From Phycisphaerae bacterium (GTDB lineage Bacteria > Planctomycetota > Phycisphaerae > Sedimentisphaerales > Anaerobacaceae), in NCBI GenBank assembly GCA_028714855.1, contig JAQTLP010000005.1:1-64000 (forward strand): a stretch of 64,000 bases of DNA. The letters are read 5' to 3'. The position numbers and the translations under genes are program-made. Shown here piece by piece: positions 1 through 64,000 of this stretch (the stretch's first letter is position 1; each line of letters begins with the position of its first letter). Below the pieces are notes generated by a model. The model was not told the DNA's origin and did no database searches. It saw only the letters and a program-made list of their open reading frames with translations.

Positions 1-137
1 ATAAATTCCTTACCGAGGGTGACGTATTCAGTGAAGACCTCATTGAGGCGTGGATTAAGTGGAAACGTGAAGAGGAAATTGACGAGATGTCGATTCGACC
101 GCACCCGTACGAGTTCCATCTGTATTATGATAGTTGA
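1..137 (+). CDS. glnA: Glutamine synthetase, C-terminal end (partial)
   Basis: Only the last 44 codons are present, in the frame starting at base 3 and ending with TGA at 135-137. The peptide contains the tail [12 protein letters not shown], close to the RPHPYEF-LYFD ending I know from glutamine synthetases. The enzyme joins ammonia to glutamate using ATP in the cytoplasm. It is followed 103 bases later by gltB, so the two arms of the GS-GOGAT ammonia assimilation route sit next to each other. The gene starts outside the window, so the active site cannot be checked. Family assignment rests on the C-terminal signature alone. Confidence 0.82.
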
Positions 138-240
138 TTTACGACCAGGCAGTTTGTAGATTAGTGTAGTTTGTATCTGACCTCCTTGTTGGTTCGGCAA
201 TAGCAGCACTAACAGGGTGGTCGTACGTATAGAGAATTAA

Positions 241-3200
241 ATGGCGACGAATACAAAACATTTTGGTCTTTATGATTCACGGTATGAGCATGGCTCCTGC
301 GGTATCGGCGCTGTTGTAAATATATCAGGCCGGCAGGACCATTCTATTATTGAATATGGAAAGGAAATTCTTTTAAACCTGCGGCACCGCGGCGCAGCAG
401 GCGCTGACGAAATTACAGGTGATGGAGCTGGTATCTTATTTCAGATTCCGCACAAGTTCTTTAATGCCGAGTGCAAACAGCTCGGGTTTTCTTTACCCGA
501 ACCTTACCAATATGGCGTTGGAATGGTATTTGGCTCACAAAACAAAGAGCTCCGCGATAAGTGTGATAGGATACTTGAAGACTCGCTCAAACATTATGGG
601 TTGAAAGTGCTTGGCTGGCGAGATGTGCCTGCATCGAATGATTGCCTTGGTAAAATAGCCCTTCAGGCAGAACCCGCAATAAAACAGATTTTTGTAGATG
701 GAGCAGGGCTTGAAAACGAACCGCTGGAAAGAACGCTGTATTTAGCACGCAAGCAGGCCGAAAAACTTGTCAGAAAAAGCTTTGGACTGGAAGGCAAAGA
801 TTTCTATGTGTCGACACTATCCTGCAAAACCATCTGCTATAAGGGAATGTTTATGGCATGGCAGCTGTTTGCCTATTATCCCGACCTCGCAGATGAGCGG
901 CTCAGCTCTGCCCTTGCTATCGTTCATCAGCGCTACAGCACTAATACATTTCCGAACTGGCGACTTGCCCAGCCGATGAGATGCATAGCTCATAACGGAG
1001 AGATAAATACGCTCAGCGGAAATCGCAACTGGATGCAGGCCCGTCAGATGAAGATGTCCAGCGAAGTATTTGGTAATAATATCGGCGATCTGTTTCCGAT
1101 TCTGACCCCTGAAGGAAGCGACTCTGCGTGCTTTGACAATGTTCTCGAACTGCTTGTTCGTGCCGGCCGAAGTCTGCCGCATTCAATGATGATGATGATA
1201 CCGGAAGCATTCGGTTCTAAATACCATATCAGCACAGATAAACGCGCATTTTATGAATATCATTCATCTATAATGGAGCCGTGGGATGGTCCTGCAGCGA
1301 TGGTATTTACCGATGGTCGTATCGTCGGCGGAACACTTGACCGCAATGGCCTAAGACCTTGCCGTTACCTCGTAACCACTGATGGTTTGGTCATTATGGC
1401 CAGCGAGGCAGGTGTGGTTCAATTTCCGCCGGAAAAAATCTCCAGAAAAGGACGTCTTCAGCCGGGCCATATGTTTCTTGTTGATACCGTCGAAAGACGG
1501 ATAATTTCTGATAGTGAGATTAAAAGCAGGATTGCCCGCCAGAAGCCTTATCGCAGATGGCTGGATAGTAACAGAATTGAGCTTCGGGGTTTGTTCGATG
1601 CGCCGAAGCTGGTGCAGACTGCCCCTGCAACATTAACTCAGCGGTTGCGGTTATTCGGCTATACTCGCGAAGAGCTGAAAATGATTTTGCTTCCGATGGC
1701 ATTAAATGCACAGGAACCAATAGGTTCTATGGGAAACGACACGCCGTTAGCGGTGCTTTCCGATAAACCAAAACTTTTGTTTAATTATTTCAAACAGCTT
1801 TTTGCCCAGGTAACAAATCCGGCGATAGACCCTCTGCGTGAAGGACTGGTTATGAGCCTGATGAACTTCGTGGGCAGGAAACTCAACATTCTGGAGGAAA
1901 CGCCCGAGCATTGCCGTCAGCTTAAGCTGCCTCACCCGATTTTAGCCAATGAGGATATTCAGCGGCTGCGCACAGTAAAAAGACAAGACCTTAAAACCGT
2001 CACCATCTCAACCATCTTCGATATCAACACTGAGAATATCGCCAATAGTTTGAAGCTGGCTTTGAAGGAATTGGTTGATTCAGCGGAAAAAGCTGTCAAG
2101 CAGGGCGCCTCTCTGATAATAATCACTGACCGGGAAGCTTCAAAAACACAGGCCCCCATTCCATCACTTTTGGCGACAGCCGCGGTTCATCACGGACTGC
2201 TTAATCACGGCCTGCGTGGCGAAGTCGGCCTGATTGTTGAAAGCGGCGAGCCGCGAGAGGTTATGCACTTCTGTCTCCTATGCGGCTTCGGTGCTAACGC
2301 GATAAATCCCTATCTCGCATTTGAAACGCTTAATTATCTGCATCACGAAGCCGAGCTGCCTGCTGATATGGAGTCTTCACAGATAGCAGATAATTATATT
2401 GCCGCGATTAAAAAGGGTATCTTAAAGACAATTAGTAAGATGGGAATTTCTACTCTTCGAAGTTATACAGGGGCTCAACTGTTCGAGGCCATCGGCCTGA
2501 ATCGTTCTCTTGTAGATGAGTACTTTACCGGCACCAGCTCGAGAATCGGCGGAATTGGTTTGGCAGGAGTTGCGCAGGAAGCGGCTGCTCGTCACAAAGA
2601 GGCCTTTCAGCAGCGTCCCCAAGGGACGCTTGAACTTGATTTTGGTGGTGAATATCATTTCAGACACAGCGGCGAGGGGCATCTTTGGAACCCTGTGACC
2701 GTAGCACGGCTTCAGCACGCCGTCAAATACAACGACCAGAAAGCTTACGATGATTACACAGCAGCCGTAAACCAGCAGGCTAAAAAGTTGTATACCCTCC
2801 GGGGACTTTTTGAATTTGCCGCAGGTGAAGCAATCCCAATTGAACAGGTCGAGCCTGCCGGTGAAATCGTCAAAAGATTCTGTACTGGAGCGATGAGTCA
2901 CGGCTCAATCAGTAAAGAGGCTCACGAGTGCTTGGCTGTCGCAATGAATCGTATAGGCGCTATGAGCAATACCGGTGAAGGCGGCGAAGACCCGGCTCGT
3001 TACAATGCAGAACCCAGCGGCGATTCGAAAAACTGCGCTATTAAACAGGTTGCCAGCGGACGCTTCGGCGTCACGATTAATTACCTTGCTAATGCGAAAG
3101 AGCTTCAGATTAAAATAGCCCAGGGTGCAAAACCGGGCGAAGGTGGTCAATTACCCGGCCACAAGGTTACGGAAGAAATCGCCAGGCTTAGACACTCGAT

Positions 3201-4803
3201 GCCGGGAGTAACGCTGATATCGCCTCCCCCTCATCATGACATATATTCGATCGAAGACCTTGCGCAGCTTATATACGACCTCAAGTGCAGCAACCCTGGA
3301 GTTAAAGTTTCTGTCAAGCTCGTTGCTGAAGTGGGGGTTGGCACGATCGCCGCCGGAGTTGCCAAAGGCAATGCGGACGAGGTTCTTATTAGCGGCCACG
3401 ACGGCGGCACCGGTGCTAGTCCGCTTTCTGCGATAAAACATACCGGCTGTCCGTGGGAGCTGGGGTTAGCCGAGACCCAACAGGTTCTGGTGATGAACAA
3501 TTTGCGAAGTCGAATCCGGGTTCAGGTTGACGGCCAAATGAAAACCGGCAGGGACGTTGTTATTGCGGCCTTACTCGGTGCCGAGAGGTTTGGCTTCGGG
3601 ACAGCCGCTCTGGTAACGCTTGGCTGCACCCTGCTCCGCAAATGCCACGAAGGTGCTTGTCCTTTCGGGATTGGCACTCAGGACCCGGACCTACGAAAGC
3701 GGTTCACCGGCAAACCTGAATATGTTGAAAGGTTTATGTATTTTGTAGCTGAAGAAGTTCGCAAGATTATGGCTCAGCTCGGATTTGAAAAATTTGAGGA
3801 TATGATTGGCAGAGCAGATAAGCTGCAAACCCGCTCAGCAGTTGACCACTGGAAGGCAAAGGGCTTGGACTTTTCCGCGATTTTCCGTAAGCCGGATGCC
3901 TCCGATGGCAGAGCTATAAGATCGACAAATTCGCAGGCAGACAAACTCAGCGACCATCTCGATTGGCAGATATTGGAAAAAGCCGCTCCGGCGATTGAGC
4001 ATGCTAAGCGTACAGTTATAGAGATGCCGATTCACAACGTAGACCGCACGGTTGGAGCAATCCTGAGCAATCGGATAATCAAAAAATACGGCGAAAAAGG
4101 ATTGCCAGATGACACGCTGCAGGTTGTTTTGCAGGGTTCTGCGGGACAAAGCTTCGGGGCATTTCTGGCGCCCGGGGTAACCTTAAAACTGGTCGGTGAT
4201 AGTAACGACTATTTGGGCAAAAGTCTTTCCGGCGGGCGCATCATTGTCAAAACGCCGGAAGGTTCGCCGTTCATGAGTCATGAAAATATCATTATTGGCA
4301 ATACGGCGCTTTATGGTGCTACATCAGGAGAGGTTTTCGTCAACGGGATGGCGGGTGAAAGATTTTGCGTGCGAAATAGCGGCGTAACTGCTGTTGTCGA
4401 GGGCCTTGGCGACCACGGTTGTGAGTATATGACAGGCGGATTGGTCGTGGTCCTCGGAAAAACAGGGTGCAATTTTGCTGCAGGTATGAGCGGCGGCATT
4501 GCTTACGTTCTCGATGAAGCGCAGTTATTCGACACGATGTGCAACCTTGATATGGTCGAGCTGGAAAACGTCTGGAAAGAAGAAGACAAAAAGCTGTTGT
4601 ACGACTTGATTCAGCAGCACCTGAAGTGGACCGGCAGTGCGCGTGCGCAATATCTCTTGGATGTTTGGTCGGATATAGTTGGCAGATTTGTAAAGGTAGT
4701 CCCGATAGATTATCGCAAAGCGATTGAAAAGATGCGAGCTGCTGAGCAGCGGGACACTGATACGATCCCGGCCACCGAGGAGGTGTTCTCATGGGCGAAA
4801 TAA
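241..4803 (+). CDS. gltB: Glutamate synthase large subunit
   Basis: This 1520-residue protein makes two glutamates from glutamine and 2-oxoglutarate together with GltD. Cys20, in the context EHGSCGIGAV, is the expected N-terminal nucleophile of the glutaminase domain after removal of a short 19-residue propeptide. The order is class II amidotransferase (about 20-430), central domain, FMN-binding synthase domain (about 850-1220) and the C-terminal glycine-rich GXGXG beta-helix. The 3Fe-4S cluster cysteines are visible as C1129, C1135 and C1140 (CX5CX4C). Length is normal for bacterial GltB. The ribosome binding site is weak. The gene overlaps gltD by 13 bases, suggesting translational coupling. 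Confidence 0.98.
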   Translation: MATNTKHFGLYDSRYEHGSCGIGAVVNISGRQDHSIIEYGKEILLNLRHRGAAGADEITGDGAGILFQIPHKFFNAECKQLGFSLPEPYQYGVGMVFGSQNKELRDKCDRILEDSLKHYGLKVLGWRDVPASNDCLGKIALQAEPAIKQIFVDGAGLENEPLERTLYLARKQAEKLVRKSFGLEGKDFYVSTLSCKTICYKGMFMAWQLFAYYPDLADERLSSALAIVHQRYSTNTFPNWRLAQPMRCIAHNGEINTLSGNRNWMQARQMKMSSEVFGNNIGDLFPILTPEGSDSACFDNVLELLVRAGRSLPHSMMMMIPEAFGSKYHISTDKRAFYEYHSSIMEPWDGPAAMVFTDGRIVGGTLDRNGLRPCRYLVTTDGLVIMASEAGVVQFPPEKISRKGRLQPGHMFLVDTVERRIISDSEIKSRIARQKPYRRWLDSNRIELRGLFDAPKLVQTAPATLTQRLRLFGYTREELKMILLPMALNAQEPIGSMGNDTPLAVLSDKPKLLFNYFKQLFAQVTNPAIDPLREGLVMSLMNFVGRKLNILEETPEHCRQLKLPHPILANEDIQRLRTVKRQDLKTVTISTIFDINTENIANSLKLALKELVDSAEKAVKQGASLIIITDREASKTQAPIPSLLATAAVHHGLLNHGLRGEVGLIVESGEPREVMHFCLLCGFGANAINPYLAFETLNYLHHEAELPADMESSQIADNYIAAIKKGILKTISKMGISTLRSYTGAQLFEAIGLNRSLVDEYFTGTSSRIGGIGLAGVAQEAAARHKEAFQQRPQGTLELDFGGEYHFRHSGEGHLWNPVTVARLQHAVKYNDQKAYDDYTAAVNQQAKKLYTLRGLFEFAAGEAIPIEQVEPAGEIVKRFCTGAMSHGSISKEAHECLAVAMNRIGAMSNTGEGGEDPARYNAEPSGDSKNCAIKQVASGRFGVTINYLANAKELQIKIAQGAKPGEGGQLPGHKVTEEIARLRHSMPGVTLISPPPHHDIYSIEDLAQLIYDLKCSNPGVKVSVKLVAEVGVGTIAAGVAKGNADEVLISGHDGGTGASPLSAIKHTGCPWELGLAETQQVLVMNNLRSRIRVQVDGQMKTGRDVVIAALLGAERFGFGTAALVTLGCTLLRKCHEGACPFGIGTQDPDLRKRFTGKPEYVERFMYFVAEEVRKIMAQLGFEKFEDMIGRADKLQTRSAVDHWKAKGLDFSAIFRKPDASDGRAIRSTNSQADKLSDHLDWQILEKAAPAIEHAKRTVIEMPIHNVDRTVGAILSNRIIKKYGEKGLPDDTLQVVLQGSAGQSFGAFLAPGVTLKLVGDSNDYLGKSLSGGRIIVKTPEGSPFMSHENIIIGNTALYGATSGEVFVNGMAGERFCVRNSGVTAVVEGLGDHGCEYMTGGLVVVLGKTGCNFAAGMSGGIAYVLDEAQLFDTMCNLDMVELENVWKEEDKKLLYDLIQQHLKWTGSARAQYLLDVWSDIVGRFVKVVPIDYRKAIEKMRAAEQRDTDTIPATEEVFSWAK

Positions 4804-6218
4804 AAGGCTTTCTAAAATATAAACGTCAGGAAGTCGGACATCGGCCGGTCGAAGAGAGAATACATGATTTTGCCGAGCTCGACCTGCCGCTTACACCGGA
4901 GCAGATACAACAGCAGACGGCAAGGTGTATGGATTGCGGAATACCATTTTGCCACGGCGCAGGATGCCCGTTGAAAAATAATATTCCGGAGCTGAATGAG
5001 CTGGTGTATAAAGGAAAATGGCAGCAGGCCTGCGAACTGCTTCACTCTACCAACAATTTTCCTGAAATTACCGGCCGAGTGTGTCCGGCTCCCTGCGAAA
5101 CTGCGTGCACGCTTTCTATTAATGATGAGCCGGTGTTAATAAGGCATATCGAGTTTCAAATTGTTGAGCGTGGGTTTCAGGAAAGATGGATTAAGCCGCA
5201 GCAGGCTAAACAAAAAACAGGCAAAAGAGTTGCTGTAATCGGCTCCGGACCTGCCGGCCTGACGGTTGCTCAGCAGTTGGCACGCGCAGGGCACAGCATA
5301 GTTGTTTTTGAGAAGGATGAGCGGACAGGAGGCCTATTACGTTATGGTATTCCGGATTTCAAGCTTGCCAAGAACATTATTGACCGCAGATTAGAACAGC
5401 TGACTGCCGAAGGCGTCGAATTTCAAACCGGTGTCGACGTCGGAGAGGACATCTCTGCACGATACCTGAAAAGCAGGTTTGATTGCATCTGTCTTACGAT
5501 GGGTGCAGGCCAGCCTCGAGACCTTAACATTCCCGGCAGAGGATATGAGAATATACTGTTTGCTCTGGATTACTTGAAGTTACAGAACAAACTTTGTGCC
5601 GGCGAGCTTGCAGATGAATCCTCGTTAATAACAGTAAAGAACAGGGTCGTGGTGGTAATCGGAGGCGGAGATACTGGAAGCGATTGTGTTGGAACGGCCC
5701 GCAGACAGGGGGCCAAAGAAATTTACCAAATCGAGATTTTGCCGGAGCCGCCGGAAACTCCGCCGCCGGATACTCCCTGGCCGCAATGGCCTCGTATTAT
5801 GCGAACTTCTTCATCTCATGAAGAAGGCTGCCGGCGTCAGTGGGCTGTGTTGACGAAGAAATTCTCCGGCGTTGAAACTCGGGTTACCCAGTTAGATTGC
5901 TGCCAAGTCGAATGGATAAGAAAAAACGGCTCCTGGAAACTAAAAGAACTGGCAGGCACCGATTTTACCATTAAGGCCGATGTAGTGCTTTTGGCGCTGG
6001 GATTTCTTCACGTTACGCATAGCGGACTTATAAAGGGATTAGGTTTGAAACTCAACGATTCAGGTAATGTCATTGCAGACAATTACCAGACCAGCGAACC
6101 GTGGGTGTTTGCTGCCGGCGATACAATCAGCGGGGCCTCATTGGTTGTTCGGGCTGTTAACGGCGGACGCGAAGCCGCTGTGGCCATCGATAGGTGGCTT
6201 AAGGAAAAAAGTCAGTAG
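4791..6218 (+). CDS. gltD: Glutamate synthase small subunit
   Basis: This 475-residue subunit passes electrons from NAD(P)H through FAD and iron-sulfur clusters to GltB. Cysteines 46, 49, 54, 59, 98, 102 and 106 form the N-terminal cluster-binding set. The FAD motif GSGPAGLT lies at about 151-158, followed by a second dinucleotide motif, VVVIGGGDTGSD, for the nicotinamide. A clear AGGAGG-like ribosome binding site lies inside the end of gltB just before the ATG. Length is typical. It is the fourth-strand partner of a GS-GOGAT block and nadE begins only 9 bases after its stop, so it is almost certainly co-transcribed with its neighbours. Confidence 0.98.
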   Translation: MGEIKGFLKYKRQEVGHRPVEERIHDFAELDLPLTPEQIQQQTARCMDCGIPFCHGAGCPLKNNIPELNELVYKGKWQQACELLHSTNNFPEITGRVCPAPCETACTLSINDEPVLIRHIEFQIVERGFQERWIKPQQAKQKTGKRVAVIGSGPAGLTVAQQLARAGHSIVVFEKDERTGGLLRYGIPDFKLAKNIIDRRLEQLTAEGVEFQTGVDVGEDISARYLKSRFDCICLTMGAGQPRDLNIPGRGYENILFALDYLKLQNKLCAGELADESSLITVKNRVVVVIGGGDTGSDCVGTARRQGAKEIYQIEILPEPPETPPPDTPWPQWPRIMRTSSSHEEGCRRQWAVLTKKFSGVETRVTQLDCCQVEWIRKNGSWKLKELAGTDFTIKADVVLLALGFLHVTHSGLIKGLGLKLNDSGNVIADNYQTSEPWVFAAGDTISGASLVVRAVNGGREAAVAIDRWLKEKSQ

Positions 6219-6227
6219 TGGTTAATT

Positions 6228-7868
6228 ATGCGGATAGCATTGGCACAATTTAACGCCTCGGTAGGTGACATCAGCGGAAACACCGAAAAGATGGAGAAAC
6301 TGAGCGCCAAAGCTTATGACTTGGGTGCTGATATCGTAGTTTTTCCGGAAATGTCGGTGTGTGGTTATCCTCCGGAGGATTTATTGCTTAAAAAGTCTTT
6401 CATGGAGGATATCCGCTCGGCTATAGAATATTTGGCAAAAAACTGTACCCAGATTACTGCCATAGCTGGATTTGCAGAAGGAAACGAAAAAGGCTGCTTT
6501 AATTCGCTTGCCGTGTTGCAAAAAGGCAAAATAACAAAAATTTATCGAAAAAGTATTCTGCCTAACTATGGCGTATTCGATGAGAGACGTTATTTCCGGC
6601 CCGGAACCGAAGCGGTGCGAGTCATAATAGACGGTAAGGCTTTGACATTTACAATTTGTGAAGATATATGGCGCCTGAAGTGGTTGGATAGCTTCCTCGG
6701 CGAAATGCCGCGAATTGACATGGTCATAAACATTTCTGCCTCACCTTTTCACATAGGTAAAATCGAACAAAGACAGGAAGCTCTTCGCCAATGCGCAAAG
6801 CATTTCAGCTGCGCCGTTGCTTATTGTAATTTGGTCGGCGGCCAGGATGAACTGGTTTTCGACGGCCGAAGTATGTTTGTGGATTCATCTGGAAAAGTTA
6901 TTTGCCAGGCCAAGGCATTCGAAGAAGATATATTACTTGCAGATTTATCCACGGTCTCTGGAAGCAAACCCCACCTTACAGCTGTTGCCACTCATTCGGC
7001 CCCTGCCGGCTCTTCGCCGCAGGAATCCGTCGCTGAAATTTACGGCGCGCTGGTTCTTGGAACAAGAGACTATGTGCATAAAAATGGTTTCTCCAAAGCT
7101 GTAATCGGACTAAGCGGCGGCATAGACTCTTCTTTAACTGCGGCCATTGCCGCCGATGCCCTGGGGGCAAAAAATGTCATCGGCATAACTATGCCGTCGA
7201 AATTTAACAGCTCCGATACCATTAAAGATGCGCAAATCCTGGCGGACAACCTTGATATCGAGTTTCACATCCTGCCAATCGAGAATGTGCTCACTCAATT
7301 TGACGGGCTTCTTGCCAAAATGCCAGGATGGGATAAAAATACAACAGCCTATGAGAATCTGCAGGCAAGAGTCCGCGGATGCATACTTATGTCTTTTAGC
7401 AATCAATATGGTCATCTTGTTTTGACAACCAGCAACAAGAGTGAGACTGCTGTCGGATATGCCACCCTTTATGGTGACACCGCCGGAGGTTTCGCGGTTC
7501 TTAAGGATGTGCCCAAGACGATGGTTTATCAATTGGCTGAATATGTGAATAATATTCGTCATAACGTTATTCCGCTTACGGTAATACAGCGGCCGCCGAG
7601 CGCCGAGTTGAGAGAAAACCAGAAAGATACGGATTCTCTCCCGCAGTATGACATTCTGGATAGAATTCTCCGCAGTTACGTAGAAGAGAACAAAACGGTT
7701 TCTGAGCTGGTTAAAGACGGCTTGCCAAAAGATGCTGTCACTCAAGTCATCAATATGGTGGACCGGAACGAATACAAAAGAAGGCAATCTCCGCCGGGGG
7801 TCAAGATTAGCCCCAGAGCCTTCGGCAAAGACAGAAGAATGCCGATAACAAATTGTTGCAATAAATAG
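6228..7868 (+). CDS. nadE: Glutamine-dependent NAD+ synthetase
   Basis: The 546-residue protein has the two-domain form that takes ammonia from glutamine. The N-terminal nitrilase-type glutaminase shows the Glu-Lys-Cys triad as E41 (VVFPEMS), K108 (YRKSILPN) and C144 (TICEDIW). The synthetase domain carries the ATP pyrophosphatase loop SGGIDSS at about 296-302 and the later segment TTSNKSETAVGY. It converts deamido-NAD to NAD in the cytoplasm. It starts 9 bases after gltD. Its place between gltD and carB fits a transcription unit of enzymes that make or use glutamine. Complete, with no odd residues noticed. Confidence 0.97.
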   Translation: MRIALAQFNASVGDISGNTEKMEKLSAKAYDLGADIVVFPEMSVCGYPPEDLLLKKSFMEDIRSAIEYLAKNCTQITAIAGFAEGNEKGCFNSLAVLQKGKITKIYRKSILPNYGVFDERRYFRPGTEAVRVIIDGKALTFTICEDIWRLKWLDSFLGEMPRIDMVINISASPFHIGKIEQRQEALRQCAKHFSCAVAYCNLVGGQDELVFDGRSMFVDSSGKVICQAKAFEEDILLADLSTVSGSKPHLTAVATHSAPAGSSPQESVAEIYGALVLGTRDYVHKNGFSKAVIGLSGGIDSSLTAAIAADALGAKNVIGITMPSKFNSSDTIKDAQILADNLDIEFHILPIENVLTQFDGLLAKMPGWDKNTTAYENLQARVRGCILMSFSNQYGHLVLTTSNKSETAVGYATLYGDTAGGFAVLKDVPKTMVYQLAEYVNNIRHNVIPLTVIQRPPSAELRENQKDTDSLPQYDILDRILRSYVEENKTVSELVKDGLPKDAVTQVINMVDRNEYKRRQSPPGVKISPRAFGKDRRMPITNCCNK

Positions 7869-7923
7869 TGGACTTCTCGCCGGTTTTGTAAATAATACTC
7901 CGAAAATTTCAAGAAAGTGAGAA

Positions 7924-10900
7924 ATGCCGAAGCGCAAAGACATCAGAAAGATACTAATCATAGGCTCCGGACCTATCGTCATAGGCCAGGCCTGTGAATT
8001 TGACTATTCCGGTGCCCAGGCATGCAAGGTATTAAAGCAACAGGGATTTAAAGTTGTGCTTGTTAACAGCAATCCCGCCACAATAATGACCGACCCCGAA
8101 ATGGCGGACAAAACCTACATCGAACCGATTACGCCAGATATCGTTGAAAAAATAATTCAAAAAGAACGGCCTGATAGTCTCCTGCCGACCATTGGCGGAC
8201 AAACAGGTTTAAATACCGCAGTTGCGCTGGCTGAAAGCGGGGTATTGAAAAAATACAATGTTCGCCTTTTGGGTGCCAATTTGCAGGCGATTAAAAGAGC
8301 CGAAGAAAGAGATAAATTCAAGAAAACAATTCAGGATTGCGGCTTGGATGTTCCAAAAAGCGGCTACGCCCACTCCTGGCAGCAGGCACAGGAAATAGTA
8401 AAGGATGTTGGTCTCCCCGCTGTCATCAGGCCTTCATATACATTAGGCGGCACAGGCGGCAACATCGCCTACAATACAGAAGAGTTTAAGAATTACATTG
8501 ACTGGGGATTGAGTCTGAGTCCCAAAAGCCAGGTCCTGATAGAGGAATCCGTTGCAGGCTGGAAAGAGTATGAGCTGGAGGTGATGCGGGACAAAAAGGA
8601 CAACGTCGTCATTGTCTGTCCTATAGAAAACCTCGACCCTATGGGCATTCATACTGGCGACAGCATTACTGTCGCGCCTGCTCAGACGCTGACCGACAAA
8701 GAATACCAGTTGATGCGCGATGCATCTACCAGGATTATCAGGGCCATAGGCGTTGAAACCGGCGGCTCCAACATTCAATTTGCTGTCCATCCTGATAACG
8801 GTAAGCTCTATGTAATAGAAATGAACCCGCGTGTCTCGCGAAGCTCTGCGCTGGCTTCAAAGGCCACAGGTTTTCCGATTGCTAAAATAGCTTCTCTATT
8901 GGCCGTTGGATATACGCTTGATGAGATTCCTAATGATATCACGAAAAAAACACCAGCCTGTTTCGAGCCTACTATCGACTACTGCGTGGTTAAGTGGCCC
9001 CGCTTTACATTCGAAAAATTCCCCAACACCAGCCCGGAGCTTACGGTGCAGATGAAATCTGTTGGCGAAGCTATGGCAATTGGCCGGACGTTTAAGGAGG
9101 CATTCCAGAAAGCCATAAGGTCGTTGGAAATTGACCGTTATTCACTTGATAAGAAATATACAAATGGAGATCTTGGCCCGGCTCAATTGAGAGGAAAACT
9201 ACAGACAAACTGCTGGGATAAAATCTGGTATGTGGCTGAGGCCCTTAGAAGAAAATTTTCCATAGATGAGATATTTACTCTGACAAAAATTGACCCATGG
9301 TTCCTTAATAACATTAACGACATCGTAAAACTGGAGAAAAAAATAAAGTCAACTCCTCTTGATAAGTTCGACCACCGGTTGGTCCGTCAGGTAAAAGAGT
9401 ACGGCTTTAGCGATAAATATCTTGCGTCTGTGTTGAATGTAACGGAAGAACAATTCAGGAAACACCGCCGGCGATTGAAGGTCGAACCGGTATACAAAAC
9501 TGTGGATACCTGCGGCGCCGAGTTTGAGGCACATACCCCTTATCTCTATTCGACCTATGAGAGCGAATGTGAGGCAAATCCGACCGGCAGAAAAAAAATT
9601 ATCATCCTCGGCGGCGGCCCGAATCGAATAGGACAAGGAATTGAGTTCGATTATTGCTGCGTCCACGCCGCCTTTGCGCTCAAAGAGATAGGCGTCGAAT
9701 CGATAATGGTGAACTGCAACCCAGAAACCGTAAGCACCGATTACGATACCTCCGACAGGCTGTATTTCGAGCCGCTGACTTACGAAGATGTTATGTCAAT
9801 TGTCGAAAAGGAAAAACCCGACGGCGTAATCGTTCAGTTCGGCGGGCAGACTCCGCTCAAATTGGCCGTCCCTTTGGAAAAGGCCGGCGTAAAAATAATC
9901 GGCACTTCACCTGACAGCATTGCCTGTGCCGAGGACCGAAAGCGATTCAACAACCTTGTTAAAAAACTCAAACTCTGCCAACCCGACAGCGGAACTGCGA
10001 CAACTTATGACCAGGCCCTGAAAATTGCCCGCAAGCTTGGATTTCCTTTGCTTGTCCGGCCTTCTTTTGTCTTGGGAGGACGGGCGATGAAAATCGTCTA
10101 CGACGAAAAATCGTTTGAGGATGCTGTCACAAACGCTTTTGTTGCTTCGGATGAACATCCTGTCCTGATAGATAAGTTTCTTAATGATGCTGCGGAGATG
10201 GATGTCGATGCAATAAGCGATGGCAAGCGCGTGGTAATCGGCGGGATTATGGAGCACATCGAAGAGGCGGGGGTGCATTCGGGCGATAGTGCCTGTTCGC
10301 TGCCTCCCGTTTCAATAAGCAAAAAAATTATCGATGAGATTAAAAGACAAACTAAGCTTTTAGCCCTTGCCTTGAAGGTGAAAGGCCTCATAAACATTCA
10401 GTTTGCCATAAAAGATGACAAAATTTATATACTTGAAGTCAACCCTCGCGCTTCCAGAACTATTCCGTTTGTAAGTAAAGCAATTGGTGTGCCCCTGGCT
10501 AAACTCGCAGCGAAGGTAATGGCCGGAATGACCCTCGACAAGTTAGGTTTCACTAAGGAAATAAAACCTGGGTATTTCTCGGTGAAAGAGGCTGTGTTCC
10601 CATTCTTGAAGTTCCCCGGCATAGACACTGTGCTTGGACCGGAGATGCTCTCTACCGGCGAGGTTATGGGTATAGATGATGATTTCGGAATCGCTTTCGC
10701 AAAATCGCAGATAGCAGCCGGCAACGCTTTGCCGATGAGCGGCAACGTGCTTTTCAGTATTAAGGACAGCGATAAGAAAAAAACCATTGAGATTGCACGT
10801 CAAATGTACGAAATGGGTTTTAAAATCGTGGCAACAAAGGGAACATGCCTCGAGCTCATAAACAATAATATTCCCTCAGAGTTTGTGCTTAAAATGTCCG

Positions 10901-11133
10901 AAGGCAGACCAAATGTGGTTGATTTGATAATAAACGGCAAAATCGGCCTCATCGTAAATACTACAACGGGCGCTCAGTCAGTCGGCGATTCTTTTGCAAT
11001 AAGAAGAACTGCCCTTGACAAACGAATTCCGTATGTGACCACCATCAGAGCCGCTGCTGCTGTCGTAAAAGCCATAAAAACAATGAAAGACAGAAAAATC
11101 AGCGTGAAACCTATCCAGCGATATTACGATTAG
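7924..11133 (+). CDS. carB: Carbamoyl-phosphate synthase large subunit
   Basis: The 1069-residue protein makes carbamoyl phosphate from bicarbonate, two ATP and ammonia supplied by CarA, feeding arginine and pyrimidine synthesis. The start [20 protein letters not shown] is diagnostic, and the internal duplication is plain: a second [20 protein letters not shown] lies at about 558. Each half has an ATP-grasp domain with the glycine-rich [11 protein letters not shown] or [11 protein letters not shown] loop. The last 150 residues form the methylglyoxal synthase-like allosteric domain. Length matches the family (about 1070). carA follows 13 bases after the stop, reversed from the usual carA-carB order. 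Confidence 0.98.
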
Positions 11134-11146
11134 GAGTGAATTTGGA

Positions 11147-12265
11147 TTGAAAGCTATTCTGTTACTTGAGGATGGTTCTGTTTTTGAAGGCAGCGCTTTT
11201 GGTGCACAAGGCCAAAAGTGCGGCGAGGTCGTTTTTAATACGAGTATGACCGGCTATCAGGAAATCCTCACTGACCCTTCTTACTATGAGCAGATAGTTA
11301 CAATGACTTATCCGCTGATTGGCAACTACGGCACGAACAACAGCGACCCGGAATCGAGAAAAGTTTTCGCCAGCGGCTTTATCGTTAAGGAAAACTGCCC
11401 TTATCCGAGCAATTGGCGAAACAAAACTTCTCTTGGCGAATATCTTAAGAAAAATAACGTCGTCGGCCTCGAAGGAATAGACACGAGAAAACTGGTTAAG
11501 CATATCCGTACCGAAGGCGCGATGAAGGGAATTATTTCCTCGACTGATTTGAATATAAATAAACTCAGGGAAAAACTTCAGCGTTACCCCGGCCTCGTCG
11601 GAAGGGACATAGTTAAAAATGCGACCGCCGGAAAAACTTATAGCTGGAATCGCGGCGTCGTTGATGTAATAACCGGCGAAGAACTCAAGTGTAAGAAAAA
11701 ATATAAGGTCGTAGCTTTCGATTATGGCATAAAATACAACATTCTCCGGCTGCTTTGTTCGCACGGCTGCGACGTCAAAGTTGTTCCCGCCGACGCGTCT
11801 GCCAAACAGGTTCTTCGTCTAAAACCTGACGGCGTTTTCCTAAGCAACGGCCCCGGCGACCCCGCTGCTGTAAGCTACGCAATTGAAACCGTGAAAAATC
11901 TTCTCGGGAAAGTGCCTATCTTCGGTATTTGTCTCGGCCATCAGTTACTCGGCCTTGCACTTGGCGGAAAAACCTACAAACTCAAATTCGGCCACAGAGG
12001 GGCCAATCATCCCGTCAAAAATCTGCAGACTGGTGCAGTCGAAATCACCACCCAAAACCACGGCTTTTGCGTCGACATTAATTCTCTAAAAGGCAAGCAC
12101 GTCGACGTTACCCATGTTAATTTAAACGATAATACCAATGAGGGCATCCGTTCCGAAAAGCTGTCTGCTTTTTCAGTTCAGTATCACCCCGAAGCTGCTC
12201 CGGGGCCACACGACTCGAACTATTTGTTTGAGAATTTTATACGGCTTATGAACCAGCATAAATAA
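11147..12265 (+). CDS. carA: Carbamoyl-phosphate synthase small subunit
   Basis: This 372-residue subunit hydrolyses glutamine and channels ammonia to CarB. The class I amidotransferase nucleophile is C262 in GICLGHQLLG, and the catalytic His-Glu pair lies in VQYHPEAAPG near the C-terminus. The N-terminal CarA domain includes the typical FNTSMTGYQEILTDPSY stretch. The start codon is TTG at 11147, preceded by GGAG that overlaps the carB stop; no ATG suits the conserved beginning KAILLLEDGSVFEG. The gene closes the glutamine-handling block. Downstream, transcripts probably end at the hairpin at 12447-12484. Confidence 0.97.
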   Translation: MKAILLLEDGSVFEGSAFGAQGQKCGEVVFNTSMTGYQEILTDPSYYEQIVTMTYPLIGNYGTNNSDPESRKVFASGFIVKENCPYPSNWRNKTSLGEYLKKNNVVGLEGIDTRKLVKHIRTEGAMKGIISSTDLNINKLREKLQRYPGLVGRDIVKNATAGKTYSWNRGVVDVITGEELKCKKKYKVVAFDYGIKYNILRLLCSHGCDVKVVPADASAKQVLRLKPDGVFLSNGPGDPAAVSYAIETVKNLLGKVPIFGICLGHQLLGLALGGKTYKLKFGHRGANHPVKNLQTGAVEITTQNHGFCVDINSLKGKHVDVTHVNLNDNTNEGIRSEKLSAFSVQYHPEAAPGPHDSNYLFENFIRLMNQHK

Positions 12266-12348
12266 GGGGGGCTTTGCAAGCTGGTTTGTAAGCACCTTTT
12301 TGGGTGTTTGATAAGTCTTTATCTTTTCTATGGTTATCGTTTTTCGGC

Positions 12349-12396
12349 AGCTAACTCTTAATCAGCGGGTCACAGGTTCGAATCCTGTATCGCCCA
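12349..12396 (+). pseudogene. 3' fragment of a tRNA-Lys(CTT)
   Basis: The stretch holds an anticodon arm with the loop CTCTTAA (anticodon CTT), a variable loop, a perfect T arm (ACAGG TTCGAAT CCTGT) and the 3' acceptor strand ATCGCCC with discriminator A. The matching 5' acceptor GGGCGAT and the D arm are absent upstream, where the sequence is unrelated and T-rich. The anticodon stem has one A-C mismatch. It looks like a tRNA 3' end left by integration or by a rearrangement. It is not a working tRNA gene as read. Confidence 0.7.
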
Positions 12397-12446
12397 TTAC
12401 GCAAGCAAATCGTGCATACTGTAACGGCTCAGTTGATTTAAAAAAC

Positions 12447-12484
12447 GAAGGGCTGCGAGATAACTACTCACAGCCCTTTTGTTT
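12447..12484 (+). terminator. Rho-independent terminator
   Basis: A stem AAGGGCTG(c)GAG pairs with CTC(a)CAGCCCTT around a short AT-rich loop and is followed by TTTTGTTT. It lies downstream of carA and of the tRNA fragment and would end plus-strand transcription before the convergent minus-strand gene. Confidence 0.8.
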
Positions 12485-12774
12485 GCTGACAATTACCTTT
12501 TCGTTCTTCACTCCTCCTCTTCAAAGCATATAAAATGCTTCGAAGAATATTTATGAGTGCCAGCCCGTCCTGGTTTGCCAGCCATCTCATCACCACTCCA
12601 AACCGGATGAGAGCATATTGAACTTAGGTAACAACATCAAGGAAATTTTTGATAATTTTGTTAAAATTTTAATTTTTTTAGTAAATTTTTTTGATAGTTT
12701 TTGGGGATTCTGTAAGTCTTTGTTTTTGCCGGAGTTATTGTTTTCGCTATGCCAACGCTTAATTGGTGCGTTCC

Positions 12775-13488
12775 TTAATCATGCGGCGTTAAGCACAGTT
12801 GTTTTCTTATATTTTCCAATTTTCCAAAACATATAAGCTCATCGCCTGCGATTATTCTCGTATCAGCTGAAGGATTAGGTATCGTCTCATCATTTCGCAC
12901 TATCGCCAAAATATTAATTCCTTGTTGTCTTACTTGCGCGTCCGAAAGCGTTTTATCAAGTATGACGCAAGCATCGCCAACAGCAACCTTTGAGACACCA
13001 TACCCCCCTGTTGCTATCGCAAGCTCTTCAAATGAAACAGATTTAATAATGTCTCTCTTTACCATACGTTTTCTTAAGGCATCTGTTAACTTTCGGGCGA
13101 ATTTTGAATTGGTGAAAATCCTGTAAATGATATATATGACAACAACAATAATTGTCAAATTTATCAATGGCATAAGATTAGATGAGAGAAAACCAGATAA
13201 AAAAGGGAGCTTGACAACTGGTGGCCTTAAAGAATTAGCAAAGGTCGCTATCATAGTAACAAAACCGGCGTGACCCAAAACTATAAGGATAGAGGCGATA
13301 CGCCGCCTTTGGGGAGTTGCCATAATTAATTCAGACTCTTTTGTGGTAAATCCTGTTGCTGTAAAACAGGACAGGGCCTGAAATTTTGCTAGTGACCATT
13401 CTATTCCGGTCAATTGAAAAGCTATCGCTCCGATTCTTACGGCAATAAACGACACAATAAGAACAGTTATAAACAATACCAGATTCAT
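12775..13488 (-). CDS. TrkA-C domain membrane protein with TrkH-like segment
   Basis: The 237-residue protein has three membrane helices (about 3-24, 66-86, 105-128) and then a soluble RCK_C/TrkA-C-type domain (about 150-237) ending in GDELICFGKLENIRK. Between the first two helices lies SCFTATGFTTKESE, which resembles the TGxT/S pore-loop signature of TrkH/KtrB potassium transporters. There is only one such segment, against four in TrkH. This suggests a membrane-bound ion-related regulator or a minimal channel-like subunit; the function is unknown. The ATG at 13488 is chosen because AAGGAG lies 8 bases upstream. The sppA gene lies just upstream on the same strand, 56 bases away. Confidence 0.7.
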   Translation of the reverse strand: MNLVLFITVLIVSFIAVRIGAIAFQLTGIEWSLAKFQALSCFTATGFTTKESELIMATPQRRRIASILIVLGHAGFVTMIATFANSLRPPVVKLPFLSGFLSSNLMPLINLTIIVVVIYIIYRIFTNSKFARKLTDALRKRMVKRDIIKSVSFEELAIATGGYGVSKVAVGDACVILDKTLSDAQVRQQGINILAIVRNDETIPNPSADTRIIAGDELICFGKLENIRKQLCLTPHD

Positions 13489-13544
13489 ATCCAATTCTCC
13501 TTAAACTGCCGCTAAAAAGACCACAACGATTGCGGCAATTACTT

Positions 13545-14591
13545 TTATAAACTCCAAAGATACAATATCTGCGGTGTGTTAAGCTCATACAGCATGGATT
13601 TGTCGATTTTTAAGACGCCCCTGCTGCGAGAGCTTAACAGATATGCCAGAGAAAACGGCTTGCGATATTCCACTACCTGCGCCTTTTCGATCCCCGCCAG
13701 CGACTTGACTTGCTCTATGGCCTCATCGATATATCCGATTTTGTCTATCAGCTTTTCGCTGAGCGCTTCTTCAGCGCCGTAGATGCTGCCGTCAGCCAGT
13801 CGTTTGACATCATCAAATGTAAGCGCTTCCCCCCTGCCCTCGGCAACAATCTGCACGAACCTGTTATAGGCGGGAGAAATTAATTTGTCCTGTACATATT
13901 GCCGCTGTTCATCTGTAACCTGCTGAAAAGGACTTGGCCAATCTTTCTTTTCACTCGACTTGAAAATGACCGGCTGAATACCGAGCTTTTCCTCCAGCAG
14001 CCCCTGGACAACAAAATGCCCCCCTATCACACCTATTGAGCCTGTAATAGCTGTCGGCTCAGCTACAATCTGGTCACATCCTGCCGACACATAATAGCCC
14101 CCCGAAGCAGCAACGCCCTGCATAAACGCCACTGCCGGTTTATCTTCCTCCTGGCGGTACTTGCGAATTTCATTGCAGATTTGGTCGCTGCCGGAAATTG
14201 TTCCGCCCGGCGAGTTCACACGAAGAATCAGTCCCTTTACCCGGCTATCCTGTCGGGCTGATTTTATCTGCTTGTACACATCTCGAGCTAGTTCATCATC
14301 TATTATACCCTGCACAGTGATTACCGCGATTTTAGCCGACCGCGGTCCGGATTGTATAACTTCTTCGGTGAAAACACCTTCCTGCCCTGTAACGAAGACC
14401 GCAGCCACGCCAATCAGCACCAAAAATAACACAACATTTGCCAGCACTGACAGAGTGAGAATAATGCCCCAGAAAATTCTCCAGCCGGTCCGTTTTTTAG
14501 GCATATTTATTACTGATGGTGCGCCATATATTGACTCTAATGGTTTTGGCTGTGATGGTTCGCTGCGATTATTGTTCTGCTCAAAATCCAT
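13545..14591 (-). CDS. sppA: Signal peptide peptidase SppA, short type
   Basis: The 348-residue membrane serine protease degrades signal peptides left after secretion. One membrane helix spans about 40-68. The protease domain follows, with the nucleophile S163 in GVAASGGYYVS and the probable general base K216 in KSSEKKDWPSP, spaced as in the B. subtilis enzyme (S147/K199). The oxyanion-type glycines are seen in RVNSPGGTISGS. Length fits the single-domain 36-kDa type, not the double-length E. coli form. The start at 14591 has AAGGG 7 bases upstream. It is probably co-transcribed with the TrkA-C protein gene. Confidence 0.93.
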   Translation of the reverse strand: MDFEQNNNRSEPSQPKPLESIYGAPSVINMPKKRTGWRIFWGIILTLSVLANVVLFLVLIGVAAVFVTGQEGVFTEEVIQSGPRSAKIAVITVQGIIDDELARDVYKQIKSARQDSRVKGLILRVNSPGGTISGSDQICNEIRKYRQEEDKPAVAFMQGVAASGGYYVSAGCDQIVAEPTAITGSIGVIGGHFVVQGLLEEKLGIQPVIFKSSEKKDWPSPFQQVTDEQRQYVQDKLISPAYNRFVQIVAEGRGEALTFDDVKRLADGSIYGAEEALSEKLIDKIGYIDEAIEQVKSLAGIEKAQVVEYRKPFSLAYLLSSRSRGVLKIDKSMLYELNTPQILYLWSL

Positions 14592-14700
14592 AATAATCCC
14601 TTTCTAAATGCTGATGCTTCAGTGTAGACCGAACAAACTCCGCTGTCAATAGCAGTCTTGAGGCTTGACAGCGGCGATTTTGACCCTAAAATCACGGCAT

Positions 14701-15648
14701 ATGACTGATTCCGTCCAACGGAAAAAAAAGAAGAAACACAACCTCGTCAAGGATTTGCTTGCCTACCTTGCACTGCGCATCCTCGTGACGTTTCTTTATT
14801 TGTTCGATGTCGAGACCAATCTGAAAACTGCTTGCTTTCTCGGCCGGTTGTTATGGAAATACTACCATCGCGGCCGGAATCGTGCTTTGGACAATCTTCG
14901 TGCCAGTTTCCCTGAAAAGAGCGAGCAATGGGTCTGGGAAACAGGCCGGCGAAGCTTTGAACATATTGTAATGTTGGCGGTGGATGTGCTGTTCACACCT
15001 CGATTAGTAAAAAGACACAACTGGCGGAATTACTCGCGGTACAAAAATGTGGAGAGGACCAAATGGCTGATGCAGGAAGGCCGGGGGCTGCTGATAGTCG
15101 GGGCCCATTACGGCAACTTCGAAATTGTGGGCTACCTGATGGGGTTATTCGGTTTTAATGTTTATAGTATTGCCCGCCCCTTAGACAACAAGTTCATTAA
15201 CAATTACCTTTACGAAGTTCGCCAGCAAATGGGGCAAAAAATAATCGACAAAAAAGGTGCAGCGAAACTGATGGACAAAGCTGCCTCAACCGGCGCGACT
15301 TTATGTTTCATCGCCGACCAGGACGCTGGCAAAAAGGGAATCTTCGTTGACTTCTTCGGCCGAAAGGCCAGCACCTATAAAAGCATAGGATTAATTGCCG
15401 CCACAAATAATATTCCTATAGTGGTGGGATACAGCAGAAGAATCGGAAACCGTTTCTTCTTCGAAATGGGGGTCGAGCGTATTATTTTCCCCGAGGAATG
15501 GGCCGACAAGGAAGACCCCCTCGAATGGATTACGGCTGAATACACCAAAGCGATTGAAAATTTCATACGTGAAGACCCCAGCCAATACTGGTGGTTGCAC
15601 AGGAGATGGAAGCACCAGCCGAAAACAGCTGCACCTAAGCAGCAGTAA
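14701..15648 (+). CDS. LpxL/HtrB-type lipid A acyltransferase
   Basis: This 315-residue protein belongs to the LpxL/LpxM acyltransferase family, which adds secondary acyl chains to lipid A at the inner membrane. The HX4E catalytic motif is visible in GAHYGNFEIVGY, followed by the ARPLDN and FIADQDAGKKG segments usual for the family. A hydrophobic helix near the N-terminus (about 20-38) would anchor it. The ATG at 14701 was chosen; a TTG at 14665 would add 12 residues but has no properly spaced binding site. The exact acyl position and donor cannot be told. It implies an outer membrane with lipid A-like lipid. Confidence 0.88.
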   Translation: MTDSVQRKKKKKHNLVKDLLAYLALRILVTFLYLFDVETNLKTACFLGRLLWKYYHRGRNRALDNLRASFPEKSEQWVWETGRRSFEHIVMLAVDVLFTPRLVKRHNWRNYSRYKNVERTKWLMQEGRGLLIVGAHYGNFEIVGYLMGLFGFNVYSIARPLDNKFINNYLYEVRQQMGQKIIDKKGAAKLMDKAASTGATLCFIADQDAGKKGIFVDFFGRKASTYKSIGLIAATNNIPIVVGYSRRIGNRFFFEMGVERIIFPEEWADKEDPLEWITAEYTKAIENFIREDPSQYWWLHRRWKHQPKTAAPKQQ

Positions 15649-15666
15649 ATTGTATTATATCAAATA

Positions 15667-16959
15667 ATGAAACCGAAAATTCTCCTGTTAAATCCGCCGA
15701 TTTATGATTTTGCCGCTTATGATTTTTGGTTAAAACCATACGGCCTGTTAAGCGCAGCAGGATACCTTCGCGGCAAAGCTGAATTTATCATCTTCGATTA
15801 TCTCGACCGTCTGCATCCATTTATGACCGGGCGGAAAGAACTGAAATTTGACAAATGGGGACGGGGCCGGTTTTACTTTGAAAAGGTTACACGCCCCCCC
15901 TGCTTAGCACAAATCCCAAGGTATTTTCGTCGGTTTGGCCTGCCCCGCAGTCTTTTTCAGAACTTCCTTACAAAACAGCAGCCGTGCGATTTTATATTTG
16001 TTCAGACGATGATGACCTATTGGTACAACGGCGTTCAGGAAGTAATAGAGGATGTTCGCAAGACTTGGCCGAAAGCAAAAATCGTACTGGGCGGCAATTA
16101 CGTTACTCTCTGTTACAATCACGCGCAAAAATTAGGAGCGGATTTTTTGGTGCGGGACGCCGACTTACAGCTACTATGGGAGTATCTAAACATCACGCCG
16201 GACTTGAAACAACCGGCATTGTGGGAGGCATACGAAAAGCTAAATGTCGGCGTTCTGAAATTATCCGATGGCTGCCCTTTTAACTGCACTTATTGCTCGG
16301 TGCCGAATATTTACGGCAAATTCGAAGCCCGGCCGATGGAGCACTCATTGGCTGAATTGCAGCTTTTGGTAAAACTCGGCGTCGAGAATATCGCCTTCTA
16401 TGATGACGCCTTGCTGTTCGATGCTGAAAAAGTCTTAATTCCATTTTTAGAAGAGGTGTTGAGGCACAGTATAGAGGTAAATTTTCATACGCCAAATGCT
16501 ATTAATGCGCGCTTTATCACGAGCAAATTGGCAAAACTGATGGTGCAGGCCGGATTTAAAACCTTTTACCTGGGTTTCGAGAGCTCTTCTCCGGAATGGC
16601 AGCAGCGCACCGGCTCGAAAGTCTTTAGCGATGAGCTTGCGCAGGCAGTCAAACACCTCACCGCTGCCGGAGCGGAGCCAACAAATATTACCGCCTATCA
16701 GATTCTCGGCCATCCTTACACCGATATCCAGGAACTGGAAGCTTCTATGCATTTTGCGAATAGTCTGGGCATTCGAGGAATGCTGGCAGACTTCTCGCCG
16801 ATACCCGGAACGCCTGACGGCGAATACTGCCGCAAATGGGTGGATATGAATGAGCCGCTGTTTCATAACAAGACCGCATTCCCGAATATCCTGCTGGGCT
16901 TCGACGAAACAAACCGCCTGAAAGACCTGCAGCGGCAATTAAATCGAAACGTTGATTAA
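15667..16959 (+). CDS. B12-binding-type radical SAM protein
   Basis: The 430-residue protein has an N-terminal cobalamin-binding-like region starting KILLLNPPIYDF and continuing to the LGGNYVTL segment. A radical SAM core follows with C203, C207 and C210 (CPFNCTYC) holding the 4Fe-4S cluster. A GFESSSPEWQQRTGSK segment resembles those in the BchE/MiaB-like broad superfamily. The DxHxxG motif typical of B12 binding is not seen, so cobalamin use is doubtful. It begins 18 bases after the acyltransferase gene and may be co-transcribed with it, which hints at lipid or envelope modification. The substrate is unknown. Confidence 0.8.
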   Translation: MKPKILLLNPPIYDFAAYDFWLKPYGLLSAAGYLRGKAEFIIFDYLDRLHPFMTGRKELKFDKWGRGRFYFEKVTRPPCLAQIPRYFRRFGLPRSLFQNFLTKQQPCDFIFVQTMMTYWYNGVQEVIEDVRKTWPKAKIVLGGNYVTLCYNHAQKLGADFLVRDADLQLLWEYLNITPDLKQPALWEAYEKLNVGVLKLSDGCPFNCTYCSVPNIYGKFEARPMEHSLAELQLLVKLGVENIAFYDDALLFDAEKVLIPFLEEVLRHSIEVNFHTPNAINARFITSKLAKLMVQAGFKTFYLGFESSSPEWQQRTGSKVFSDELAQAVKHLTAAGAEPTNITAYQILGHPYTDIQELEASMHFANSLGIRGMLADFSPIPGTPDGEYCRKWVDMNEPLFHNKTAFPNILLGFDETNRLKDLQRQLNRNVD

Positions 16960-17004
16960 ACAAGGGTTGCTTATATAATGTAAACACTATCAAGGAGCAA
17001 GCTA

Positions 17005-18096
17005 ATGAAAAAGAAAAGGTCTATTGCGATTCTCACAGGCGGCGGCGATTGCCCCGGGACAAACGCTGTAATCAGAGCGGTTGCTAAAAAGGCCATTATT
17101 GAGCTCGGGATTGAAGTTATCGGCATAGAGGATGGCTTCGAAGGTCTTATTAACCGCAGATGGCGGAAACTTCATTATGAGGACGTCTCGGGAATTCTGA
17201 CTATCGGAGGCACGATATTAGGCACATCCAACAAGGCAGACCCATATAGATTCGCTGTCGGAAAAGGAAAAAAAACGCAGTTTCGTGACGTTTCTAAAAC
17301 AGTTATCGCAAACCTGAAAAAGATGGGAGTTGAGTGCCTTGTGTGCATCGGTGGAGACGGCACATTATTTATAGCAAACAGATTTCATAAGGACGGCATC
17401 CCTATTGTGGCTGTGCCGAAGACAATAGACAATGACCTGCGGGGCACAGATGTGACGTTTGGTTTTGATACAGCCGTCTCGATTGCGACAGAGGCCATCG
17501 ACAGGGTGCATACCACGGCCCAGTCGCACCATCGAGTGATGATTGTCGAGGTGATGGGCCGGACCGCCGGCTGGATCGCCCTATATTCCGGCGTCGCGGG
17601 CGGAGGCGACATAATCCTTATCCCTGAAATCCCTTACAATATTGACTCCGTGGTCAGCAAAGTCAAAGGCAGAAACAGAATGGGCAAAAGGTTCAGCATC
17701 GTGGTTGTCTCCGAAGGAGCAAAACCAAAAGGCGGCGAGGTCGTAATACAGAAAATCGTAAAGAATAGTCCTGAGCAGGTCCGCTTAGGCGGGATAAGCT
17801 TTGTATTGGGGCATCAGATAGAACAGGTAACCGGCATAGAAACACGGCAGGTTGTGCTGGGGCATTTGCAGCGAGGCGGCTCTCCCACACCAACAGACAG
17901 GGTTCTTGCGACCCAACTGGGAACAAAAGCGGTCGAACTGATTGAGAATAGGCAGTTTGGATATATGGCAGCGGTGAAGGGAAACGATATAGCCGCTGTT
18001 AAGCTTGAAGAGATTGCCAAAGGCCCCCGAAATGTTCCGCTTAAACACCCGCTGATAATCACTGCACGGGCGGTTGGCACGTGTTTTGGTGATTGA
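17005..18096 (+). CDS. pfkA: 6-phosphofructokinase
   Basis: The 363-residue protein phosphorylates fructose 6-phosphate. It starts with the phosphate-binding TGGGDCPGTNAVIRA segment. Catalytic D142 lies in PKTIDND. The two positions that usually report the phosphate donor disagree: the GGDGT loop has Gly119 (ATP-like) while PKTIDND has Lys139 (PPi-like). Family knowledge includes ATP-dependent enzymes with this Gly/Lys pair, such as the trypanosome enzymes, so ATP is more likely but not proven. A strong AAGGAGC binding site lies 7 bases before the ATG. It appears to be a single-gene unit. Confidence 0.92.
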   Translation: MKKKRSIAILTGGGDCPGTNAVIRAVAKKAIIELGIEVIGIEDGFEGLINRRWRKLHYEDVSGILTIGGTILGTSNKADPYRFAVGKGKKTQFRDVSKTVIANLKKMGVECLVCIGGDGTLFIANRFHKDGIPIVAVPKTIDNDLRGTDVTFGFDTAVSIATEAIDRVHTTAQSHHRVMIVEVMGRTAGWIALYSGVAGGGDIILIPEIPYNIDSVVSKVKGRNRMGKRFSIVVVSEGAKPKGGEVVIQKIVKNSPEQVRLGGISFVLGHQIEQVTGIETRQVVLGHLQRGGSPTPTDRVLATQLGTKAVELIENRQFGYMAAVKGNDIAAVKLEEIAKGPRNVPLKHPLIITARAVGTCFGD

Positions 18097-18187
18097 AACG
18101 TAGCCTACCGGCATTTGATTTTTCATTCCAAATCCCGTATATTTATCAACTTATGAGTACCAGATAAAAACTAGACAGGAGAAAGTT

Positions 18188-19087
18188 ATGGCAAAAAATT
18201 CTCTAATGCGAGGTCTTGGCTATAAGGTAATTCTGTTCGCAGCCGTCGTCGCCCTTGCGGTGCCCTGCCCGGCTAAAACGCCTTGCGGGAAAACCGCCTT
18301 AGCTAAGTCATCTGACGGCAAGCTGATTAGCTACAACGTCTTCGGAAAAGGCAATGTAACTCTTGTGTTCGTCCACGGCTGGAGCTGCGACAGCAGGTAT
18401 TGGCAATATCAAATTCCGTATTTTGCCAAAAAATATCAGGTTGTTACCGTTGACTTGGCAGGACACGGCCACTCAGAACAGACCCGAAAGGTGTATTCGC
18501 TGGAAAGTTTCAGCGAAGATGTAAAGGCTGTAGTTGAGAAACTTGATGCGAAAAAAGTTATTCTCATAGGCCATTCGATGAGCGGCGAAATCGTCGCAAA
18601 AGCCTCGACACTAATGCCCGGCCGTGTCATAGGCATTATCGGCGTTGATACTATTCAAAATGTCGAGGATACTATGCCTGAAGAGCAATTTGACACAATG
18701 ACTACAGGGCTGAAAACGGATTTTAAAGGCACAGTCAAAAATTTTGTGGAATCGATGCTTGGCAAAGATATGAAGTCGGAATTAAAGGAATGGATTATAG
18801 ATGATATGTCCGCGGAGCCGCCGGATGTTGCTGTCAGTGCATTTGAGGAATATGTTGAAAAATTTGAAAATAATGGGATTGCGAACCTTTTCAAGGAAGT
18901 AAAAGTGCCGGTTCACTGCATCAATGCAGATCTTTGGCCGACGAATCCCGAAGTAAATCGCAAATATATAGCCTTCTACAACGTCGTTTTTATGAAAAAC
19001 GCCGGACATTTTATTATGCTGGAGCGCCCGGCCGAGTTTAACAAACTGCTCGATTCCAACATCAAAGAATTATTAAAACAAAAGTGA
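18188..19087 (+). CDS. Exported alpha/beta hydrolase
   Basis: The 299-residue protein begins with a positively charged start and a hydrophobic stretch (about 11-27) ending near PCPAKT, a probable signal peptide or lipoprotein-like leader. The alpha/beta hydrolase fold follows. The oxyanion motif is HGWS at 63-66. The nucleophile is S130 in GHSMSGE, with candidate acid D248 and catalytic H274 in NAGHFIML. Substrate unknown; esterase or haloperoxidase-like are both possible. GGAG lies upstream of the ATG. It overlaps miaB by 4 bases, which suggests coupled translation with an unrelated enzyme. Confidence 0.82.
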   Translation: MAKNSLMRGLGYKVILFAAVVALAVPCPAKTPCGKTALAKSSDGKLISYNVFGKGNVTLVFVHGWSCDSRYWQYQIPYFAKKYQVVTVDLAGHGHSEQTRKVYSLESFSEDVKAVVEKLDAKKVILIGHSMSGEIVAKASTLMPGRVIGIIGVDTIQNVEDTMPEEQFDTMTTGLKTDFKGTVKNFVESMLGKDMKSELKEWIIDDMSAEPPDVAVSAFEEYVEKFENNGIANLFKEVKVPVHCINADLWPTNPEVNRKYIAFYNVVFMKNAGHFIMLERPAEFNKLLDSNIKELLKQK

Positions 19088-20457
19088 AAAACATTAAGAA
19101 AAAAATCTTAATTAAAAGTTTTGGGTGTCAGATGAACAAGCTGGATACGGCTTTGGTTACTTCTGCACTTAAAAAAGCAGGGTTTAGCTTAACTGACGAT
19201 GAAAAAGACGCTGATGCGGTTTTGATAAACACCTGCTCGGTGCGCCAGCATGCGGAGCAGCGGGTTATTTCACATCTTGGACATCTGAAACACATCAAAA
19301 AATCAAAGCCGGATTTAGTGGTCGGGGTAATCGGCTGTATGGCGCAGCGGATGGGAGCGGAACTGCTGGAAGATAAGACGGTTGATATAGTTTGCGGGCC
19401 GGCGCAAATACCGCAAATTACAGAACTTGTAACTAAGGCACTGCAGGAAAAGAAAAGGACTATTTCGATAACGGAAAAAATCCGCCAGACGTCAGCGGAA
19501 GACCAGGCGATGGAAAAATTCGAGATGGTTTCAGACGGCGATGATTCGCAACTTCCAGCACAGGCGTATGTTAGGGCGATGCGGGGCTGTAATAATTTCT
19601 GCACATACTGCATTGTGCCGTATGTCCGCGGACCTGAGGTATCGCGCCCACCTGAGGCGATAATCGAGCAGATAAAACAACTGGCAGGCAGCGGCGTGAA
19701 AATGGTTACGCTGCTTGGGCAGATGATAAATGCTTATAGATACGATAGTTATTGCCTGGCGGATTTGCTCAATATGGCCAGTGAAATCGATGGGATAGAA
19801 TGGATAAGATTTGTCACAAGTTACCCTGCAGAAGAGTTTTACGAGCAGATTCTAAAAGCGATGGCGGAACTGCCGAAGGTATGTCATTACCTGCATATGC
19901 CGGCACAAAGCGGCTCGGATAAAATCTTAAAAGCGATGAACCGTAACTATACGGCAGGCAAGTACTTAGAGCTGATAGAAAAGGCGAGAGAAATTGTGCC
20001 GGGGATTGCGATTTCGGGCGACTTTATGGTCGGCTTTCCGGGCGAAACGGAAGATGATTTTGAGCAAACCGTTAGTCTCGTTGAGAAAACAAGATATAAA
20101 AATTGCTTCATATTCAAGTATTCGCCGCGGCCGGGGACGGCGGCGGAGAAAAGATTGCAGGATACTGTGCCGGAAGAAGTTAAGAGGCAGCGCAACATTA
20201 AACTGCTGGCGGTGCAGGAAAAGATTAGCGATGAATTAGCGAAAGAATATTTGGGGACAGAAGTGAAAGTTTTGGTTGAAGGGCCAAGCAAGAAGGCAAA
20301 CGTAAATACTTGTGAAAAAAATGGTTTCGTTCAACTGGTCGGACGGACGGCGGATGATTGGATAGTCGTATTCGACGGGCCGGTGAGTTTGGCTGGGGAG
20401 TTCGCAAAAGTGAAAATAACAAAGACAAGTCCACTAACTCTTTTCGGGGAAATGTAG
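19084..20457 (+). CDS. miaB: tRNA-2-methylthio-N6-dimethylallyladenosine synthase
   Basis: The 457-residue methylthiotransferase modifies A37 of tRNAs. The auxiliary cluster uses C15 (KSFGCQMNKLD), C51 (INTCSVRQ) and C85 (VIGCMAQR). The radical SAM cluster uses C169, C173 and C176 (CNNFCTYC). A C-terminal TRAM-like domain follows (about 390-455). The usual GQNVNSY stretch reads GQMINAY here. The start is GTG inside the end of the hydrolase gene, an overlap of 4 bases. MiaB fits better than MtaB or RimO because of the order and spacing of the motifs, but no alignment was run. Confidence 0.93.
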   Translation: MKNIKKKILIKSFGCQMNKLDTALVTSALKKAGFSLTDDEKDADAVLINTCSVRQHAEQRVISHLGHLKHIKKSKPDLVVGVIGCMAQRMGAELLEDKTVDIVCGPAQIPQITELVTKALQEKKRTISITEKIRQTSAEDQAMEKFEMVSDGDDSQLPAQAYVRAMRGCNNFCTYCIVPYVRGPEVSRPPEAIIEQIKQLAGSGVKMVTLLGQMINAYRYDSYCLADLLNMASEIDGIEWIRFVTSYPAEEFYEQILKAMAELPKVCHYLHMPAQSGSDKILKAMNRNYTAGKYLELIEKAREIVPGIAISGDFMVGFPGETEDDFEQTVSLVEKTRYKNCFIFKYSPRPGTAAEKRLQDTVPEEVKRQRNIKLLAVQEKISDELAKEYLGTEVKVLVEGPSKKANVNTCEKNGFVQLVGRTADDWIVVFDGPVSLAGEFAKVKITKTSPLTLFGEM

Positions 20458-20515
20458 TAGAGGTGCAAACCGGCGTGTCCGCTTTAATTCGCTTCGTATT
20501 CAACCACAAAACCAA

Positions 20516-20674
20516 TTATTCACCATCCGGTCTTGGCCAAGGCTGCGGTGGAGGAATTTTAGGATAAGGTGGTGAAAAAGGTTCTCCAGGTGTTCTTCTT
20601 TCCGGGGGTTTTGGTGAAGGTACTTGTTTTGGTGGAGGTGTTGGCTTACTCGGTTTTGGATTTCGCTCATTCAT
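20516..20674 (-). CDS. Proline-rich 52-residue microprotein
   Basis: An open frame of 52 codons plus TAA encodes a peptide rich in proline (about 20 of 52 residues) and lysine/arginine, with PxxP-type spacing such as KPSKPTPPPK and PRPDGE at the end. It starts with MNERNPKP. GGGAAG lies about 9 bases before the ATG. The start is 44 bases after the stop of the SLATT-like gene on the same strand, with no terminator between, so the two are probably one unit. No transmembrane segment or fold is predicted by eye. The proline clustering runs the full length and is unlikely by chance. Function unknown. Confidence 0.6.
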   Translation of the reverse strand: MNERNPKPSKPTPPPKQVPSPKPPERRTPGEPFSPPYPKIPPPQPWPRPDGE

Positions 20675-20718
20675 CGTAATGCTTCCCATTAAGCAAATAA
20701 AAGTTTAGAAATACTCAG

Positions 20719-21252
20719 TTAAATAGAGGATTTTGTAGGAATATAAAAATTCTCTTCAGGTAACTCTCTATTTACTTGGTCAAAACATGCTTTTTGCAGT
20801 TTTGAATCAATGTCTTCGATAGGTTCAGATACTGAAACTTTTTCCTCCTGTCTTGCTATATTTTTAAAAGTGCTCACCATTGCAACGGAATAACATTCAT
20901 CTCTGCGTATATCGTTACTAAGCTGTTCCAACTGATGATCAAGCGACCGATATTGTGTAACTATCCCCTGTAAGTTAGCTACTCTATCTGATAACTTAAG
21001 GAGTGGCTTTGCTATACTTAATAAAGCAGTTATGGCAATTAATACCTTCCAAATAACTGCACCAGGCGAGGTTTGCCAGAAAAACAATCCAGCAACAGCC
21101 GAACCCGGAGCTGTAACCATAATAAGGTATTCGAATGCCAAATTAAAACGGTGAGATCGGATAAGCTTCTTAGACCAATATTTAGTATTTAGTCTACAGT
21201 CTCTATATAAGTCATAAACCTCCCATACTGGATAATCCTTCATTCCGCCCAT
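20719..21252 (-). CDS. Two-TM SLATT-like protein
   Basis: This 177-residue protein has an N-terminal helical region (YPVWEVYDLYRDCRLN), two adjacent membrane helices (about 43-60 and 66-83 of the chosen frame) and then a long amphipathic, coiled-coil-like helix (LLKLSDRVANLQG to LEQLSNDIRRDE). That layout matches the SLATT two-TM effector families found beside nucleotide-sensing proteins in prokaryotic conflict systems. No nucleotidyltransferase or SLOG protein is next to it here. The ATG at 21252 is chosen for its upstream GGGGA; a GTG at 21267 is possible. A promoter-like pair lies at 21290-21319. Family membership is a visual judgement. Confidence 0.65.
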   Translation of the reverse strand: MGGMKDYPVWEVYDLYRDCRLNTKYWSKKLIRSHRFNLAFEYLIMVTAPGSAVAGLFFWQTSPGAVIWKVLIAITALLSIAKPLLKLSDRVANLQGIVTQYRSLDHQLEQLSNDIRRDECYSVAMVSTFKNIARQEEKVSVSEPIEDIDSKLQKACFDQVNRELPEENFYIPTKSSI

Positions 21253-21289
21253 ATATCGTTTCCCCACTTATAAATTACATAATAGTTTT

Positions 21290-21319
21290 AATATAAACGA
21301 TTATTCTTCTATTTTTCAA
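21290..21319 (-). promoter_or_regulatory. Promoter-like pair upstream of the SLATT-like gene
   Basis: On the minus strand TTGAAA (21319-21314) and TATATT (21295-21290) are separated by 18 bases. The expected transcript start lies about 30 bases before the ATG at 21252, which fits a leader containing the GGGGA site. Confidence 0.5.
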
Positions 21320-21379
21320 GACAAAAAAACAGATTTTTGCTGTTGCGTCCTCCAGTTCGGCCATCTTTTTTGTTTAAAG

Positions 21380-21407
21380 GGGGTATCCCTGTTTTCAGGG
21401 ATACCCC
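21380..21407. repeat. Hairpin repeat, copy 1
   Basis: A perfect 11-bp stem, GGGGTATCCCT with AGGGATACCCC, closes a 6-base loop GTTTTC. Flanks resemble those of the second copy at 21514-21537 (GGGGG before, CGAA and a CCAC-type tail after). It lies in the gene-free stretch upstream of the SLATT-like gene. Confidence 0.85.
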
Positions 21408-21513
21408 GAAATGCGCCACAAGAGAGGATTGTCAACACCATGACCCCATGCGTGTAAAGCATGAAGTCGTCTTGAAGCACACCACAAAAGAAAGTTGTTA
21501 ACCCTAGCAAGGG

Positions 21514-21537
21514 GGTATCCCCGTTTTCGGGGATACC
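21514..21537. repeat. Hairpin repeat, copy 2
   Basis: A perfect 10-bp stem, GGTATCCCCG with CGGGGATACC, closes a TTTT loop. Compared with copy 1, a T-A stem pair has become C-G, so the pairing is kept while the bases change. Confidence 0.85.
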
Positions 21538-22091
21538 TCGAAGCGTACCACGCCCCGAATCATTTTTGTCAAACTCAGTCCCGGACATATTTACAGATTT
21601 GGTGATTTGAAATGTCGCAGCCTTCTACTTGAATTCTGTTTTACGTGTATGCCTACAGCATAATTATTGTATTTCCTCATTACCTGCCCCATTGTTCAGA
21701 GTGTCGTTTACTCTAATGGGGCGGCCTCCGGCAACACTTCGCAATACATATTTTTCTTTGTGCCTGTGTGCCTTTGCCCCTTTGCGCCTCATGTTTGACT
21801 TCAATCAAATGCGCATATACCTGCCCTCCAAAACCCCTTTTCTTTAAATATTTTTTACTCCTTTTCTCACCTCGAGTTACGAGGGCCGAGCGACAAGCGA
21901 CTAGCTCATTTTTCGCATCATTCGCGCAAGTCCCTCCAACAGTAGAGAGACAGTCTCTCTTGAAAGGAATTACTAATGAGCGGCTTCCAATAACCAATTA
22001 ATACTTAATTTATAATTTACTTTTCTTTTTTTCTCTGTGGCCGAGTTTCGGCAGCGGAGATTTTCTGTTTATAGCGGAAAAATCAATCAAA
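21538..22091. other. Gene-free stretch
   Basis: About 550 bases without a convincing gene. Short open frames on both strands lack ribosome binding sites and coding character. There are pyrimidine-rich runs around 21740-21860. No tRNA, clear terminator or promoter was seen. Confidence 0.6.
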
Positions 22092-22247
22092 ATGAACAAA
22101 TTATGCAAAACAAACCCAATTTCCAAAACGCCTGAAATGCTCGTAACTTCAGTATTTAGCGTGACTAACAACCAAAAACTGCAAACTGCCGACTCGAAAA
22201 AACAAACCCAAACAAAGCCAATTTTAAGGGACAGGCGGCGCGGGTAG
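22092..22247 (+). repeat. Probable dispersed repeat with a short open frame
   Basis: A 51-codon frame beginning MNKLCKTNPISK and containing a later TQTKPI segment. From memory, strings such as CKTNPIS and KPKQTQ recur in many hypothetical fragments from Phycisphaerae genomes, so I read this as a copy of a dispersed intergenic repeat rather than a gene. No ribosome binding site precedes the ATG. This link was not verified by any search. Confidence 0.4.
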
Positions 22248-22341
22248 AACGGGGTTGCGTAGGTGAGCCGGAGAGGGTATTATACAATCGCCAAGAACGG
22301 AAAAACATCGGGTCAAATTCAGAGTTGAGAAAAGAGCAAAT

Positions 22342-23088
22342 ATGGAAAAAAAGTCATTCCATCCACAGATTCTTTTAGGTGCGCTGCTGGTTTTTCTGTC
22401 GGTGGTTTTCTATGTTCTGCATTATATAATCTTTCGCGACGCACATCATATATTCATTTATTTAGTGGGCGATATCGCGTTTGTTTTTATCGAGGTGCTG
22501 CTTGTTACGCTGATTATACATCAGGCGCTGAGCATGCGGGAAAAGAAGGCGATGCTCAAGAAACTGAATATGGTCATCGGGGCGTTTTTCAGCGAGGTTG
22601 GCATGCCGCTGCTGAAATACTTCTGGGCGTTCGACGCCGAGGCCGAGAGCTTCGGCAAGCACCTGAATATCGATAACGGGTGGACAGAGGAGCATTTCGA
22701 CAAGATGGAAGAATTTCTCAAGGAAAGGGAATTCAAGATTGACGTTCATAAGGGCAATCTCGAAGAGATGCGAAGCTTCGTTATCGACAAGAGGGGTTTT
22801 TTACTCAGATTGCTGGAGAACCCGAACCTTCTGGAGCACGAGGAGTTCACGGAGCTGCTCTGGGGGGTGTTCCATCTGGCAGAAGAACTGTCGCACAGGG
22901 AGAGTGTCAAGGGCCTGCCTGATACCGACTATGAGCATCTGGCGGGTGACATAAAGAGGGCTTACGGCCTACTTGTACGTGAATGGCTAAGTTATATGGA
23001 GCACCTTAAGGGCAATTACCCATATCTATTTTCTCTGGCCATCAGGACCAATCCTTTCAATCCTCAGGTATCGGTGGAGGTTAAATAA
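22342..23088 (+). CDS. Conserved-looking two-TM protein, function unknown
   Basis: The 248-residue protein has two membrane helices at about 10-27 and 36-62, followed by a cytoplasmic, mostly helical domain of about 185 residues rich in charged residues. Segments such as LLKYFWAFDAEAESF, FVIDKRGFLLRLLENPNL and SHRESVKGLPD give it the look of a conserved family, but I do not recognise one. No catalytic motif is visible. It is a single gene on the plus strand; GAG-rich sequence precedes the ATG but no strong binding site. Downstream hairpins at 23141-23250 could end its transcript. Confidence 0.75.
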   Translation: MEKKSFHPQILLGALLVFLSVVFYVLHYIIFRDAHHIFIYLVGDIAFVFIEVLLVTLIIHQALSMREKKAMLKKLNMVIGAFFSEVGMPLLKYFWAFDAEAESFGKHLNIDNGWTEEHFDKMEEFLKEREFKIDVHKGNLEEMRSFVIDKRGFLLRLLENPNLLEHEEFTELLWGVFHLAEELSHRESVKGLPDTDYEHLAGDIKRAYGLLVREWLSYMEHLKGNYPYLFSLAIRTNPFNPQVSVEVK

Positions 23089-23140
23089 TCCGTTTATTTG
23101 GCGGGAAAAGCGGGTTTTCGGATTGATATTTTGGTTTTGG

Positions 23141-23250
23141 ATTCCGCATCCCCAGCAAGTACGGAATGACAAAAGCAACCCCCCAACATAAAGTTTGGGG
23201 CTAACCGAACCCCGTCATCATCCGCCAGAGGCGGATAAAAGATGACGGGG
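23141..23250. repeat. Cluster of three inverted repeats
   Basis: Three hairpins follow one another between convergent genes. ATTCCG (23141-23146) pairs with CGGAAT (23162-23167). CCCCAA pairs with TTGGGG around 23183-23200. CCCCGTCATC (23210-23219) pairs with GATGACGGGG (23241-23250), and inside that loop TCCGCC-AGA-GGCGGA forms a second stem. The nested shape and the recurring CCGCC/GGCGG core suggest REP-like or MITE-derived DNA that may also serve as a bidirectional terminator. Confidence 0.75.
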
Positions 23251-23271
23251 CTAAACTAATCAATAAAGAAG

Positions 23272-25455
23272 TTACTCTTCGCAGCCTGGGAAGGATATCT
23301 CGTCCAGCCAATTGGATACAAAGACGGCGAGGTCTTCAAAACCGACAGAGCCATTGCGGGTAATATCGGCATAGCCACACCAGTCGGGGCTGGTGCATGG
23401 GGTTTGCAGCCAGTGAGAAGCGAAATAGCTAAAGTCGTACATATCCACCGCACAATCGCTATCCAAGTCACCTTCAATCACATTGAGGTTGACGAAAACG
23501 GCATCCGGGTACGGGCTTTCATCAGGGTCATTGCTGTAAACCTGCAACTGCCCTCTTCCGGCACAATAACAGCAATCCAATTCCACGGTAACGGGCTGGT
23601 TGGCTTCCGGCGGGATACTATAAGGAAGGGCCGGTGATATTCCAACGACCCAGGCGGGTACGTCTTCGATATCGGTTACATTAAGAGTTGACGTTCCATC
23701 ATTGTAGATAGTGAAACTGCCGAAGGGGTCCTGCGGACAATTATCGTCAAACGACAACGGCTCAATGCGAATGTCGGGCACAACACCTGTCAGGCAGATA
23801 CTGAGGTCCATACCCATAGGCTCACCTATTTCGCCGTAGTCAGACCAGGAATTGCCGTCGCCGGTGTCTGAAGTTATCCACATAAACCAGCAATCTTCAG
23901 CACCCGCACCCGTAATTGAGACCCATCCATCGGTGAGCGAACAGCATGGTGAAAGGTCGTCGACGCTGCAGTAGTTCAACTGGTTTAGGCGGCCGCCAAA
24001 ATCGTAGTAAATACCGGTGGAGGTAACAGAAGCGACGACTTCGTAAGAGCAGACGTCTGTGCCGGGCCGGCCGTTATCATCCTCGTAGAAACCAATTACG
24101 AAGACGGGGGCAGGTTCGATACAGTCCTCGAACTCATAATCGACCTGGAAACCCCACCAGTGAATATCGCAGATTGGGCCTGCAAGACCAGCGAAGTTTT
24201 CGTAAACGTGTCCACCCAAAACGGCCTCGCTGATAGGTCCTGACCACGGGTCAGCCGGTCCGTGTGCAGGCTGGCCGAAGAGTGTATCGTTTGGACACTG
24301 AAGTGTCTGGCCGCTGCCGCAGGGCGGGTCGAGGTTGGCGCAGAGAGTATCGGCAGCGAAACGGCCCGTGCAGTTTTGCTGAGCAACGCCGTCCCGGCAA
24401 ATACCGGTAACATCATCACAGCAGGCACCGACGACCGCTGAACTGCCGGTAATATCAAGCTCATAAATACCGTTCTGGGTACCAAAGCCATCGACCACGA
24501 TATAATAGGTATTGCCGGCGATAAGAGTTAAACCTTCTATAAGTGATTTAAAATAGTCATCACCACACGCATCATCACTGCAGGCAATTTGCGTGCCCGA
24601 TTGATAAGCGCCGCAGGAGTTTTCGTATACGTAGACTTTGGTGTCATACTCTGAATCGCAAAGAGAAATGTCAATGACCTGGTTAGTGGCGGGAGTGTAT
24701 GAATAAACCACATCAGGGGCACCGGGGGCATCGAATGGACAAATTTCATCGTAGTCGTCATTGGCTCCGGTTGTAACCCCCGTAACGCTATAAGGCAGTG
24801 AAGGAATTACGGTAGCATTCGAGCAGTCGTCCCCGGCATATCCGCCGCAGGGAGGGATTAAATCAGCACAAAGCGTATCAGCGGAAAACCGGCCTGTACA
24901 GGCCGACTGTTCGACGCCGTCCTGACAAATGCCTGTGGTATCATCGCAGCAGGCACCGGTAGTCGTACTTACCTGAGTGACATTTATTTCGTATTCACCG
25001 GCATAGTCGCCATAACCATCAACGACGATATAGTATGTGTTGCCGGCTGTAAGACTGACGTAAGGCAATTCCGATTTATAACCATCATTGCCGCAATCGT
25101 CATCACTGCAGGCGATTTGTTCTCCTGAATCCGGCGCGCCACAGGTGCCTTCGTATACAAACAGTCTTGTGTCGTAGGATGAGTTGCAAAGGTCAATGCT
25201 GATAACCACGTTTGAAGCCGGGGTATATGAGTAAACGACATCCGGCGCACCACCATTGTCGCTATACGGACAGATTTCGTGGTAATCATCGGTCTGGCCG
25301 GTGGTATCACCCGTGTCGCTATACGGAAGCGAGGCAATTGCTACGGCAGTTGCACAGGTATCGCCACCCTGAGACCACCCGGTTTGCGGCCAAACCGACA
25401 TAAATAGACAGACCAGCCCCGCTACAACAATTTGACTTTTTGAGATTTTCCTCAT
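23272..25455 (-). CDS. Secreted repeat protein with dockerin-like C-terminus
   Basis: The 727-residue protein starts at the ATG at 25455, preceded by AGGAGGTG. A signal peptide runs to about residue 29 (ends GWSQ). Two beta-sandwich repeats of about 130 residues resemble bacterial pre-peptidase C-terminal domains, each containing VVYSYTPA and AGNTYYIVVDG. Each is followed by a cysteine-rich module, GACCDD(T/V)TGIC to LCA(D/N)L-PPCG. A middle region and an ASH/HYDIN-like segment (SFTIYNDGTSTLNVTDI) follow. The last 60 residues hold two calcium-loop repeats, DLDSDCAVDMYDF and DITRNGSVGFEDL, each followed by a W-L. Extracellular; role unknown, perhaps adhesion or assembly. Confidence 0.85.
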   Translation of the reverse strand: MRKISKSQIVVAGLVCLFMSVWPQTGWSQGGDTCATAVAIASLPYSDTGDTTGQTDDYHEICPYSDNGGAPDVVYSYTPASNVVISIDLCNSSYDTRLFVYEGTCGAPDSGEQIACSDDDCGNDGYKSELPYVSLTAGNTYYIVVDGYGDYAGEYEINVTQVSTTTGACCDDTTGICQDGVEQSACTGRFSADTLCADLIPPCGGYAGDDCSNATVIPSLPYSVTGVTTGANDDYDEICPFDAPGAPDVVYSYTPATNQVIDISLCDSEYDTKVYVYENSCGAYQSGTQIACSDDACGDDYFKSLIEGLTLIAGNTYYIVVDGFGTQNGIYELDITGSSAVVGACCDDVTGICRDGVAQQNCTGRFAADTLCANLDPPCGSGQTLQCPNDTLFGQPAHGPADPWSGPISEAVLGGHVYENFAGLAGPICDIHWWGFQVDYEFEDCIEPAPVFVIGFYEDDNGRPGTDVCSYEVVASVTSTGIYYDFGGRLNQLNYCSVDDLSPCCSLTDGWVSITGAGAEDCWFMWITSDTGDGNSWSDYGEIGEPMGMDLSICLTGVVPDIRIEPLSFDDNCPQDPFGSFTIYNDGTSTLNVTDIEDVPAWVVGISPALPYSIPPEANQPVTVELDCCYCAGRGQLQVYSNDPDESPYPDAVFVNLNVIEGDLDSDCAVDMYDFSYFASHWLQTPCTSPDWCGYADITRNGSVGFEDLAVFVSNWLDEISFPGCEE

Positions 25456-25668
25456 CGCACACCTCCTGGACAAATAAACCCTTGATTCGAAAGACCGTGA
25501 CAGAATACGCATGTTCGGGCATCCTAACGGACAGAACACCTGTTTGTCAAGTATTGTTTATAAAGTTTTCGGGCCAGCCAACCCCTTTTGTAGGGCCAAA
25601 GGTGTGGTTTTCGGCTCTTTGATTCGACTTGGGGACCTATATTTTTTTGGAAAAATGATATTTATTTG

Positions 25669-25697
25669 TTGCATATTGTAATTATTCTGCTTTAATA
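25669..25697 (+). promoter_or_regulatory. Promoter-like pair upstream of csp
   Basis: TTGCAT and TTAATA are separated by 17 bases. This would give a leader of about 125 bases before the csp start, consistent with the long structured leaders of cold-shock genes. The rest of 25456-25830 holds no gene. Confidence 0.4.
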
Positions 25698-25830
25698 GGA
25701 CGAAGTATATATTAAATAGTACGAGAAAAGGGGATATAAGCTTTCATCTCTCAAGAGTATGCCCCCTATTAAAAAAGTATGGAGAGATATTATTTTTTGA
25801 CGGCCTGTAACAAGGCCCAGGAGAGTACAA

Positions 25831-26034
25831 GTGAGCACAGGTACAGTAAAATGGTTTAACGCAAGCAAGGGTTACGGATTTATTTCTCCGGACGACGGAG
25901 GCGAAGATTTGTTCGTCCATCATTCGGAAATAAAGACCAACGGCTACGCATCATTAGATGAAGGCCAAAAGGTCCAGTTCGAGGTCGGCGAGGGCAAAAA
26001 AGGCCCATGTGCGACCAACGTGGTTCCGGCGTAA
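25831..26034 (+). CDS. Cold-shock domain protein
   Basis: The 67-residue protein is a single cold-shock domain that binds single-stranded RNA and DNA. The RNP1 motif KGYGFI and the RNP2 motif LFVHH are both visible, after the standard [11 protein letters not shown] start. The start is GTG with AGGAGAG about 7 bases upstream. Length is typical for the CspA family. A long AT-rich leader precedes it, and an intrinsic terminator at 26060-26091 makes it a single-gene unit. Confidence 0.97.
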
Positions 26035-26059
26035 GTTAGAGTAAAGCGTTGAAAAACCA

Positions 26060-26091
26060 AAAGCCCTGCTAAGCCGCGGGGCTTTCTTTTT
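26060..26091 (+). terminator. Terminator of csp
   Basis: AAGCCC-T-GC pairs with GC-G-GGGCTT around a 6-base loop and is followed by TCTTTTT-rich sequence 25 bases after the csp stop. Confidence 0.85.
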
Positions 26092-26190
26092 CCTCTAAAA
26101 GCAAAGTATCCTTTAACCTGCCTCGGTTTTTTCCTCAACAGGATTATGCAGAGTGCCAGCGAGGCCGCCGGGAGTTTTTTAAATTCGTAG

Positions 26191-26219
26191 TTGACAGAGG
26201 GCGATTTTGCCAATAAACT
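26191..26219 (+). promoter_or_regulatory. Promoter of the 49-residue protein gene
   Basis: A perfect -35 TTGACA (26191-26196), a 17-base spacer and TAAACT (26214-26219). The predicted transcript start near 26226 gives a 28-base leader to the ATG at 26254. Confidence 0.65.
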
Positions 26220-26253
26220 TTTCCTCTTTCGTTTTTCGACAGGAACTTTTTCG

Positions 26254-26403
26254 ATGAGTAAAAATAAAACAAACAATCAGAAACATTCAGCCAGCCGGCG
26301 GGCGGGTACGAAGTTCGTGCGCCTGATGATGAGGTTTGTCGAGGTACAGATGATGAACATCGACCTTAACGATACCCTGCAGATAAAGGAGAACAGCCCT
26401 TAG
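26254..26403 (+). CDS. Small basic protein, 49 residues
   Basis: The frame encodes MSKNKTNNQKHSASRRAGTK at its start, a basic head, followed by FVRLMMRFVEVQMM, which could form an amphipathic helix, and a polar tail. AGGAA lies 8 bases before the ATG. A consensus promoter (26191-26219) and a strong terminator (26434-26473) bound it, so it has its own complete transcription unit. This start is preferred over a TTG at 26191 because that TTG is part of the -35 box. I do not recognise the family. A nucleic-acid-binding or ribosome-associated role would fit the charge but is a guess. Confidence 0.6.
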   Translation: MSKNKTNNQKHSASRRAGTKFVRLMMRFVEVQMMNIDLNDTLQIKENSP

Positions 26404-26433
26404 AAGGAATTTGATATTTTTTGAGGTAAGAAT

Positions 26434-26473
26434 AAAAGCCTTCCAGGGCAAGAAGTCCTGGAAGGCTTTTTTA
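26434..26473 (+). terminator. Strong rho-independent terminator
   Basis: A perfect 10-bp stem, GCCTTCCAGG with CCTGGAAGGC, flanked by AAAA before and TTTTTT after, closes the transcript of the 49-residue protein. Confidence 0.93.
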
Positions 26474-26501
26474 TTTGGCAAAAAGAGAAGGAAGCACAAT
26501 T

Positions 26502-26924
26502 ATGGAAATTAGAGAACTGACAATTAAGAATTACGAAGAGGTCCTAACGCTATGGGAAAGCAGTAAGGGAGTCGGTCTGGACAGCGATACCGACACTAAA
26601 GAAAGAATCGAGATATACCTTCAGCGCAATCCCGGCCTGAGCTTTGCGGCATTCGAAAAAGGGAAAATTATCGGGGCAGTATTATGCGGGCACGACGGCA
26701 GACGCGGATACCTGCACCATTTGACTATCGCTGAGGCGCATCGCAACAAAGGAATCGGCGCCGCGCTGGCAGATAAAGTAATTTCGAAACTGCGGACAAT
26801 CGGTATTCGGAAATGCAACATATTCGTTTTCGCCGACAACGCGGGCGGTCAAGCGTTCTGGAAAAGAAACGGCTGGGTCGAACGGACGGACCTGAAAGTT
26901 ATGACCAAAGATATTCCGCCGTAA
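26502..26924 (+). CDS. GNAT family N-acetyltransferase
   Basis: The 140-residue protein shows the acetyl-CoA binding motif as AEAHRNKGIGAAL (Q/RxxGxG type), the preceding strand GYLHHLTI, and the final NGWVERTDLKVMTKDI segment. It resembles the YpeA/RimI-like single-domain GNATs. The substrate cannot be told. The ATG at 26502 is chosen, with GAAGGAAG about 8 bases upstream; a TTG at 26475 would start inside the terminator tail. The gene follows a strong terminator, so it must have its own promoter. It converges with hisF. Confidence 0.9.
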   Translation: MEIRELTIKNYEEVLTLWESSKGVGLDSDTDTKERIEIYLQRNPGLSFAAFEKGKIIGAVLCGHDGRRGYLHHLTIAEAHRNKGIGAALADKVISKLRTIGIRKCNIFVFADNAGGQAFWKRNGWVERTDLKVMTKDIPP

Positions 26925-26944
26925 AGCTGACAGAGGCTTTCAAA

Positions 26945-27709
26945 CTATAGATTTACGGGAATGCCTCGTGAGGCGAGGTATTCTTTCATCTGGTTGATGG
27001 TGTAGTTTTCGAAGTGTGTAATAGAAGCCATAAGACAAGCGTCTGCGCCGCCCTGGATGATTGCATCATAGAGGTGCTCAAGTTCCCCTGCCCCGCCTGA
27101 TGCGATTACGGGGATATTGACGGCGTCGGAAACGGCTTTGTTCAGCTCGTTATCGTAGCCTGTCTTGGTGCCGTCGGCGTCCATACTTGTCAGGAGGATT
27201 TCGCCTGCGCCAAGTTTTTCGGCTTTGACGGCCCATTCGACAGCGTCGAGGTCGGTGGGTTCGGAGCCGGCTTTTACGGTGACCTGCCATCTGCCCGGTC
27301 GTGTTTTTGAACGACGGGCATCAATGGCGAGGACAACACACTGGTTTCCGAAACGCTGGGCGGCCTCGGTGAGCAAGTTAGGATTCTGGACGGCGGCGGT
27401 ATTGACGGAGACTTTTTCGGCACCGCTGCGGAGAAGCTGGTCGATTTGGTCAACTGAGCTGATGCCGCCGCCTACGGTGAAGGGGATGAAGACGTTTTCG
27501 GCGACTTTTTCGACGAGGTCAACGATTGTTTTGCGGGAGCGAATTGTGGCGGTGATGTCGAGGAAGACCAACTCATCTGCGCCTTCATCGCTGTATCTTT
27601 TGCCAAGCTCGACAGGGTCGCCTGCGTCACGAAGATTTAAGAAATGGACGCCCTTGACAACACGGTTGTCTTTAACATCGAGACAGGGAATGATTCTTTT
27701 TGCCAGCAT
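26945..27709 (-). CDS. hisF: Imidazole glycerol phosphate synthase, cyclase subunit
   Basis: The 254-residue TIM-barrel subunit makes imidazole glycerol phosphate and AICAR from PRFAR with ammonia from HisH. The N-terminal [19 protein letters not shown] is diagnostic, with the first catalytic Asp in CLDV and the second in [12 protein letters not shown]. Phosphate-binding glycines are seen in VGGGIS and ASGGAG. Length is standard. Its start overlaps the hisH stop by one base, so the two subunits are coupled. No other histidine genes are nearby. Confidence 0.97.
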
Positions 27710-28329
27710 CAGATCGATTTCCTCTGACAGATTTTGGAAAAGTTTTCGAGAACTTTAAGGCCTACCGGGCCGCTTTTTTCGGGGTGGAACTGGGTGCCAT
27801 AGATAGTACCCTTCTGGACCGAAGCAGGCAATTGAAAACCATAGTCGGTATAAGCGATTTCGGTTTTGGTGTCGGCAACGTCAGCATAGAAAGAGTGCGC
27901 GAAGTAGAAATGTTTTTCCTTCGGCAGGCCTGTAAATAAATCCATATCTTCAGGAAGCTTTACAAGGTTCCAGCCCATATGGGGGACGGTTTGCGAAGAA
28001 GGGACAGGGACAACATTGCCTGCAATTAATCCGAGGCCTTTGTGCGGGCCGTATTCAGAACTACGGTCGAAAAGCATCTGGTATCCGACGCAAATGCCAA
28101 GCAGAGGTTTGCCTGCCAAAGCAAGCTCTTTTATAAGCTCGGCCAGAGGGCCTAATGCGCTGACGGCATAGCCGAAGGCGGCGACACCTGGCAGGACGAG
28201 GCCTGCGGCGGCTTTAATATCTTGCGGTTTGCAGCTAAGCTTAGCCTCGCAGCCAATATGGCGGAAGGCGTTGCAGACGCTTTTGACGTTTCCTACGCTG
28301 TAATCGATAACAATCAACATAAATGGCAT
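27709..28329 (-). CDS. hisH: Imidazole glycerol phosphate synthase, glutaminase subunit
   Basis: The 206-residue class I amidotransferase supplies ammonia to HisF. The nucleophile Cys lies in [13 protein letters not shown], and the catalytic His-Glu pair in [13 protein letters not shown] near the C-terminus. An earlier PHMGWN segment is also typical. The start may be the ATG at 28329 or the one three codons later ([11 protein letters not shown]); no strong binding site decides. Upstream, 28330-28532 holds no gene and separates it from the divergent glmS. Confidence 0.96.
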
Positions 28330-28532
28330 TAAACTACAAAATTGTCAGAACGTCAAATAAGAACACCTGATTAAGCAGTTAAGCAGAATTAATTTGAGGT
28401 ACGAGAGGGATTTTCCTACAATAAAAGGGAATAAGGGCAAGTCCATCACAGTATATTTTCATATTGATACAGGAGGGCGGCAGTTTTTGCCGATTTAAGT
28501 AGATGAGCTTTCTGCAATTGAAGGGAAAATGA

Positions 28533-30392
28533 ATGTGCGGGATAGTAGCTTATTTAGGTAAGAAGAGCGCCCAGCCGACGCTTATAGAGGGATTGAAGCG
28601 GCTGGAGTACAGGGGGTACGATTCGGCGGGCGTGGGGCTACTAAGCGGCGGGGAAATAAAAGTGCAAAAATGCAGCGGCAGAATCAGCGCGCTTGAAGAG
28701 ATATTAGCTGAGCCGGACAGCAGCGAAACGCTGGGCATCGGGCATACACGGTGGGCGACGCACGGCGCACCAAACAACGTAAACGCACATCCGCATCTGG
28801 ACTATACCGGCAAAATAGCAGTCGTTCATAACGGAATTATCGAAAACTACGAGACGCTGAAGATATGGCTGGAAAATGAGGGCGCCACATTCGCCAGCGA
28901 GACCGATACCGAAGTGATATCAAACCTGATTGGATACTTCTACGCCAAAAGCAAAGAAGATAAAAAGGGAAACGGCCAAAACAAATTCGAATGGGCTGTG
29001 CAGCAGGGACTGGGGGAATTAAACGGGACATACGGGCTGGCAATTGTGTGCAGCGATTTTCCGGACATACTCATCGGAGCCAAAAAGGGCAGCCCGCTGA
29101 TTCTGGGGGTGGGCGATAACGAATATATACTGGCGTCGGACGCTTCGGCAATAGTGGAGCACACGAAACAGGCAATATATCTTTCCGACAACGAAATGGT
29201 TACTATCAGCTCAAAGGGGTTTCGCACAAAAACGATTGACAACGTCAGCGTGACGAAAGAGCTGCAGGAAATCGAATTTTCATTAGAGCAAATCGAGCTC
29301 GACGGTTTCGAGCACCACATGCTCAAAGAGATTTTCGAGCAGCCTAAGGCGCTGAGCACATGCATGGGCGGCCGAATCGATATCAAAGACAACAAAATTA
29401 AACTCGGCGGCATAGCCGACTATCTGCGCGAGCTGACGCGCACGAAACGTCTTATCCTGACCGCCTGCGGGACAGCATTCCACGCCGGCATAGTTGGGGA
29501 GTTTCTGTTCGAGCAGCTGGCACGGATTCCGACAGAAACCGAATATGCCAGCGAATTTAGATATCGCAGTCCAATCATCGAGGACGGGACGGTGGTCATA
29601 GCAATAAGCCAGTCCGGAGAGACGGCTGATACTCTGGCAGCGGTAGAGGAAGCGAAAGAACGGGGAGCGACGGTGCTTGGGATTGTCAACGTCGTAGGGT
29701 CTTCAATTGCCAGAGCGACCGATTCAGGGATATATTTGCACGCGGGACCGGAGATAGGAGTTGCAAGCACAAAGGCGTTCACCGCGCAGGTGGCGGTGCT
29801 GACGATGCTGGCGATAGAACTCGGCAGAAGAAAAAACCTCAACAGCGGCGAGGCAGGAAGCTGCATCGAGGAACTATCCAAGATACCAGAGAAAATAAGC
29901 AGGATATTGAAACTATCCGAGAAGATAAAAGAGATTGCCGCGGCGAATATCAAAAAAGAAAACTGGCTTTTCCTGGGACGCGGCTTTAATTATCCGGTTG
30001 CGCTGGAAGGGGCTTTGAAACTAAAAGAAATAAGTTATATACACGCTGAGGGGCTGCCCGCAGCGGAGATGAAGCACGGGCCAATTGCCCTGATAAGTGA
30101 CGGTATGCCGGCTGTTTTCATAGCGACAGCAGGACCGCAATACGACAAGATATTAGGCAACATAGAAGAGGTTCGGGCACGCGGCGGGAAGATTATTGTT
30201 GTCGCAACCGAAGGCGATGAGAATATCAAGAAACACGCAGACCATTTAATTGCCATCCCTGATGCACCGGAGCTACTGCAACCGATGCTGACGGTCATTC
30301 CGCTGCAGCTTCTGGCGTATCACGCTGCGGTGCTGCGAGGGCACGACGTCGACAAACCCCGCAACCTCGCCAAAAGCGTTACGGTCGAGTAG
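28533..30392 (+). CDS. glmS: Glutamine-fructose-6-phosphate aminotransferase
   Basis: The 619-residue enzyme makes glucosamine 6-phosphate, the first step to UDP-GlcNAc for peptidoglycan and lipid A. Cys2 in MCGIVAYLG is the glutaminase nucleophile after Met removal. Two SIS domains follow; the first holds TACGTAFHAG and AISQSGETADTLAA. The C-terminal KPRNLAKSVTVE tail is canonical. A GAAGGG site lies upstream. No glmS ribozyme is recognisable in the leader. Its last 14 bases overlap the end of the convergent beta-helix protein gene. Confidence 0.97.
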   Translation: MCGIVAYLGKKSAQPTLIEGLKRLEYRGYDSAGVGLLSGGEIKVQKCSGRISALEEILAEPDSSETLGIGHTRWATHGAPNNVNAHPHLDYTGKIAVVHNGIIENYETLKIWLENEGATFASETDTEVISNLIGYFYAKSKEDKKGNGQNKFEWAVQQGLGELNGTYGLAIVCSDFPDILIGAKKGSPLILGVGDNEYILASDASAIVEHTKQAIYLSDNEMVTISSKGFRTKTIDNVSVTKELQEIEFSLEQIELDGFEHHMLKEIFEQPKALSTCMGGRIDIKDNKIKLGGIADYLRELTRTKRLILTACGTAFHAGIVGEFLFEQLARIPTETEYASEFRYRSPIIEDGTVVIAISQSGETADTLAAVEEAKERGATVLGIVNVVGSSIARATDSGIYLHAGPEIGVASTKAFTAQVAVLTMLAIELGRRKNLNSGEAGSCIEELSKIPEKISRILKLSEKIKEIAAANIKKENWLFLGRGFNYPVALEGALKLKEISYIHAEGLPAAEMKHGPIALISDGMPAVFIATAGPQYDKILGNIEEVRARGGKIIVVATEGDENIKKHADHLIAIPDAPELLQPMLTVIPLQLLAYHAAVLRGHDVDKPRNLAKSVTVE

Positions 30393-31602
30393 TACCTAAC
30401 AGCCAGTTATTGGCAAATACGGCAAAGTCCCTGAAGTCCACGTCACCATCGGGTTCAAAATCACCAGCAATCGGGAATACCTCGTCTGCGCCCATATCCA
30501 CACGGCCGTAGGCAACCCTCGGCTGATTGTCAATGTCAACTTGACCGCTGTAATCGCCGCCCGGGTCTCCGGCATTGATGCACGGAGAATACCCCCGCAG
30601 ATGGACATAGCCCTCCTCATCGTCAGCCGTACCTGGTATTCTATCCAAGCCATTCGAGTCAATGAACAACGGGTCTTCATCAATATTGCCACTGCCCCAG
30701 ATACGATCACCTGTGCCTCCTATAGCCGCAGAACCACCTTCAACATCGCTATAGCTAACTGTTGTACAGCCAATTCCACCTGGAAATGGCTGCAAGTATA
30801 TTTCATATCCCTCATTATCCCACAGTATACAATTGCTAATCAGTACAGGCCCCAAAAACTTTACGTTGCAGATCCCGCCTCCCTGAGTTGCACTATTGCC
30901 TGTGATTGTGCAGTTCGTAATTATACTATCGCAGGTATAAGTAGCGATGCCTCCGCCACCCCCTGTCAGGCCTCCGCTAGTGCTCGTGTTGTCAAAGATG
31001 GTACAGTTGTTAATTGTCAAGTATCCGCGGCAGCAAATACCCCCACCAAGTACCGCTGTATTATTGCTGAACTTACAGCCATCGATTGTGTAAATGCCCC
31101 CAGCCGCACTTACTGAACTAAAGAAGATTCCACCACCCTTCCAGTCCGCGCTGCTGCCGCTGATGACACAGTTTCTGATAGCCAAATTACCCGGTGCGAA
31201 TCCAACATCGAGATAGATTCCTCCGCCGTCGTCGTGATAACCATTGATAATAGTAAAACCTGCTATGACCAAAGTGGTACTTACACTGTTAAGACAATAA
31301 AAACCCCTGTGCGGCACCGCTACTGAGCCATTACAGTCAATAATTGTAGCAGCAACAATATCAGGGTCATTGGGGTCTGTGCTGCGCACGGTAATAGATT
31401 TATCACTCAGGTCAATATCCCTGTTGCCAGCACCAGTGTATGTTCCCGGCTGAACCTCGATAGTATCGCCGCTGTTGGAGTCGTTGACCGCCGCTTGAAT
31501 ATTATTGAAGTCTGCAGGACCATTATCATCAACGGTGATTGTTCGTGCCTGAGAAGGGACGGCTAAAAGCAGGCAGACAAAAACAGAAATTAGCTTTTCC
31601 AT
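30379..31602 (-). CDS. Secreted beta-helix protein with dockerin-like tail
   Basis: The 407-residue protein has a signal peptide (about 1-19, ending PSQA) and then TITVDDNGPADFNNIQAAVN, a start I know from secreted right-handed beta-helix proteins. Repeated short strands follow (GGGIYLDVG, GGGIFFSSV, GGGICCRGY, GGGIATYTC, GGGICNVKF), typical of pectate-lyase-like coils. The C-terminus ends in GDFEPDGDVDFRDFAVFANN plus WLL, one dockerin-like half. No catalytic residues are identified. Extracellular carbohydrate binding or surface display is likely but unproven. It overlaps glmS at its 3' end. Confidence 0.85.
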   Translation of the reverse strand: MEKLISVFVCLLLAVPSQARTITVDDNGPADFNNIQAAVNDSNSGDTIEVQPGTYTGAGNRDIDLSDKSITVRSTDPNDPDIVAATIIDCNGSVAVPHRGFYCLNSVSTTLVIAGFTIINGYHDDGGGIYLDVGFAPGNLAIRNCVISGSSADWKGGGIFFSSVSAAGGIYTIDGCKFSNNTAVLGGGICCRGYLTINNCTIFDNTSTSGGLTGGGGGIATYTCDSIITNCTITGNSATQGGGICNVKFLGPVLISNCILWDNEGYEIYLQPFPGGIGCTTVSYSDVEGGSAAIGGTGDRIWGSGNIDEDPLFIDSNGLDRIPGTADDEEGYVHLRGYSPCINAGDPGGDYSGQVDIDNQPRVAYGRVDMGADEVFPIAGDFEPDGDVDFRDFAVFANNWLLGTTRP

Positions 31603-31701
31603 GCCACTATCCTCCTAAATTAGACTTAAGCCAATCTACCTGATTTAGTGCGAAATGTCAACAGAATAATCGCATTCCCTCCCCCGTTTGATTTCTGGAA
31701 C

Positions 31702-33069
31702 TCAGCCGGTCAAGCTTTCGATAACTTTGAATGTTCTTTTCAGGATGTCGTTTAACTGGGGTTTTGTTATGCTCAGAGGGAGAAAGAGATAAATAACATT
31801 GCCCAAAGGGCGAAGGATTAGGTGCTCTTTTAGGCCTTTTTGAAAGATTTGTTGGCCGATTCGCTTTTTGACGTCGAAGGGCTGTTTTGTTTTTTTGTCT
31901 TTAACCAATTCGATAGCCCCTACCATACCGATGCATCTCACGTCGCCGACGGAAGGCAACGACTCGAATTTTTCCATACCTTTGTGAAATATGGGGACAA
32001 TGGCTTTTAGCTTTTGCAGGGTTTTTTCCTGCTCGAAGATTTGGAGGGTCGCCAAGGCGGCGGCACATCCGATGGGGTTTGCGGTATAGGTATGGCCGTG
32101 ATAAAAGGTTTTGAACTTTTCATAATCATCATAAAAGGCATTGTAGATTTTGCCGGTTGTCAGGGTCACAGCAAAGGGGAGCGTGCCGGAGGTTATCCCT
32201 TTTGCGAGGCAGAGGAAATCCGGCTGGACAGAGGCGTGCTGACAGGCAAACATTTTTCCTGTTCTGCCAAAGCCAGTAGCGACTTCATCGAGGATTAAGT
32301 GAACATTGTATTTTTTGGCAAGGTCGGCAGCCTGTTTAAGATATTCAACGGGATAAACAATCATCCCCCCTGCCGCCAACAGGAGAGGTTCCAAAATAAC
32401 GGCAGCTATTTTATCTTTGTGTTTTTTTAAGGTGTTTCGCAATGGTTTTATGCAGTCGATACTACAAGAAGCCCTACATTTACCGAGGGGGCAGCGATAA
32501 CAATAAGGGGTTGGGACTTTAAAGGACTTGAAGCGGAGGGCATCGAAGGCCCTATTGAAAACCGTATTGCCGCCAACGCTCATCGCACCGATGGTGTCGC
32601 CGTGGTAAGCGAGGTCGAGAGAGAGGAATTTTGTTTTAGATTTTCGGCCAATGTTGCGCCAGTATTGAAAAGACATCTTCAGAGCGGTCTCGACGGCGGT
32701 TGAGCCATTATCGGAGAAAAAGACCTTGGTGAGGTTTTTGGGGGTGACAGAGACAAGCTTTTCGGCCAAGAGGACCGCAGGCTTATGTGTAAAGCCTGCA
32801 AGCAAGGTATGGTCGAGGGAATTTAGCTGTTTTTTAATCGCCGCTTTTATTTTAGGATGGTTATGGCCGTGAACGTTGCACCACCAGCTTGAAATTGTGT
32901 CACAATAAAAGTTACCTTTATCATCGTATAATTTGACGCCTTTGGCCTTTTCTATCAGGATTGGAGGAAACCTGCGGCAGTCTTTCATCTGCGTATAAGG
33001 GTGCCAGATATATTGTAAATCTCTTTCTATCCAGTTGGTCTTGTTATTTTTCACTTTGCGTAACCTCAA
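31702..33069 (-). CDS. bioA: Adenosylmethionine-8-amino-7-oxononanoate aminotransferase
   Basis: This 455-residue PLP enzyme converts KAPA to DAPA in biotin synthesis with SAM as amino donor. IWHPYTQMKD near the N-terminus is the BioA signature, followed by SSWWCNVHGHNHP. The PLP-binding region contains LILDEVATGFGRTG, and the Schiff-base lysine lies in LCLAKGITSG. The frame can start at TTG 33069 or GTG 33054, both inside the end of bioF; neither has a clear binding site. It is the last gene of bioB-bioF-bioA. No bioD follows in the window. Confidence 0.96.
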   Translation of the reverse strand: MRLRKVKNNKTNWIERDLQYIWHPYTQMKDCRRFPPILIEKAKGVKLYDDKGNFYCDTISSWWCNVHGHNHPKIKAAIKKQLNSLDHTLLAGFTHKPAVLLAEKLVSVTPKNLTKVFFSDNGSTAVETALKMSFQYWRNIGRKSKTKFLSLDLAYHGDTIGAMSVGGNTVFNRAFDALRFKSFKVPTPYCYRCPLGKCRASCSIDCIKPLRNTLKKHKDKIAAVILEPLLLAAGGMIVYPVEYLKQAADLAKKYNVHLILDEVATGFGRTGKMFACQHASVQPDFLCLAKGITSGTLPFAVTLTTGKIYNAFYDDYEKFKTFYHGHTYTANPIGCAAALATLQIFEQEKTLQKLKAIVPIFHKGMEKFESLPSVGDVRCIGMVGAIELVKDKKTKQPFDVKKRIGQQIFQKGLKEHLILRPLGNVIYLFLPLSITKPQLNDILKRTFKVIESLTG

Positions 33070-34204
33070 TAATCCGGTCGGCGAGTTTTTCCAAAAGTTG
33101 TTTATTATGATGGTAAGTTAACGAGAACCTTAATCTTGCCTGGCCTTGCGGGACGGTAGGCGGTCTTATAGGGAGAATCCAGAAGCCACTTTTTTGAAGG
33201 TCGCCGCTGATGCGCACCGCCCTGCCGGAGTCTTCCACAATCAAGGGGACAATTTGAGAATCGCCTTTTACATCGAACCCCGCTTCACGAAGACGAGTGC
33301 GAAAGAAACCGGCGTTGGCGAGGAGAGTTTTTCTGCGAAAGGGTTCATCTTTTACAATGTCGATAGCCTCGATGTCGGCCGCAATTACCGGCGGAGGCAA
33401 AGCGGTAGAATAAATAAAGCTTCTGCAGGAATTTACGAGATACTGTTTTACTTTTTCGGAACAGGCAAGATAGGCGCCGAAGCTGCCCAGGGCCTTGCTG
33501 AACGTTCCCATAATTAACTCTATGCGGTCGGAGAGGCCCTGTTCTTCGACGACGCCTGCGCCATTTGGGCCGAAGATTCCGGTGGCGTGGGCTTCATCAA
33601 CCATTAGAACGCAGCCGTATTTATCTTTGACTTCAACAAGCTCTTTTAATGGAGGAATGTCGCCATCCATACTGAAAACTGTTTCGGTAACTATAAGGCG
33701 GTTTTTGAATTTGTCACTTTCTTTTTTCAGCAGAGATTCGAGATGGCTGCAATCATTATGATTGAAGCGGAAAAGCTTAGCACCGGACTGCCGGACAGCA
33801 TCAATTATGCTGGCGTGAATCAACCTGTCGCAAAAAACGGCATCGCCCTTGTCGTAGAGAGCACTTATGATTCCTATATTGGCCTGATAGCCGGTGTTGA
33901 AAATCAATGCGCTTTCTTTGCCTTTGAATTGGGCGACTTTGTCTTCGAACTGGTGGTGAATTTTCAGGTCACCACTTAAAAGCCGCGACGCTGAAGCGCT
34001 TACGCCGAGAGAGTCAGCAGCCTGTTTAGAAGCTTCTTTTAGTCGCGGATGGTCCGAGAGGGCAAGATAATCGTTGGAAGAAAAATCGAACAGCTCGGCG
34101 CGGTCAAAATAAATTTTGCCGTCTTTGCGCGAATCGGCAGGTTTTAAGACCCTGAGGAGGCCATCCGCTTTTCTTTGCGTCAGAAAATCGTCTATTCTGT
34201 CCAT
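33044..34204 (-). CDS. bioF: 8-amino-7-oxononanoate synthase
   Basis: The 386-residue PLP enzyme condenses pimeloyl thioester and alanine. FDFSSNDYLALSDHPRLKEA begins the conserved core. MVDEAHATGIFGPNGAG binds the cofactor ring, and the Schiff-base lysine is in GTFSKALGSFG. Length is standard. It overlaps bioB by 13 bases upstream and bioA by up to 26 bases downstream, so the three genes are one operon. Confidence 0.96.
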   Translation of the reverse strand: MDRIDDFLTQRKADGLLRVLKPADSRKDGKIYFDRAELFDFSSNDYLALSDHPRLKEASKQAADSLGVSASASRLLSGDLKIHHQFEDKVAQFKGKESALIFNTGYQANIGIISALYDKGDAVFCDRLIHASIIDAVRQSGAKLFRFNHNDCSHLESLLKKESDKFKNRLIVTETVFSMDGDIPPLKELVEVKDKYGCVLMVDEAHATGIFGPNGAGVVEEQGLSDRIELIMGTFSKALGSFGAYLACSEKVKQYLVNSCRSFIYSTALPPPVIAADIEAIDIVKDEPFRRKTLLANAGFFRTRLREAGFDVKGDSQIVPLIVEDSGRAVRISGDLQKSGFWILPIRPPTVPQGQARLRFSLTYHHNKQLLEKLADRIIEVTQSEK

Positions 34205-35130
34205 GCTCTTTTTATTTCTTCGATGAGGGCGTAATCGACATCGAGATTTGCGCCTTTGACGGTCAGATAGCCGCCTATAAGCATTCCGTTTGCGCCGGCG
34301 GTAAATGCCTGAAGCTGCGAATCTTTGAAGATTGCCTCCCTGCCGGCAGCGATTTTGACGGTTTTATCTTTCAATACGATGCGAAAAATACATATCGCTC
34401 TTACGGCATCGTCGGCTGAAAGAGGCGTGATGGATTCGAGGGGCGTTCCCTTAATCGGGATTAATATATTGAGAGGGACCGAATCGACATCCAATTCTTT
34501 CAGGGTATAAGCCATATCAATTCTATCCTGCCAGGTCTCGCCCATACCGATTATGCCGCCGCTGCAGACTTCGAGGCCTACTTGTTTGGCGGACTTTATG
34601 GTATTTATTCTTTCATCGAAGGTGTGCGTTGAGACAATGTGGGGGTAGAAACGGCGGGATGTTTCGATATTATGATGGTAGCGGGAAAGGCCGGCGTCTT
34701 TGAGAAGCTGCAGCTGAGATTTCTCCAGAGCGCCAAGCGAGGCACAAACGACAATATCGATACTATTTTTTATTTCCGAGATTGCCTGCGCAATCACGTC
34801 CAGTTCTTTGCCGGTGAGGCGGTTTCCACTGGTAACGATGCCGAATCTTTTTGCGCCGATATCTTTGGCTTTTTGTGCGGCTTCGACTATTTCATATTTG
34901 CCTTTAAGCGGATAGGTCGAAATATCTGCGTGATGTCTTGCTGACTGGGCACAAAATTTGCAATCTTCAGAGCAAAGGCCTGAGCGAGCGTTTAAGATAC
35001 TGCACAGGTCCAGCTTATTGCCTATGAACTTTCTTCTAACCTCGCCAGCCTGTGAAACAAGCTCCTGCAGAGGCGTATTTAAGAAAACTTCAGTATTGTT
35101 TTTTATGGCGGTGCTCATATTGCCAGTCAT
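34192..35130 (-). CDS. bioB: Biotin synthase
   Basis: The 312-residue radical SAM enzyme inserts sulfur into dethiobiotin. C53, C57 and C60 (CSEDCKFC) bind the SAM cluster, and the following AQSARH is typical. Later segments include NIETSRRFYP and CSGGIIGMGE, the latter holding a cysteine of the auxiliary 2Fe-2S cluster. The start is ATG 35130 or ATG 35118 four codons on; neither has a strong binding site. It leads the bioB-bioF-bioA operon. No BirA-type palindrome was recognised upstream. Confidence 0.96.
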   Translation of the reverse strand: MTGNMSTAIKNNTEVFLNTPLQELVSQAGEVRRKFIGNKLDLCSILNARSGLCSEDCKFCAQSARHHADISTYPLKGKYEIVEAAQKAKDIGAKRFGIVTSGNRLTGKELDVIAQAISEIKNSIDIVVCASLGALEKSQLQLLKDAGLSRYHHNIETSRRFYPHIVSTHTFDERINTIKSAKQVGLEVCSGGIIGMGETWQDRIDMAYTLKELDVDSVPLNILIPIKGTPLESITPLSADDAVRAICIFRIVLKDKTVKIAAGREAIFKDSQLQAFTAGANGMLIGGYLTVKGANLDVDYALIEEIKRAWTE

Positions 35131-35244
35131 TTTAGCATTACGGGACGATAATTTCCATAAAAACCACAGCCGTCAAAAAATGCAAAGAGATTGAGGAGTT
35201 GGAGGATAGACTGACGGTCATTAAGTAAAAGCTATACTGATCAC

Positions 35245-36075
35245 TTATTTCGCGCAGGCTGGATCACCTGGGTCGGTTGAGCAATCTATCAACCAGTTGG
35301 AAGCCATTATTGCAAAATCACGAAAATCAAGTTTGCAATCGTTGTTCCAATCGCCAGCGAGTGCATAGTCGCAGATTGGGGCAAATGTTCCACTATCGAC
35401 AACGAAGTTGTCAAAATAAGCATCACCAGAATCCATCGCCATGGCTGGCGAATTGCTGAGGTATGGGAAGACAACATTGCCGCCCCATTTACCCTTCAGC
35501 AAATCCGGAACAGTAATCCAGGCATCAGCCGCCCAATAGCCAATATCACTAAAATATAACTCGTCTTCGCCGGCATCATAGGAAATATATAGAGTTCCAT
35601 CGTCTGTGGTCCTGTCCTTTGAGGATTCTTCGGTGATGAAGTTGTAGTAGTCAAAATATGGATGAGCACCATCTCCCTCAATCGAACAACCAGCTTGTAT
35701 CTCAAGGCGTGTAAGCCCTCCGAAGCGAAAACGACTATAGCCGCCGTTAGCGAGACCGAGCGCAATGTTCCCGTCGGCGTCTATAGGTCCGGAAGTTGCA
35801 CTGAAGTGGAAATAAATCTTAAAAGAAAAATCACTCGTCGGTAGAAGTCCCCAGCCATTGGCAGCATAAATGGCGACTCCATCGCTCGCACCTGTTGCGG
35901 CTCGCATTTCCAGCCTCTGGTTGATTTCTTCTATCCAGCCATATTCAGGATCATCCTGATAAAGATACCACAGAGACGTATCCATCGAATTGTCGTCGAA
36001 GTTATCCGCCGGCAACGCATAGGCCACAGAAGCCACCGCCGTCACAACACAAAAGGCAATCAACCTCCTCTTCAT
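35245..36075 (-). CDS. Secreted protein with dockerin-like tail
   Basis: The 276-residue protein starts with a clear signal peptide (MKRRLIAFCVVTAVASVAYA, cleavage near residue 20). A beta-rich domain follows, beginning DNFDDNSMDTSLWYLYQDDP, which resembles a concanavalin-like or family 16-type sandwich region. The C-terminus carries GDWNNDCKLDFRDFAIMASN and WLI, one dockerin-like segment. AGGAG lies about 8 bases before the ATG. It is a single gene just upstream of the bio operon on the same strand. Catalytic residues are not evident; carbohydrate binding is possible. Confidence 0.8.
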   Translation of the reverse strand: MKRRLIAFCVVTAVASVAYALPADNFDDNSMDTSLWYLYQDDPEYGWIEEINQRLEMRAATGASDGVAIYAANGWGLLPTSDFSFKIYFHFSATSGPIDADGNIALGLANGGYSRFRFGGLTRLEIQAGCSIEGDGAHPYFDYYNFITEESSKDRTTDDGTLYISYDAGEDELYFSDIGYWAADAWITVPDLLKGKWGGNVVFPYLSNSPAMAMDSGDAYFDNFVVDSGTFAPICDYALAGDWNNDCKLDFRDFAIMASNWLIDCSTDPGDPACAK

Positions 36076-36163
36076 TTGAGTTTCTCCTTCTCTCTCGCCT
36101 TTCGCCCCCAGTCAAAGACAAAAATTATTATATACTTTTTTGGAAGTATTAGTCAAGGGAGAA

Positions 36164-36239
36164 TCGGGGTGACTGGATTCGAACCAGCGGCCTCCTGGAC
36201 CCAAACCAGGCGCTCTAATCCAAGCTGAGCTACACCCCG
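36164..36239 (-). tRNA. tRNA-Pro(TGG)
   Basis: A full cloverleaf on the minus strand. The acceptor CGGGGTG pairs with CACCCCG, discriminator A. The anticodon stem CCTGG/CCAGG holds the loop TTTGGGT, anticodon TGG. The T arm has TTCGAAT. CCA is not encoded. Confidence 0.97.
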
Positions 36240-36255
36240 CCAGAGGCGGATAAAC
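36237..36255. repeat. CCGCC-AGA-GGCGG palindrome
   Basis: A short palindrome with the tail ATAAA, sharing its core with the copies at 23220-23240, 38214-38233 and 59148-59170. It touches the first three bases of tRNA-Pro. Confidence 0.7.
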
Positions 36256-36419
36256 CCGAAAAAAAGGTAAAAACAGCCATCAGCCGAGCTTCGGTTTTGC
36301 CGAAGATAAGCGAGGACATTGTATATGAAAGAAGCCCTTAGTGCAATAAAAACGTGCCTTAGAAACACTAAAAAGCGGGTTTATAGGGCGGTTTTGGGGC
36401 AATTTGCGCCAAAAATAGC

Positions 36420-36448
36420 TTGCATTTGCATAAAAATTAAGATATAAT
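36420..36448 (+). promoter_or_regulatory. Consensus-like promoter
   Basis: TTGCAT (36420-36425), a 17-base spacer and a perfect TATAAT (36443-36448). It lies 39 bases before the start of the 159-residue protein gene. Confidence 0.75.
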
Positions 36449-36487
36449 GATGTTTAAGCTGTTTCTGGGGTGAGAGTCTAAAGACTT

Positions 36488-36967
36488 ATGATATCCAGAA
36501 TTGAAAAAAAGTGGGCGCTTCCGACGTTTATTGTTCTGGGTGTGCTGGCCTTGTTTTTTACAAGCAGCAAGCTCGGCTCGCCGGCGAACGCCCAGGCGGA
36601 ACTGCAAGCCGGCAGCAACAGCGAAATTATGGTGGTTCCCATTCAACTCGAACGGGACAAGTACGGGCTGGCGATGGTGGATACAGTCGGGCAGACGCTG
36701 TGGATATACGAGCTAAACAGCATGGGTCCGGCCCATAACCGGCTGAGACTGCTGGCAGCCCGAAGCTGGCAACACGACAAGCTGTTGAAACAGTACAACA
36801 CGGCTGAACCGAAGCCGGAACAGGTCAGGATGCTCCTGGAAGAGGAAGCATTGGGCAAGCAATCGAAAGAACAGGTAAACGAAAAACAAGCGAGTTCGGC
36901 TGTAAATACAGCAGAAGTAACTGCTGCAGAACCGAACGTTGCAGAAGTCAATGAGCCCAACGAGTGA
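36488..36967 (+). CDS. Membrane-anchored protein, function unknown
   Basis: The 159-residue protein has one N-terminal helix (about 11-28) that could be a signal anchor or a cleaved signal ending near ANAQA. A small beta-rich part follows (IMVVPIQLERDKYGLAMVDT, QTLWIYELNS), then a charged helical part and a low-complexity tail rich in Glu, Ala, Val and Asn. The middle reads like a short periplasmic domain. A strong promoter lies at 36420-36448. The next gene starts 70 bases later on the same strand, so they may share a transcript. I do not recognise the family. Confidence 0.7.
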   Translation: MISRIEKKWALPTFIVLGVLALFFTSSKLGSPANAQAELQAGSNSEIMVVPIQLERDKYGLAMVDTVGQTLWIYELNSMGPAHNRLRLLAARSWQHDKLLKQYNTAEPKPEQVRMLLEEEALGKQSKEQVNEKQASSAVNTAEVTAAEPNVAEVNEPNE

Positions 36968-37036
36968 GGCAGGAACAGTTTAATAAATTTTGGAATTTTC
37001 CAATAAGATAGAACAAAAATTCAGGAGAAGGTAAAT

Positions 37037-38089
37037 ATGGCCGGTATGTTTTATTCATTACAAGAGGTCGCCGCAAAACTCAATAAAACAGAGGAAGAAG
37101 TACAAGAGATAATCAAGCAGGGCAGACTGCGTGAGTTCCGTGACGGCCCGAATCTGCTGTTCAAGGTCGCTGAGGTCGAAGCACTGATGTCGGACTCAAG
37201 CATGGGAAAGGCGCCAGCCAAAGCAAAACAGGAACCAGACGAAGAAATTTCTCTGGCACCTGAGCCAGAGGACGAATTCTCACTGCCTGGGGCGGATTCC
37301 ACCGCTGCGGCCAGCAAAGGGACCGATGTCCTCGGGGAAGAAGACGAGGATTACAAATTGGCAGACGATACGCTGAGTGAAACAAAAGTCGTACCGGACG
37401 ACGGGGCATTAGACGATACATTAGGCACTAAGGCTGGGGCCGGCGAAGCATCGCTGGAAGAAATCGAAGGAGACGTAAATCTCGATACCTTCGGAAGCGG
37501 TTCAGGATTGTTAGACCTTTCGCTGCAGGCCGACGACACTTCATTAGGCGGTATTCTCGATGAAATTTACACCCCCGAGGGCGAAGATGGAAAAGAGGGA
37601 AAAGAAGGATCTGAAGCTTCAGCGGTGGAGGTAGCCGCCGAGGCGGAACAACTGATACCTGACACAGGGATTGCCGAACCAGAACCCGGGGCGGAAGCAG
37701 CAGTAATAGGCCAAGCATATCAAGTTTATGCAGAGCCGGCGCCGGATGTGATAAGTAACGCTTTAGGAATTATGCTTTTTTTGCCGCTGCTGGCTATCAT
37801 TTACACTGCGATAGTGGCGGTGGCGGGTTTTAATAATATGATGCCTTCAGTACTGACAGCAATACAAAGGCTAATATGGTATATCGTGATTGGGGCCGTT
37901 GCGGCATCGGGCGTAATAACCGGAGTGGGTTTTATGCTCGGCAGCAAAGGTAAAGGGGGCAAAGCAGCAGTAAAGAAGCCCAAAGCCGAAAAGCCCAAAA
38001 AAGAAAAGAAAGCCAAGAAGGAAAAGAAATCCAAGAAAGGCAAAGAAGCTCCTCCGGCAGAACCGGAAGCGGAAAACAAAAGCGAATAA
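37037..38089 (+). CDS. HTH-domain protein with two TM helices
   Basis: The 350-residue protein begins with a MerR/excisionase-type helix-turn-helix (about 5-52: FYSLQEVAAKLNKTEEEVQE, then IIKQGRLREFRDG). An acidic, disordered region of about 190 residues follows, then two membrane helices (about 240-262 and 278-300), then a lysine-rich tail with repeated KPKKEKKAKKEK-like blocks. The mixture of a DNA-binding-type head, acidic linker and membrane anchor is unusual. It may tether DNA or a partner to the membrane, but that is inference. AGGAGAAGG lies just before the ATG. A terminator follows at 38116-38149. Confidence 0.75.
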   Translation: MAGMFYSLQEVAAKLNKTEEEVQEIIKQGRLREFRDGPNLLFKVAEVEALMSDSSMGKAPAKAKQEPDEEISLAPEPEDEFSLPGADSTAAASKGTDVLGEEDEDYKLADDTLSETKVVPDDGALDDTLGTKAGAGEASLEEIEGDVNLDTFGSGSGLLDLSLQADDTSLGGILDEIYTPEGEDGKEGKEGSEASAVEVAAEAEQLIPDTGIAEPEPGAEAAVIGQAYQVYAEPAPDVISNALGIMLFLPLLAIIYTAIVAVAGFNNMMPSVLTAIQRLIWYIVIGAVAASGVITGVGFMLGSKGKGGKAAVKKPKAEKPKKEKKAKKEKKSKKGKEAPPAEPEAENKSE

Positions 38090-38115
38090 AAATTCTCAAA
38101 GGTCAATTTCATTCG

Positions 38116-38149
38116 GCCCTTCCTGAGTAAAGAGAAGGGCTGTTTTTTT
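38116..38149 (+). terminator. Rho-independent terminator
   Basis: GCCCTTC pairs with GAAGGGC around an 11-base loop and is followed by TGTTTTTTTG, 27 bases after the HTH/2TM gene. Confidence 0.9.
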
Positions 38150-38213
38150 GCGCAAAAAACCAACCAATACTTCTCTTTCAGCCCCCAAAACCATCGACGG
38201 CGGCAGCATATAT

Positions 38214-38233
38214 TCCGCCGAAGGCGGATAAAT
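38214..38233. repeat. TCCGCC-GAA-GGCGGA palindrome
   Basis: A perfect 6-bp palindrome with the tail TAAATTTGA; the tail closely matches the copy at 59148-59170. Confidence 0.75.
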
Positions 38234-38372
38234 TTGAAAGTTTGTTCTTGACGGACAAATACAAATAGGTTTAGTTTATTGGCATAGTCTAAAGACTAAA
38301 GATTTGGTCGGCTGTAAGAAGTTACAAATAAAGAATTTGTATATTTTATAGGACGGTTGAAAGGATAGAACT

Positions 38373-39158
38373 ATGAGAAGTGTTAGACTTTCGGTATTTT
38401 TTGTTTTATGTACTTTTGTCGTGTTGTTGGCAAATGGCTGCGTTTCAGAACAACAGCATAAAGATTTGAAAGTGCAAAACAGGACACAGCAAAAAAAGAT
38501 AGCCGAGCTCGAGAGTGAACTACAAACCGCCAAGGTCGAACTTGACCAGTTAAAAAGACAACTCGATACTGCTGAAGGCCGCGGCGGTGTAGAGGTAAGC
38601 GCGCTGAAGCAAAAAATTGCCGCCCTCGAAGAAGACCTTGCAAAGAAAAAGGAACTGATTGCCATGATGCAAAATCAATTGCTCCATGGCGGGGCATCTT
38701 TGCCGGTGGAACTAACCTCTATGCTTGAGGAGTTTGCCAAAGGCAAGGAAATGGTTGAGTATGATTCAAGCAAAGGGATAGTCAAATTTAAGAGCGATTT
38801 GATTTTTGAACCCGGCAGTGACGACGTGGCACCTGCGGCCAGCGAAGTAATCAAGGCACTATGCAAGATCCTCAATTCGGAACAGGGCAAAAAATTTGAT
38901 GTTATAATTGCAGGCCATACCGACGATATCCGCATCGGCAAGCCTGATACCCGCGCAAAACATCCGACCAACTGGCACCTGTCGGCTCACAGAGCAATAT
39001 CCGTGATGGATATAATGTCAAACAGCGATATAACCCCGGAGCGTATGAGCGTGCGCGGTTTCGGTGAGTTCCGGCCGGTTGTACCGAACGCACCCAACAA
39101 AAAAGGTAATCCCCAAAACAGGCGGGTTGAAATTTATATCGTCCCACAGGGAATGTAA
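38373..39158 (+). CDS. OmpA-family lipoprotein
   Basis: The 261-residue protein has a lipoprotein-type leader ending LLANGC (Cys23 as the likely lipidated residue). A coiled coil follows (about 26-100, KIAELESELQTAKVEL type). The C-terminal domain is OmpA/MotB-like, with FEPGSDDVAP, IIAGHTDD, HLSAHRAISV and VRGFGEFRPVVPN, and ends NRRVEIYIVP. This domain binds peptidoglycan, so the protein probably links the outer membrane to the wall through its coil, like a Pal with a spacer. AAAGG lies upstream. It is followed by a tandem paralogue. Confidence 0.9.
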   Translation: MRSVRLSVFFVLCTFVVLLANGCVSEQQHKDLKVQNRTQQKKIAELESELQTAKVELDQLKRQLDTAEGRGGVEVSALKQKIAALEEDLAKKKELIAMMQNQLLHGGASLPVELTSMLEEFAKGKEMVEYDSSKGIVKFKSDLIFEPGSDDVAPAASEVIKALCKILNSEQGKKFDVIIAGHTDDIRIGKPDTRAKHPTNWHLSAHRAISVMDIMSNSDITPERMSVRGFGEFRPVVPNAPNKKGNPQNRRVEIYIVPQGM

Positions 39159-39243
39159 TCTGATTATCGCGAAGACGTTTGATGGGCGGACAATGCTGCG
39201 TGCCGGAGAAGTTATAGACCGACTTGCTTGAAAGGATGACAAA

Positions 39244-39930
39244 ATGCGGCTCGGATTAGTCGCGGCTATTGTTCTTGTGCTCATTTCTTCGGCGATTGCG
39301 ATCAGCCTCAAACTCCAAAACTCCAAGCAGGAAAAACACACAAGAGAGCTTGAAAGTCAACTGCAGACTACAACAGATAACCTACAGCAGAAAAACGACG
39401 TTCTCAAAGCAGATCTCGCAAATAAAATCACATTAATAGAGACGATGCGAAAACAGCTGCCAGGCGCCGCCCCACTGCCGGCAGAGCTTATCTCTATGCT
39501 CGAGAGCTGGGCCAGGGGCAACGAACTTGTCACCTTCGAGCCGAACAGAAGCGCCGTCAAATTCAAGAGTAGCCTTTTCGCGGGAGGAAGCGCCGAGGTA
39601 GAACCTGCCGGAGCAGAGATGCTCAAGTCTCTGTGCAAAATCCTAAATACGGAGCAGGCAAAAGAATTCGATATTATAATTGCCGGCCATACCGATAACC
39701 AGCCCATCTTAAACCCTGCAACCCTCGCCAAGCATCCTTCGAATCTGCATCTTTCAGTTCACAGAGCGATATCGGTATTTAATGTTATGACAAACAACGG
39801 CATTATCCCTGAACGGGTAAGTGTGCGCGGGTTCGGGGAATACAGGCCTATTGTGCCAAATGAGCCGAATATGGTCGGCACGCCGCAGAACAGGCGGGTT
39901 GAGATTTACATCGTCCCACGAGGAATATAG
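39244..39930 (+). CDS. OmpA-family protein, tandem paralogue
   Basis: The 228-residue protein repeats the plan of its upstream neighbour but has an uncleaved-looking N-terminal helix (about 4-22, LGLVAAIVLVLISSAIAISL) with no lipobox cysteine. A shorter coiled coil (about 24-66) precedes an OmpA/MotB-like domain with IIAGHTDNQP, HLSVHRAISV, VRGFGEYRPIVPN and NRRVEIYIVP. So the peptidoglycan end is kept while the anchor differs: this one would sit in the inner membrane. A tandem duplication is plain from the shared text. Confidence 0.88.
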   Translation: MRLGLVAAIVLVLISSAIAISLKLQNSKQEKHTRELESQLQTTTDNLQQKNDVLKADLANKITLIETMRKQLPGAAPLPAELISMLESWARGNELVTFEPNRSAVKFKSSLFAGGSAEVEPAGAEMLKSLCKILNTEQAKEFDIIIAGHTDNQPILNPATLAKHPSNLHLSVHRAISVFNVMTNNGIIPERVSVRGFGEYRPIVPNEPNMVGTPQNRRVEIYIVPRGI

Positions 39931-39964
39931 CCGTATAAGTTGCTGTCAGACTTAATTCTGTATG

Positions 39965-40645
39965 TTATTCAGGGGGTTCGAATTTATAACCTATTTCCCT
40001 TATCGTGCGTATGAAAACCGGATTGTGCGGATTTGATTCTATTTTATTTCTAAGTGTGGTGATGAAGCGGTCGATGCCGCGCTGGCCCGTAAAAGAGTCA
40101 TAACCCCAGACCTTATTTAGTATTTCATCGCGTGTAAGTGCCCTGCCCGGCATTCTGACAAACAACTCCAGAAGACTAAACTCTTTCGGCGACAGTTTAA
40201 TTTCTTTGCCTTTACGCGTCAGCGTTCTCGCCGGGACATCAAGCTTAAAATCTGCAAACTCATAAACATCCCGTTTTGCCTGTTTTCTCCGTCGCAAAAA
40301 TGCCGCTGCCCGCGCCAAAAGCTCCTTTATGCTGAAAGGTTTAGTAAGATAATCATCTGCACCGAGATTGAGACCCAAAATTATGTCCGATTCCTCTCCC
40401 TTGGCGGTCAGCATTATTATCGGCATATCCAAGTTTTCCTGGCGAATAAGCCTACAAACCTCATACCCATTTATTTTCGGGAGCATAATATCGAGAATAA
40501 TAAGGTCGGGCTTTTTGTTAAGAGCGGCATTGAGCCCTTCTTCACCATCGGCTGCCGTAAGCACGTGATAGCCTTTGAACTCGAAGTTATCCTTCAGTCC
40601 ACGGAGCATAGTGTGGTCATCTTCAACTATCAGAATCGTTTCCAT
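39965..40645 (-). CDS. OmpR/PhoB-type response regulator (second)
   Basis: The 226-residue protein has a receiver domain with phospho-acceptor D52 (LIILDIMLPK), acidic pocket E8-D9-D10, Thr in MLTAK and Lys in LTKPF. A winged-helix DNA-binding domain follows (about 125-225), ending RTIREIGYKFEPPE. ATG 40645 is chosen over a TTG at 40663 because GAAAGG lies about 10 bases upstream. It overlaps the neighbouring regulator gene by 23 bases. The two regulators are close paralogues in tandem, downstream of one kinase. Confidence 0.93.
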   Translation of the reverse strand: METILIVEDDHTMLRGLKDNFEFKGYHVLTAADGEEGLNAALNKKPDLIILDIMLPKINGYEVCRLIRQENLDMPIIMLTAKGEESDIILGLNLGADDYLTKPFSIKELLARAAAFLRRRKQAKRDVYEFADFKLDVPARTLTRKGKEIKLSPKEFSLLELFVRMPGRALTRDEILNKVWGYDSFTGQRGIDRFITTLRNKIESNPHNPVFIRTIREIGYKFEPPE

Positions 40646-41324
40646 TAGTTTGCGGCCTTTCAAACCTGTAGCCCACTATCTCTTCGGTATAAATATATGT
40701 CGGGTCGTCCGGGTCGGGTTCAATCTTATCCCGCAGGGCGTTAACAAGATTATCGACATCCCGAACAGTAATAAAGTGACTTTGGCCCCACACGGCGCCA
40801 AGTATCTCCCCTCGCATAAGGGTTTCCCCGGACCTTCTAATAAACAGATGCAACAGTTTGAATTCCTCGGGCGTAAGTTTAACCTTTTTTCCATCCCTTG
40901 TAAAAACACCTTCGATAACATCCAGGGCACAATTTCCAAATTTATATACCGGCGGCTCTTTGTCTTTTCGGCGCCTAAGCGCTTCGGCCCGAGCCATCAA
41001 TACTTTTATACTGAATGGCTTTGTAACATAGTCGTCCGCCCCGAGATTCAATCCTAATACAACATCTTTTTCCTGGTCTTTGGCAGTCAGCATTATGATA
41101 GGTATATCGAGATTCTGCTTGCGGATTTGACTGCACACTTCGTAACCATTCATTTTCGGAAGCATAATATCAAGAATGATAAGGTCGGGTTTTCCGGTCA
41201 TTGCGGCCTTGAGGCCTAACTCACCATCAGTGGCTGTCTTGACCTGGTAGCCCTTTGACTCGAAGTTGTCTTTGAGACCCCGCAGCATAGTTAGATTATC
41301 TTCAATAATCAGCACATCTTTCAT
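40623..41324 (-). CDS. OmpR/PhoB-type response regulator (first)
   Basis: The 233-residue protein has a receiver domain with phospho-acceptor D52 (LIILDIMLPKMNGYEV) and Lys in VTKPFSIK, and a winged-helix output domain ending YTEEIVGYRFERPQ. The receiver is nearly the same as that of the next gene (shared LTMLRGLKDNFE and VLGLNLGADDY type segments), but the DNA-recognition region differs. Its start overlaps the end of the kinase gene by 4 bases. It is probably phosphorylated by that kinase. Confidence 0.94.
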   Translation of the reverse strand: MKDVLIIEDNLTMLRGLKDNFESKGYQVKTATDGELGLKAAMTGKPDLIILDIMLPKMNGYEVCSQIRKQNLDIPIIMLTAKDQEKDVVLGLNLGADDYVTKPFSIKVLMARAEALRRRKDKEPPVYKFGNCALDVIEGVFTRDGKKVKLTPEEFKLLHLFIRRSGETLMRGEILGAVWGQSHFITVRDVDNLVNALRDKIEPDPDDPTYIYTEEIVGYRFERPQTNGNDSDS

Positions 41325-43387
41325 TGAGCAACCTCTTTATCAACCGTGCTTAACGGCTTAGCAGCTAATCTTATAGTGAAAGTGCTTCCTTTACCCGGCT
41401 CGCTATCGACGGAAATTGTGCCCTTGTGGGCGTCAACGATAAATTTGACGATAGACAGCCCCAAACCGGTACCTTCGGCCCGACGGGCGAGAGAAGTATC
41501 CGCCTGATAGAACCTGTCGAATATTTTTTTTATCTGCCTGCGATTCAAACCTATTCCGTTATCCTTAACCGAGAAACAAACAAAATTGTCCTCTGAGAAA
41601 ACTTTTAACTCGATTTTCTTATCATCATAAGAATATTTGTAGGAATTCTCCAGCAAATTGACGACGGCCGTAACCATTACATCATGGTCAGCAAACACAT
41701 CAGGCAAATTGTCGGCTATTTGGGTTTGAAAATCACACCGACCTGCGTTGAATTTAGTCTTTATGGCCTCGGCAGCATCCCGTGCAATGTCCGCAGGATT
41801 TACCCATGTCATCGCGAAGGTTTGCTTGTTCCGCTCCATCCTCGAAAAGCTCAGAAAGTTATCGACCAAGCGGGTCAATCTTTCATTCTCCTTTGAAACC
41901 AGATGAAAATAGTCCGTAACCTGCTGCTGGTCCTTATAATTGCCTTCCAGCAACGTATCCACAAGCAAACGTATCGAAGCTAAAGGAGTTTTCAATTCAT
42001 GGGAAACCGTGGCTATGAAATCATTTTTGAGCTTGTTAAGTTTTATCTGTTTTCTAACAGCCTGCGCGGCAAAACCGCCTGCAAGGAGAATTAACACAAT
42101 AACAAGGACACCCGTCCAGACATAAACAGCAATGTGCCTGCTTGCCGCTTTTTCAAAGACGTCCCCGGCTTTGAAGGCCAGCGCAATTTTCCAGCCCGGG
42201 AAATCCTGCCCAAGAGCAACTGCTACAAAAGGTTCATCCTCAAGCTTATCTGCACCTGCCACAAACCTGCCGGACTCATCCACTATTCTATAAACAACAT
42301 CAGAATCCCTGAACTCTGTTCCAACGTTAGCGAAAATCGACACAATATTCTCTGCGGACAACAGGGCCAGCACAGAAATGCCGTTGGTTTTGTGATAAAT
42401 ACCATATAAAACCCGGCCTTCGAGCGGCAGGTATTTAAGCTTATTCTCTTTTACATTTTCAAGGGTGTCGGCCTGCGGGAAGGTTTCAGATACCCGGATA
42501 GACAATTCTTCAATAGCGATCAATCTCTCAAAATCAGGCAACTTAAAATTCTTCTCATTATCAGGCAAATTTTTACTGCGTGCAATGCCGACGAGGGACT
42601 GAGCAAGAAACAGGTTGTGGTCGGCCGGCAATGCAAACCCGGCGTTGTTCACCGAATAAAGCATCGAAGCCAACTGTTGTAATGTCTGTTTAAATAATTC
42701 GTTATAAGCAGGATTATCCCGCGTCAAATTAAGCAATAATAACCTGGCGTTTCCGATAAGAACCAGAACAGTTGGGTCGGCTGTTTTTTCCAAAGGACTA
42801 AAGGCAACCTCCTTACAGGCAGCAATAGCCTCATCGGGTTTTTCAAGTTTTGCCAAACATCTGCTTTTGCCTATAAGGGCGGCGAGACGAACACTGTCGT
42901 CGGCGTACGCTGCTTTACGGTCATAAATCTCCGCAGCCTGTGCGAAGTGGTGTTCGACAAACTCAAGCTCCCAAGCGTCCTTAAACTCCGCTGAAGACTC
43001 AATGGCACTATCTATCTCAGAAGAAACAAGCGGGTAAACACGCCGACCATCAGCATCGTATACAATAAAACCTGCGACATGCCCAATCGCAAGAGATTTT
43101 TTTTGATACGGGTGCGTCTGAATTTCTTTGCTGTCCAAAAGTTCATAATATTTGGACAATCTTGCATCGGTTTGATGAAGTGTTTTTTCCAGCCGTTCTT
43201 TGTAAATTGTGGTAAGCTTCTGGCGAACAGCAAGACGCTCATTATTCACGACCTGAATGATAAACCACAATAAGCCGACGGTGGGCAGTATCACTGCCAC
43301 AGCAAGCAGCAATACTACCCACCGCATTTGATTGCCACCATCTATTTTGGCTTTGCCCCTCATAATACTATTGTTTCGCGCTCTCAT
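41321..43387 (-). CDS. Sensor histidine kinase with helical periplasmic domain
   Basis: The 688-residue membrane kinase has TM1 at about 22-45 and TM2 at about 415-440. The long periplasmic part includes a helical repeat-like segment (EFVEHHFAQAAEIYDRKAAY to LEKPDEAIAACKEV), TPR-like in look. The phospho-acceptor is H463 in ATVSHELKTPL. The ATPase domain follows with N (LLENSYKYSY), DNGIGL and GTGLGLSIV motifs. It starts inside the end of the upstream gene; an alternative ATG lies at 43363. It sits between a large secreted protein and two response regulators in one operon. Confidence 0.94.
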   Translation of the reverse strand: MRARNNSIMRGKAKIDGGNQMRWVVLLLAVAVILPTVGLLWFIIQVVNNERLAVRQKLTTIYKERLEKTLHQTDARLSKYYELLDSKEIQTHPYQKKSLAIGHVAGFIVYDADGRRVYPLVSSEIDSAIESSAEFKDAWELEFVEHHFAQAAEIYDRKAAYADDSVRLAALIGKSRCLAKLEKPDEAIAACKEVAFSPLEKTADPTVLVLIGNARLLLLNLTRDNPAYNELFKQTLQQLASMLYSVNNAGFALPADHNLFLAQSLVGIARSKNLPDNEKNFKLPDFERLIAIEELSIRVSETFPQADTLENVKENKLKYLPLEGRVLYGIYHKTNGISVLALLSAENIVSIFANVGTEFRDSDVVYRIVDESGRFVAGADKLEDEPFVAVALGQDFPGWKIALAFKAGDVFEKAASRHIAVYVWTGVLVIVLILLAGGFAAQAVRKQIKLNKLKNDFIATVSHELKTPLASIRLLVDTLLEGNYKDQQQVTDYFHLVSKENERLTRLVDNFLSFSRMERNKQTFAMTWVNPADIARDAAEAIKTKFNAGRCDFQTQIADNLPDVFADHDVMVTAVVNLLENSYKYSYDDKKIELKVFSEDNFVCFSVKDNGIGLNRRQIKKIFDRFYQADTSLARRAEGTGLGLSIVKFIVDAHKGTISVDSEPGKGSTFTIRLAAKPLSTVDKEVAQ

Positions 43388-46300
43388 TATACAAAGCCAT
43401 TATATCAGAATCTTTAAGGGCATAATTATATATTCTGACATCGTCAATTAATCCGTCGAAAGACCTGCCCTTTTGTTCAGCGTTCTCGCCAATAAGAACG
43501 TCAAAGTCGTTTACAGCAATTCCACCTTTCCAGAGCTTCGCGGCATCGAGCCTGCCGTCAACGTAGATGCGCACTTCCTCGTTGTCGTAGACCAGCACAA
43601 CATAATGCCATTCGTTAGCCGTGACCTCGGTCGAGCCATCCAGAACAATACTATTATAGTTGTTAACGGAGCCATGAAACTTTCTTCCCTGCTGAGCGGT
43701 GGACAATCGCCAGGAGCCGTCGCCTTTTGTTACGATTGCCATATATTCAGAAGGCACGGAGCGAATATTCGCCCAGCAGGCGACAGTAACCTGGCCGGCA
43801 ATATTAAAAGCTGATTTGTCGGCAATCTGGATGAAACTACCTTTCCCGTCCAGGTCGATTGCACCGCCGATTTTACCCTGTGCCCATTTGGCGTTGCCGA
43901 TAAGCGTTCCATTGTGATTGTTTCCGCTGCCGTCCGCGGCTGTGGTGCCTTCGGTTTCATCAAATTTCCACCAGCCGACGATACCAGCCAATTCGCCGTT
44001 TCCGAAGGCCTGTGGATTGCTCCAGGCGGTGTCCTGCTTATCACACCATGTAATTTTGGTGTCACGTTCTCCGCCCTCATCGTCATCGTTGACGTGGACG
44101 TCTAAACCTATCGAAGACCCTGCAGAAGGTTTCTTCCCCAAGGTTGCCCAAGGGAATTTTATCTCGGTGCGATACCCCTTCTCAATCGTCTTCATAGCAA
44201 ATTCGATATTTTCCATTCTGCCATGCTCATTATGCCTGCCCATCGTGGGGCTGGTTCTATCCCAATCGAAGTGATACTGCGCGTCTTCGCTGCCGTATTG
44301 ATTAGATTTGCTATTGCCGGCATCGATATAGACCTCCACGCAGTCATCATACCACCACGGTATATTAGTCGAACCGGTCGGTAGGGTTACAGCCTGATCC
44401 GGCCTTGTGTCGTTGACAAGCGAATCGTCGGTCACATCAACAAGCAAGTAGAGATTATCAGCATCCCACATTGCCCTGAAGTCGGCTGCAATATCGTTCG
44501 GCGAGGATGGCGGCGCGTAGATTACGTTTTTAAGTTTGTATACCGGCGCAACAGACCAGACATCATCCTCATTGCCATCAATTACCGGCGGTGTTGCCGC
44601 AGGCATAATTGTAGCGGCCATCGTCCCCCGTAATTTTTGGGATTTGGCTACTGCCTTGACCTGATTGGCTATACCTGCGATTTGCGAAACCGGCCCAAAT
44701 ACCTCATTGAGAGGAGGTATCGCTGTTATGCTCGTGTTAAGAGCAAAGCTATTAACCTGCTCATCGGTGCGGATTTCGATGGTCGTGCGGTCTGCAGAAC
44801 GGGCAAGCTGCTCTATAGCAACGTTCATCTGATTACGCTGTTCATCGCTAAGGGACCCAATGTTTATCGCCGGACCAGCCATGCGGATTGCGCCGCCTAC
44901 ATTAACCAGGACGAGCTTGCTTGTCGTAGGTGAGATTTTGTTCACAGCCGGTGCCAATGGTCCCGCGGTGCAAACACTGTTTTTGCTTTTGACCGCAGCA
45001 ATAGAGGCATCGACTACACCGCGATTAAGTGAAAGAATGGTAGTATTCCCGACCTGTTCCATATAGCAGTAAAGCTCTTTGCCGCTTTCCATACCGATTT
45101 TAAATTTGCCGGCGTTGGCGTCCACAGAGCCAGACGACTGATTATTATTTATCGCATTGACAGTTCCAAGCAGCATTGCAAGAATCTGACGCGTCTGCTC
45201 AGGATTGTGGCTGGTAACTGCCAGACCAAGGCAAGCAGGCGAAAAAGAACCCCAACCTGCGGAGTTTCCATCGGCAGGCATAGCAAAAATCGTGACCTGC
45301 TCAATGTTGGCATAAATTTCGCGTCCGATATCGAGGCCCGTGACGTTTTGAATCTTCTCTCTTACTGTATCAACCTGGGCGACGTTGTCCCGACTCAATG
45401 CGACGCTCACAAGGGCTATTGCCTCCGAAGGCACTGACTCAAGTGCAGCTTTGTTTATATTCGGAGTCCGAATAATATCGTAAGCAATGCAGTGATGCCC
45501 ATCCTTAAACAACACGTTGGCCTTAGAGACAAGGCTGTTCGGCTCAATAGAAACCGTCAGGATAAATTCATCAATGTTATTAAAATCAGCGATTGCATTG
45601 GCCTTAAAGATATCCTGCGGATTCTGTCCGGTCTTGAGGACTTGCGTATAGGCCTCGTCTACGTTTGCCCATACGGTCACCACGTTGCTTTGCCTCTGTT
45701 TTTTGCTGATTTTTGCGAACGACTTATTACTGGAAGCAAGTGTCGGCTCGGAAGCCGTACCCTTGTATTGTTTGACACACCACTTGAGCTGTTCAGACGG
45801 TTGAGCAATGATAATCACCTTGTCATCGTAGGCTGCTGCCGCCGAATTTGGAATGTTGAGGGTCTGCATACCTTCGAGCGGTTCGCCCGGTGTTCCAGCC
45901 ATACTTAATGCCATCATAATCAGACCCCGCAAGGCGTCACTTTTGCCGGGATACAATACGGCAACTGCAGGTGGATTATTTTGTCTGATAGCCGTAACAC
46001 CTACAGCCATACCCTTTATTTTTTTGAATTCGGCCATCATACTCGGATTTAAAAGAGCAGCAAAGATATCCGCAGGTGATTTCTGACCGCCACCGGCACC
46101 TGGCATATTACCACCGCCCATTGCGGCCAGCGGATTCTCAAAAGGCGTTCCCTTAAGCATGTTAAGCAGAGTCTCAATCTGCTCGCCGGGGCTTCCAAGC
46201 TCGACATATACGAGGGTTCCCGGCGGCATCAAATCGGCCGGGTCATAATTCATCAAATCATCCAAAAGCGGTTTTACCTTCCCAATAATCTCGGTCTGAT

Positions 46301-46592
46301 CGGCATACTCGGCTGTAAGCTTTGCAAAAACCGCTTTTGCCCCGGCATCATCTTTCTTTTTCAGACAGCACATACCCTGCCGGTAAAGCGCCTGGGCCAC
46401 ATTTTCTCTCGACGCAGATTTATCCTTAATTATCTGCTCATAAATTTCCATCGCTGCATCAATATTGCCTTCGACCTCCTCAGCATAGAGACCCTCCCGC
46501 AGCATAACACTTGCGGGTTTGGCTGCTACTACCGTGCTCAACAAGCCGAATATAAGCAAAAACATAATTGTCATAATTTTCAACGTTTTCAT
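43368..46592 (-). CDS. Large secreted protein with CBM9-like and LamG-like domains
   Basis: The 1074-residue protein begins at ATG 46592 with AAGGAG 7 bases upstream. A signal peptide ends near VVAAKPA. A short TPR-like region follows (about 25-95), then a long beta/alpha region of unknown family (about 100-640) with PPGTLVYVELGSP. A CBM9-like domain starts at PPVIDGNEDDVWSVAP and includes MWDADNLYLLVDVTDD. The C-terminus is a LamG/concanavalin-like domain, GWWKFDETEGTTAADGSGNN to LIDDVRIYNYAL. It leads an operon with a kinase and two regulators, so it may be the sensed or sensing envelope protein. That is inference. Confidence 0.85.
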   Translation of the reverse strand: MKTLKIMTIMFLLIFGLLSTVVAAKPASVMLREGLYAEEVEGNIDAAMEIYEQIIKDKSASRENVAQALYRQGMCCLKKKDDAGAKAVFAKLTAEYADQTEIIGKVKPLLDDLMNYDPADLMPPGTLVYVELGSPGEQIETLLNMLKGTPFENPLAAMGGGNMPGAGGGQKSPADIFAALLNPSMMAEFKKIKGMAVGVTAIRQNNPPAVAVLYPGKSDALRGLIMMALSMAGTPGEPLEGMQTLNIPNSAAAAYDDKVIIIAQPSEQLKWCVKQYKGTASEPTLASSNKSFAKISKKQRQSNVVTVWANVDEAYTQVLKTGQNPQDIFKANAIADFNNIDEFILTVSIEPNSLVSKANVLFKDGHHCIAYDIIRTPNINKAALESVPSEAIALVSVALSRDNVAQVDTVREKIQNVTGLDIGREIYANIEQVTIFAMPADGNSAGWGSFSPACLGLAVTSHNPEQTRQILAMLLGTVNAINNNQSSGSVDANAGKFKIGMESGKELYCYMEQVGNTTILSLNRGVVDASIAAVKSKNSVCTAGPLAPAVNKISPTTSKLVLVNVGGAIRMAGPAINIGSLSDEQRNQMNVAIEQLARSADRTTIEIRTDEQVNSFALNTSITAIPPLNEVFGPVSQIAGIANQVKAVAKSQKLRGTMAATIMPAATPPVIDGNEDDVWSVAPVYKLKNVIYAPPSSPNDIAADFRAMWDADNLYLLVDVTDDSLVNDTRPDQAVTLPTGSTNIPWWYDDCVEVYIDAGNSKSNQYGSEDAQYHFDWDRTSPTMGRHNEHGRMENIEFAMKTIEKGYRTEIKFPWATLGKKPSAGSSIGLDVHVNDDDEGGERDTKITWCDKQDTAWSNPQAFGNGELAGIVGWWKFDETEGTTAADGSGNNHNGTLIGNAKWAQGKIGGAIDLDGKGSFIQIADKSAFNIAGQVTVACWANIRSVPSEYMAIVTKGDGSWRLSTAQQGRKFHGSVNNYNSIVLDGSTEVTANEWHYVVLVYDNEEVRIYVDGRLDAAKLWKGGIAVNDFDVLIGENAEQKGRSFDGLIDDVRIYNYALKDSDIMALYNESAKQ

Positions 46593-46610
46593 ATTCATTC
46601 TCCTTTCAAA

Positions 46611-46678
46611 TAACATTTGCAATAAATGGTTATTTCAGCAAATGTTACTATAAGGCATATATGTTACCATTTTGTTAC
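46611..46678 (-). promoter_or_regulatory. Repeat cluster upstream of the secreted-protein operon
   Basis: On the plus strand TAACATTTGC (46611-46620) and GCAAATGTTA (46638-46647) form a 10-bp inverted repeat. TGTTAC recurs at 46643, 46662 and 46673; the last two are 11 bases apart. Tandem 6-base sites at 11-base spacing are typical for OmpR/PhoB-type regulators, and two such regulators are encoded in the operon. Confidence 0.5.
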
Positions 46679-46775
46679 GATATTGTCCTTTTTACATTTT
46701 TTTTAAATCAAAACTGAGCTGCCGCCTGAATGGGCAACAAAGAACAAATGCTTATAAATAAAGAGGTTGGGGAAA

Positions 46776-46848
<73 letters not shown>

Positions 46849-47063
46849 GGCAATCTATTATTCATTATTTGTAATTTATTATTGATGAATGGTAGCAGAA
46901 AAACGGGGCTAAGGCAAATAAAATTATCGACGCTATCCCCTGCCTAAGTCAGCACTGGAAAAGGAACAATTGCCCTGCCGACGCCAGCAAACTATAATGT
47001 TTCCGGAGAACTGTTTATATAAGTGGTTCGTATAAAAGCAGTTAGAAAGGCAGAATCGAGGTT

Positions 47064-49364
47064 TTGATTAAAAGACAAAGAATATTTATAACGGGACGGG
47101 TGCAGGGAGTCGGGTTTCGTCCGGCTGTGTACAAAATAGCCGGCCAATTAGGACTTACCGGCTTTGTTTATAACAACACGAAGGGGGTAACAATAGAATT
47201 ACAGGGAACAAAAGAGAAAATAGTGGAATTTTCAGGACGGCTGCGGGGCAGGGACAAGCCGCCCCAGGCGGAGATAAAATCATATAAAGCGACCGATATA
47301 AATACGGTAGAGGGCGAAGAGAAATTCACAATCAAAACAAGCAAATCCGAAGGAACAGCTCTGTCGCAGGTAACAGCAGATATGGCTGTGTGCGAAGGTT
47401 GTCTTGCGGAAATGGCTGATAAAAAAGATTTCCGGTACAGGTATCCGTTTATAAACTGCACCAACTGCGGACCGAGATATTCAATAGTTAAAACAATCCC
47501 TTATGACAGATGCAATACAACAATGTCCGTGTTTGAGATGTGCGACAAATGTGCTGCTCAATACACGGACGTATCTGACCGGCGTTTTCATGCCCAGCCG
47601 GTTGCCTGCACAGCCTGCGGACCGAAAATATGGCTGACAAACGCAAATGGGAAAACAATAGAAACCGAGAAGGTAATCGCTGAAACTGCGCGTTTACTTC
47701 TGGATGGAAAGATTGTGGCGATAAAAGGAGTCGGCGGGTTTCATTTGGCTGTCGATGCGCTTAATGATAAGGCAGTAAGGAGACTACGAGAACGCAAAAG
47801 AAGAGACCATAAGCCATTTGCCATGATGGCGGCTTCAATTCAAAGCATAAAGGAATACGCAATTGTGAGCGAATCGGCTGAGATGGAATTAAAAAGCCCT
47901 CAAAGCCCAATTGTGCTGCTGCCTCGGAAGAACGGTTCAGCAATAGCACCATCGGCTACAGAGGGCGTCAACACCTTCGGCTTTATGCTCTGCTATGCCC
48001 CCCTGCACTATTTGCTTTTCGCCGAGGGTATAAAAATTCTGGTGATGACCAGCGGAAATATGTCCGATGAGCCGCTGATTTGCAAAAATGAGCAGGCACT
48101 TAAGAAACTCGGCAACGTTGCGGACGCCTTTCTGATGCACGACAGGGAGATTCATCGACAGGTTGACGATTCGATAGTTCATTTTGTAGACGAACAAGCG
48201 GTCCCCTTAAGAAGAGCCAGAGGATATGTGCCGGGACCAGTCCTGATAAAAGAAAGCTGCAGGGAAGACATATTTGCGGCCGGGGCTGATATGAAAAATA
48301 CTTTCTGCTTTGTAAAACAGAATCAGCTTATATGCAGCGAACACATAGGCGAACTCGAAGACGCAGAAGTCCATCATCACTACATCAACTCAATCGAGCA
48401 TTTGCGGAAGCTGTTCGAAGTCGAGCCGAAAGTTGCGGTCTGCGACCTTCACCCTGGGTATTTATCAACTCAATACGCCCTTTCGATGCTGGATGTAAAG
48501 ACAATCCAGGTCCAGCATCACTGGGCACACATTGCATCGGTTTTAGCTGAACACGAGCAGGAAGGACCGGCCATCGGGCTTGCAGCTGACGGTACGGGCT
48601 ACGGGACAGATGGAGCAATTTGGGGCTGTGAGTGCATGATAGCGACGCTGGAGAATTTTGAGCGATTTGGACATTTAGCTTATTATCCACTGGCGGGCGC
48701 GGACAAAGCAAGCAAAGAAGCTATAAGACCATTGCTTGGGCTGCTGAAAAAAACTTACGGAGACGGTTTCAAATTGGAGAAATTCAGATGGCTGATTGAC
48801 AAAATTGAGTCAGACACAAGCAAACAACAGATTATATCAGAGCAAATTGAAAAACAGGTAAACACCATGCAAACTTCAAGCTTGGGCAGAGTTTTCGATG
48901 CGGTCGCTGCTATGGTCGGGTTGGGGGCATACAATCATTTCGAAGCACAGCTTCCGATGGCCCTTGAAGCAATTGCAGAAAACAGCATCGAAGCGTCATA
49001 CGGCTTCGAGCTTATCAAAAAAACCAATGAGCCGGTTCAGATTGATTTGTGTAAAATGATAAGACAGATAATTTCTGATATTAAGGAAGGAACCGACGGC
49101 GGAGTCATCTCGGCGAAATTCCACAACACCATTGCCACCGCCCTGCTGGAGATGGCCAAAGAAGCACGGGCAAGTAAAAAGTTAGACACGGTTGCGCTAA
49201 GCGGCGGGGTATTTTGTAACCGATATTTGACAAACTGTTTAATTAAACTCTTGAAGAAAAATAATTTTTGCGTATTATTTAACCGAGAGTTCCCGTCGAA
49301 TGACGGGGGAATATCTGTAGGCCAAGCGGCGATCGCCGCCAGAATCGTGAATAGCGGTTGGTGA
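47064..49364 (+). CDS. hypF: Hydrogenase maturation carbamoyltransferase
   Basis: The 766-residue protein starts the making of the cyanide ligands of [NiFe] hydrogenase from carbamoyl phosphate. The N-terminal acylphosphatase domain has GRVQGVGFRPAVYKIA. Paired zinc fingers follow (CEGC, CTNC, CDKC, CTAC). A YrdC-like domain has KGVGGFHLAVDA, and the C-terminal Kae1-like domain has LHPGYLSTQYA, VQHHWAHIASVLAEH and SGGVFCNRYL. The start is TTG at 47064, the only start codon after an in-frame stop. It leads hypF-C-D-E-A-B. Confidence 0.96.
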   Translation: MIKRQRIFITGRVQGVGFRPAVYKIAGQLGLTGFVYNNTKGVTIELQGTKEKIVEFSGRLRGRDKPPQAEIKSYKATDINTVEGEEKFTIKTSKSEGTALSQVTADMAVCEGCLAEMADKKDFRYRYPFINCTNCGPRYSIVKTIPYDRCNTTMSVFEMCDKCAAQYTDVSDRRFHAQPVACTACGPKIWLTNANGKTIETEKVIAETARLLLDGKIVAIKGVGGFHLAVDALNDKAVRRLRERKRRDHKPFAMMAASIQSIKEYAIVSESAEMELKSPQSPIVLLPRKNGSAIAPSATEGVNTFGFMLCYAPLHYLLFAEGIKILVMTSGNMSDEPLICKNEQALKKLGNVADAFLMHDREIHRQVDDSIVHFVDEQAVPLRRARGYVPGPVLIKESCREDIFAAGADMKNTFCFVKQNQLICSEHIGELEDAEVHHHYINSIEHLRKLFEVEPKVAVCDLHPGYLSTQYALSMLDVKTIQVQHHWAHIASVLAEHEQEGPAIGLAADGTGYGTDGAIWGCECMIATLENFERFGHLAYYPLAGADKASKEAIRPLLGLLKKTYGDGFKLEKFRWLIDKIESDTSKQQIISEQIEKQVNTMQTSSLGRVFDAVAAMVGLGAYNHFEAQLPMALEAIAENSIEASYGFELIKKTNEPVQIDLCKMIRQIISDIKEGTDGGVISAKFHNTIATALLEMAKEARASKKLDTVALSGGVFCNRYLTNCLIKLLKKNNFCVLFNREFPSNDGGISVGQAAIAARIVNSGW

Positions 49365-49372
49365 TACGAAAT

Positions 49373-49615
49373 ATGTGTTTAGCAATACCAGCAAGAATAG
49401 TAGAATTGAAAGGTGATAACGCGGTTGTCGACGCCATAGGCAACCGATATAAAGCCAAGACCACGCTGCTGCCAAAAGCCAAGCTGGGGGATTTGGTGCT
49501 GGTGCACGCCGGATTTGCCATTTCGCTTGTCGACGAAGATGAAGCAAAAAAGACGTGGCAGCTTATTGCGGAGATGAACAATTTTGAAGAAACACGGGAT
49601 AAAATTTCAGGGTAA
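49373..49615 (+). CDS. hypC: Hydrogenase maturation chaperone HypC
   Basis: The 80-residue protein starts MCLAIPARIVEL at ATG 49373. This start is required because HypC binds the Fe(CN)2CO unit through Cys2. A longer frame from 49358 would bury that cysteine. The later HAGFAISLVDEDEA segment is typical. It hands the iron unit, together with HypD, to the hydrogenase large subunit. It begins just after the hypF stop; hypD follows 11 bases after its own stop. Confidence 0.96.
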   Translation: MCLAIPARIVELKGDNAVVDAIGNRYKAKTTLLPKAKLGDLVLVHAGFAISLVDEDEAKKTWQLIAEMNNFEETRDKISG

Positions 49616-49626
49616 ATTTAACTTTT

Positions 49627-50706
49627 ATGCTTGAGAGAATTTATAGAGCACAAAGGACTATGAGCGCAGCGTGCGAGACGCTGGGACGGCAAATTAATAT
49701 AATGGAGGTCTGCGGCACTCATACGGTTTCTATTTTCCGCAGCGGTATAAGGTTCACACTGCCGGACAGGATAAAACTTTTATCCGGGCCCGGTTGCCCA
49801 GTGTGTGTTACAGACCAGAGCTATATCGATGCTGTTTTAGCATTGTCGGAGCGCGACGACTGTTTAATTGCTACTTATGGCGATATGATTCGCGTCCCCG
49901 GCAAAGGCGGGTCGCTCGAAACAAAACAGCCGCATGCCAATGTAAAGGTGGTTCTGAGCAGCGAAGATGCCCTGCAGTTGGCAAAAGATAATCCTAAAAA
50001 AGTAATTGTGTTCGTCGCGGTTGGCTTCGAAACTACCGCACCTGCTACGGCGGTAGCTGTGAAAGAAGCAGAGGCAGAAGGCATTGATAATTTCTGCATT
50101 CTGAGCGCGCACAAACTAGTAGTGCCTGCGATGCGAGCGCTGTTATCCGAGAAAAACCATAAGATAGATGCATTTCTCTGTCCCGGGCACGTAAGCGTGA
50201 TAATCGGATACGGGGCTTTCGCTGAAATTGTAAAAGACTTTAACCGGCCCTGCGTTGTAGCAGGCTTCGAGCCGATGCAAGTCATCGAGGGTCTGGCGGA
50301 AATATGCCGCCAGCTTAACGAAGGAAAAGCCGAGCCAAAATCGATATACAACGCCGTCGTAACCGAACAGGGCAACACCACGGCACAAGAAGCCATCGCC
50401 GAGTGTTTCGAAACAGCCGACGGCTACTGGCGAGGACTGGGGAAGATTGCGAAAAGCACGCTGAAACTAAAAGATAAATACAGCCGATTCGACGCCTTCA
50501 AAAAATTCAATCTAACCGAAACAGCAGGCGGGGAGAGAAATGGCTGTCGATGCGGCGAGGTGCTATGCGGGCTAATAGAACCGCAGGAATGCGAATTGTT
50601 CGCGAAAAACTGCACACCTCAGCAACCGGTTGGCCCTTGTATGGTAAGCTCCGAGGGGGCCTGCGCAGCGTGGTTTAAGTACGGCCGAAAGAAACGTACG
50701 CAATGA
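49627..50706 (+). CDS. hypD: Hydrogenase maturation factor HypD
   Basis: The 359-residue iron-sulfur protein is the scaffold where the Fe(CN)2CO unit is built. C29 lies in MEVCGTHT. C57 and C60 are in GPGCPVCVT. The C-terminal 4Fe-4S ligands are visible in GCRCGEVLCGL, CELFAKNC and GPCMVSSEGAC. Length is normal. It overlaps hypE by 4 bases (ATGA). Confidence 0.97.
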   Translation: MLERIYRAQRTMSAACETLGRQINIMEVCGTHTVSIFRSGIRFTLPDRIKLLSGPGCPVCVTDQSYIDAVLALSERDDCLIATYGDMIRVPGKGGSLETKQPHANVKVVLSSEDALQLAKDNPKKVIVFVAVGFETTAPATAVAVKEAEAEGIDNFCILSAHKLVVPAMRALLSEKNHKIDAFLCPGHVSVIIGYGAFAEIVKDFNRPCVVAGFEPMQVIEGLAEICRQLNEGKAEPKSIYNAVVTEQGNTTAQEAIAECFETADGYWRGLGKIAKSTLKLKDKYSRFDAFKKFNLTETAGGERNGCRCGEVLCGLIEPQECELFAKNCTPQQPVGPCMVSSEGACAAWFKYGRKKRTQ

Positions 50707-51722
50707 CAGAGAAAAACAGCAAAATTTTACTTGCGCACGGCGGCGGGGGTCAATTGAGCGATGAATTAATCCGGTATTATATCCTGCCAAGATTCAAAAA
50801 TGACGTTCTTGCGGAACTGGCTGATGCGGCAAAACTGAATCTTACTTCCAGTTCTATATGTTTCACAACGGACAGTTACGTTGTAAAGCCGTTGTTTTTT
50901 AACGGGGGAGACATCGGGAAACTGGCCGTTTGCGGGACAATAAATGATTTGGCAGTTTCGGGTGCGATGCCTGCCGCCCTGTCCTTGTCGCTTATAATTG
51001 AAGAAGGTTTTGAAGTTGAACTGCTGGAGAAGATTTTAACCAGTATCGGAGAAACAGCCCGACAAAATGATGTTAACATTGTTACCGGTGATATCAAGAC
51101 GGTCGAAGCAGGCGCAGCCGACAAAATTTTTATAAATACCGCGGGAATCGGAACGCGAATAGCCGGCGTTGACTTAGGTTACGACAAAATCTCAGTGGGC
51201 GATAAGATTATCATCAGCGGCACGATAGGCGACCACGGTATGACCATCATCTCCCAGCGGGAAGGGATTAAATTTCAATCTAAACTGAAAAGCGATTGCG
51301 CAAGCATAGCAAAACCGGCACAAGAACTTTTAGAAAACAGCAACGGCGTGAAATTTATGCGGGACCCGACCCGCGGGGGGCTGGCCGCGACGCTTAACGA
51401 AATCTGCCGGGGGAGCAACTTGAGTATTGAAATCAACGAGGCGGATATACCAATCAATCCAACGGTACAGGCGGCGGCTGATATGCTAGGTTTCGATGTG
51501 CTTAATATTGCAAATGAAGGCAAATTAGTAGCGGTAGTTTCAGCGGAGTCGGCCGAAAATTGTCTGAATATCTGTAAAAAAAATGAGCTCGGCCTACAGG
51601 CAAGTATAATCGGGGAGGTTGTAGAGACCCGCGACATACCTACGGTGGAAATTACAACTAAAATCGGCGGAAAACGAATTGTACAAATGCCATACGGGCG
51701 CGAACTGCCGAGGATATGCTGA
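50703..51722 (+). CDS. hypE: Hydrogenase maturation factor HypE
   Basis: The 339-residue protein dehydrates its own C-terminal thiocarboxamide to thiocyanate. The terminal PRIC motif with the last residue Cys339 is present. The N-terminal LAHGGGGQLSDELI and MRDPTRGGLAATLNE segments belong to the AIR-synthase/PurM-like fold. It overlaps hypD at its start and shares one base with the hypA start. Confidence 0.97.
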   Translation: MTEKNSKILLAHGGGGQLSDELIRYYILPRFKNDVLAELADAAKLNLTSSSICFTTDSYVVKPLFFNGGDIGKLAVCGTINDLAVSGAMPAALSLSLIIEEGFEVELLEKILTSIGETARQNDVNIVTGDIKTVEAGAADKIFINTAGIGTRIAGVDLGYDKISVGDKIIISGTIGDHGMTIISQREGIKFQSKLKSDCASIAKPAQELLENSNGVKFMRDPTRGGLAATLNEICRGSNLSIEINEADIPINPTVQAAADMLGFDVLNIANEGKLVAVVSAESAENCLNICKKNELGLQASIIGEVVETRDIPTVEITTKIGGKRIVQMPYGRELPRIC

Positions 51723-52066
51723 TGCACGAGACGATGGTAGCCGAAAGTCTGCTGATGACAATTTCCGCTGAAAGCAAAACGCAAAACGCAAAGCCGGTGT
51801 TGGCAAAAATCAGCTGCGGGATGCTTAACGCCATAAACGATGAAATACTCCGCTTTGCCTTCGAGGCCATTGCCAAGGGGACGCCGTGCGAAGGTATGAA
51901 ACTGGAAATAGAACACAAGCCGATACAGGGTAAATGCAGGAACTGTGATGAAATATTCAATTTCGAGATTTATCAGCCAAGCTGCCCGAAATGCGAAAGC
52001 ACGGAATTCGAATTAATGCCTGACGCACCGCTGATACTTGAAGAAATAGAATTAGAAACGGAGTAA
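51722..52066 (+). CDS. hypA: Nickel insertion protein HypA
   Basis: The 114-residue nickel metallochaperone starts MHETMVAESL at ATG 51722, giving the essential His2. The structural zinc site is formed by two CxxC pairs, CRNC and CPKC. It works with HypB to load nickel. The start overlaps the hypE stop by one base, and hypB begins 4 bases after its stop. Confidence 0.95.
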   Translation: MHETMVAESLLMTISAESKTQNAKPVLAKISCGMLNAINDEILRFAFEAIAKGTPCEGMKLEIEHKPIQGKCRNCDEIFNFEIYQPSCPKCESTEFELMPDAPLILEEIELETE

Positions 52067-52070
52067 TGCA

Positions 52071-52742
52071 ATGAGAAAAAAAATTGATGTCGGCAAAAAA
52101 ATCCTTATTGCAAACGAAGAATACGCCGCCAGAAATAATCAATTCTTAGCTGAACAGAAAAAGCTGTGCCTGAATATGATATCGTCGCCTGGTTCCGGCA
52201 AAACAACGATTTTAGTCAGGACGATAACCGAACTGAAAAAAACAATTAAAATCGGCGTCATCGAGGGCGATATTCAAACCGATATCGATGCCAAAAGGAT
52301 AAAAGCAACCAAGGCGCCGGCAATTCAGATAGAAACCGGCGGTTCGTGCCATTTATCGGCGGCCCAGGTAAGCGACGCGTTAAAGAATTTACCCGTCAGC
52401 GACCTGGATTTGATTTTCATAGAAAATGTCGGGAACCTGATTTGTCCAACGGCTTTCGAACTGGGTGAGTGGGGTAAGGTAGCTGTGCTATCTGTGGCAG
52501 AAGGTGATGACAAGCCGGCTAAATATCCTGCCATATTCGCAAGGTCAAAAGCGCTGCTAATAAACAAGATTGACCTGCTTGCAGGAACGATGGTTGACTT
52601 CGATATCGAACGAGTGAAAGCCGATGTCTGCAAACTAAACAAAAACATTGAAATTTTCCCAGTGTCGGCCAAGACCGGCCAAGGTATGGCCGAGTGGTAC
52701 AACTGGCTCAAGGAATCGGTAAAAAATATAGGAGGCGAATAA
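52071..52742 (+). CDS. hypB: Nickel insertion GTPase HypB
   Basis: The 223-residue GTPase drives nickel delivery. The P-loop is SSPGSGKTT (38-46), followed by VIEGDIQTDIDAKRI, ENVGNLICPTAF and NKIDLL. There is no histidine-rich stretch and no N-terminal CCxxxxxC nickel site, so nickel storage by this form is unlikely. It ends the hyp operon and abuts the convergent nadD gene. Confidence 0.96.
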   Translation: MRKKIDVGKKILIANEEYAARNNQFLAEQKKLCLNMISSPGSGKTTILVRTITELKKTIKIGVIEGDIQTDIDAKRIKATKAPAIQIETGGSCHLSAAQVSDALKNLPVSDLDLIFIENVGNLICPTAFELGEWGKVAVLSVAEGDDKPAKYPAIFARSKALLINKIDLLAGTMVDFDIERVKADVCKLNKNIEIFPVSAKTGQGMAEWYNWLKESVKNIGGE

Positions 52743-53375
52743 TTAATCTTTAGCCCCAGACTGATAGAGGCCGTGTTCGCGGATATAGTCAGCAACCTGA
52801 GGCTCAAGCATACCGGTAACATCTTGGCCTGCAGTCAGTTTTCTTCGAACCTCGGTGCTGCTTATATCAATTAGAGGGGTTCGGATGACATTTCGCTGAA
52901 GTTTTTCAATACGAGCAGCACCCCAGACGTCCTTAAATTTGGCGAAATCCGGGGGCTCACAGCCGGCCCTGAACATTACACATAAATTGCACTCGTCAAT
53001 CAGTTCTACAATTCCATACCAGCGTGACAATTCACAAATACTGTCAGCGCCCATCAGCCAATAAATTAAGGCTTTATCTCCGCATTCGGCATGGAAGTGC
53101 CTTACGGTTTCCAAAGTATAACAGGGCAGGGGTTTTCTCAATTCATAGTCGTTTAGCTGGAACTTCTCGTTGTCGGCGATTGCAAGAGCTATCATAGCCA
53201 ATCGGTCACTATCACCTGCCTCGGGGAAGGAAGTCTTGAGAGGTGAGCGCTTTGCTGGAATGAAAATGACTTTCTCTGCGCCGATACGCTCTGCTGCTGC
53301 CGCCGCAACAGCAGTATGACCAAGATGAACAGGGTCGAATGTGCCGCCGAACAAGACTATTTTTTTCTTTACCAT
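52743..53375 (-). CDS. nadD: Nicotinate-nucleotide adenylyltransferase
   Basis: The 210-residue enzyme makes deamido-NAD from nicotinate mononucleotide and ATP. The nucleotide-binding start is VLFGGTFDPVHLGH (7-20), and DISSTEVRRKL is the ISSTxIR motif. MGADSICELSRWYG is also typical. NadE, encoded at 6228-7868, uses its product. It abuts hypB tail to tail with no spacer. Confidence 0.96.
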   Translation of the reverse strand: MVKKKIVLFGGTFDPVHLGHTAVAAAAAERIGAEKVIFIPAKRSPLKTSFPEAGDSDRLAMIALAIADNEKFQLNDYELRKPLPCYTLETVRHFHAECGDKALIYWLMGADSICELSRWYGIVELIDECNLCVMFRAGCEPPDFAKFKDVWGAARIEKLQRNVIRTPLIDISSTEVRRKLTAGQDVTGMLEPQVADYIREHGLYQSGAKD

Positions 53376-53929
53376 ACAAAACTAACAGCTAAATTGTGGA
53401 TTGTTTAAAAAATATTACAAAAAAATCAAAAAAACTTTAACTGACAAAAAACGTTAGCAAACGGCAAAAATCCCTGAAAAACAAATTAACTTTCAACCGA
53501 TTCCCGCGTTTCGCAACACCTGAAAAATATACACAGTTGACAAAAACGAGAAACACTTCTCTCGCAATCAAAAGCGGTAAAACCGCCAAATAAGTTAAAA
53601 TAAACGGTTTTAACGCAAATAATCATAAAAACATTTTCTCCACGCGAGTAAAAACTTCATCTGCATCCGAAGCTCTAACAAAAACTTTCGTCACAACAAA
53701 AACAAGTTTCGCCGTCTCACTGAGAAGTATGATAAACGATACAAGAGGTTATGTAAAACATCGATGATAAAAATTTTTATGAAGAATTTCTAAACATATG
53801 GCCGATAAAAATGTAAGATAAACGTGAAATTTTTGTTTGAACAAAATTTTTCAAAGGAATTTAGCTTTTCAAAATAAAGCTAACCAAAATAAGAAAGGAT
53901 TTAATTAGCCTAAAGGAGGTGACAAAATA
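53376..53929. other. AT-rich gene-free stretch
   Basis: About 550 very A-rich bases with no convincing gene. A TTGACA lies at 53537-53542 but no good -10 follows at 17 bases. Small hairpins are visible, such as AGCTTT/AAAGCT near 53866-53883. The last part is the leader of the lysine-rich microprotein, so a long untranslated leader or unseen small RNA is possible. Confidence 0.5.
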
Positions 53930-53995
53930 ATGGCAAAGAAGAAAAAAGCTAAGAAGAAAGCAACAAAGAAGAAAGCCAAGAAGAAAAAAAGATAA
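53930..53995 (+). CDS. Lysine-rich 21-residue microprotein
   Basis: The frame has 21 codons plus TAA. The peptide starts MAKKKKAKKKATKK and is about 70% lysine, with Ala, Thr and one final Arg as the only others. A nearly perfect ribosome binding site, AAAGGAGGTGA, lies about 8 bases before the ATG. A 13-bp terminator follows at 54037-54078. That combination makes a real gene likely despite the size. The composition resembles histone H1-like tails, so binding to DNA, RNA or ribosomes is a fair guess. I know no named family. Confidence 0.65.
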   Translation: MAKKKKAKKKATKKKAKKKKR

Positions 53996-54036
53996 CGTAA
54001 CAATTAGAATCTCAACACTTTGATAAGTTACGTAAT

Positions 54037-54078
54037 AATGGAGGGTTCTCCGACAAAGAGAACCCTCCATTTGATTTT
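54037..54078 (+). terminator. Strong terminator after the microprotein gene
   Basis: A perfect 13-bp stem (54038-54050 with 54058-54070), loop CGACAAA, followed by TTGATTTT. Confidence 0.93.
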
Positions 54079-54215
54079 CGTATTCATGCCTCAATACAAT
54101 CACTCCGCAACCCCAAGACAATACTGCTGATTGTCTTCTTGCAATTAGCCGCTGATTTCATATACTGTTGGTTTGACGAATCTTCGATATTAAGGTGCTT
54201 TTGTTAAATAACATT

Positions 54216-55493
54216 ATGGACCACTTTAATTATAAAAACGGTAAACTGTTTGCAGAAAATACAGATGTCGAGCAAATAGCCGCTGAGGTAGGCACGCCGG
54301 TCTATATCTACAGCAAGGCCACTTTCAAAAACCACTTTCAAAAAATTAAAGAGGCCTACAGCGGGCTTGATACCACAGTCTGCTATTCCGTCAAAGCCTG
54401 CAGCAATATAAATATCCTAAAATTTTTAGCTGAAGCCGGCAGCAGCTTCGACATCGTCAGCGGCGGCGAGTTGTATCGCGTGCTGCAAGCGGGAGGCGAG
54501 CCGTTAAAAATCGTTTTCGCCGGTGTCGGCAAAACCGACAAGGAAATCATCGAGGCATTAAACGCCGGAATAGGCTACTTCAACATCGAATCAGAAGCTG
54601 AGCTGGAAAACCTGACTCGGCTGGCGAAACAGGAAGGAAAACAGCCTAAAGCTGCTCTGCGTATCAATCCTGACGTTGACCCGAAAACGCACAAACATAC
54701 CACTACCGGCAAAAAAGAAACCAAGTTCGGGATTGATATCGAACGTGCGCGAAAAGTTTTCGCTGATTACGGGAAAAATAAGGCAGTGAAACTTTGCGCA
54801 ATCCATATACATTTAGGTTCAGCAGGCAAAACCGTCGAACCGTATGTTGAAGCTATAAAGAAAGCGATTGTCTTAATCGACCAGTTGCGCAGCGACGGGT
54901 TCACTATTGAAGCGATAGATATGGGCGGAGGCTATGGAGCCGATTACACAACCGCAGCAGCACCTGCAGCTGCCGATTACGCCGCTGTTATTGTGCCGCT
55001 GCTGGCTGGTAAAAATCTAAAACTTATCCTCGAACCGGGTGCAAGTATTGCGGCCAATACCGCGATTTTGGTAACGCAGGTTTTATATCTGAAAAGCAGC
55101 GGTTCGAAAAAATTTGTTATAGTCGATGCGGGAATGAACGATTTGATTCGTCCGCCATTGTATAATGCGTTTCATTTCATATGGCCGACAAAAGTCGATA
55201 AAAAATTCATACCCCCCCGCCGAGACAAAGATTTGCAATTGGCCGACACCGAGGTCGTTAGCGTAGTCGGCCCTATCTGCGAAGGTGCCGATTTCTTCGC
55301 ACAGGACAGAGCCCTGCCGCTGGTAAAACGGGGAGATTTCATTTCAATTTTCACCGCAGGCGCTTACGGCTTTACTATGAGCAGCAACTACAATGCCCGC
55401 CCCCGTGCCGCCGAGGTCCTCGTTGACGGCAGCAAATTCTCCGTCATCCGAAAACGAGAAACCTACGAGGATTTAACATCACTGGAAAAGTGA
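54216..55493 (+). CDS. lysA: Diaminopimelate decarboxylase
   Basis: The 425-residue PLP enzyme makes lysine from meso-diaminopimelate. The Schiff-base lysine is in CYSVKACSN (K60 from this start). The phosphate-binding glycines are in DMGGGYGADY and the EPGASIAANT segment is typical, as is GPICEGADFF with its substrate-binding residues. ATG 54216 is chosen; a GTG at 54195 adds seven residues. It is the first gene after the microprotein terminator. It converges with accC. Confidence 0.95.
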   Translation: MDHFNYKNGKLFAENTDVEQIAAEVGTPVYIYSKATFKNHFQKIKEAYSGLDTTVCYSVKACSNINILKFLAEAGSSFDIVSGGELYRVLQAGGEPLKIVFAGVGKTDKEIIEALNAGIGYFNIESEAELENLTRLAKQEGKQPKAALRINPDVDPKTHKHTTTGKKETKFGIDIERARKVFADYGKNKAVKLCAIHIHLGSAGKTVEPYVEAIKKAIVLIDQLRSDGFTIEAIDMGGGYGADYTTAAAPAAADYAAVIVPLLAGKNLKLILEPGASIAANTAILVTQVLYLKSSGSKKFVIVDAGMNDLIRPPLYNAFHFIWPTKVDKKFIPPRRDKDLQLADTEVVSVVGPICEGADFFAQDRALPLVKRGDFISIFTAGAYGFTMSSNYNARPRAAEVLVDGSKFSVIRKRETYEDLTSLEK

Positions 55494-55535
55494 CAGCGAA
55501 GCAGAAGGTATCATTCCAAGCCACAAGCCGCGATT

Positions 55536-56873
55536 TTAGAAGTTTCGTTCGACAAAGCCGGTGTCGATTTTGTTTTTGGCAAAAAGGTTATGCGAGATAA
55601 TGTTCATACAAGCTGGTATTGTGGTCTTTATCGGCTCGATGACAAATTCCCCTAAAGCCCTTTTCATCGTGGCGATGGCTTCGGTTCGCGTTCTCTGATG
55701 GACGATAAGTTTTGCAATCATCGAATCATAACTCGGCGAGACGGTCCAGCCCTGACATACGTGCGTATCAAGTCTGACGCCGGGGCCGCCGGGAGGAATG
55801 TATTTAGTGATTGTGCCCGGGCAGGGAGAAAAATTATTCGCCGGGTCCTCCGCGTTAATCCGGCACTCAATCGCCACCCCATTGTGTTTGATTTCCCGCT
55901 GGCTCAATTCTATAGGTTCACCAGCGGCGACTTTTATCTGCAACTTAATCAAATCGCGGCCTGTAACCATTTCAGTAACCGGGTGCTCGACCTGAATACG
56001 CCTGTTGACTTCGATGAAGTAAAACTTCTTATCGGCATCCAAGATAAACTCTACTGTCGCAGCATTAGCATATTCGGCCTGCTTTATAACTCTCAAAGCG
56101 GCAGCACAAAGTTCCTCCCTGTCGCGTTCAGCGAGAACGGGGCAAGGTGATTCTTCAATCATCTTCTGATGCCTTCGCTGAATGGTACAGTCCCTTTCGT
56201 AAAAGTGCAGTGCGTTTCCAGCGTTGTCGGCTATCACCTGCACTTCAACGTGGCGAGGTTCAAGTATCAGCTTTTCAAGATAAACAGTTCCATTTCCGAA
56301 AGCAGCTTCCGCTTCCGCCTGGGCCGCCCCGAACGCAGAGCGAAAGCTGATGTCATTATGCGCCACTCTCATACCTCGTCCGCCGCCGCCGGCAGCGGCT
56401 TTTATCATTACAGGGTAGCCGATTTTATCCGCCAGCTTTAAGGCCTCCGACTCGCTTTCTAAAATACCGTCGGAGCCGGGAACAACCGGCACTTCTGCCT
56501 GGCGTGCTAACAATCGTGCCTGAGCCTTGTCACCGAGTAACCGCGATGACTCCACAGGAGGACCTATAAATACTATACCGCAGTCCTTGCAAATCTGGGC
56601 GAAGTCGGTATTCTCCGCAAGAAAGCCGTAACCCGGATGAATCGCCTCGGCATCTGTAATCTCAGCAGCACTTATGATATGGGGGATATTAAGATAACTC
56701 TCAGCCGAAACAGCAGGGCCTATACAAACTGCCTGATCAGCAAGCTTCAAGTATGGAGCATCTTTATCAGCTTCAGAATAGACCGCCACCGCCTCAATGC
56801 CAAGCTCATGACAGGCACGGATAATACGCAGCGCTATCTCACCACGGTTTGCTATAAGGATTCTTGAAAACAT
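55536..56873 (-). CDS. accC: Biotin carboxylase subunit of acetyl-CoA carboxylase
   Basis: The 445-residue enzyme carboxylates biotin on AccB, the first step of fatty acid synthesis. It starts [20 protein letters not shown] at ATG 56873. The ATP-grasp glycine loop is [12 protein letters not shown], and the active-site [15 protein letters not shown] is present; the usual N in EVNxRxQVEH is followed by Arg here as normally seen (ExNxRLQ) but with I for L. Length is standard. It follows accB by 25 bases. Confidence 0.96.
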
Positions 56874-56898
56874 ATGACAACTATTCAATAATCAACAG

Positions 56899-57396
56899 TT
56901 ATTCCGGTTTGACCCTAAAAAGTACCTGACCATATTCAACAGCCTGACCGTTGGCCACCAGTACCTCAGCAATCGTTCCATTAGTTTCGGCCTTTATCTC
57001 GTTCATTACTTTCATTGCTTCGACTATACAAACAACCGTTTGCGCATCAACATGCGAACCGACCTCAACGTAAGGTTTCGAGTCAGGACTCGGGGTCGCA
57101 TAGAACGTCCCGATAAGAGGCGATTTTATCTCCACTAACCCCTCCTTAGACTGCGTGCCGGAAGGCGGGGCCTCAGACGCTGAAGTTTGTATTCCATTCG
57201 GGCGAACAGGGACGGTTGAGACAGTCGGGTCAATCATAGGTACAACCACGGTCTTGCCCAATGCCGATTGAGGCTGGGAGCGCTTCAGAAAGACCTTGTC
57301 TTCGCCATGCTTTATCTCAACTTCAACGAGGTCGTTTTGTTTCATTATTTCAATAAGCTCTTCTATTTTTTGCAAATCGCTATCTTTTTGCGCCAT
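56899..57396 (-). CDS. accB: Biotin carboxyl carrier protein
   Basis: The 165-residue carrier begins [20 protein letters not shown] at ATG 57396, with GAAGGA about 7 bases upstream. A Pro/Ser-rich linker (about 60-85) leads to the biotinyl domain. The biotin lysine lies in [15 protein letters not shown]. Together with AccC it forms the biotin half of acetyl-CoA carboxylase. The bio operon at 31.7-35.1 kb makes its cofactor. Confidence 0.96.
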
Positions 57397-57641
57397 TACC
57401 ATATCCTTCCCTAATTGCCAGGATGGCTTACGCCATAAAAGCCATCTATTAAGCTCAATAAGTATAGTCATTAAAGGTGTTTTTGCAAACAATTTCTGCC
57501 TGGTTGTGAACTGAGGAGCTATCTGGCAGCGAATTGAAAAGCCTTACCCGAATCAGCCTATAACATCCTAATTTATAGCGGTTTCGTGATGTTTTTAAGA
57601 ATAACGGCCTCGAAATAGATTAAGCGGCGTTTTGGGATGAT

Positions 57642-58916
57642 TTAAAGTATTTCAAGAGCAACAGCTGTAATATCGTCAATTTCGGGTGGGGCAACTGGCA
57701 GATTTTGTAGTAAAGTACTGAACTTATCCATCATCTCAACGAGGGGCAAATCTTTTATTCCACAAAATTCTTCGCTGAAATTAAAACCGTTTGAGTCATC
57801 GAGACTACCGATAAATGGCTCTGCTCCATCGGAGTACACCAGTATTTTATCACCGGGCTGAAGTTGTATGGTTTGCTGGATATATTCGGATTTCGCAAAA
57901 ATTCCGAGCAAAGAGCCTCGTATTTCCAATTGCTGCGGCTGTTCGTTGGGCCTTATAAGAATTGGATAGGGATGTCCTGCCCTGGCGTAGGTCAGCTGCA
58001 GCGTCTCTGTATTCAGCAGAGCATAACAACAGGTTGCAAACTGGTAGCCCGAGAGCTTCTGTTTAGCCAGCCGCACATTGAGATTTTTCATAACTTCCAC
58101 GGGTGAGAATATATGGTAATTGCTATCAACGGTCTCCCGCATAACCAGAGCCTGCTTCAGAAAAATCGTCAGCAATGCAGCAGGTATGCCGTGACCGACT
58201 ACATCAGCTACATAAAAGCCGATGTGCTGCTCGTCGATGCGGACGACATCGTAGATGTCGCCCGAGACCCACTCAGCCGGCAGAAAGGTTGTAGCCCATC
58301 GCACCCGGTCAGTATTGGGCAGTTGAGCGGGCAAAAAATCCTGTTGAACAAGGCCAGCCAGACGAAACTGCTCGGATAGGTTGTCAACCAAAGCACCGGT
58401 CGTACCAAGCTGCTCTGCGAGCTTATTTTTGTAAATTCTTTGGACCTGCTTTGGCGGCATCGCAGGTTTTACAGCCATCTCCGAGCTTTTCTTGCGGTAA
58501 GCCAGATTCAAGCTGATTCTGACCCACAACTCATCTACGGAAACTGACTCGGTTGAACCGGTCATAGAGAAACTGCTCTTTGCCGGCGATAAAGAAAAAC
58601 TTTTTACCGGTGTTTGCATCCGTTCGTTGAGCAAAATCACACCAATATTATTCATCTCGAGCGATTCGATTATTCGTGAAAGGTATCCCTGCTGTGAGAT
58701 ACCGAGGTCTACGGTATCAATAATGACGGTTCCAATGAGGTCAAGTCGATCGCGTATCCGGAAGAATGTATCTAACGGCCGTACTGCGAAAGAAAGCTTC
58801 TTCTGTCTCAAAAGCCGCTTCACTTCAGACGGCATATAATTCTGATTTGCCAGGTATAAAACGTCTGTGAAGCTTTTTGAAACTTCAAGGGAACTTAGCA
58901 ACTTTGTGTCTTCCAT
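57642..58916 (-). CDS. SpoIIE-type serine phosphatase with receiver-like head
   Basis: The 424-residue protein has an N-terminal half (about 1-170) that looks like a degenerate receiver domain: VIIDTVDLGISQQGYL takes the place of the usual phospho-Asp strand and GVILLNERMQTPVKSFSL the later strand. The C-terminal half is a PPM/RsbU-type phosphatase with WVSGDIYDVVRID, YVADVVGHGIPAAL and the late ILVYSDGAEP and DDITAVAL metal-binding motifs. It would reset an anti-sigma or anti-anti-sigma switch; no partner is nearby. The ATG at 58916 has GAAGG upstream. It sits just before accB on the same strand. Confidence 0.9.
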   Translation of the reverse strand: MEDTKLLSSLEVSKSFTDVLYLANQNYMPSEVKRLLRQKKLSFAVRPLDTFFRIRDRLDLIGTVIIDTVDLGISQQGYLSRIIESLEMNNIGVILLNERMQTPVKSFSLSPAKSSFSMTGSTESVSVDELWVRISLNLAYRKKSSEMAVKPAMPPKQVQRIYKNKLAEQLGTTGALVDNLSEQFRLAGLVQQDFLPAQLPNTDRVRWATTFLPAEWVSGDIYDVVRIDEQHIGFYVADVVGHGIPAALLTIFLKQALVMRETVDSNYHIFSPVEVMKNLNVRLAKQKLSGYQFATCCYALLNTETLQLTYARAGHPYPILIRPNEQPQQLEIRGSLLGIFAKSEYIQQTIQLQPGDKILVYSDGAEPFIGSLDDSNGFNFSEEFCGIKDLPLVEMMDKFSTLLQNLPVAPPEIDDITAVALEIL

Positions 58917-59147
58917 TTCATTTACCTTCTTCAAGGCCTTCGGTTGTGTTATGGGACTCTGCGGCCATTCTGCTGTGTATTGCAAAATGGAGCTTTCCAC
59001 ACAACACTGAACCAATATTCAAAACGGCATAAGCTAATTTTCGGCTTGTTAGGGATGGCACTTTGCGTTTTTTTTTGCTTTTTTATGCCCATGGAAGGCG
59101 GTCAGTGTCTAAACAAAGCTGCAATCTAAGCGATTTTCGGTCTTTAC

Positions 59148-59170
59148 CCGCCTGAGGTGGATTAATTTGA
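59148..59170. repeat. CCGCC-TGA-GGTGG palindrome
   Basis: An imperfect copy of the short palindrome, with the tail ATTAATTTGA that matches the tail of the copy at 38214-38233 in all but one base. Confidence 0.6.
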
Positions 59171-59180
59171 CTTGCGGCTT

Positions 59181-59900
59181 TCAGCCGGCGAAGATTGCCG
59201 AGCCGATACGAAGGATAGTTGCGCCCTCTTCAATGGCAAGCTCGTAGTCTGAACTCATTCCCATACTAAGCTCGGTAAAATCCGGACCGACTATTTTTTC
59301 GCCTCGCATCTCGATAAACAACTCTCTTGCCCGAACAAAACAAGAGCGAATGACATCCTTGTTGCGCGTCAACGGTGCCATTGTCATCAGGCCGACCAGT
59401 TTCAAATTCGGCAGGGTCTCTATCTGCTCAGCCAGATGCGTCGCTGCCCCTACCGGAACGCCATATTTTTGAGGTTCGTCGGAGGTATTTACCTGCAGAA
59501 GCACTTTAGGGCATAAGTTCAGTTTCGGCGCAAAAGCGTTTATTTCTTCGGCCAGCCGAAGCGTATCAATCGAATGTATCAGAGAAACTACCGGCAGAAC
59601 CTGGTTAACCTTATTGCGCTGCAGATGTCCTACCATATGCCAGTTGACTTTTTTCGGCAGAGCAACGTTGTCAGCAGCGGCCAAATATTCGGAAATCTGG
59701 ACAGAAACTTTCTTTAATTGCTGGACACGATTTTCACCGAGTTCGGTAAAGCCCAGACGAATGACTTCCTGCACGGCCTCGATATCAGCGGATTTGGTTA
59801 CAACAACAAGCTTTACCTCGCCCGTGTCTCTCCCGAAACGGGCACAGGTAGAGTTAATGGCGTCTTTTACGCGTTTTATTCTTTCAGAAATTTTTTTCAT
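59181..59900 (-). CDS. YggS-family PLP homeostasis protein
   Basis: The 239-residue TIM-barrel protein binds PLP and keeps free vitamin B6 in balance. The PLP lysine is K36 (LVVVTKSAD) from ATG 59900, the same position as in E. coli YggS, which supports this start over an upstream frame. FTELGENRVQQL, WHMVGHLQRNKV and SMGMSSDYELAIEEGAT are diagnostic. A 264-base gap holding a palindrome separates it from the phosphatase gene, and an unusual inverted-repeat element lies 85 bases upstream. Confidence 0.95.
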   Translation of the reverse strand: MKKISERIKRVKDAINSTCARFGRDTGEVKLVVVTKSADIEAVQEVIRLGFTELGENRVQQLKKVSVQISEYLAAADNVALPKKVNWHMVGHLQRNKVNQVLPVVSLIHSIDTLRLAEEINAFAPKLNLCPKVLLQVNTSDEPQKYGVPVGAATHLAEQIETLPNLKLVGLMTMAPLTRNKDVIRSCFVRARELFIEMRGEKIVGPDFTELSMGMSSDYELAIEEGATILRIGSAIFAG

Positions 59901-59984
59901 AGAAAAAGGCCGGGAATTCAAAACCAAGCCTGCTAACTCCTCATGGCCACGCCATACCATAGGCACAGAGAAATTCACACAGTC

Positions 59985-60071
59985 CTAAAAGATGTCAACC
60001 CGCGGCCGTTTTTACTGACAGGGCGGCCCTCTGTCTTGTCATCAAAAAACCCAAAAAATGACATCTTTTAG
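59985..60071. repeat. 87-bp element with 13-bp terminal inverted repeats
   Basis: CTAAAAGATGTCA at 59985-59997 is exactly matched, reversed, by 60059-60071. Between them lies a second, GC-rich hairpin (GACAGGG with CCC-CTGTC, about 60016-60034). It lies upstream of yggS, in a gene-free stretch. It could be a MITE or a regulatory stem. Confidence 0.8.
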
Positions 60072-60278
60072 ATTCATCAGCCATACTTTACTTCAATAAG
60101 CGCAAGCATTCAAGCCATTTTGCTTAATGATTAGGAGAATGTATTAACCGTAAAAAAAATAAAAAAAAGCCATTTTTGCCTTGCTTTTTGCCGCCATTAC
60201 CTGTATATTAGTCTTGTCAAGTAAGTATGGGTTGAGATGGTGATCTTCCCTTAAAAGCTTTGTTTTTTCGTTTTTTAT

Positions 60279-60307
60279 TTGACATATTTTTGGGGAAGAG
60301 TTAGCGT
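60279..60307 (+). promoter_or_regulatory. Promoter-like pair for the candidate small RNA
   Basis: A perfect TTGACA (60279-60284), a 17-base spacer and TAGCGT (60302-60307). The implied start is near 60314. Confidence 0.5.
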
Positions 60308-60313
60308 TCAGCC

Positions 60314-60423
60314 TTCATACGTTAAAGTAATGAAATAATGCCCCTCAGGGGCTTACGAACCTCGGCGAGGCAGCGTGGCATGCCGGTTTCCCCCCCAGCC
60401 GGTTCCACCACCTCGCCTTTTTT
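60314..60423 (+). ncRNA. Candidate three-hairpin small RNA
   Basis: Three stems follow the promoter. TTCAT/ATGAA (60314-60334) is first. GCCCC-TCA-GGGGC (60340-60352) is second. The third is a long terminator: GGCGAGG (60364-60370) pairs with CCTCGCC (60411-60417), with inner GTGG/CCAC and CCGG/CCGG stems, followed by TTTTTT. It runs on the plus strand between minus-strand genes, so it is not the terminator of either. It lacks the SRP and tmRNA signatures. Length about 110 bases. Confidence 0.55.
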
Positions 60424-60482
60424 ATGCGCACATCTCTTAATTTAAATTTACCCACAATCAATAACTGAAGAGACGTTTAAGT

Positions 60483-60893
60483 CTATTCGCCGCGAATTTG
60501 AACGAACACTTTTCTGCTGCGAGGACCGTCGAATTCACAGAAAAAAATCCCCTGCCATGTGCCAAGATTGAGTCTCCCGTCTTTTATAAGGACTTGTTCG
60601 CTGCAGCCGACCAGAGAGCTTTTGCAATGTGCATCAGAATTGCCTTCGGAATGCCGGTAGCCCGGCTGATGCTGAGGTATGAGTTCCGAAAGTGTCAAAA
60701 GTATATCGTGCGGAACTGAAGGGTCTGCATTTTCATTGATGGTTATCGCCGCTGTCGTATGAGGACAATAAACAACGCCATCACCATTTGTAATGCCGGA
60801 TTGTTCCACAACAGAATCAACTTGGCTGGTAATGTCAATCATCTGGTTGCGGGCCTTGCTGCTTATGTGAAAATCTTTTTCGATGATTTTCAT
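60483..60893 (-). CDS. YjbQ/UPF0047 family protein
   Basis: The 136-residue protein shows the family signature GVVYCPHTTAAITINENADP and the late HCKSSLVGCSEQVLI and LGTWQGIFFCEFDGPR segments with conserved His and Asp residues. Family members have weak thiamine-phosphate synthase activity; the true role is unclear. It starts 9 bases after the argS stop and is probably co-transcribed with it. Confidence 0.93.
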   Translation of the reverse strand: MKIIEKDFHISSKARNQMIDITSQVDSVVEQSGITNGDGVVYCPHTTAAITINENADPSVPHDILLTLSELIPQHQPGYRHSEGNSDAHCKSSLVGCSEQVLIKDGRLNLGTWQGIFFCEFDGPRSRKVFVQIRGE

Positions 60894-60902
60894 TACTACC
60901 TC

Positions 60903-62681
60903 CTACATCTGATCGACAACTTCGATACCCAGCAGGTTACTTAAGCCATGCCTTATGGTTTTGGCCGTTAAATCGCAAAGCAATAGTCTTGTCGGCGTTT
61001 TGTCAGAGCCTGCAACTAAAACCGGACAATTCGTATAAAACACACTGAACTTCTGCGCCAGCTCATATAGATAGCTTGTTAAGTAATTCGGCCTGTAATC
61101 AATAGCAGCGGCTTCTATCGCCTCGCTGTAACGGACCAGATGTTTTGCTAAATCCAGCTCGGCAGATTCGCCCAAAATCAACTTATCCAGTTTTACACGC
61201 TCACCACCAACATCTACACCTTTTTCAGGGGCTTTTCTTACTATAGATTTAATCCGGGCATAAGCATATTGCATATAAGGAGCGGTGTTGCCTTCCATCG
61301 CAAGCATCTTGTCAAAACTAAAGATATAATCGCTCGTGCGATTATTCGAGTAATCCGCATACTTCACCGCCCCAATACCAACCGCCTTCGCAATCTTATC
61401 TTTTTCGTCATCGGATAGTTCGGAGTTCTTTTCGTTAACAACCTTATGAGCACGCTCGACGGCCTCGTCCAAAAGTTCTTTTAGTTTCACGTTTTCGCCT
61501 GAACGTGTCTTTAGCGGCTTGCCGTTCTCACCCAAAACGCTGCCGAAAGTAACGTGAACCAGTTCCGTCTCCGGCTTCACCCACCCTGCCATTCTTGCAA
61601 CCGCAAATACCATTTCAAAATGCAGTTGCTGCCGCGCATCGGTTACATAGATAATTTTATCTGCCTTCAACTCCCCCACCCTGTATCGAATCGCCGCCAA
61701 GTCCGTCGTCGCATACAAATACGCCCCATCGGATTTTTGAATTATCACCGGCAGCGGATTTCCTTCTTTGTCCTTAAACCCCTCCGGAAATACACAGATA
61801 GCGCCATCAGATTCTTTAGCCAAACCTACCTTTTTCAAATCAGCAACAACATTAGGCAAATCTTCTCTGTATGCACTCTCACCTCGAACGTGTTCTTCCT
61901 TTAACGTAACATTAAGGCGTTCATAGAGTTGTTGATAATGCTCTTTTGATTGTTTAACAAGAACCTGCCACCGTCCTAGCCACGTTTTGTCTCCTGCGTG
62001 AAGATCTGCTATAGCCGCTCGTGAGAGACTTCGGAACTCCTCGTTAGTATCATATTCCTGTTTAGCTTCCCTATACAAGTCTTCAAACTCATGTAAATGT
62101 GTTGGCATGACACCTGTTCTTTTGCCAACGAGAGCTCCTTCCCACCACTTGTAGATTCCGGCGATTAGCATTCCGAATTGAGTTCCCCAGTCGCCGATGT
62201 GGTTTTGGCGGATAACTGTATGGTCTTCCAATTCGAGCAATCGGCAGACACAGTCGCCGAGGATTGTGCTTCGCAGATGGCCTACATGCATTTGCTTGGC
62301 AATATTCGGCCCTGAAAAATCAACGACAATGTTTTTTGGCTTGTCGGCTTTTTCTATGCCGAGCCGCTTGGCGTCCTTATTTACTTCCAGAAGGCCCGCG
62401 GCAACATATTCTGGTTTTACTCGCAGATTTATAAACCCCGGCCCCGCGATTTCCGGCTTTTCGCAAATATCACCTATATCGAGTTTTGCTACGATTTGCT
62501 CGGCTAATTTGCGAGGATTGGTCTTGAGCTGCTTTGCCAGCGCCATTACGCCATTGACCTGATAATCGCCGAACTTGGGGTCTGTGGAGAGACAAACCTG
62601 CGCCCTGCAATCCTCTTGATTGACAGCAGCGGCCATAGCGGCGCTGATTCTGTCTTCGAGTATTGTAATAACCGGTTTCAT
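60903..62681 (-). CDS. argS: Arginyl-tRNA synthetase
   Basis: The 592-residue class I synthetase charges tRNA-Arg. The HIGH motif reads HVGH in AKQMHVGHLRST. The KMSKS motif is lost, as in most ArgRS; LKTRSGENVKL sits at that place. The N-terminal Add1-type domain and the C-terminal anticodon-binding helices (ending LGIEVVDQM) are both present. Length is standard. It overlaps rsfS by 4 bases. Confidence 0.97.
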   Translation of the reverse strand: MKPVITILEDRISAAMAAAVNQEDCRAQVCLSTDPKFGDYQVNGVMALAKQLKTNPRKLAEQIVAKLDIGDICEKPEIAGPGFINLRVKPEYVAAGLLEVNKDAKRLGIEKADKPKNIVVDFSGPNIAKQMHVGHLRSTILGDCVCRLLELEDHTVIRQNHIGDWGTQFGMLIAGIYKWWEGALVGKRTGVMPTHLHEFEDLYREAKQEYDTNEEFRSLSRAAIADLHAGDKTWLGRWQVLVKQSKEHYQQLYERLNVTLKEEHVRGESAYREDLPNVVADLKKVGLAKESDGAICVFPEGFKDKEGNPLPVIIQKSDGAYLYATTDLAAIRYRVGELKADKIIYVTDARQQLHFEMVFAVARMAGWVKPETELVHVTFGSVLGENGKPLKTRSGENVKLKELLDEAVERAHKVVNEKNSELSDDEKDKIAKAVGIGAVKYADYSNNRTSDYIFSFDKMLAMEGNTAPYMQYAYARIKSIVRKAPEKGVDVGGERVKLDKLILGESAELDLAKHLVRYSEAIEAAAIDYRPNYLTSYLYELAQKFSVFYTNCPVLVAGSDKTPTRLLLCDLTAKTIRHGLSNLLGIEVVDQM

Positions 62682-63091
62682 TTTTTAGGCGTTTTCTTCG
62701 TCTTCCTGCTTCGCTTGGGCTTTTCCCATTTCAGCCGTTTGGCATCGCCCCAGAGCAGTTCCAAATCGTAGTAATCGCGATATTCGGCATCGAAGATGTG
62801 TATTACGACATCGACATAGTCCAGCAATATCCAGCGTCCCTGCTCATAACCGGCCGAGCCGAAACGCTGCCTTCCCTGTTCTCTTGCCGCCTTGCAGATT
62901 TCATCAGCAACGCTGCGCCCCTGCCTGTCGCTTGTGCCGGTTGCGATTACAAAATAGTCGGTGGCGGGCGATTTGCCTTTCAAATCCAGAATCACAATAT
63001 TGCTGCAGTGCCGTTCGTCCGCCAGTCGGGCCGCGGCCAAAACAAAGTCCCGGGCCTCTGAGTTTAGCTTCTTTGCCAAATTATGCCTCAT
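62678..63091 (-). CDS. rsfS: Ribosomal silencing factor RsfS
   Basis: The 137-residue protein binds uL14 and blocks subunit joining when nutrients run low. VILDLKGKSPATDYFVIATG and VVIHIFDAEYRDYYDLELLW are diagnostic of the RsfS/Iojap family. The C-terminus is a basic tail, KPKRSRKTKKTPKK. ATG 63091 is chosen because a longer frame from 63163 would run through the hppA terminator. It leads the rsfS-argS-yjbQ unit. Confidence 0.95.
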   Translation of the reverse strand: MRHNLAKKLNSEARDFVLAAARLADERHCSNIVILDLKGKSPATDYFVIATGTSDRQGRSVADEICKAAREQGRQRFGSAGYEQGRWILLDYVDVVIHIFDAEYRDYYDLELLWGDAKRLKWEKPKRSRKTKKTPKK

Positions 63092-63098
63092 TTCAATG

Positions 63099-63129
63099 AA
63101 AAACGGGGTGACCCAAACAGGCCACCCCG
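63099..63129 (-). terminator. Terminator of hppA
   Basis: On the minus strand CGGGGTG pairs with CACCCCG around an 11- to 12-base loop and is followed by TTTTT. It lies between the hppA stop and the rsfS start. Confidence 0.9.
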
Positions 63130-63170
63130 ATAGATTACACGACAATCGAGCATTAGTCAACAATCGGCGA

Positions 63171-64000
63171 CTAACGCAGATGCAGCCATTCCCCTACAAC
63201 TGGCGCGAACTTGAGAATTACGCCTGTAAAGACCAAGCTGACCATACTCATCAGCTTGATAAGAATATTCAAGCTCGGCCCGGAGGTATCTTTGAAAGGG
63301 TCGCCGACGGTATCACCGACCACCGCTGCCTTGTGAGCAGGCGAGCCCTTACCGCCAAGGTTTCCCTTTTCGATATACTTTTTAGCGTTGTCCCACGCGC
63401 CGCCGGCGTTATTGAGCGTAACAGCGAGGACGAAGCCGCAGGTCAAACCGCCAGCAAGCAATCCCATCACGCCCGGAATACCGAGAATTATCCCGACAGC
63501 TATCGGCACGAGAATCGCCAAAAAGGACGGCAGAATCATTTCCTTCTGCGCACCCTGCGTAACAATTGAAACACACCTTGCATAGTCGGGCTTCGTTTTG
63601 CCTGTCATAATGCCGGGCATTTCCCTGAACTGCCTGCGGACCTCCTCAACGATTCTGCCTGCGCTTCTTCCGACAGCTTTCATCGTCAGCGCACAGAACA
63701 GAAACGCCATCATAGAGCCGATGAAAAGTCCCGCCAGAAGACGCGGGTTCATAATTGTCAACTGATATGCGGCGAGGAAATCGGTGATATGTGCAGTCGC
63801 GACATTGACCGCCCCTTCAACCTCCCTGCCGGGGGATGAGAAAAGAACCGTCCCAACCTTGTAAACGCCGTCAGGACTTTCGGAAGCGAAGCGGCCAATC
63901 CATATCTTTATCTCTTCGATATTTGCCGCCAAAAGAGCCATAGCCGTCAGAGCAGCCGAGCCGATTGCGAAACCTTTGCCGGTTGCGGCAGTCGTGTTGC
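63171..64000 (-). CDS. hppA: Membrane-bound pyrophosphatase, C-terminal part
   Basis: The frame runs off the window edge and covers the last 276 residues. It pumps Na+ or H+ across the membrane by splitting pyrophosphate. [19 protein letters not shown] at the window edge is the conserved cation-site segment; Ala after NTT (460 in usual numbering) and Gly three places on fit the K+-dependent subfamily. The active-site [29 protein letters not shown] is complete. Several membrane helices are visible. K+-dependence and Na+ transport are inferred from family rules. Confidence 0.95.

Follow-up and report, generated by a model that had tools for sequence, protein, structure and literature searches.

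The ribosomal microproteins bTHX and bL37 are tiny, basic and strongly expressed, and both their length and their sequence are fixed. Another kind of short frame, the attenuator leader peptide (trp, his), is rich in one kind of codon and is followed by a terminator and a biosynthetic gene. Among lysine-rich proteins acting on DNA, Hc2 (HctB) of Chlamydia binds it and varies in length by whole lysine-rich units, from 165 to 237 aa (PMC2848022). The C-terminal KPAA domain of Pseudomonas AlgP, a disordered and basic H1-like tail, likewise binds DNA and has a role at polyphosphate granules (PMC9239181). We describe here a lysine-rich (K-rich) microprotein gene in a window of 64,000 nucleotides (the whole stretch of DNA that was analysed) from a bacterium with a genome of 2.31 Mb, 98% complete, and compare it with relatives of the lineage Sedimentisphaerales / Phycisphaerae / Planctomycetota. 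Like Hc2, the K-rich microproteins are lysine-rich repeat proteins of variable length, but at 12-133 aa they are smaller than the chlamydial protein and have no Pfam or NCBIfam match. With AlgP they share a basic repeat tail of H1-like composition. However, AlgP joins an N-terminal domain of 124 aa to its KPAA repeats, whereas here the KKK(A/T/V) chain stands alone and a genome search for PPK1 only found none, which makes polyphosphate less likely as the main target in this genome.

The K-rich ORF at 53930-53995 is a real, conserved protein gene (Table 1). The initial annotation had seen in it an overlooked and strongly translated-looking gene, and this is well borne out by the conservation, described below, of RBS and frame, of the codon pattern, and of terminator and synteny. 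It had put the lysine content at about 70%; 14 of the 21 codons are Lys (67%), together with 4 Ala, 1 Arg and 1 Thr. The frame starts 7 nt after the Shine-Dalgarno site and ends 41 nt before a terminator, first described as a perfect hairpin of 13 bp. The terminator is indeed there, although with 14 pairs, and is followed by TGATTTTCGT. Its sequence changes with compensation in the relatives (TGGAGGGTTC to TGGAAGGTTC). Folding of the transcript is better than that of shuffles by 4.8 sd, mainly due to the terminator and to the CGUAAC/GUUACG stem, which at the genus level is represented by three genomes only. The consensus scan of the window did not list the likely promoter, and where the window has its TTGAAC ... 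TAGCTT pair, TTGACA-about 17-TAGTAT is found in several relatives. No Pfam, NCBIfam or Rfam model describes the gene, and a literature search for such microproteins found no description. In addition, a hairpin TTAGCTTT/AAAGCTAA is found at 53860-53881, upstream of the RBS and overlapping the likely -10 region; two other members of the genus have it with compensatory change (TTAGCTTC/GAAGCTAA and TTGGCTTC/GAAGCTGA).

Table 1 Features of the K-rich microprotein locus and its neighbours (positions in the window)
Feature	Position	Strand	Evidence
K-rich microprotein gene MAKKKKAKKKATKKKAKKKKR, including stop codon	53930..53995	+	Sequence, codon pattern, conservation
Shine-Dalgarno site AAAGGAGGTGA, full complement of the 16S rRNA 3' tail	53912..53922	+	Pairing energy and genome match
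Likely promoter region, poor -35/-10-like pair TTGAAC ... TAGCTT	53838..53867	+	Aligned upstream regions, weak
Short 3' UTR with CGUAAC/GUUACG stem	53996..54036	+	Stem seen in the genus, no clear counterpart in other members of the family
Intrinsic terminator, 14 bp	54037..54071	+	Terminator search, comparison of relatives
nadD (nicotinate-nucleotide adenylyltransferase), conserved divergent neighbour	52743..53375	-	Pfam PF01467; synteny
lysA-type PLP decarboxylase, downstream neighbour (conserved start ATG at 54216)	54195..55493	+	Pfam PF02784 and PF00278

The site AAAGGAGGTGA pairs with the 16S tail at -17.4 kcal/mol, the strongest value for the 1,761 ATGs of the window and one that no other ATG reaches. 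The 48 larger genes of the window have a median of -6.4 kcal/mol and a best value of -15.5 kcal/mol, even when each is allowed its best alternative start, so that the description of the site as nearly perfect and stronger than those of most full-size genes holds. This ranking of energies covers the ATGs of the window; across the genome the comparison was by the exact 11-mer, which occurs twice in the 2.31 Mb. Another gene was considered for the second copy and rejected, as it is the 3' end of the 16S rRNA in reverse complement. The microprotein gene therefore has the sole exact 11-nt complement of 16S outside the rRNA gene. When loci of the family were picked regardless of their RBS, GGAG was found in 39 of 42 and the full 11-mer in 12 of 42.

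We searched for the same frame and RBS in the relatives. A DNA search with 401 bases gave matches in 48 of the 61 relatives (28 of the 32 good genomes), spanning the RBS and the frame and, in the near relatives, also the terminator. These matches are A-rich and part of them may be explained by composition; the loci that were read keep frame, RBS and the same neighbours. By a pattern independent of the RBS, at least 83 of 161 genomes in the order contain the K-rich frame; this is a minimum, as the pattern overlooks many members (e.g. those of family f7 beginning MAKKAAKK). A stricter pattern of 30 nt, which missed many members, gave at least 53 of the 161. The intergenic region is A-rich, as would suit a chance ORF with a lucky RBS, but the conservation of frame, RBS and synteny refutes this explanation, to which we give practically no weight.

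The divergent nadD is located mostly 300-580 nt upstream in the same family (f1), in f2 and f7 and in other Phycisphaerae (neighbour genes outside the window were named by eye from sequence). The peptide, 21 aa here as first described, measures 21, 18 and 23 aa within the genus, with the differences in frame, and 18-79 aa in family f1, where nearly all members begin MAK[KR]. At the nadD position in f2 the frame has 12-16 aa (e.g. MAKKKKAAKKKK with GAAAGGAGGTGA), and in two f7 genomes it has 49 and about 133 aa, so that a size of 21 residues does not extend to the orthologues at the same locus, which range from 12 to about 133 aa. From f2 to f7, the frames at this position show a length that is free and a charge that is kept. 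Such variation argues against a role like that of bTHX or bL37, in which a small basic peptide associated with the ribosome would insert into rRNA and be made in step with ribosomes. The gene is tiny and basic as these are, with a very strong RBS and one main copy at a fixed locus. However, its products have no fixed length or sequence within one order and are repeat-like, and presence is less than near-universal in the clade by the DNA match given above and patchy outside Phycisphaerae, where the strict pattern is rare among Planctomycetota (3 of 246 genomes). We consider this explanation unlikely.

On the downstream side, lysA follows the gene in all 19 loci of f1. In f2, f5, f7 and other Phycisphaerae the orthologue also has a strong RBS, and the gene 3' of it is lipoprotein-like, parA-like or convergent, and not lysA. 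The pairing with nadD is thus wider than the adjacency to lysA, indicating that the nadD pair is the older arrangement. The f1 context would fit a lysine attenuator, in which the Lys codons of a leader peptide sense charged tRNA-Lys and the terminator controls lysA. Actually, 14 Lys codons are followed by a terminator and then by a lysine-biosynthesis gene, and an Rfam search of the window gave only two tRNAs at gathering scores and no lysine riboswitch. Nevertheless, lysA adjoins in one family only, the ORF reaches 101-133 codons in relatives, too long for an attenuator leader, and the distance from stop to terminator varies from 32 to 150 nt. No antiterminator was found either, the best pairing of the leader with the 5' arm of the terminator being -6.5 kcal/mol, against a mean of -8.2 for shuffled leaders and -23.9 for the terminator. 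Synteny, terminator spacing and antiterminator pairing all disfavour lysine attenuation of lysA, and we regard it as very improbable.

Selection at the protein level is seen in the codons. We used 20 loci, 19 of them from f1 and one from another family of the order, with 733 codons after the start: K 492 (67%), A 146 (20%), T 40 (5%), V 32 (4%), R 17, P 3, N 2 and E 1. This is the composition of H1-like proteins of the Hc1/Hc2/AlgP type, although members of 21, 29, 52 and 101 aa match no curated Pfam or NCBIfam family, in a test that low complexity weakens. Lys is encoded by AAG (251) and AAA (241) with the third position saturated, and all four Ala codons are used. Of the one-step changes from AAR that drift should produce, we found no stop, no Gln, no Ile/Met, one Glu and two Asn. 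Length differences among the relatives stay in frame and the Lys/Ala pattern is conserved, so the frame behaves as the initial annotation expected of a genuine gene. Furthermore, runs of ten or more A are absent from 107 distinct ORFs, against 34 +/- 5 expected from a reshuffling of the synonymous Lys codons of each ORF. Of 487 isolated KKK triplets, 198 are written AAG AAG AAA and none AAA AAA AAA, which was expected about 42 times. As the sequences are related, none of these codon counts is independent. On iterated AAA ribosomes slide, and protein output is lowered more than by AAG (PMC4363877). The missing A-runs thus point to selection for clean translation, and the K-rich genes look tuned for translation that is both clean and high. 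The same data bear on a regulatory RNA or ribosome sponge, whose transcript would pair with the 16S tail while translation of the Lys-rich frame would delay or tie up ribosomes, with the peptide as a by-product. The perfect 11-nt complement of the 16S 3' end would suit it, and for the versions of 9-12 codons found in other phyla it is still thinkable. However, constraint on charge is seen at the codon level in stretches of as many as 130 codons, and the frames avoid the A-runs on which ribosomes would stall, which leaves such a sponge with a low probability.

Against these alternatives we lean, by analogy and with slightly better than even confidence, to a single-gene unit for an abundant, probably disordered polycation that would act on nucleic acid like a free-standing tail of histone H1, Hc2 or AlgP. 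The unit would be transcribed alone and its very short peptide made in large amounts through the maximal RBS. Selection would act on net positive charge, arranged in KKK-(A/T/V) units, instead of a fixed sequence or length. The peptide would neutralise and bridge the phosphate backbones of DNA or RNA in a non-specific way, and might help nucleoid compaction or stabilise assemblies of ribosomes or RNA. The features that stay constant (a strong-to-maximal RBS, a unit of one gene with an own terminator, and a chain of variable length with Lys triplets spaced by small residues) fit a bulk polycation. HU is present in the genome, and the peptide would therefore be accessory. The H1-like tail proposed by the initial annotation is plausible, as the KKKA/KKKV/KKKT repeats of the longer orthologues resemble an H1 tail; the binding to nucleic acid or ribosomes proposed with it is an inference. 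Two points speak against the polycation: an architectural protein would be expected to be longer than 9-16 residues, and the perfect 16S pairing could mean a ribosome-related or regulatory role. To our knowledge, the K-rich microproteins would be the smallest H1-like proteins known. Should production of the peptide match what its signals indicate, genes skipped by annotation, of 21 aa here and 9-16 aa elsewhere, hold some of the strongest translation sites of these uncultured bacteria. If the polycation is real, a cell can encode a bare one where only charge and spacing matter.

Other K-rich proteins were found in the order and beyond. Five loci of Sedimentisphaerales have a second class of K-rich microproteins, of 20-27 aa. 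Its RBS is of another type, often ATTACAYGGAGGT, and it appears to be a paralogue located elsewhere in the genome. One further locus codes for a protein of 89 aa and phasin-like outline, which carries an H1-like tail (AAAKKKSAKRPKKAKAAK) on a body that differs in composition.

We also scanned 84,980 genomes for AAGGAGGT-ATG-MAKKK..KKK and obtained at least 115 loci, at least 96 of them K-rich small frames, where chance would give well below one in the DNA scanned (an estimate from base frequencies). Among the matches listed, the full 11-mer AAAGGAGGTGA is found in 63 of 96 K-rich ORFs with AAGGAGGT vs 1 of 19 other genes. Also among the matches listed, Microgenomates have frames of 9-14 aa (e.g. 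MAKKKKKKK), mostly lying 3' of a serS-like gene and 5' of a secA-like one, and Rokubacteria have frames mostly of 11-13 aa (MAKKKATKKKKK), several of them with a recG-like gene downstream. The remaining matches listed include Omnitrophota (10-31 aa), Deltaproteobacteria (12 aa), Brocadiales (11 and 31 aa) and, among other Patescibacteria, Parcubacteria and Moranbacteria. A terminator-like hairpin often lies 3' of the stop in these look-alikes. Their sequences are too simple to tell common descent from convergence, and homology between phyla is unproven. It is possible, though rather doubtful, that all belong to an overlooked general class of encoded polylysine of 9-130 residues with a maximal anti-16S RBS, which would serve as a charge-neutralising counter-ion of nucleic acid in Phycisphaerae, Microgenomates, Rokubacteria, Omnitrophota and Brocadiales, beside polyamines or histone-like proteins or replacing them. 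Gene finders would have missed such a class because of its length. The signature of RBS plus MAKKK makes it easy to collect and test.

Some of the look-alike loci have features of their own. In six loci of Microgenomates with products of 9-14 residues, a 3' UTR motif like TTGGTAAG..ATTACCAATTGATCAATTGGTA, perhaps a structured RNA, precedes the terminator. In five loci of Rokubacteria another Lys-rich frame ends (..KKAKKKGKKR) ahead of the microprotein of 11-12 residues, and a conserved element like CGGTGGGGGGTGGCGGCCTCCCACCGGCACTCATC comes after it. Two K-rich microproteins stand in tandem at two loci. Finally, three loci from archaea (Methanophagales, Methanosarcinales) contain Lys/Glu-rich frames of 26 residues like MAKKKEKKKRKKGKEEGKKEEEKKKK, with a strong RBS and adjoining a chaperonin-like gene.
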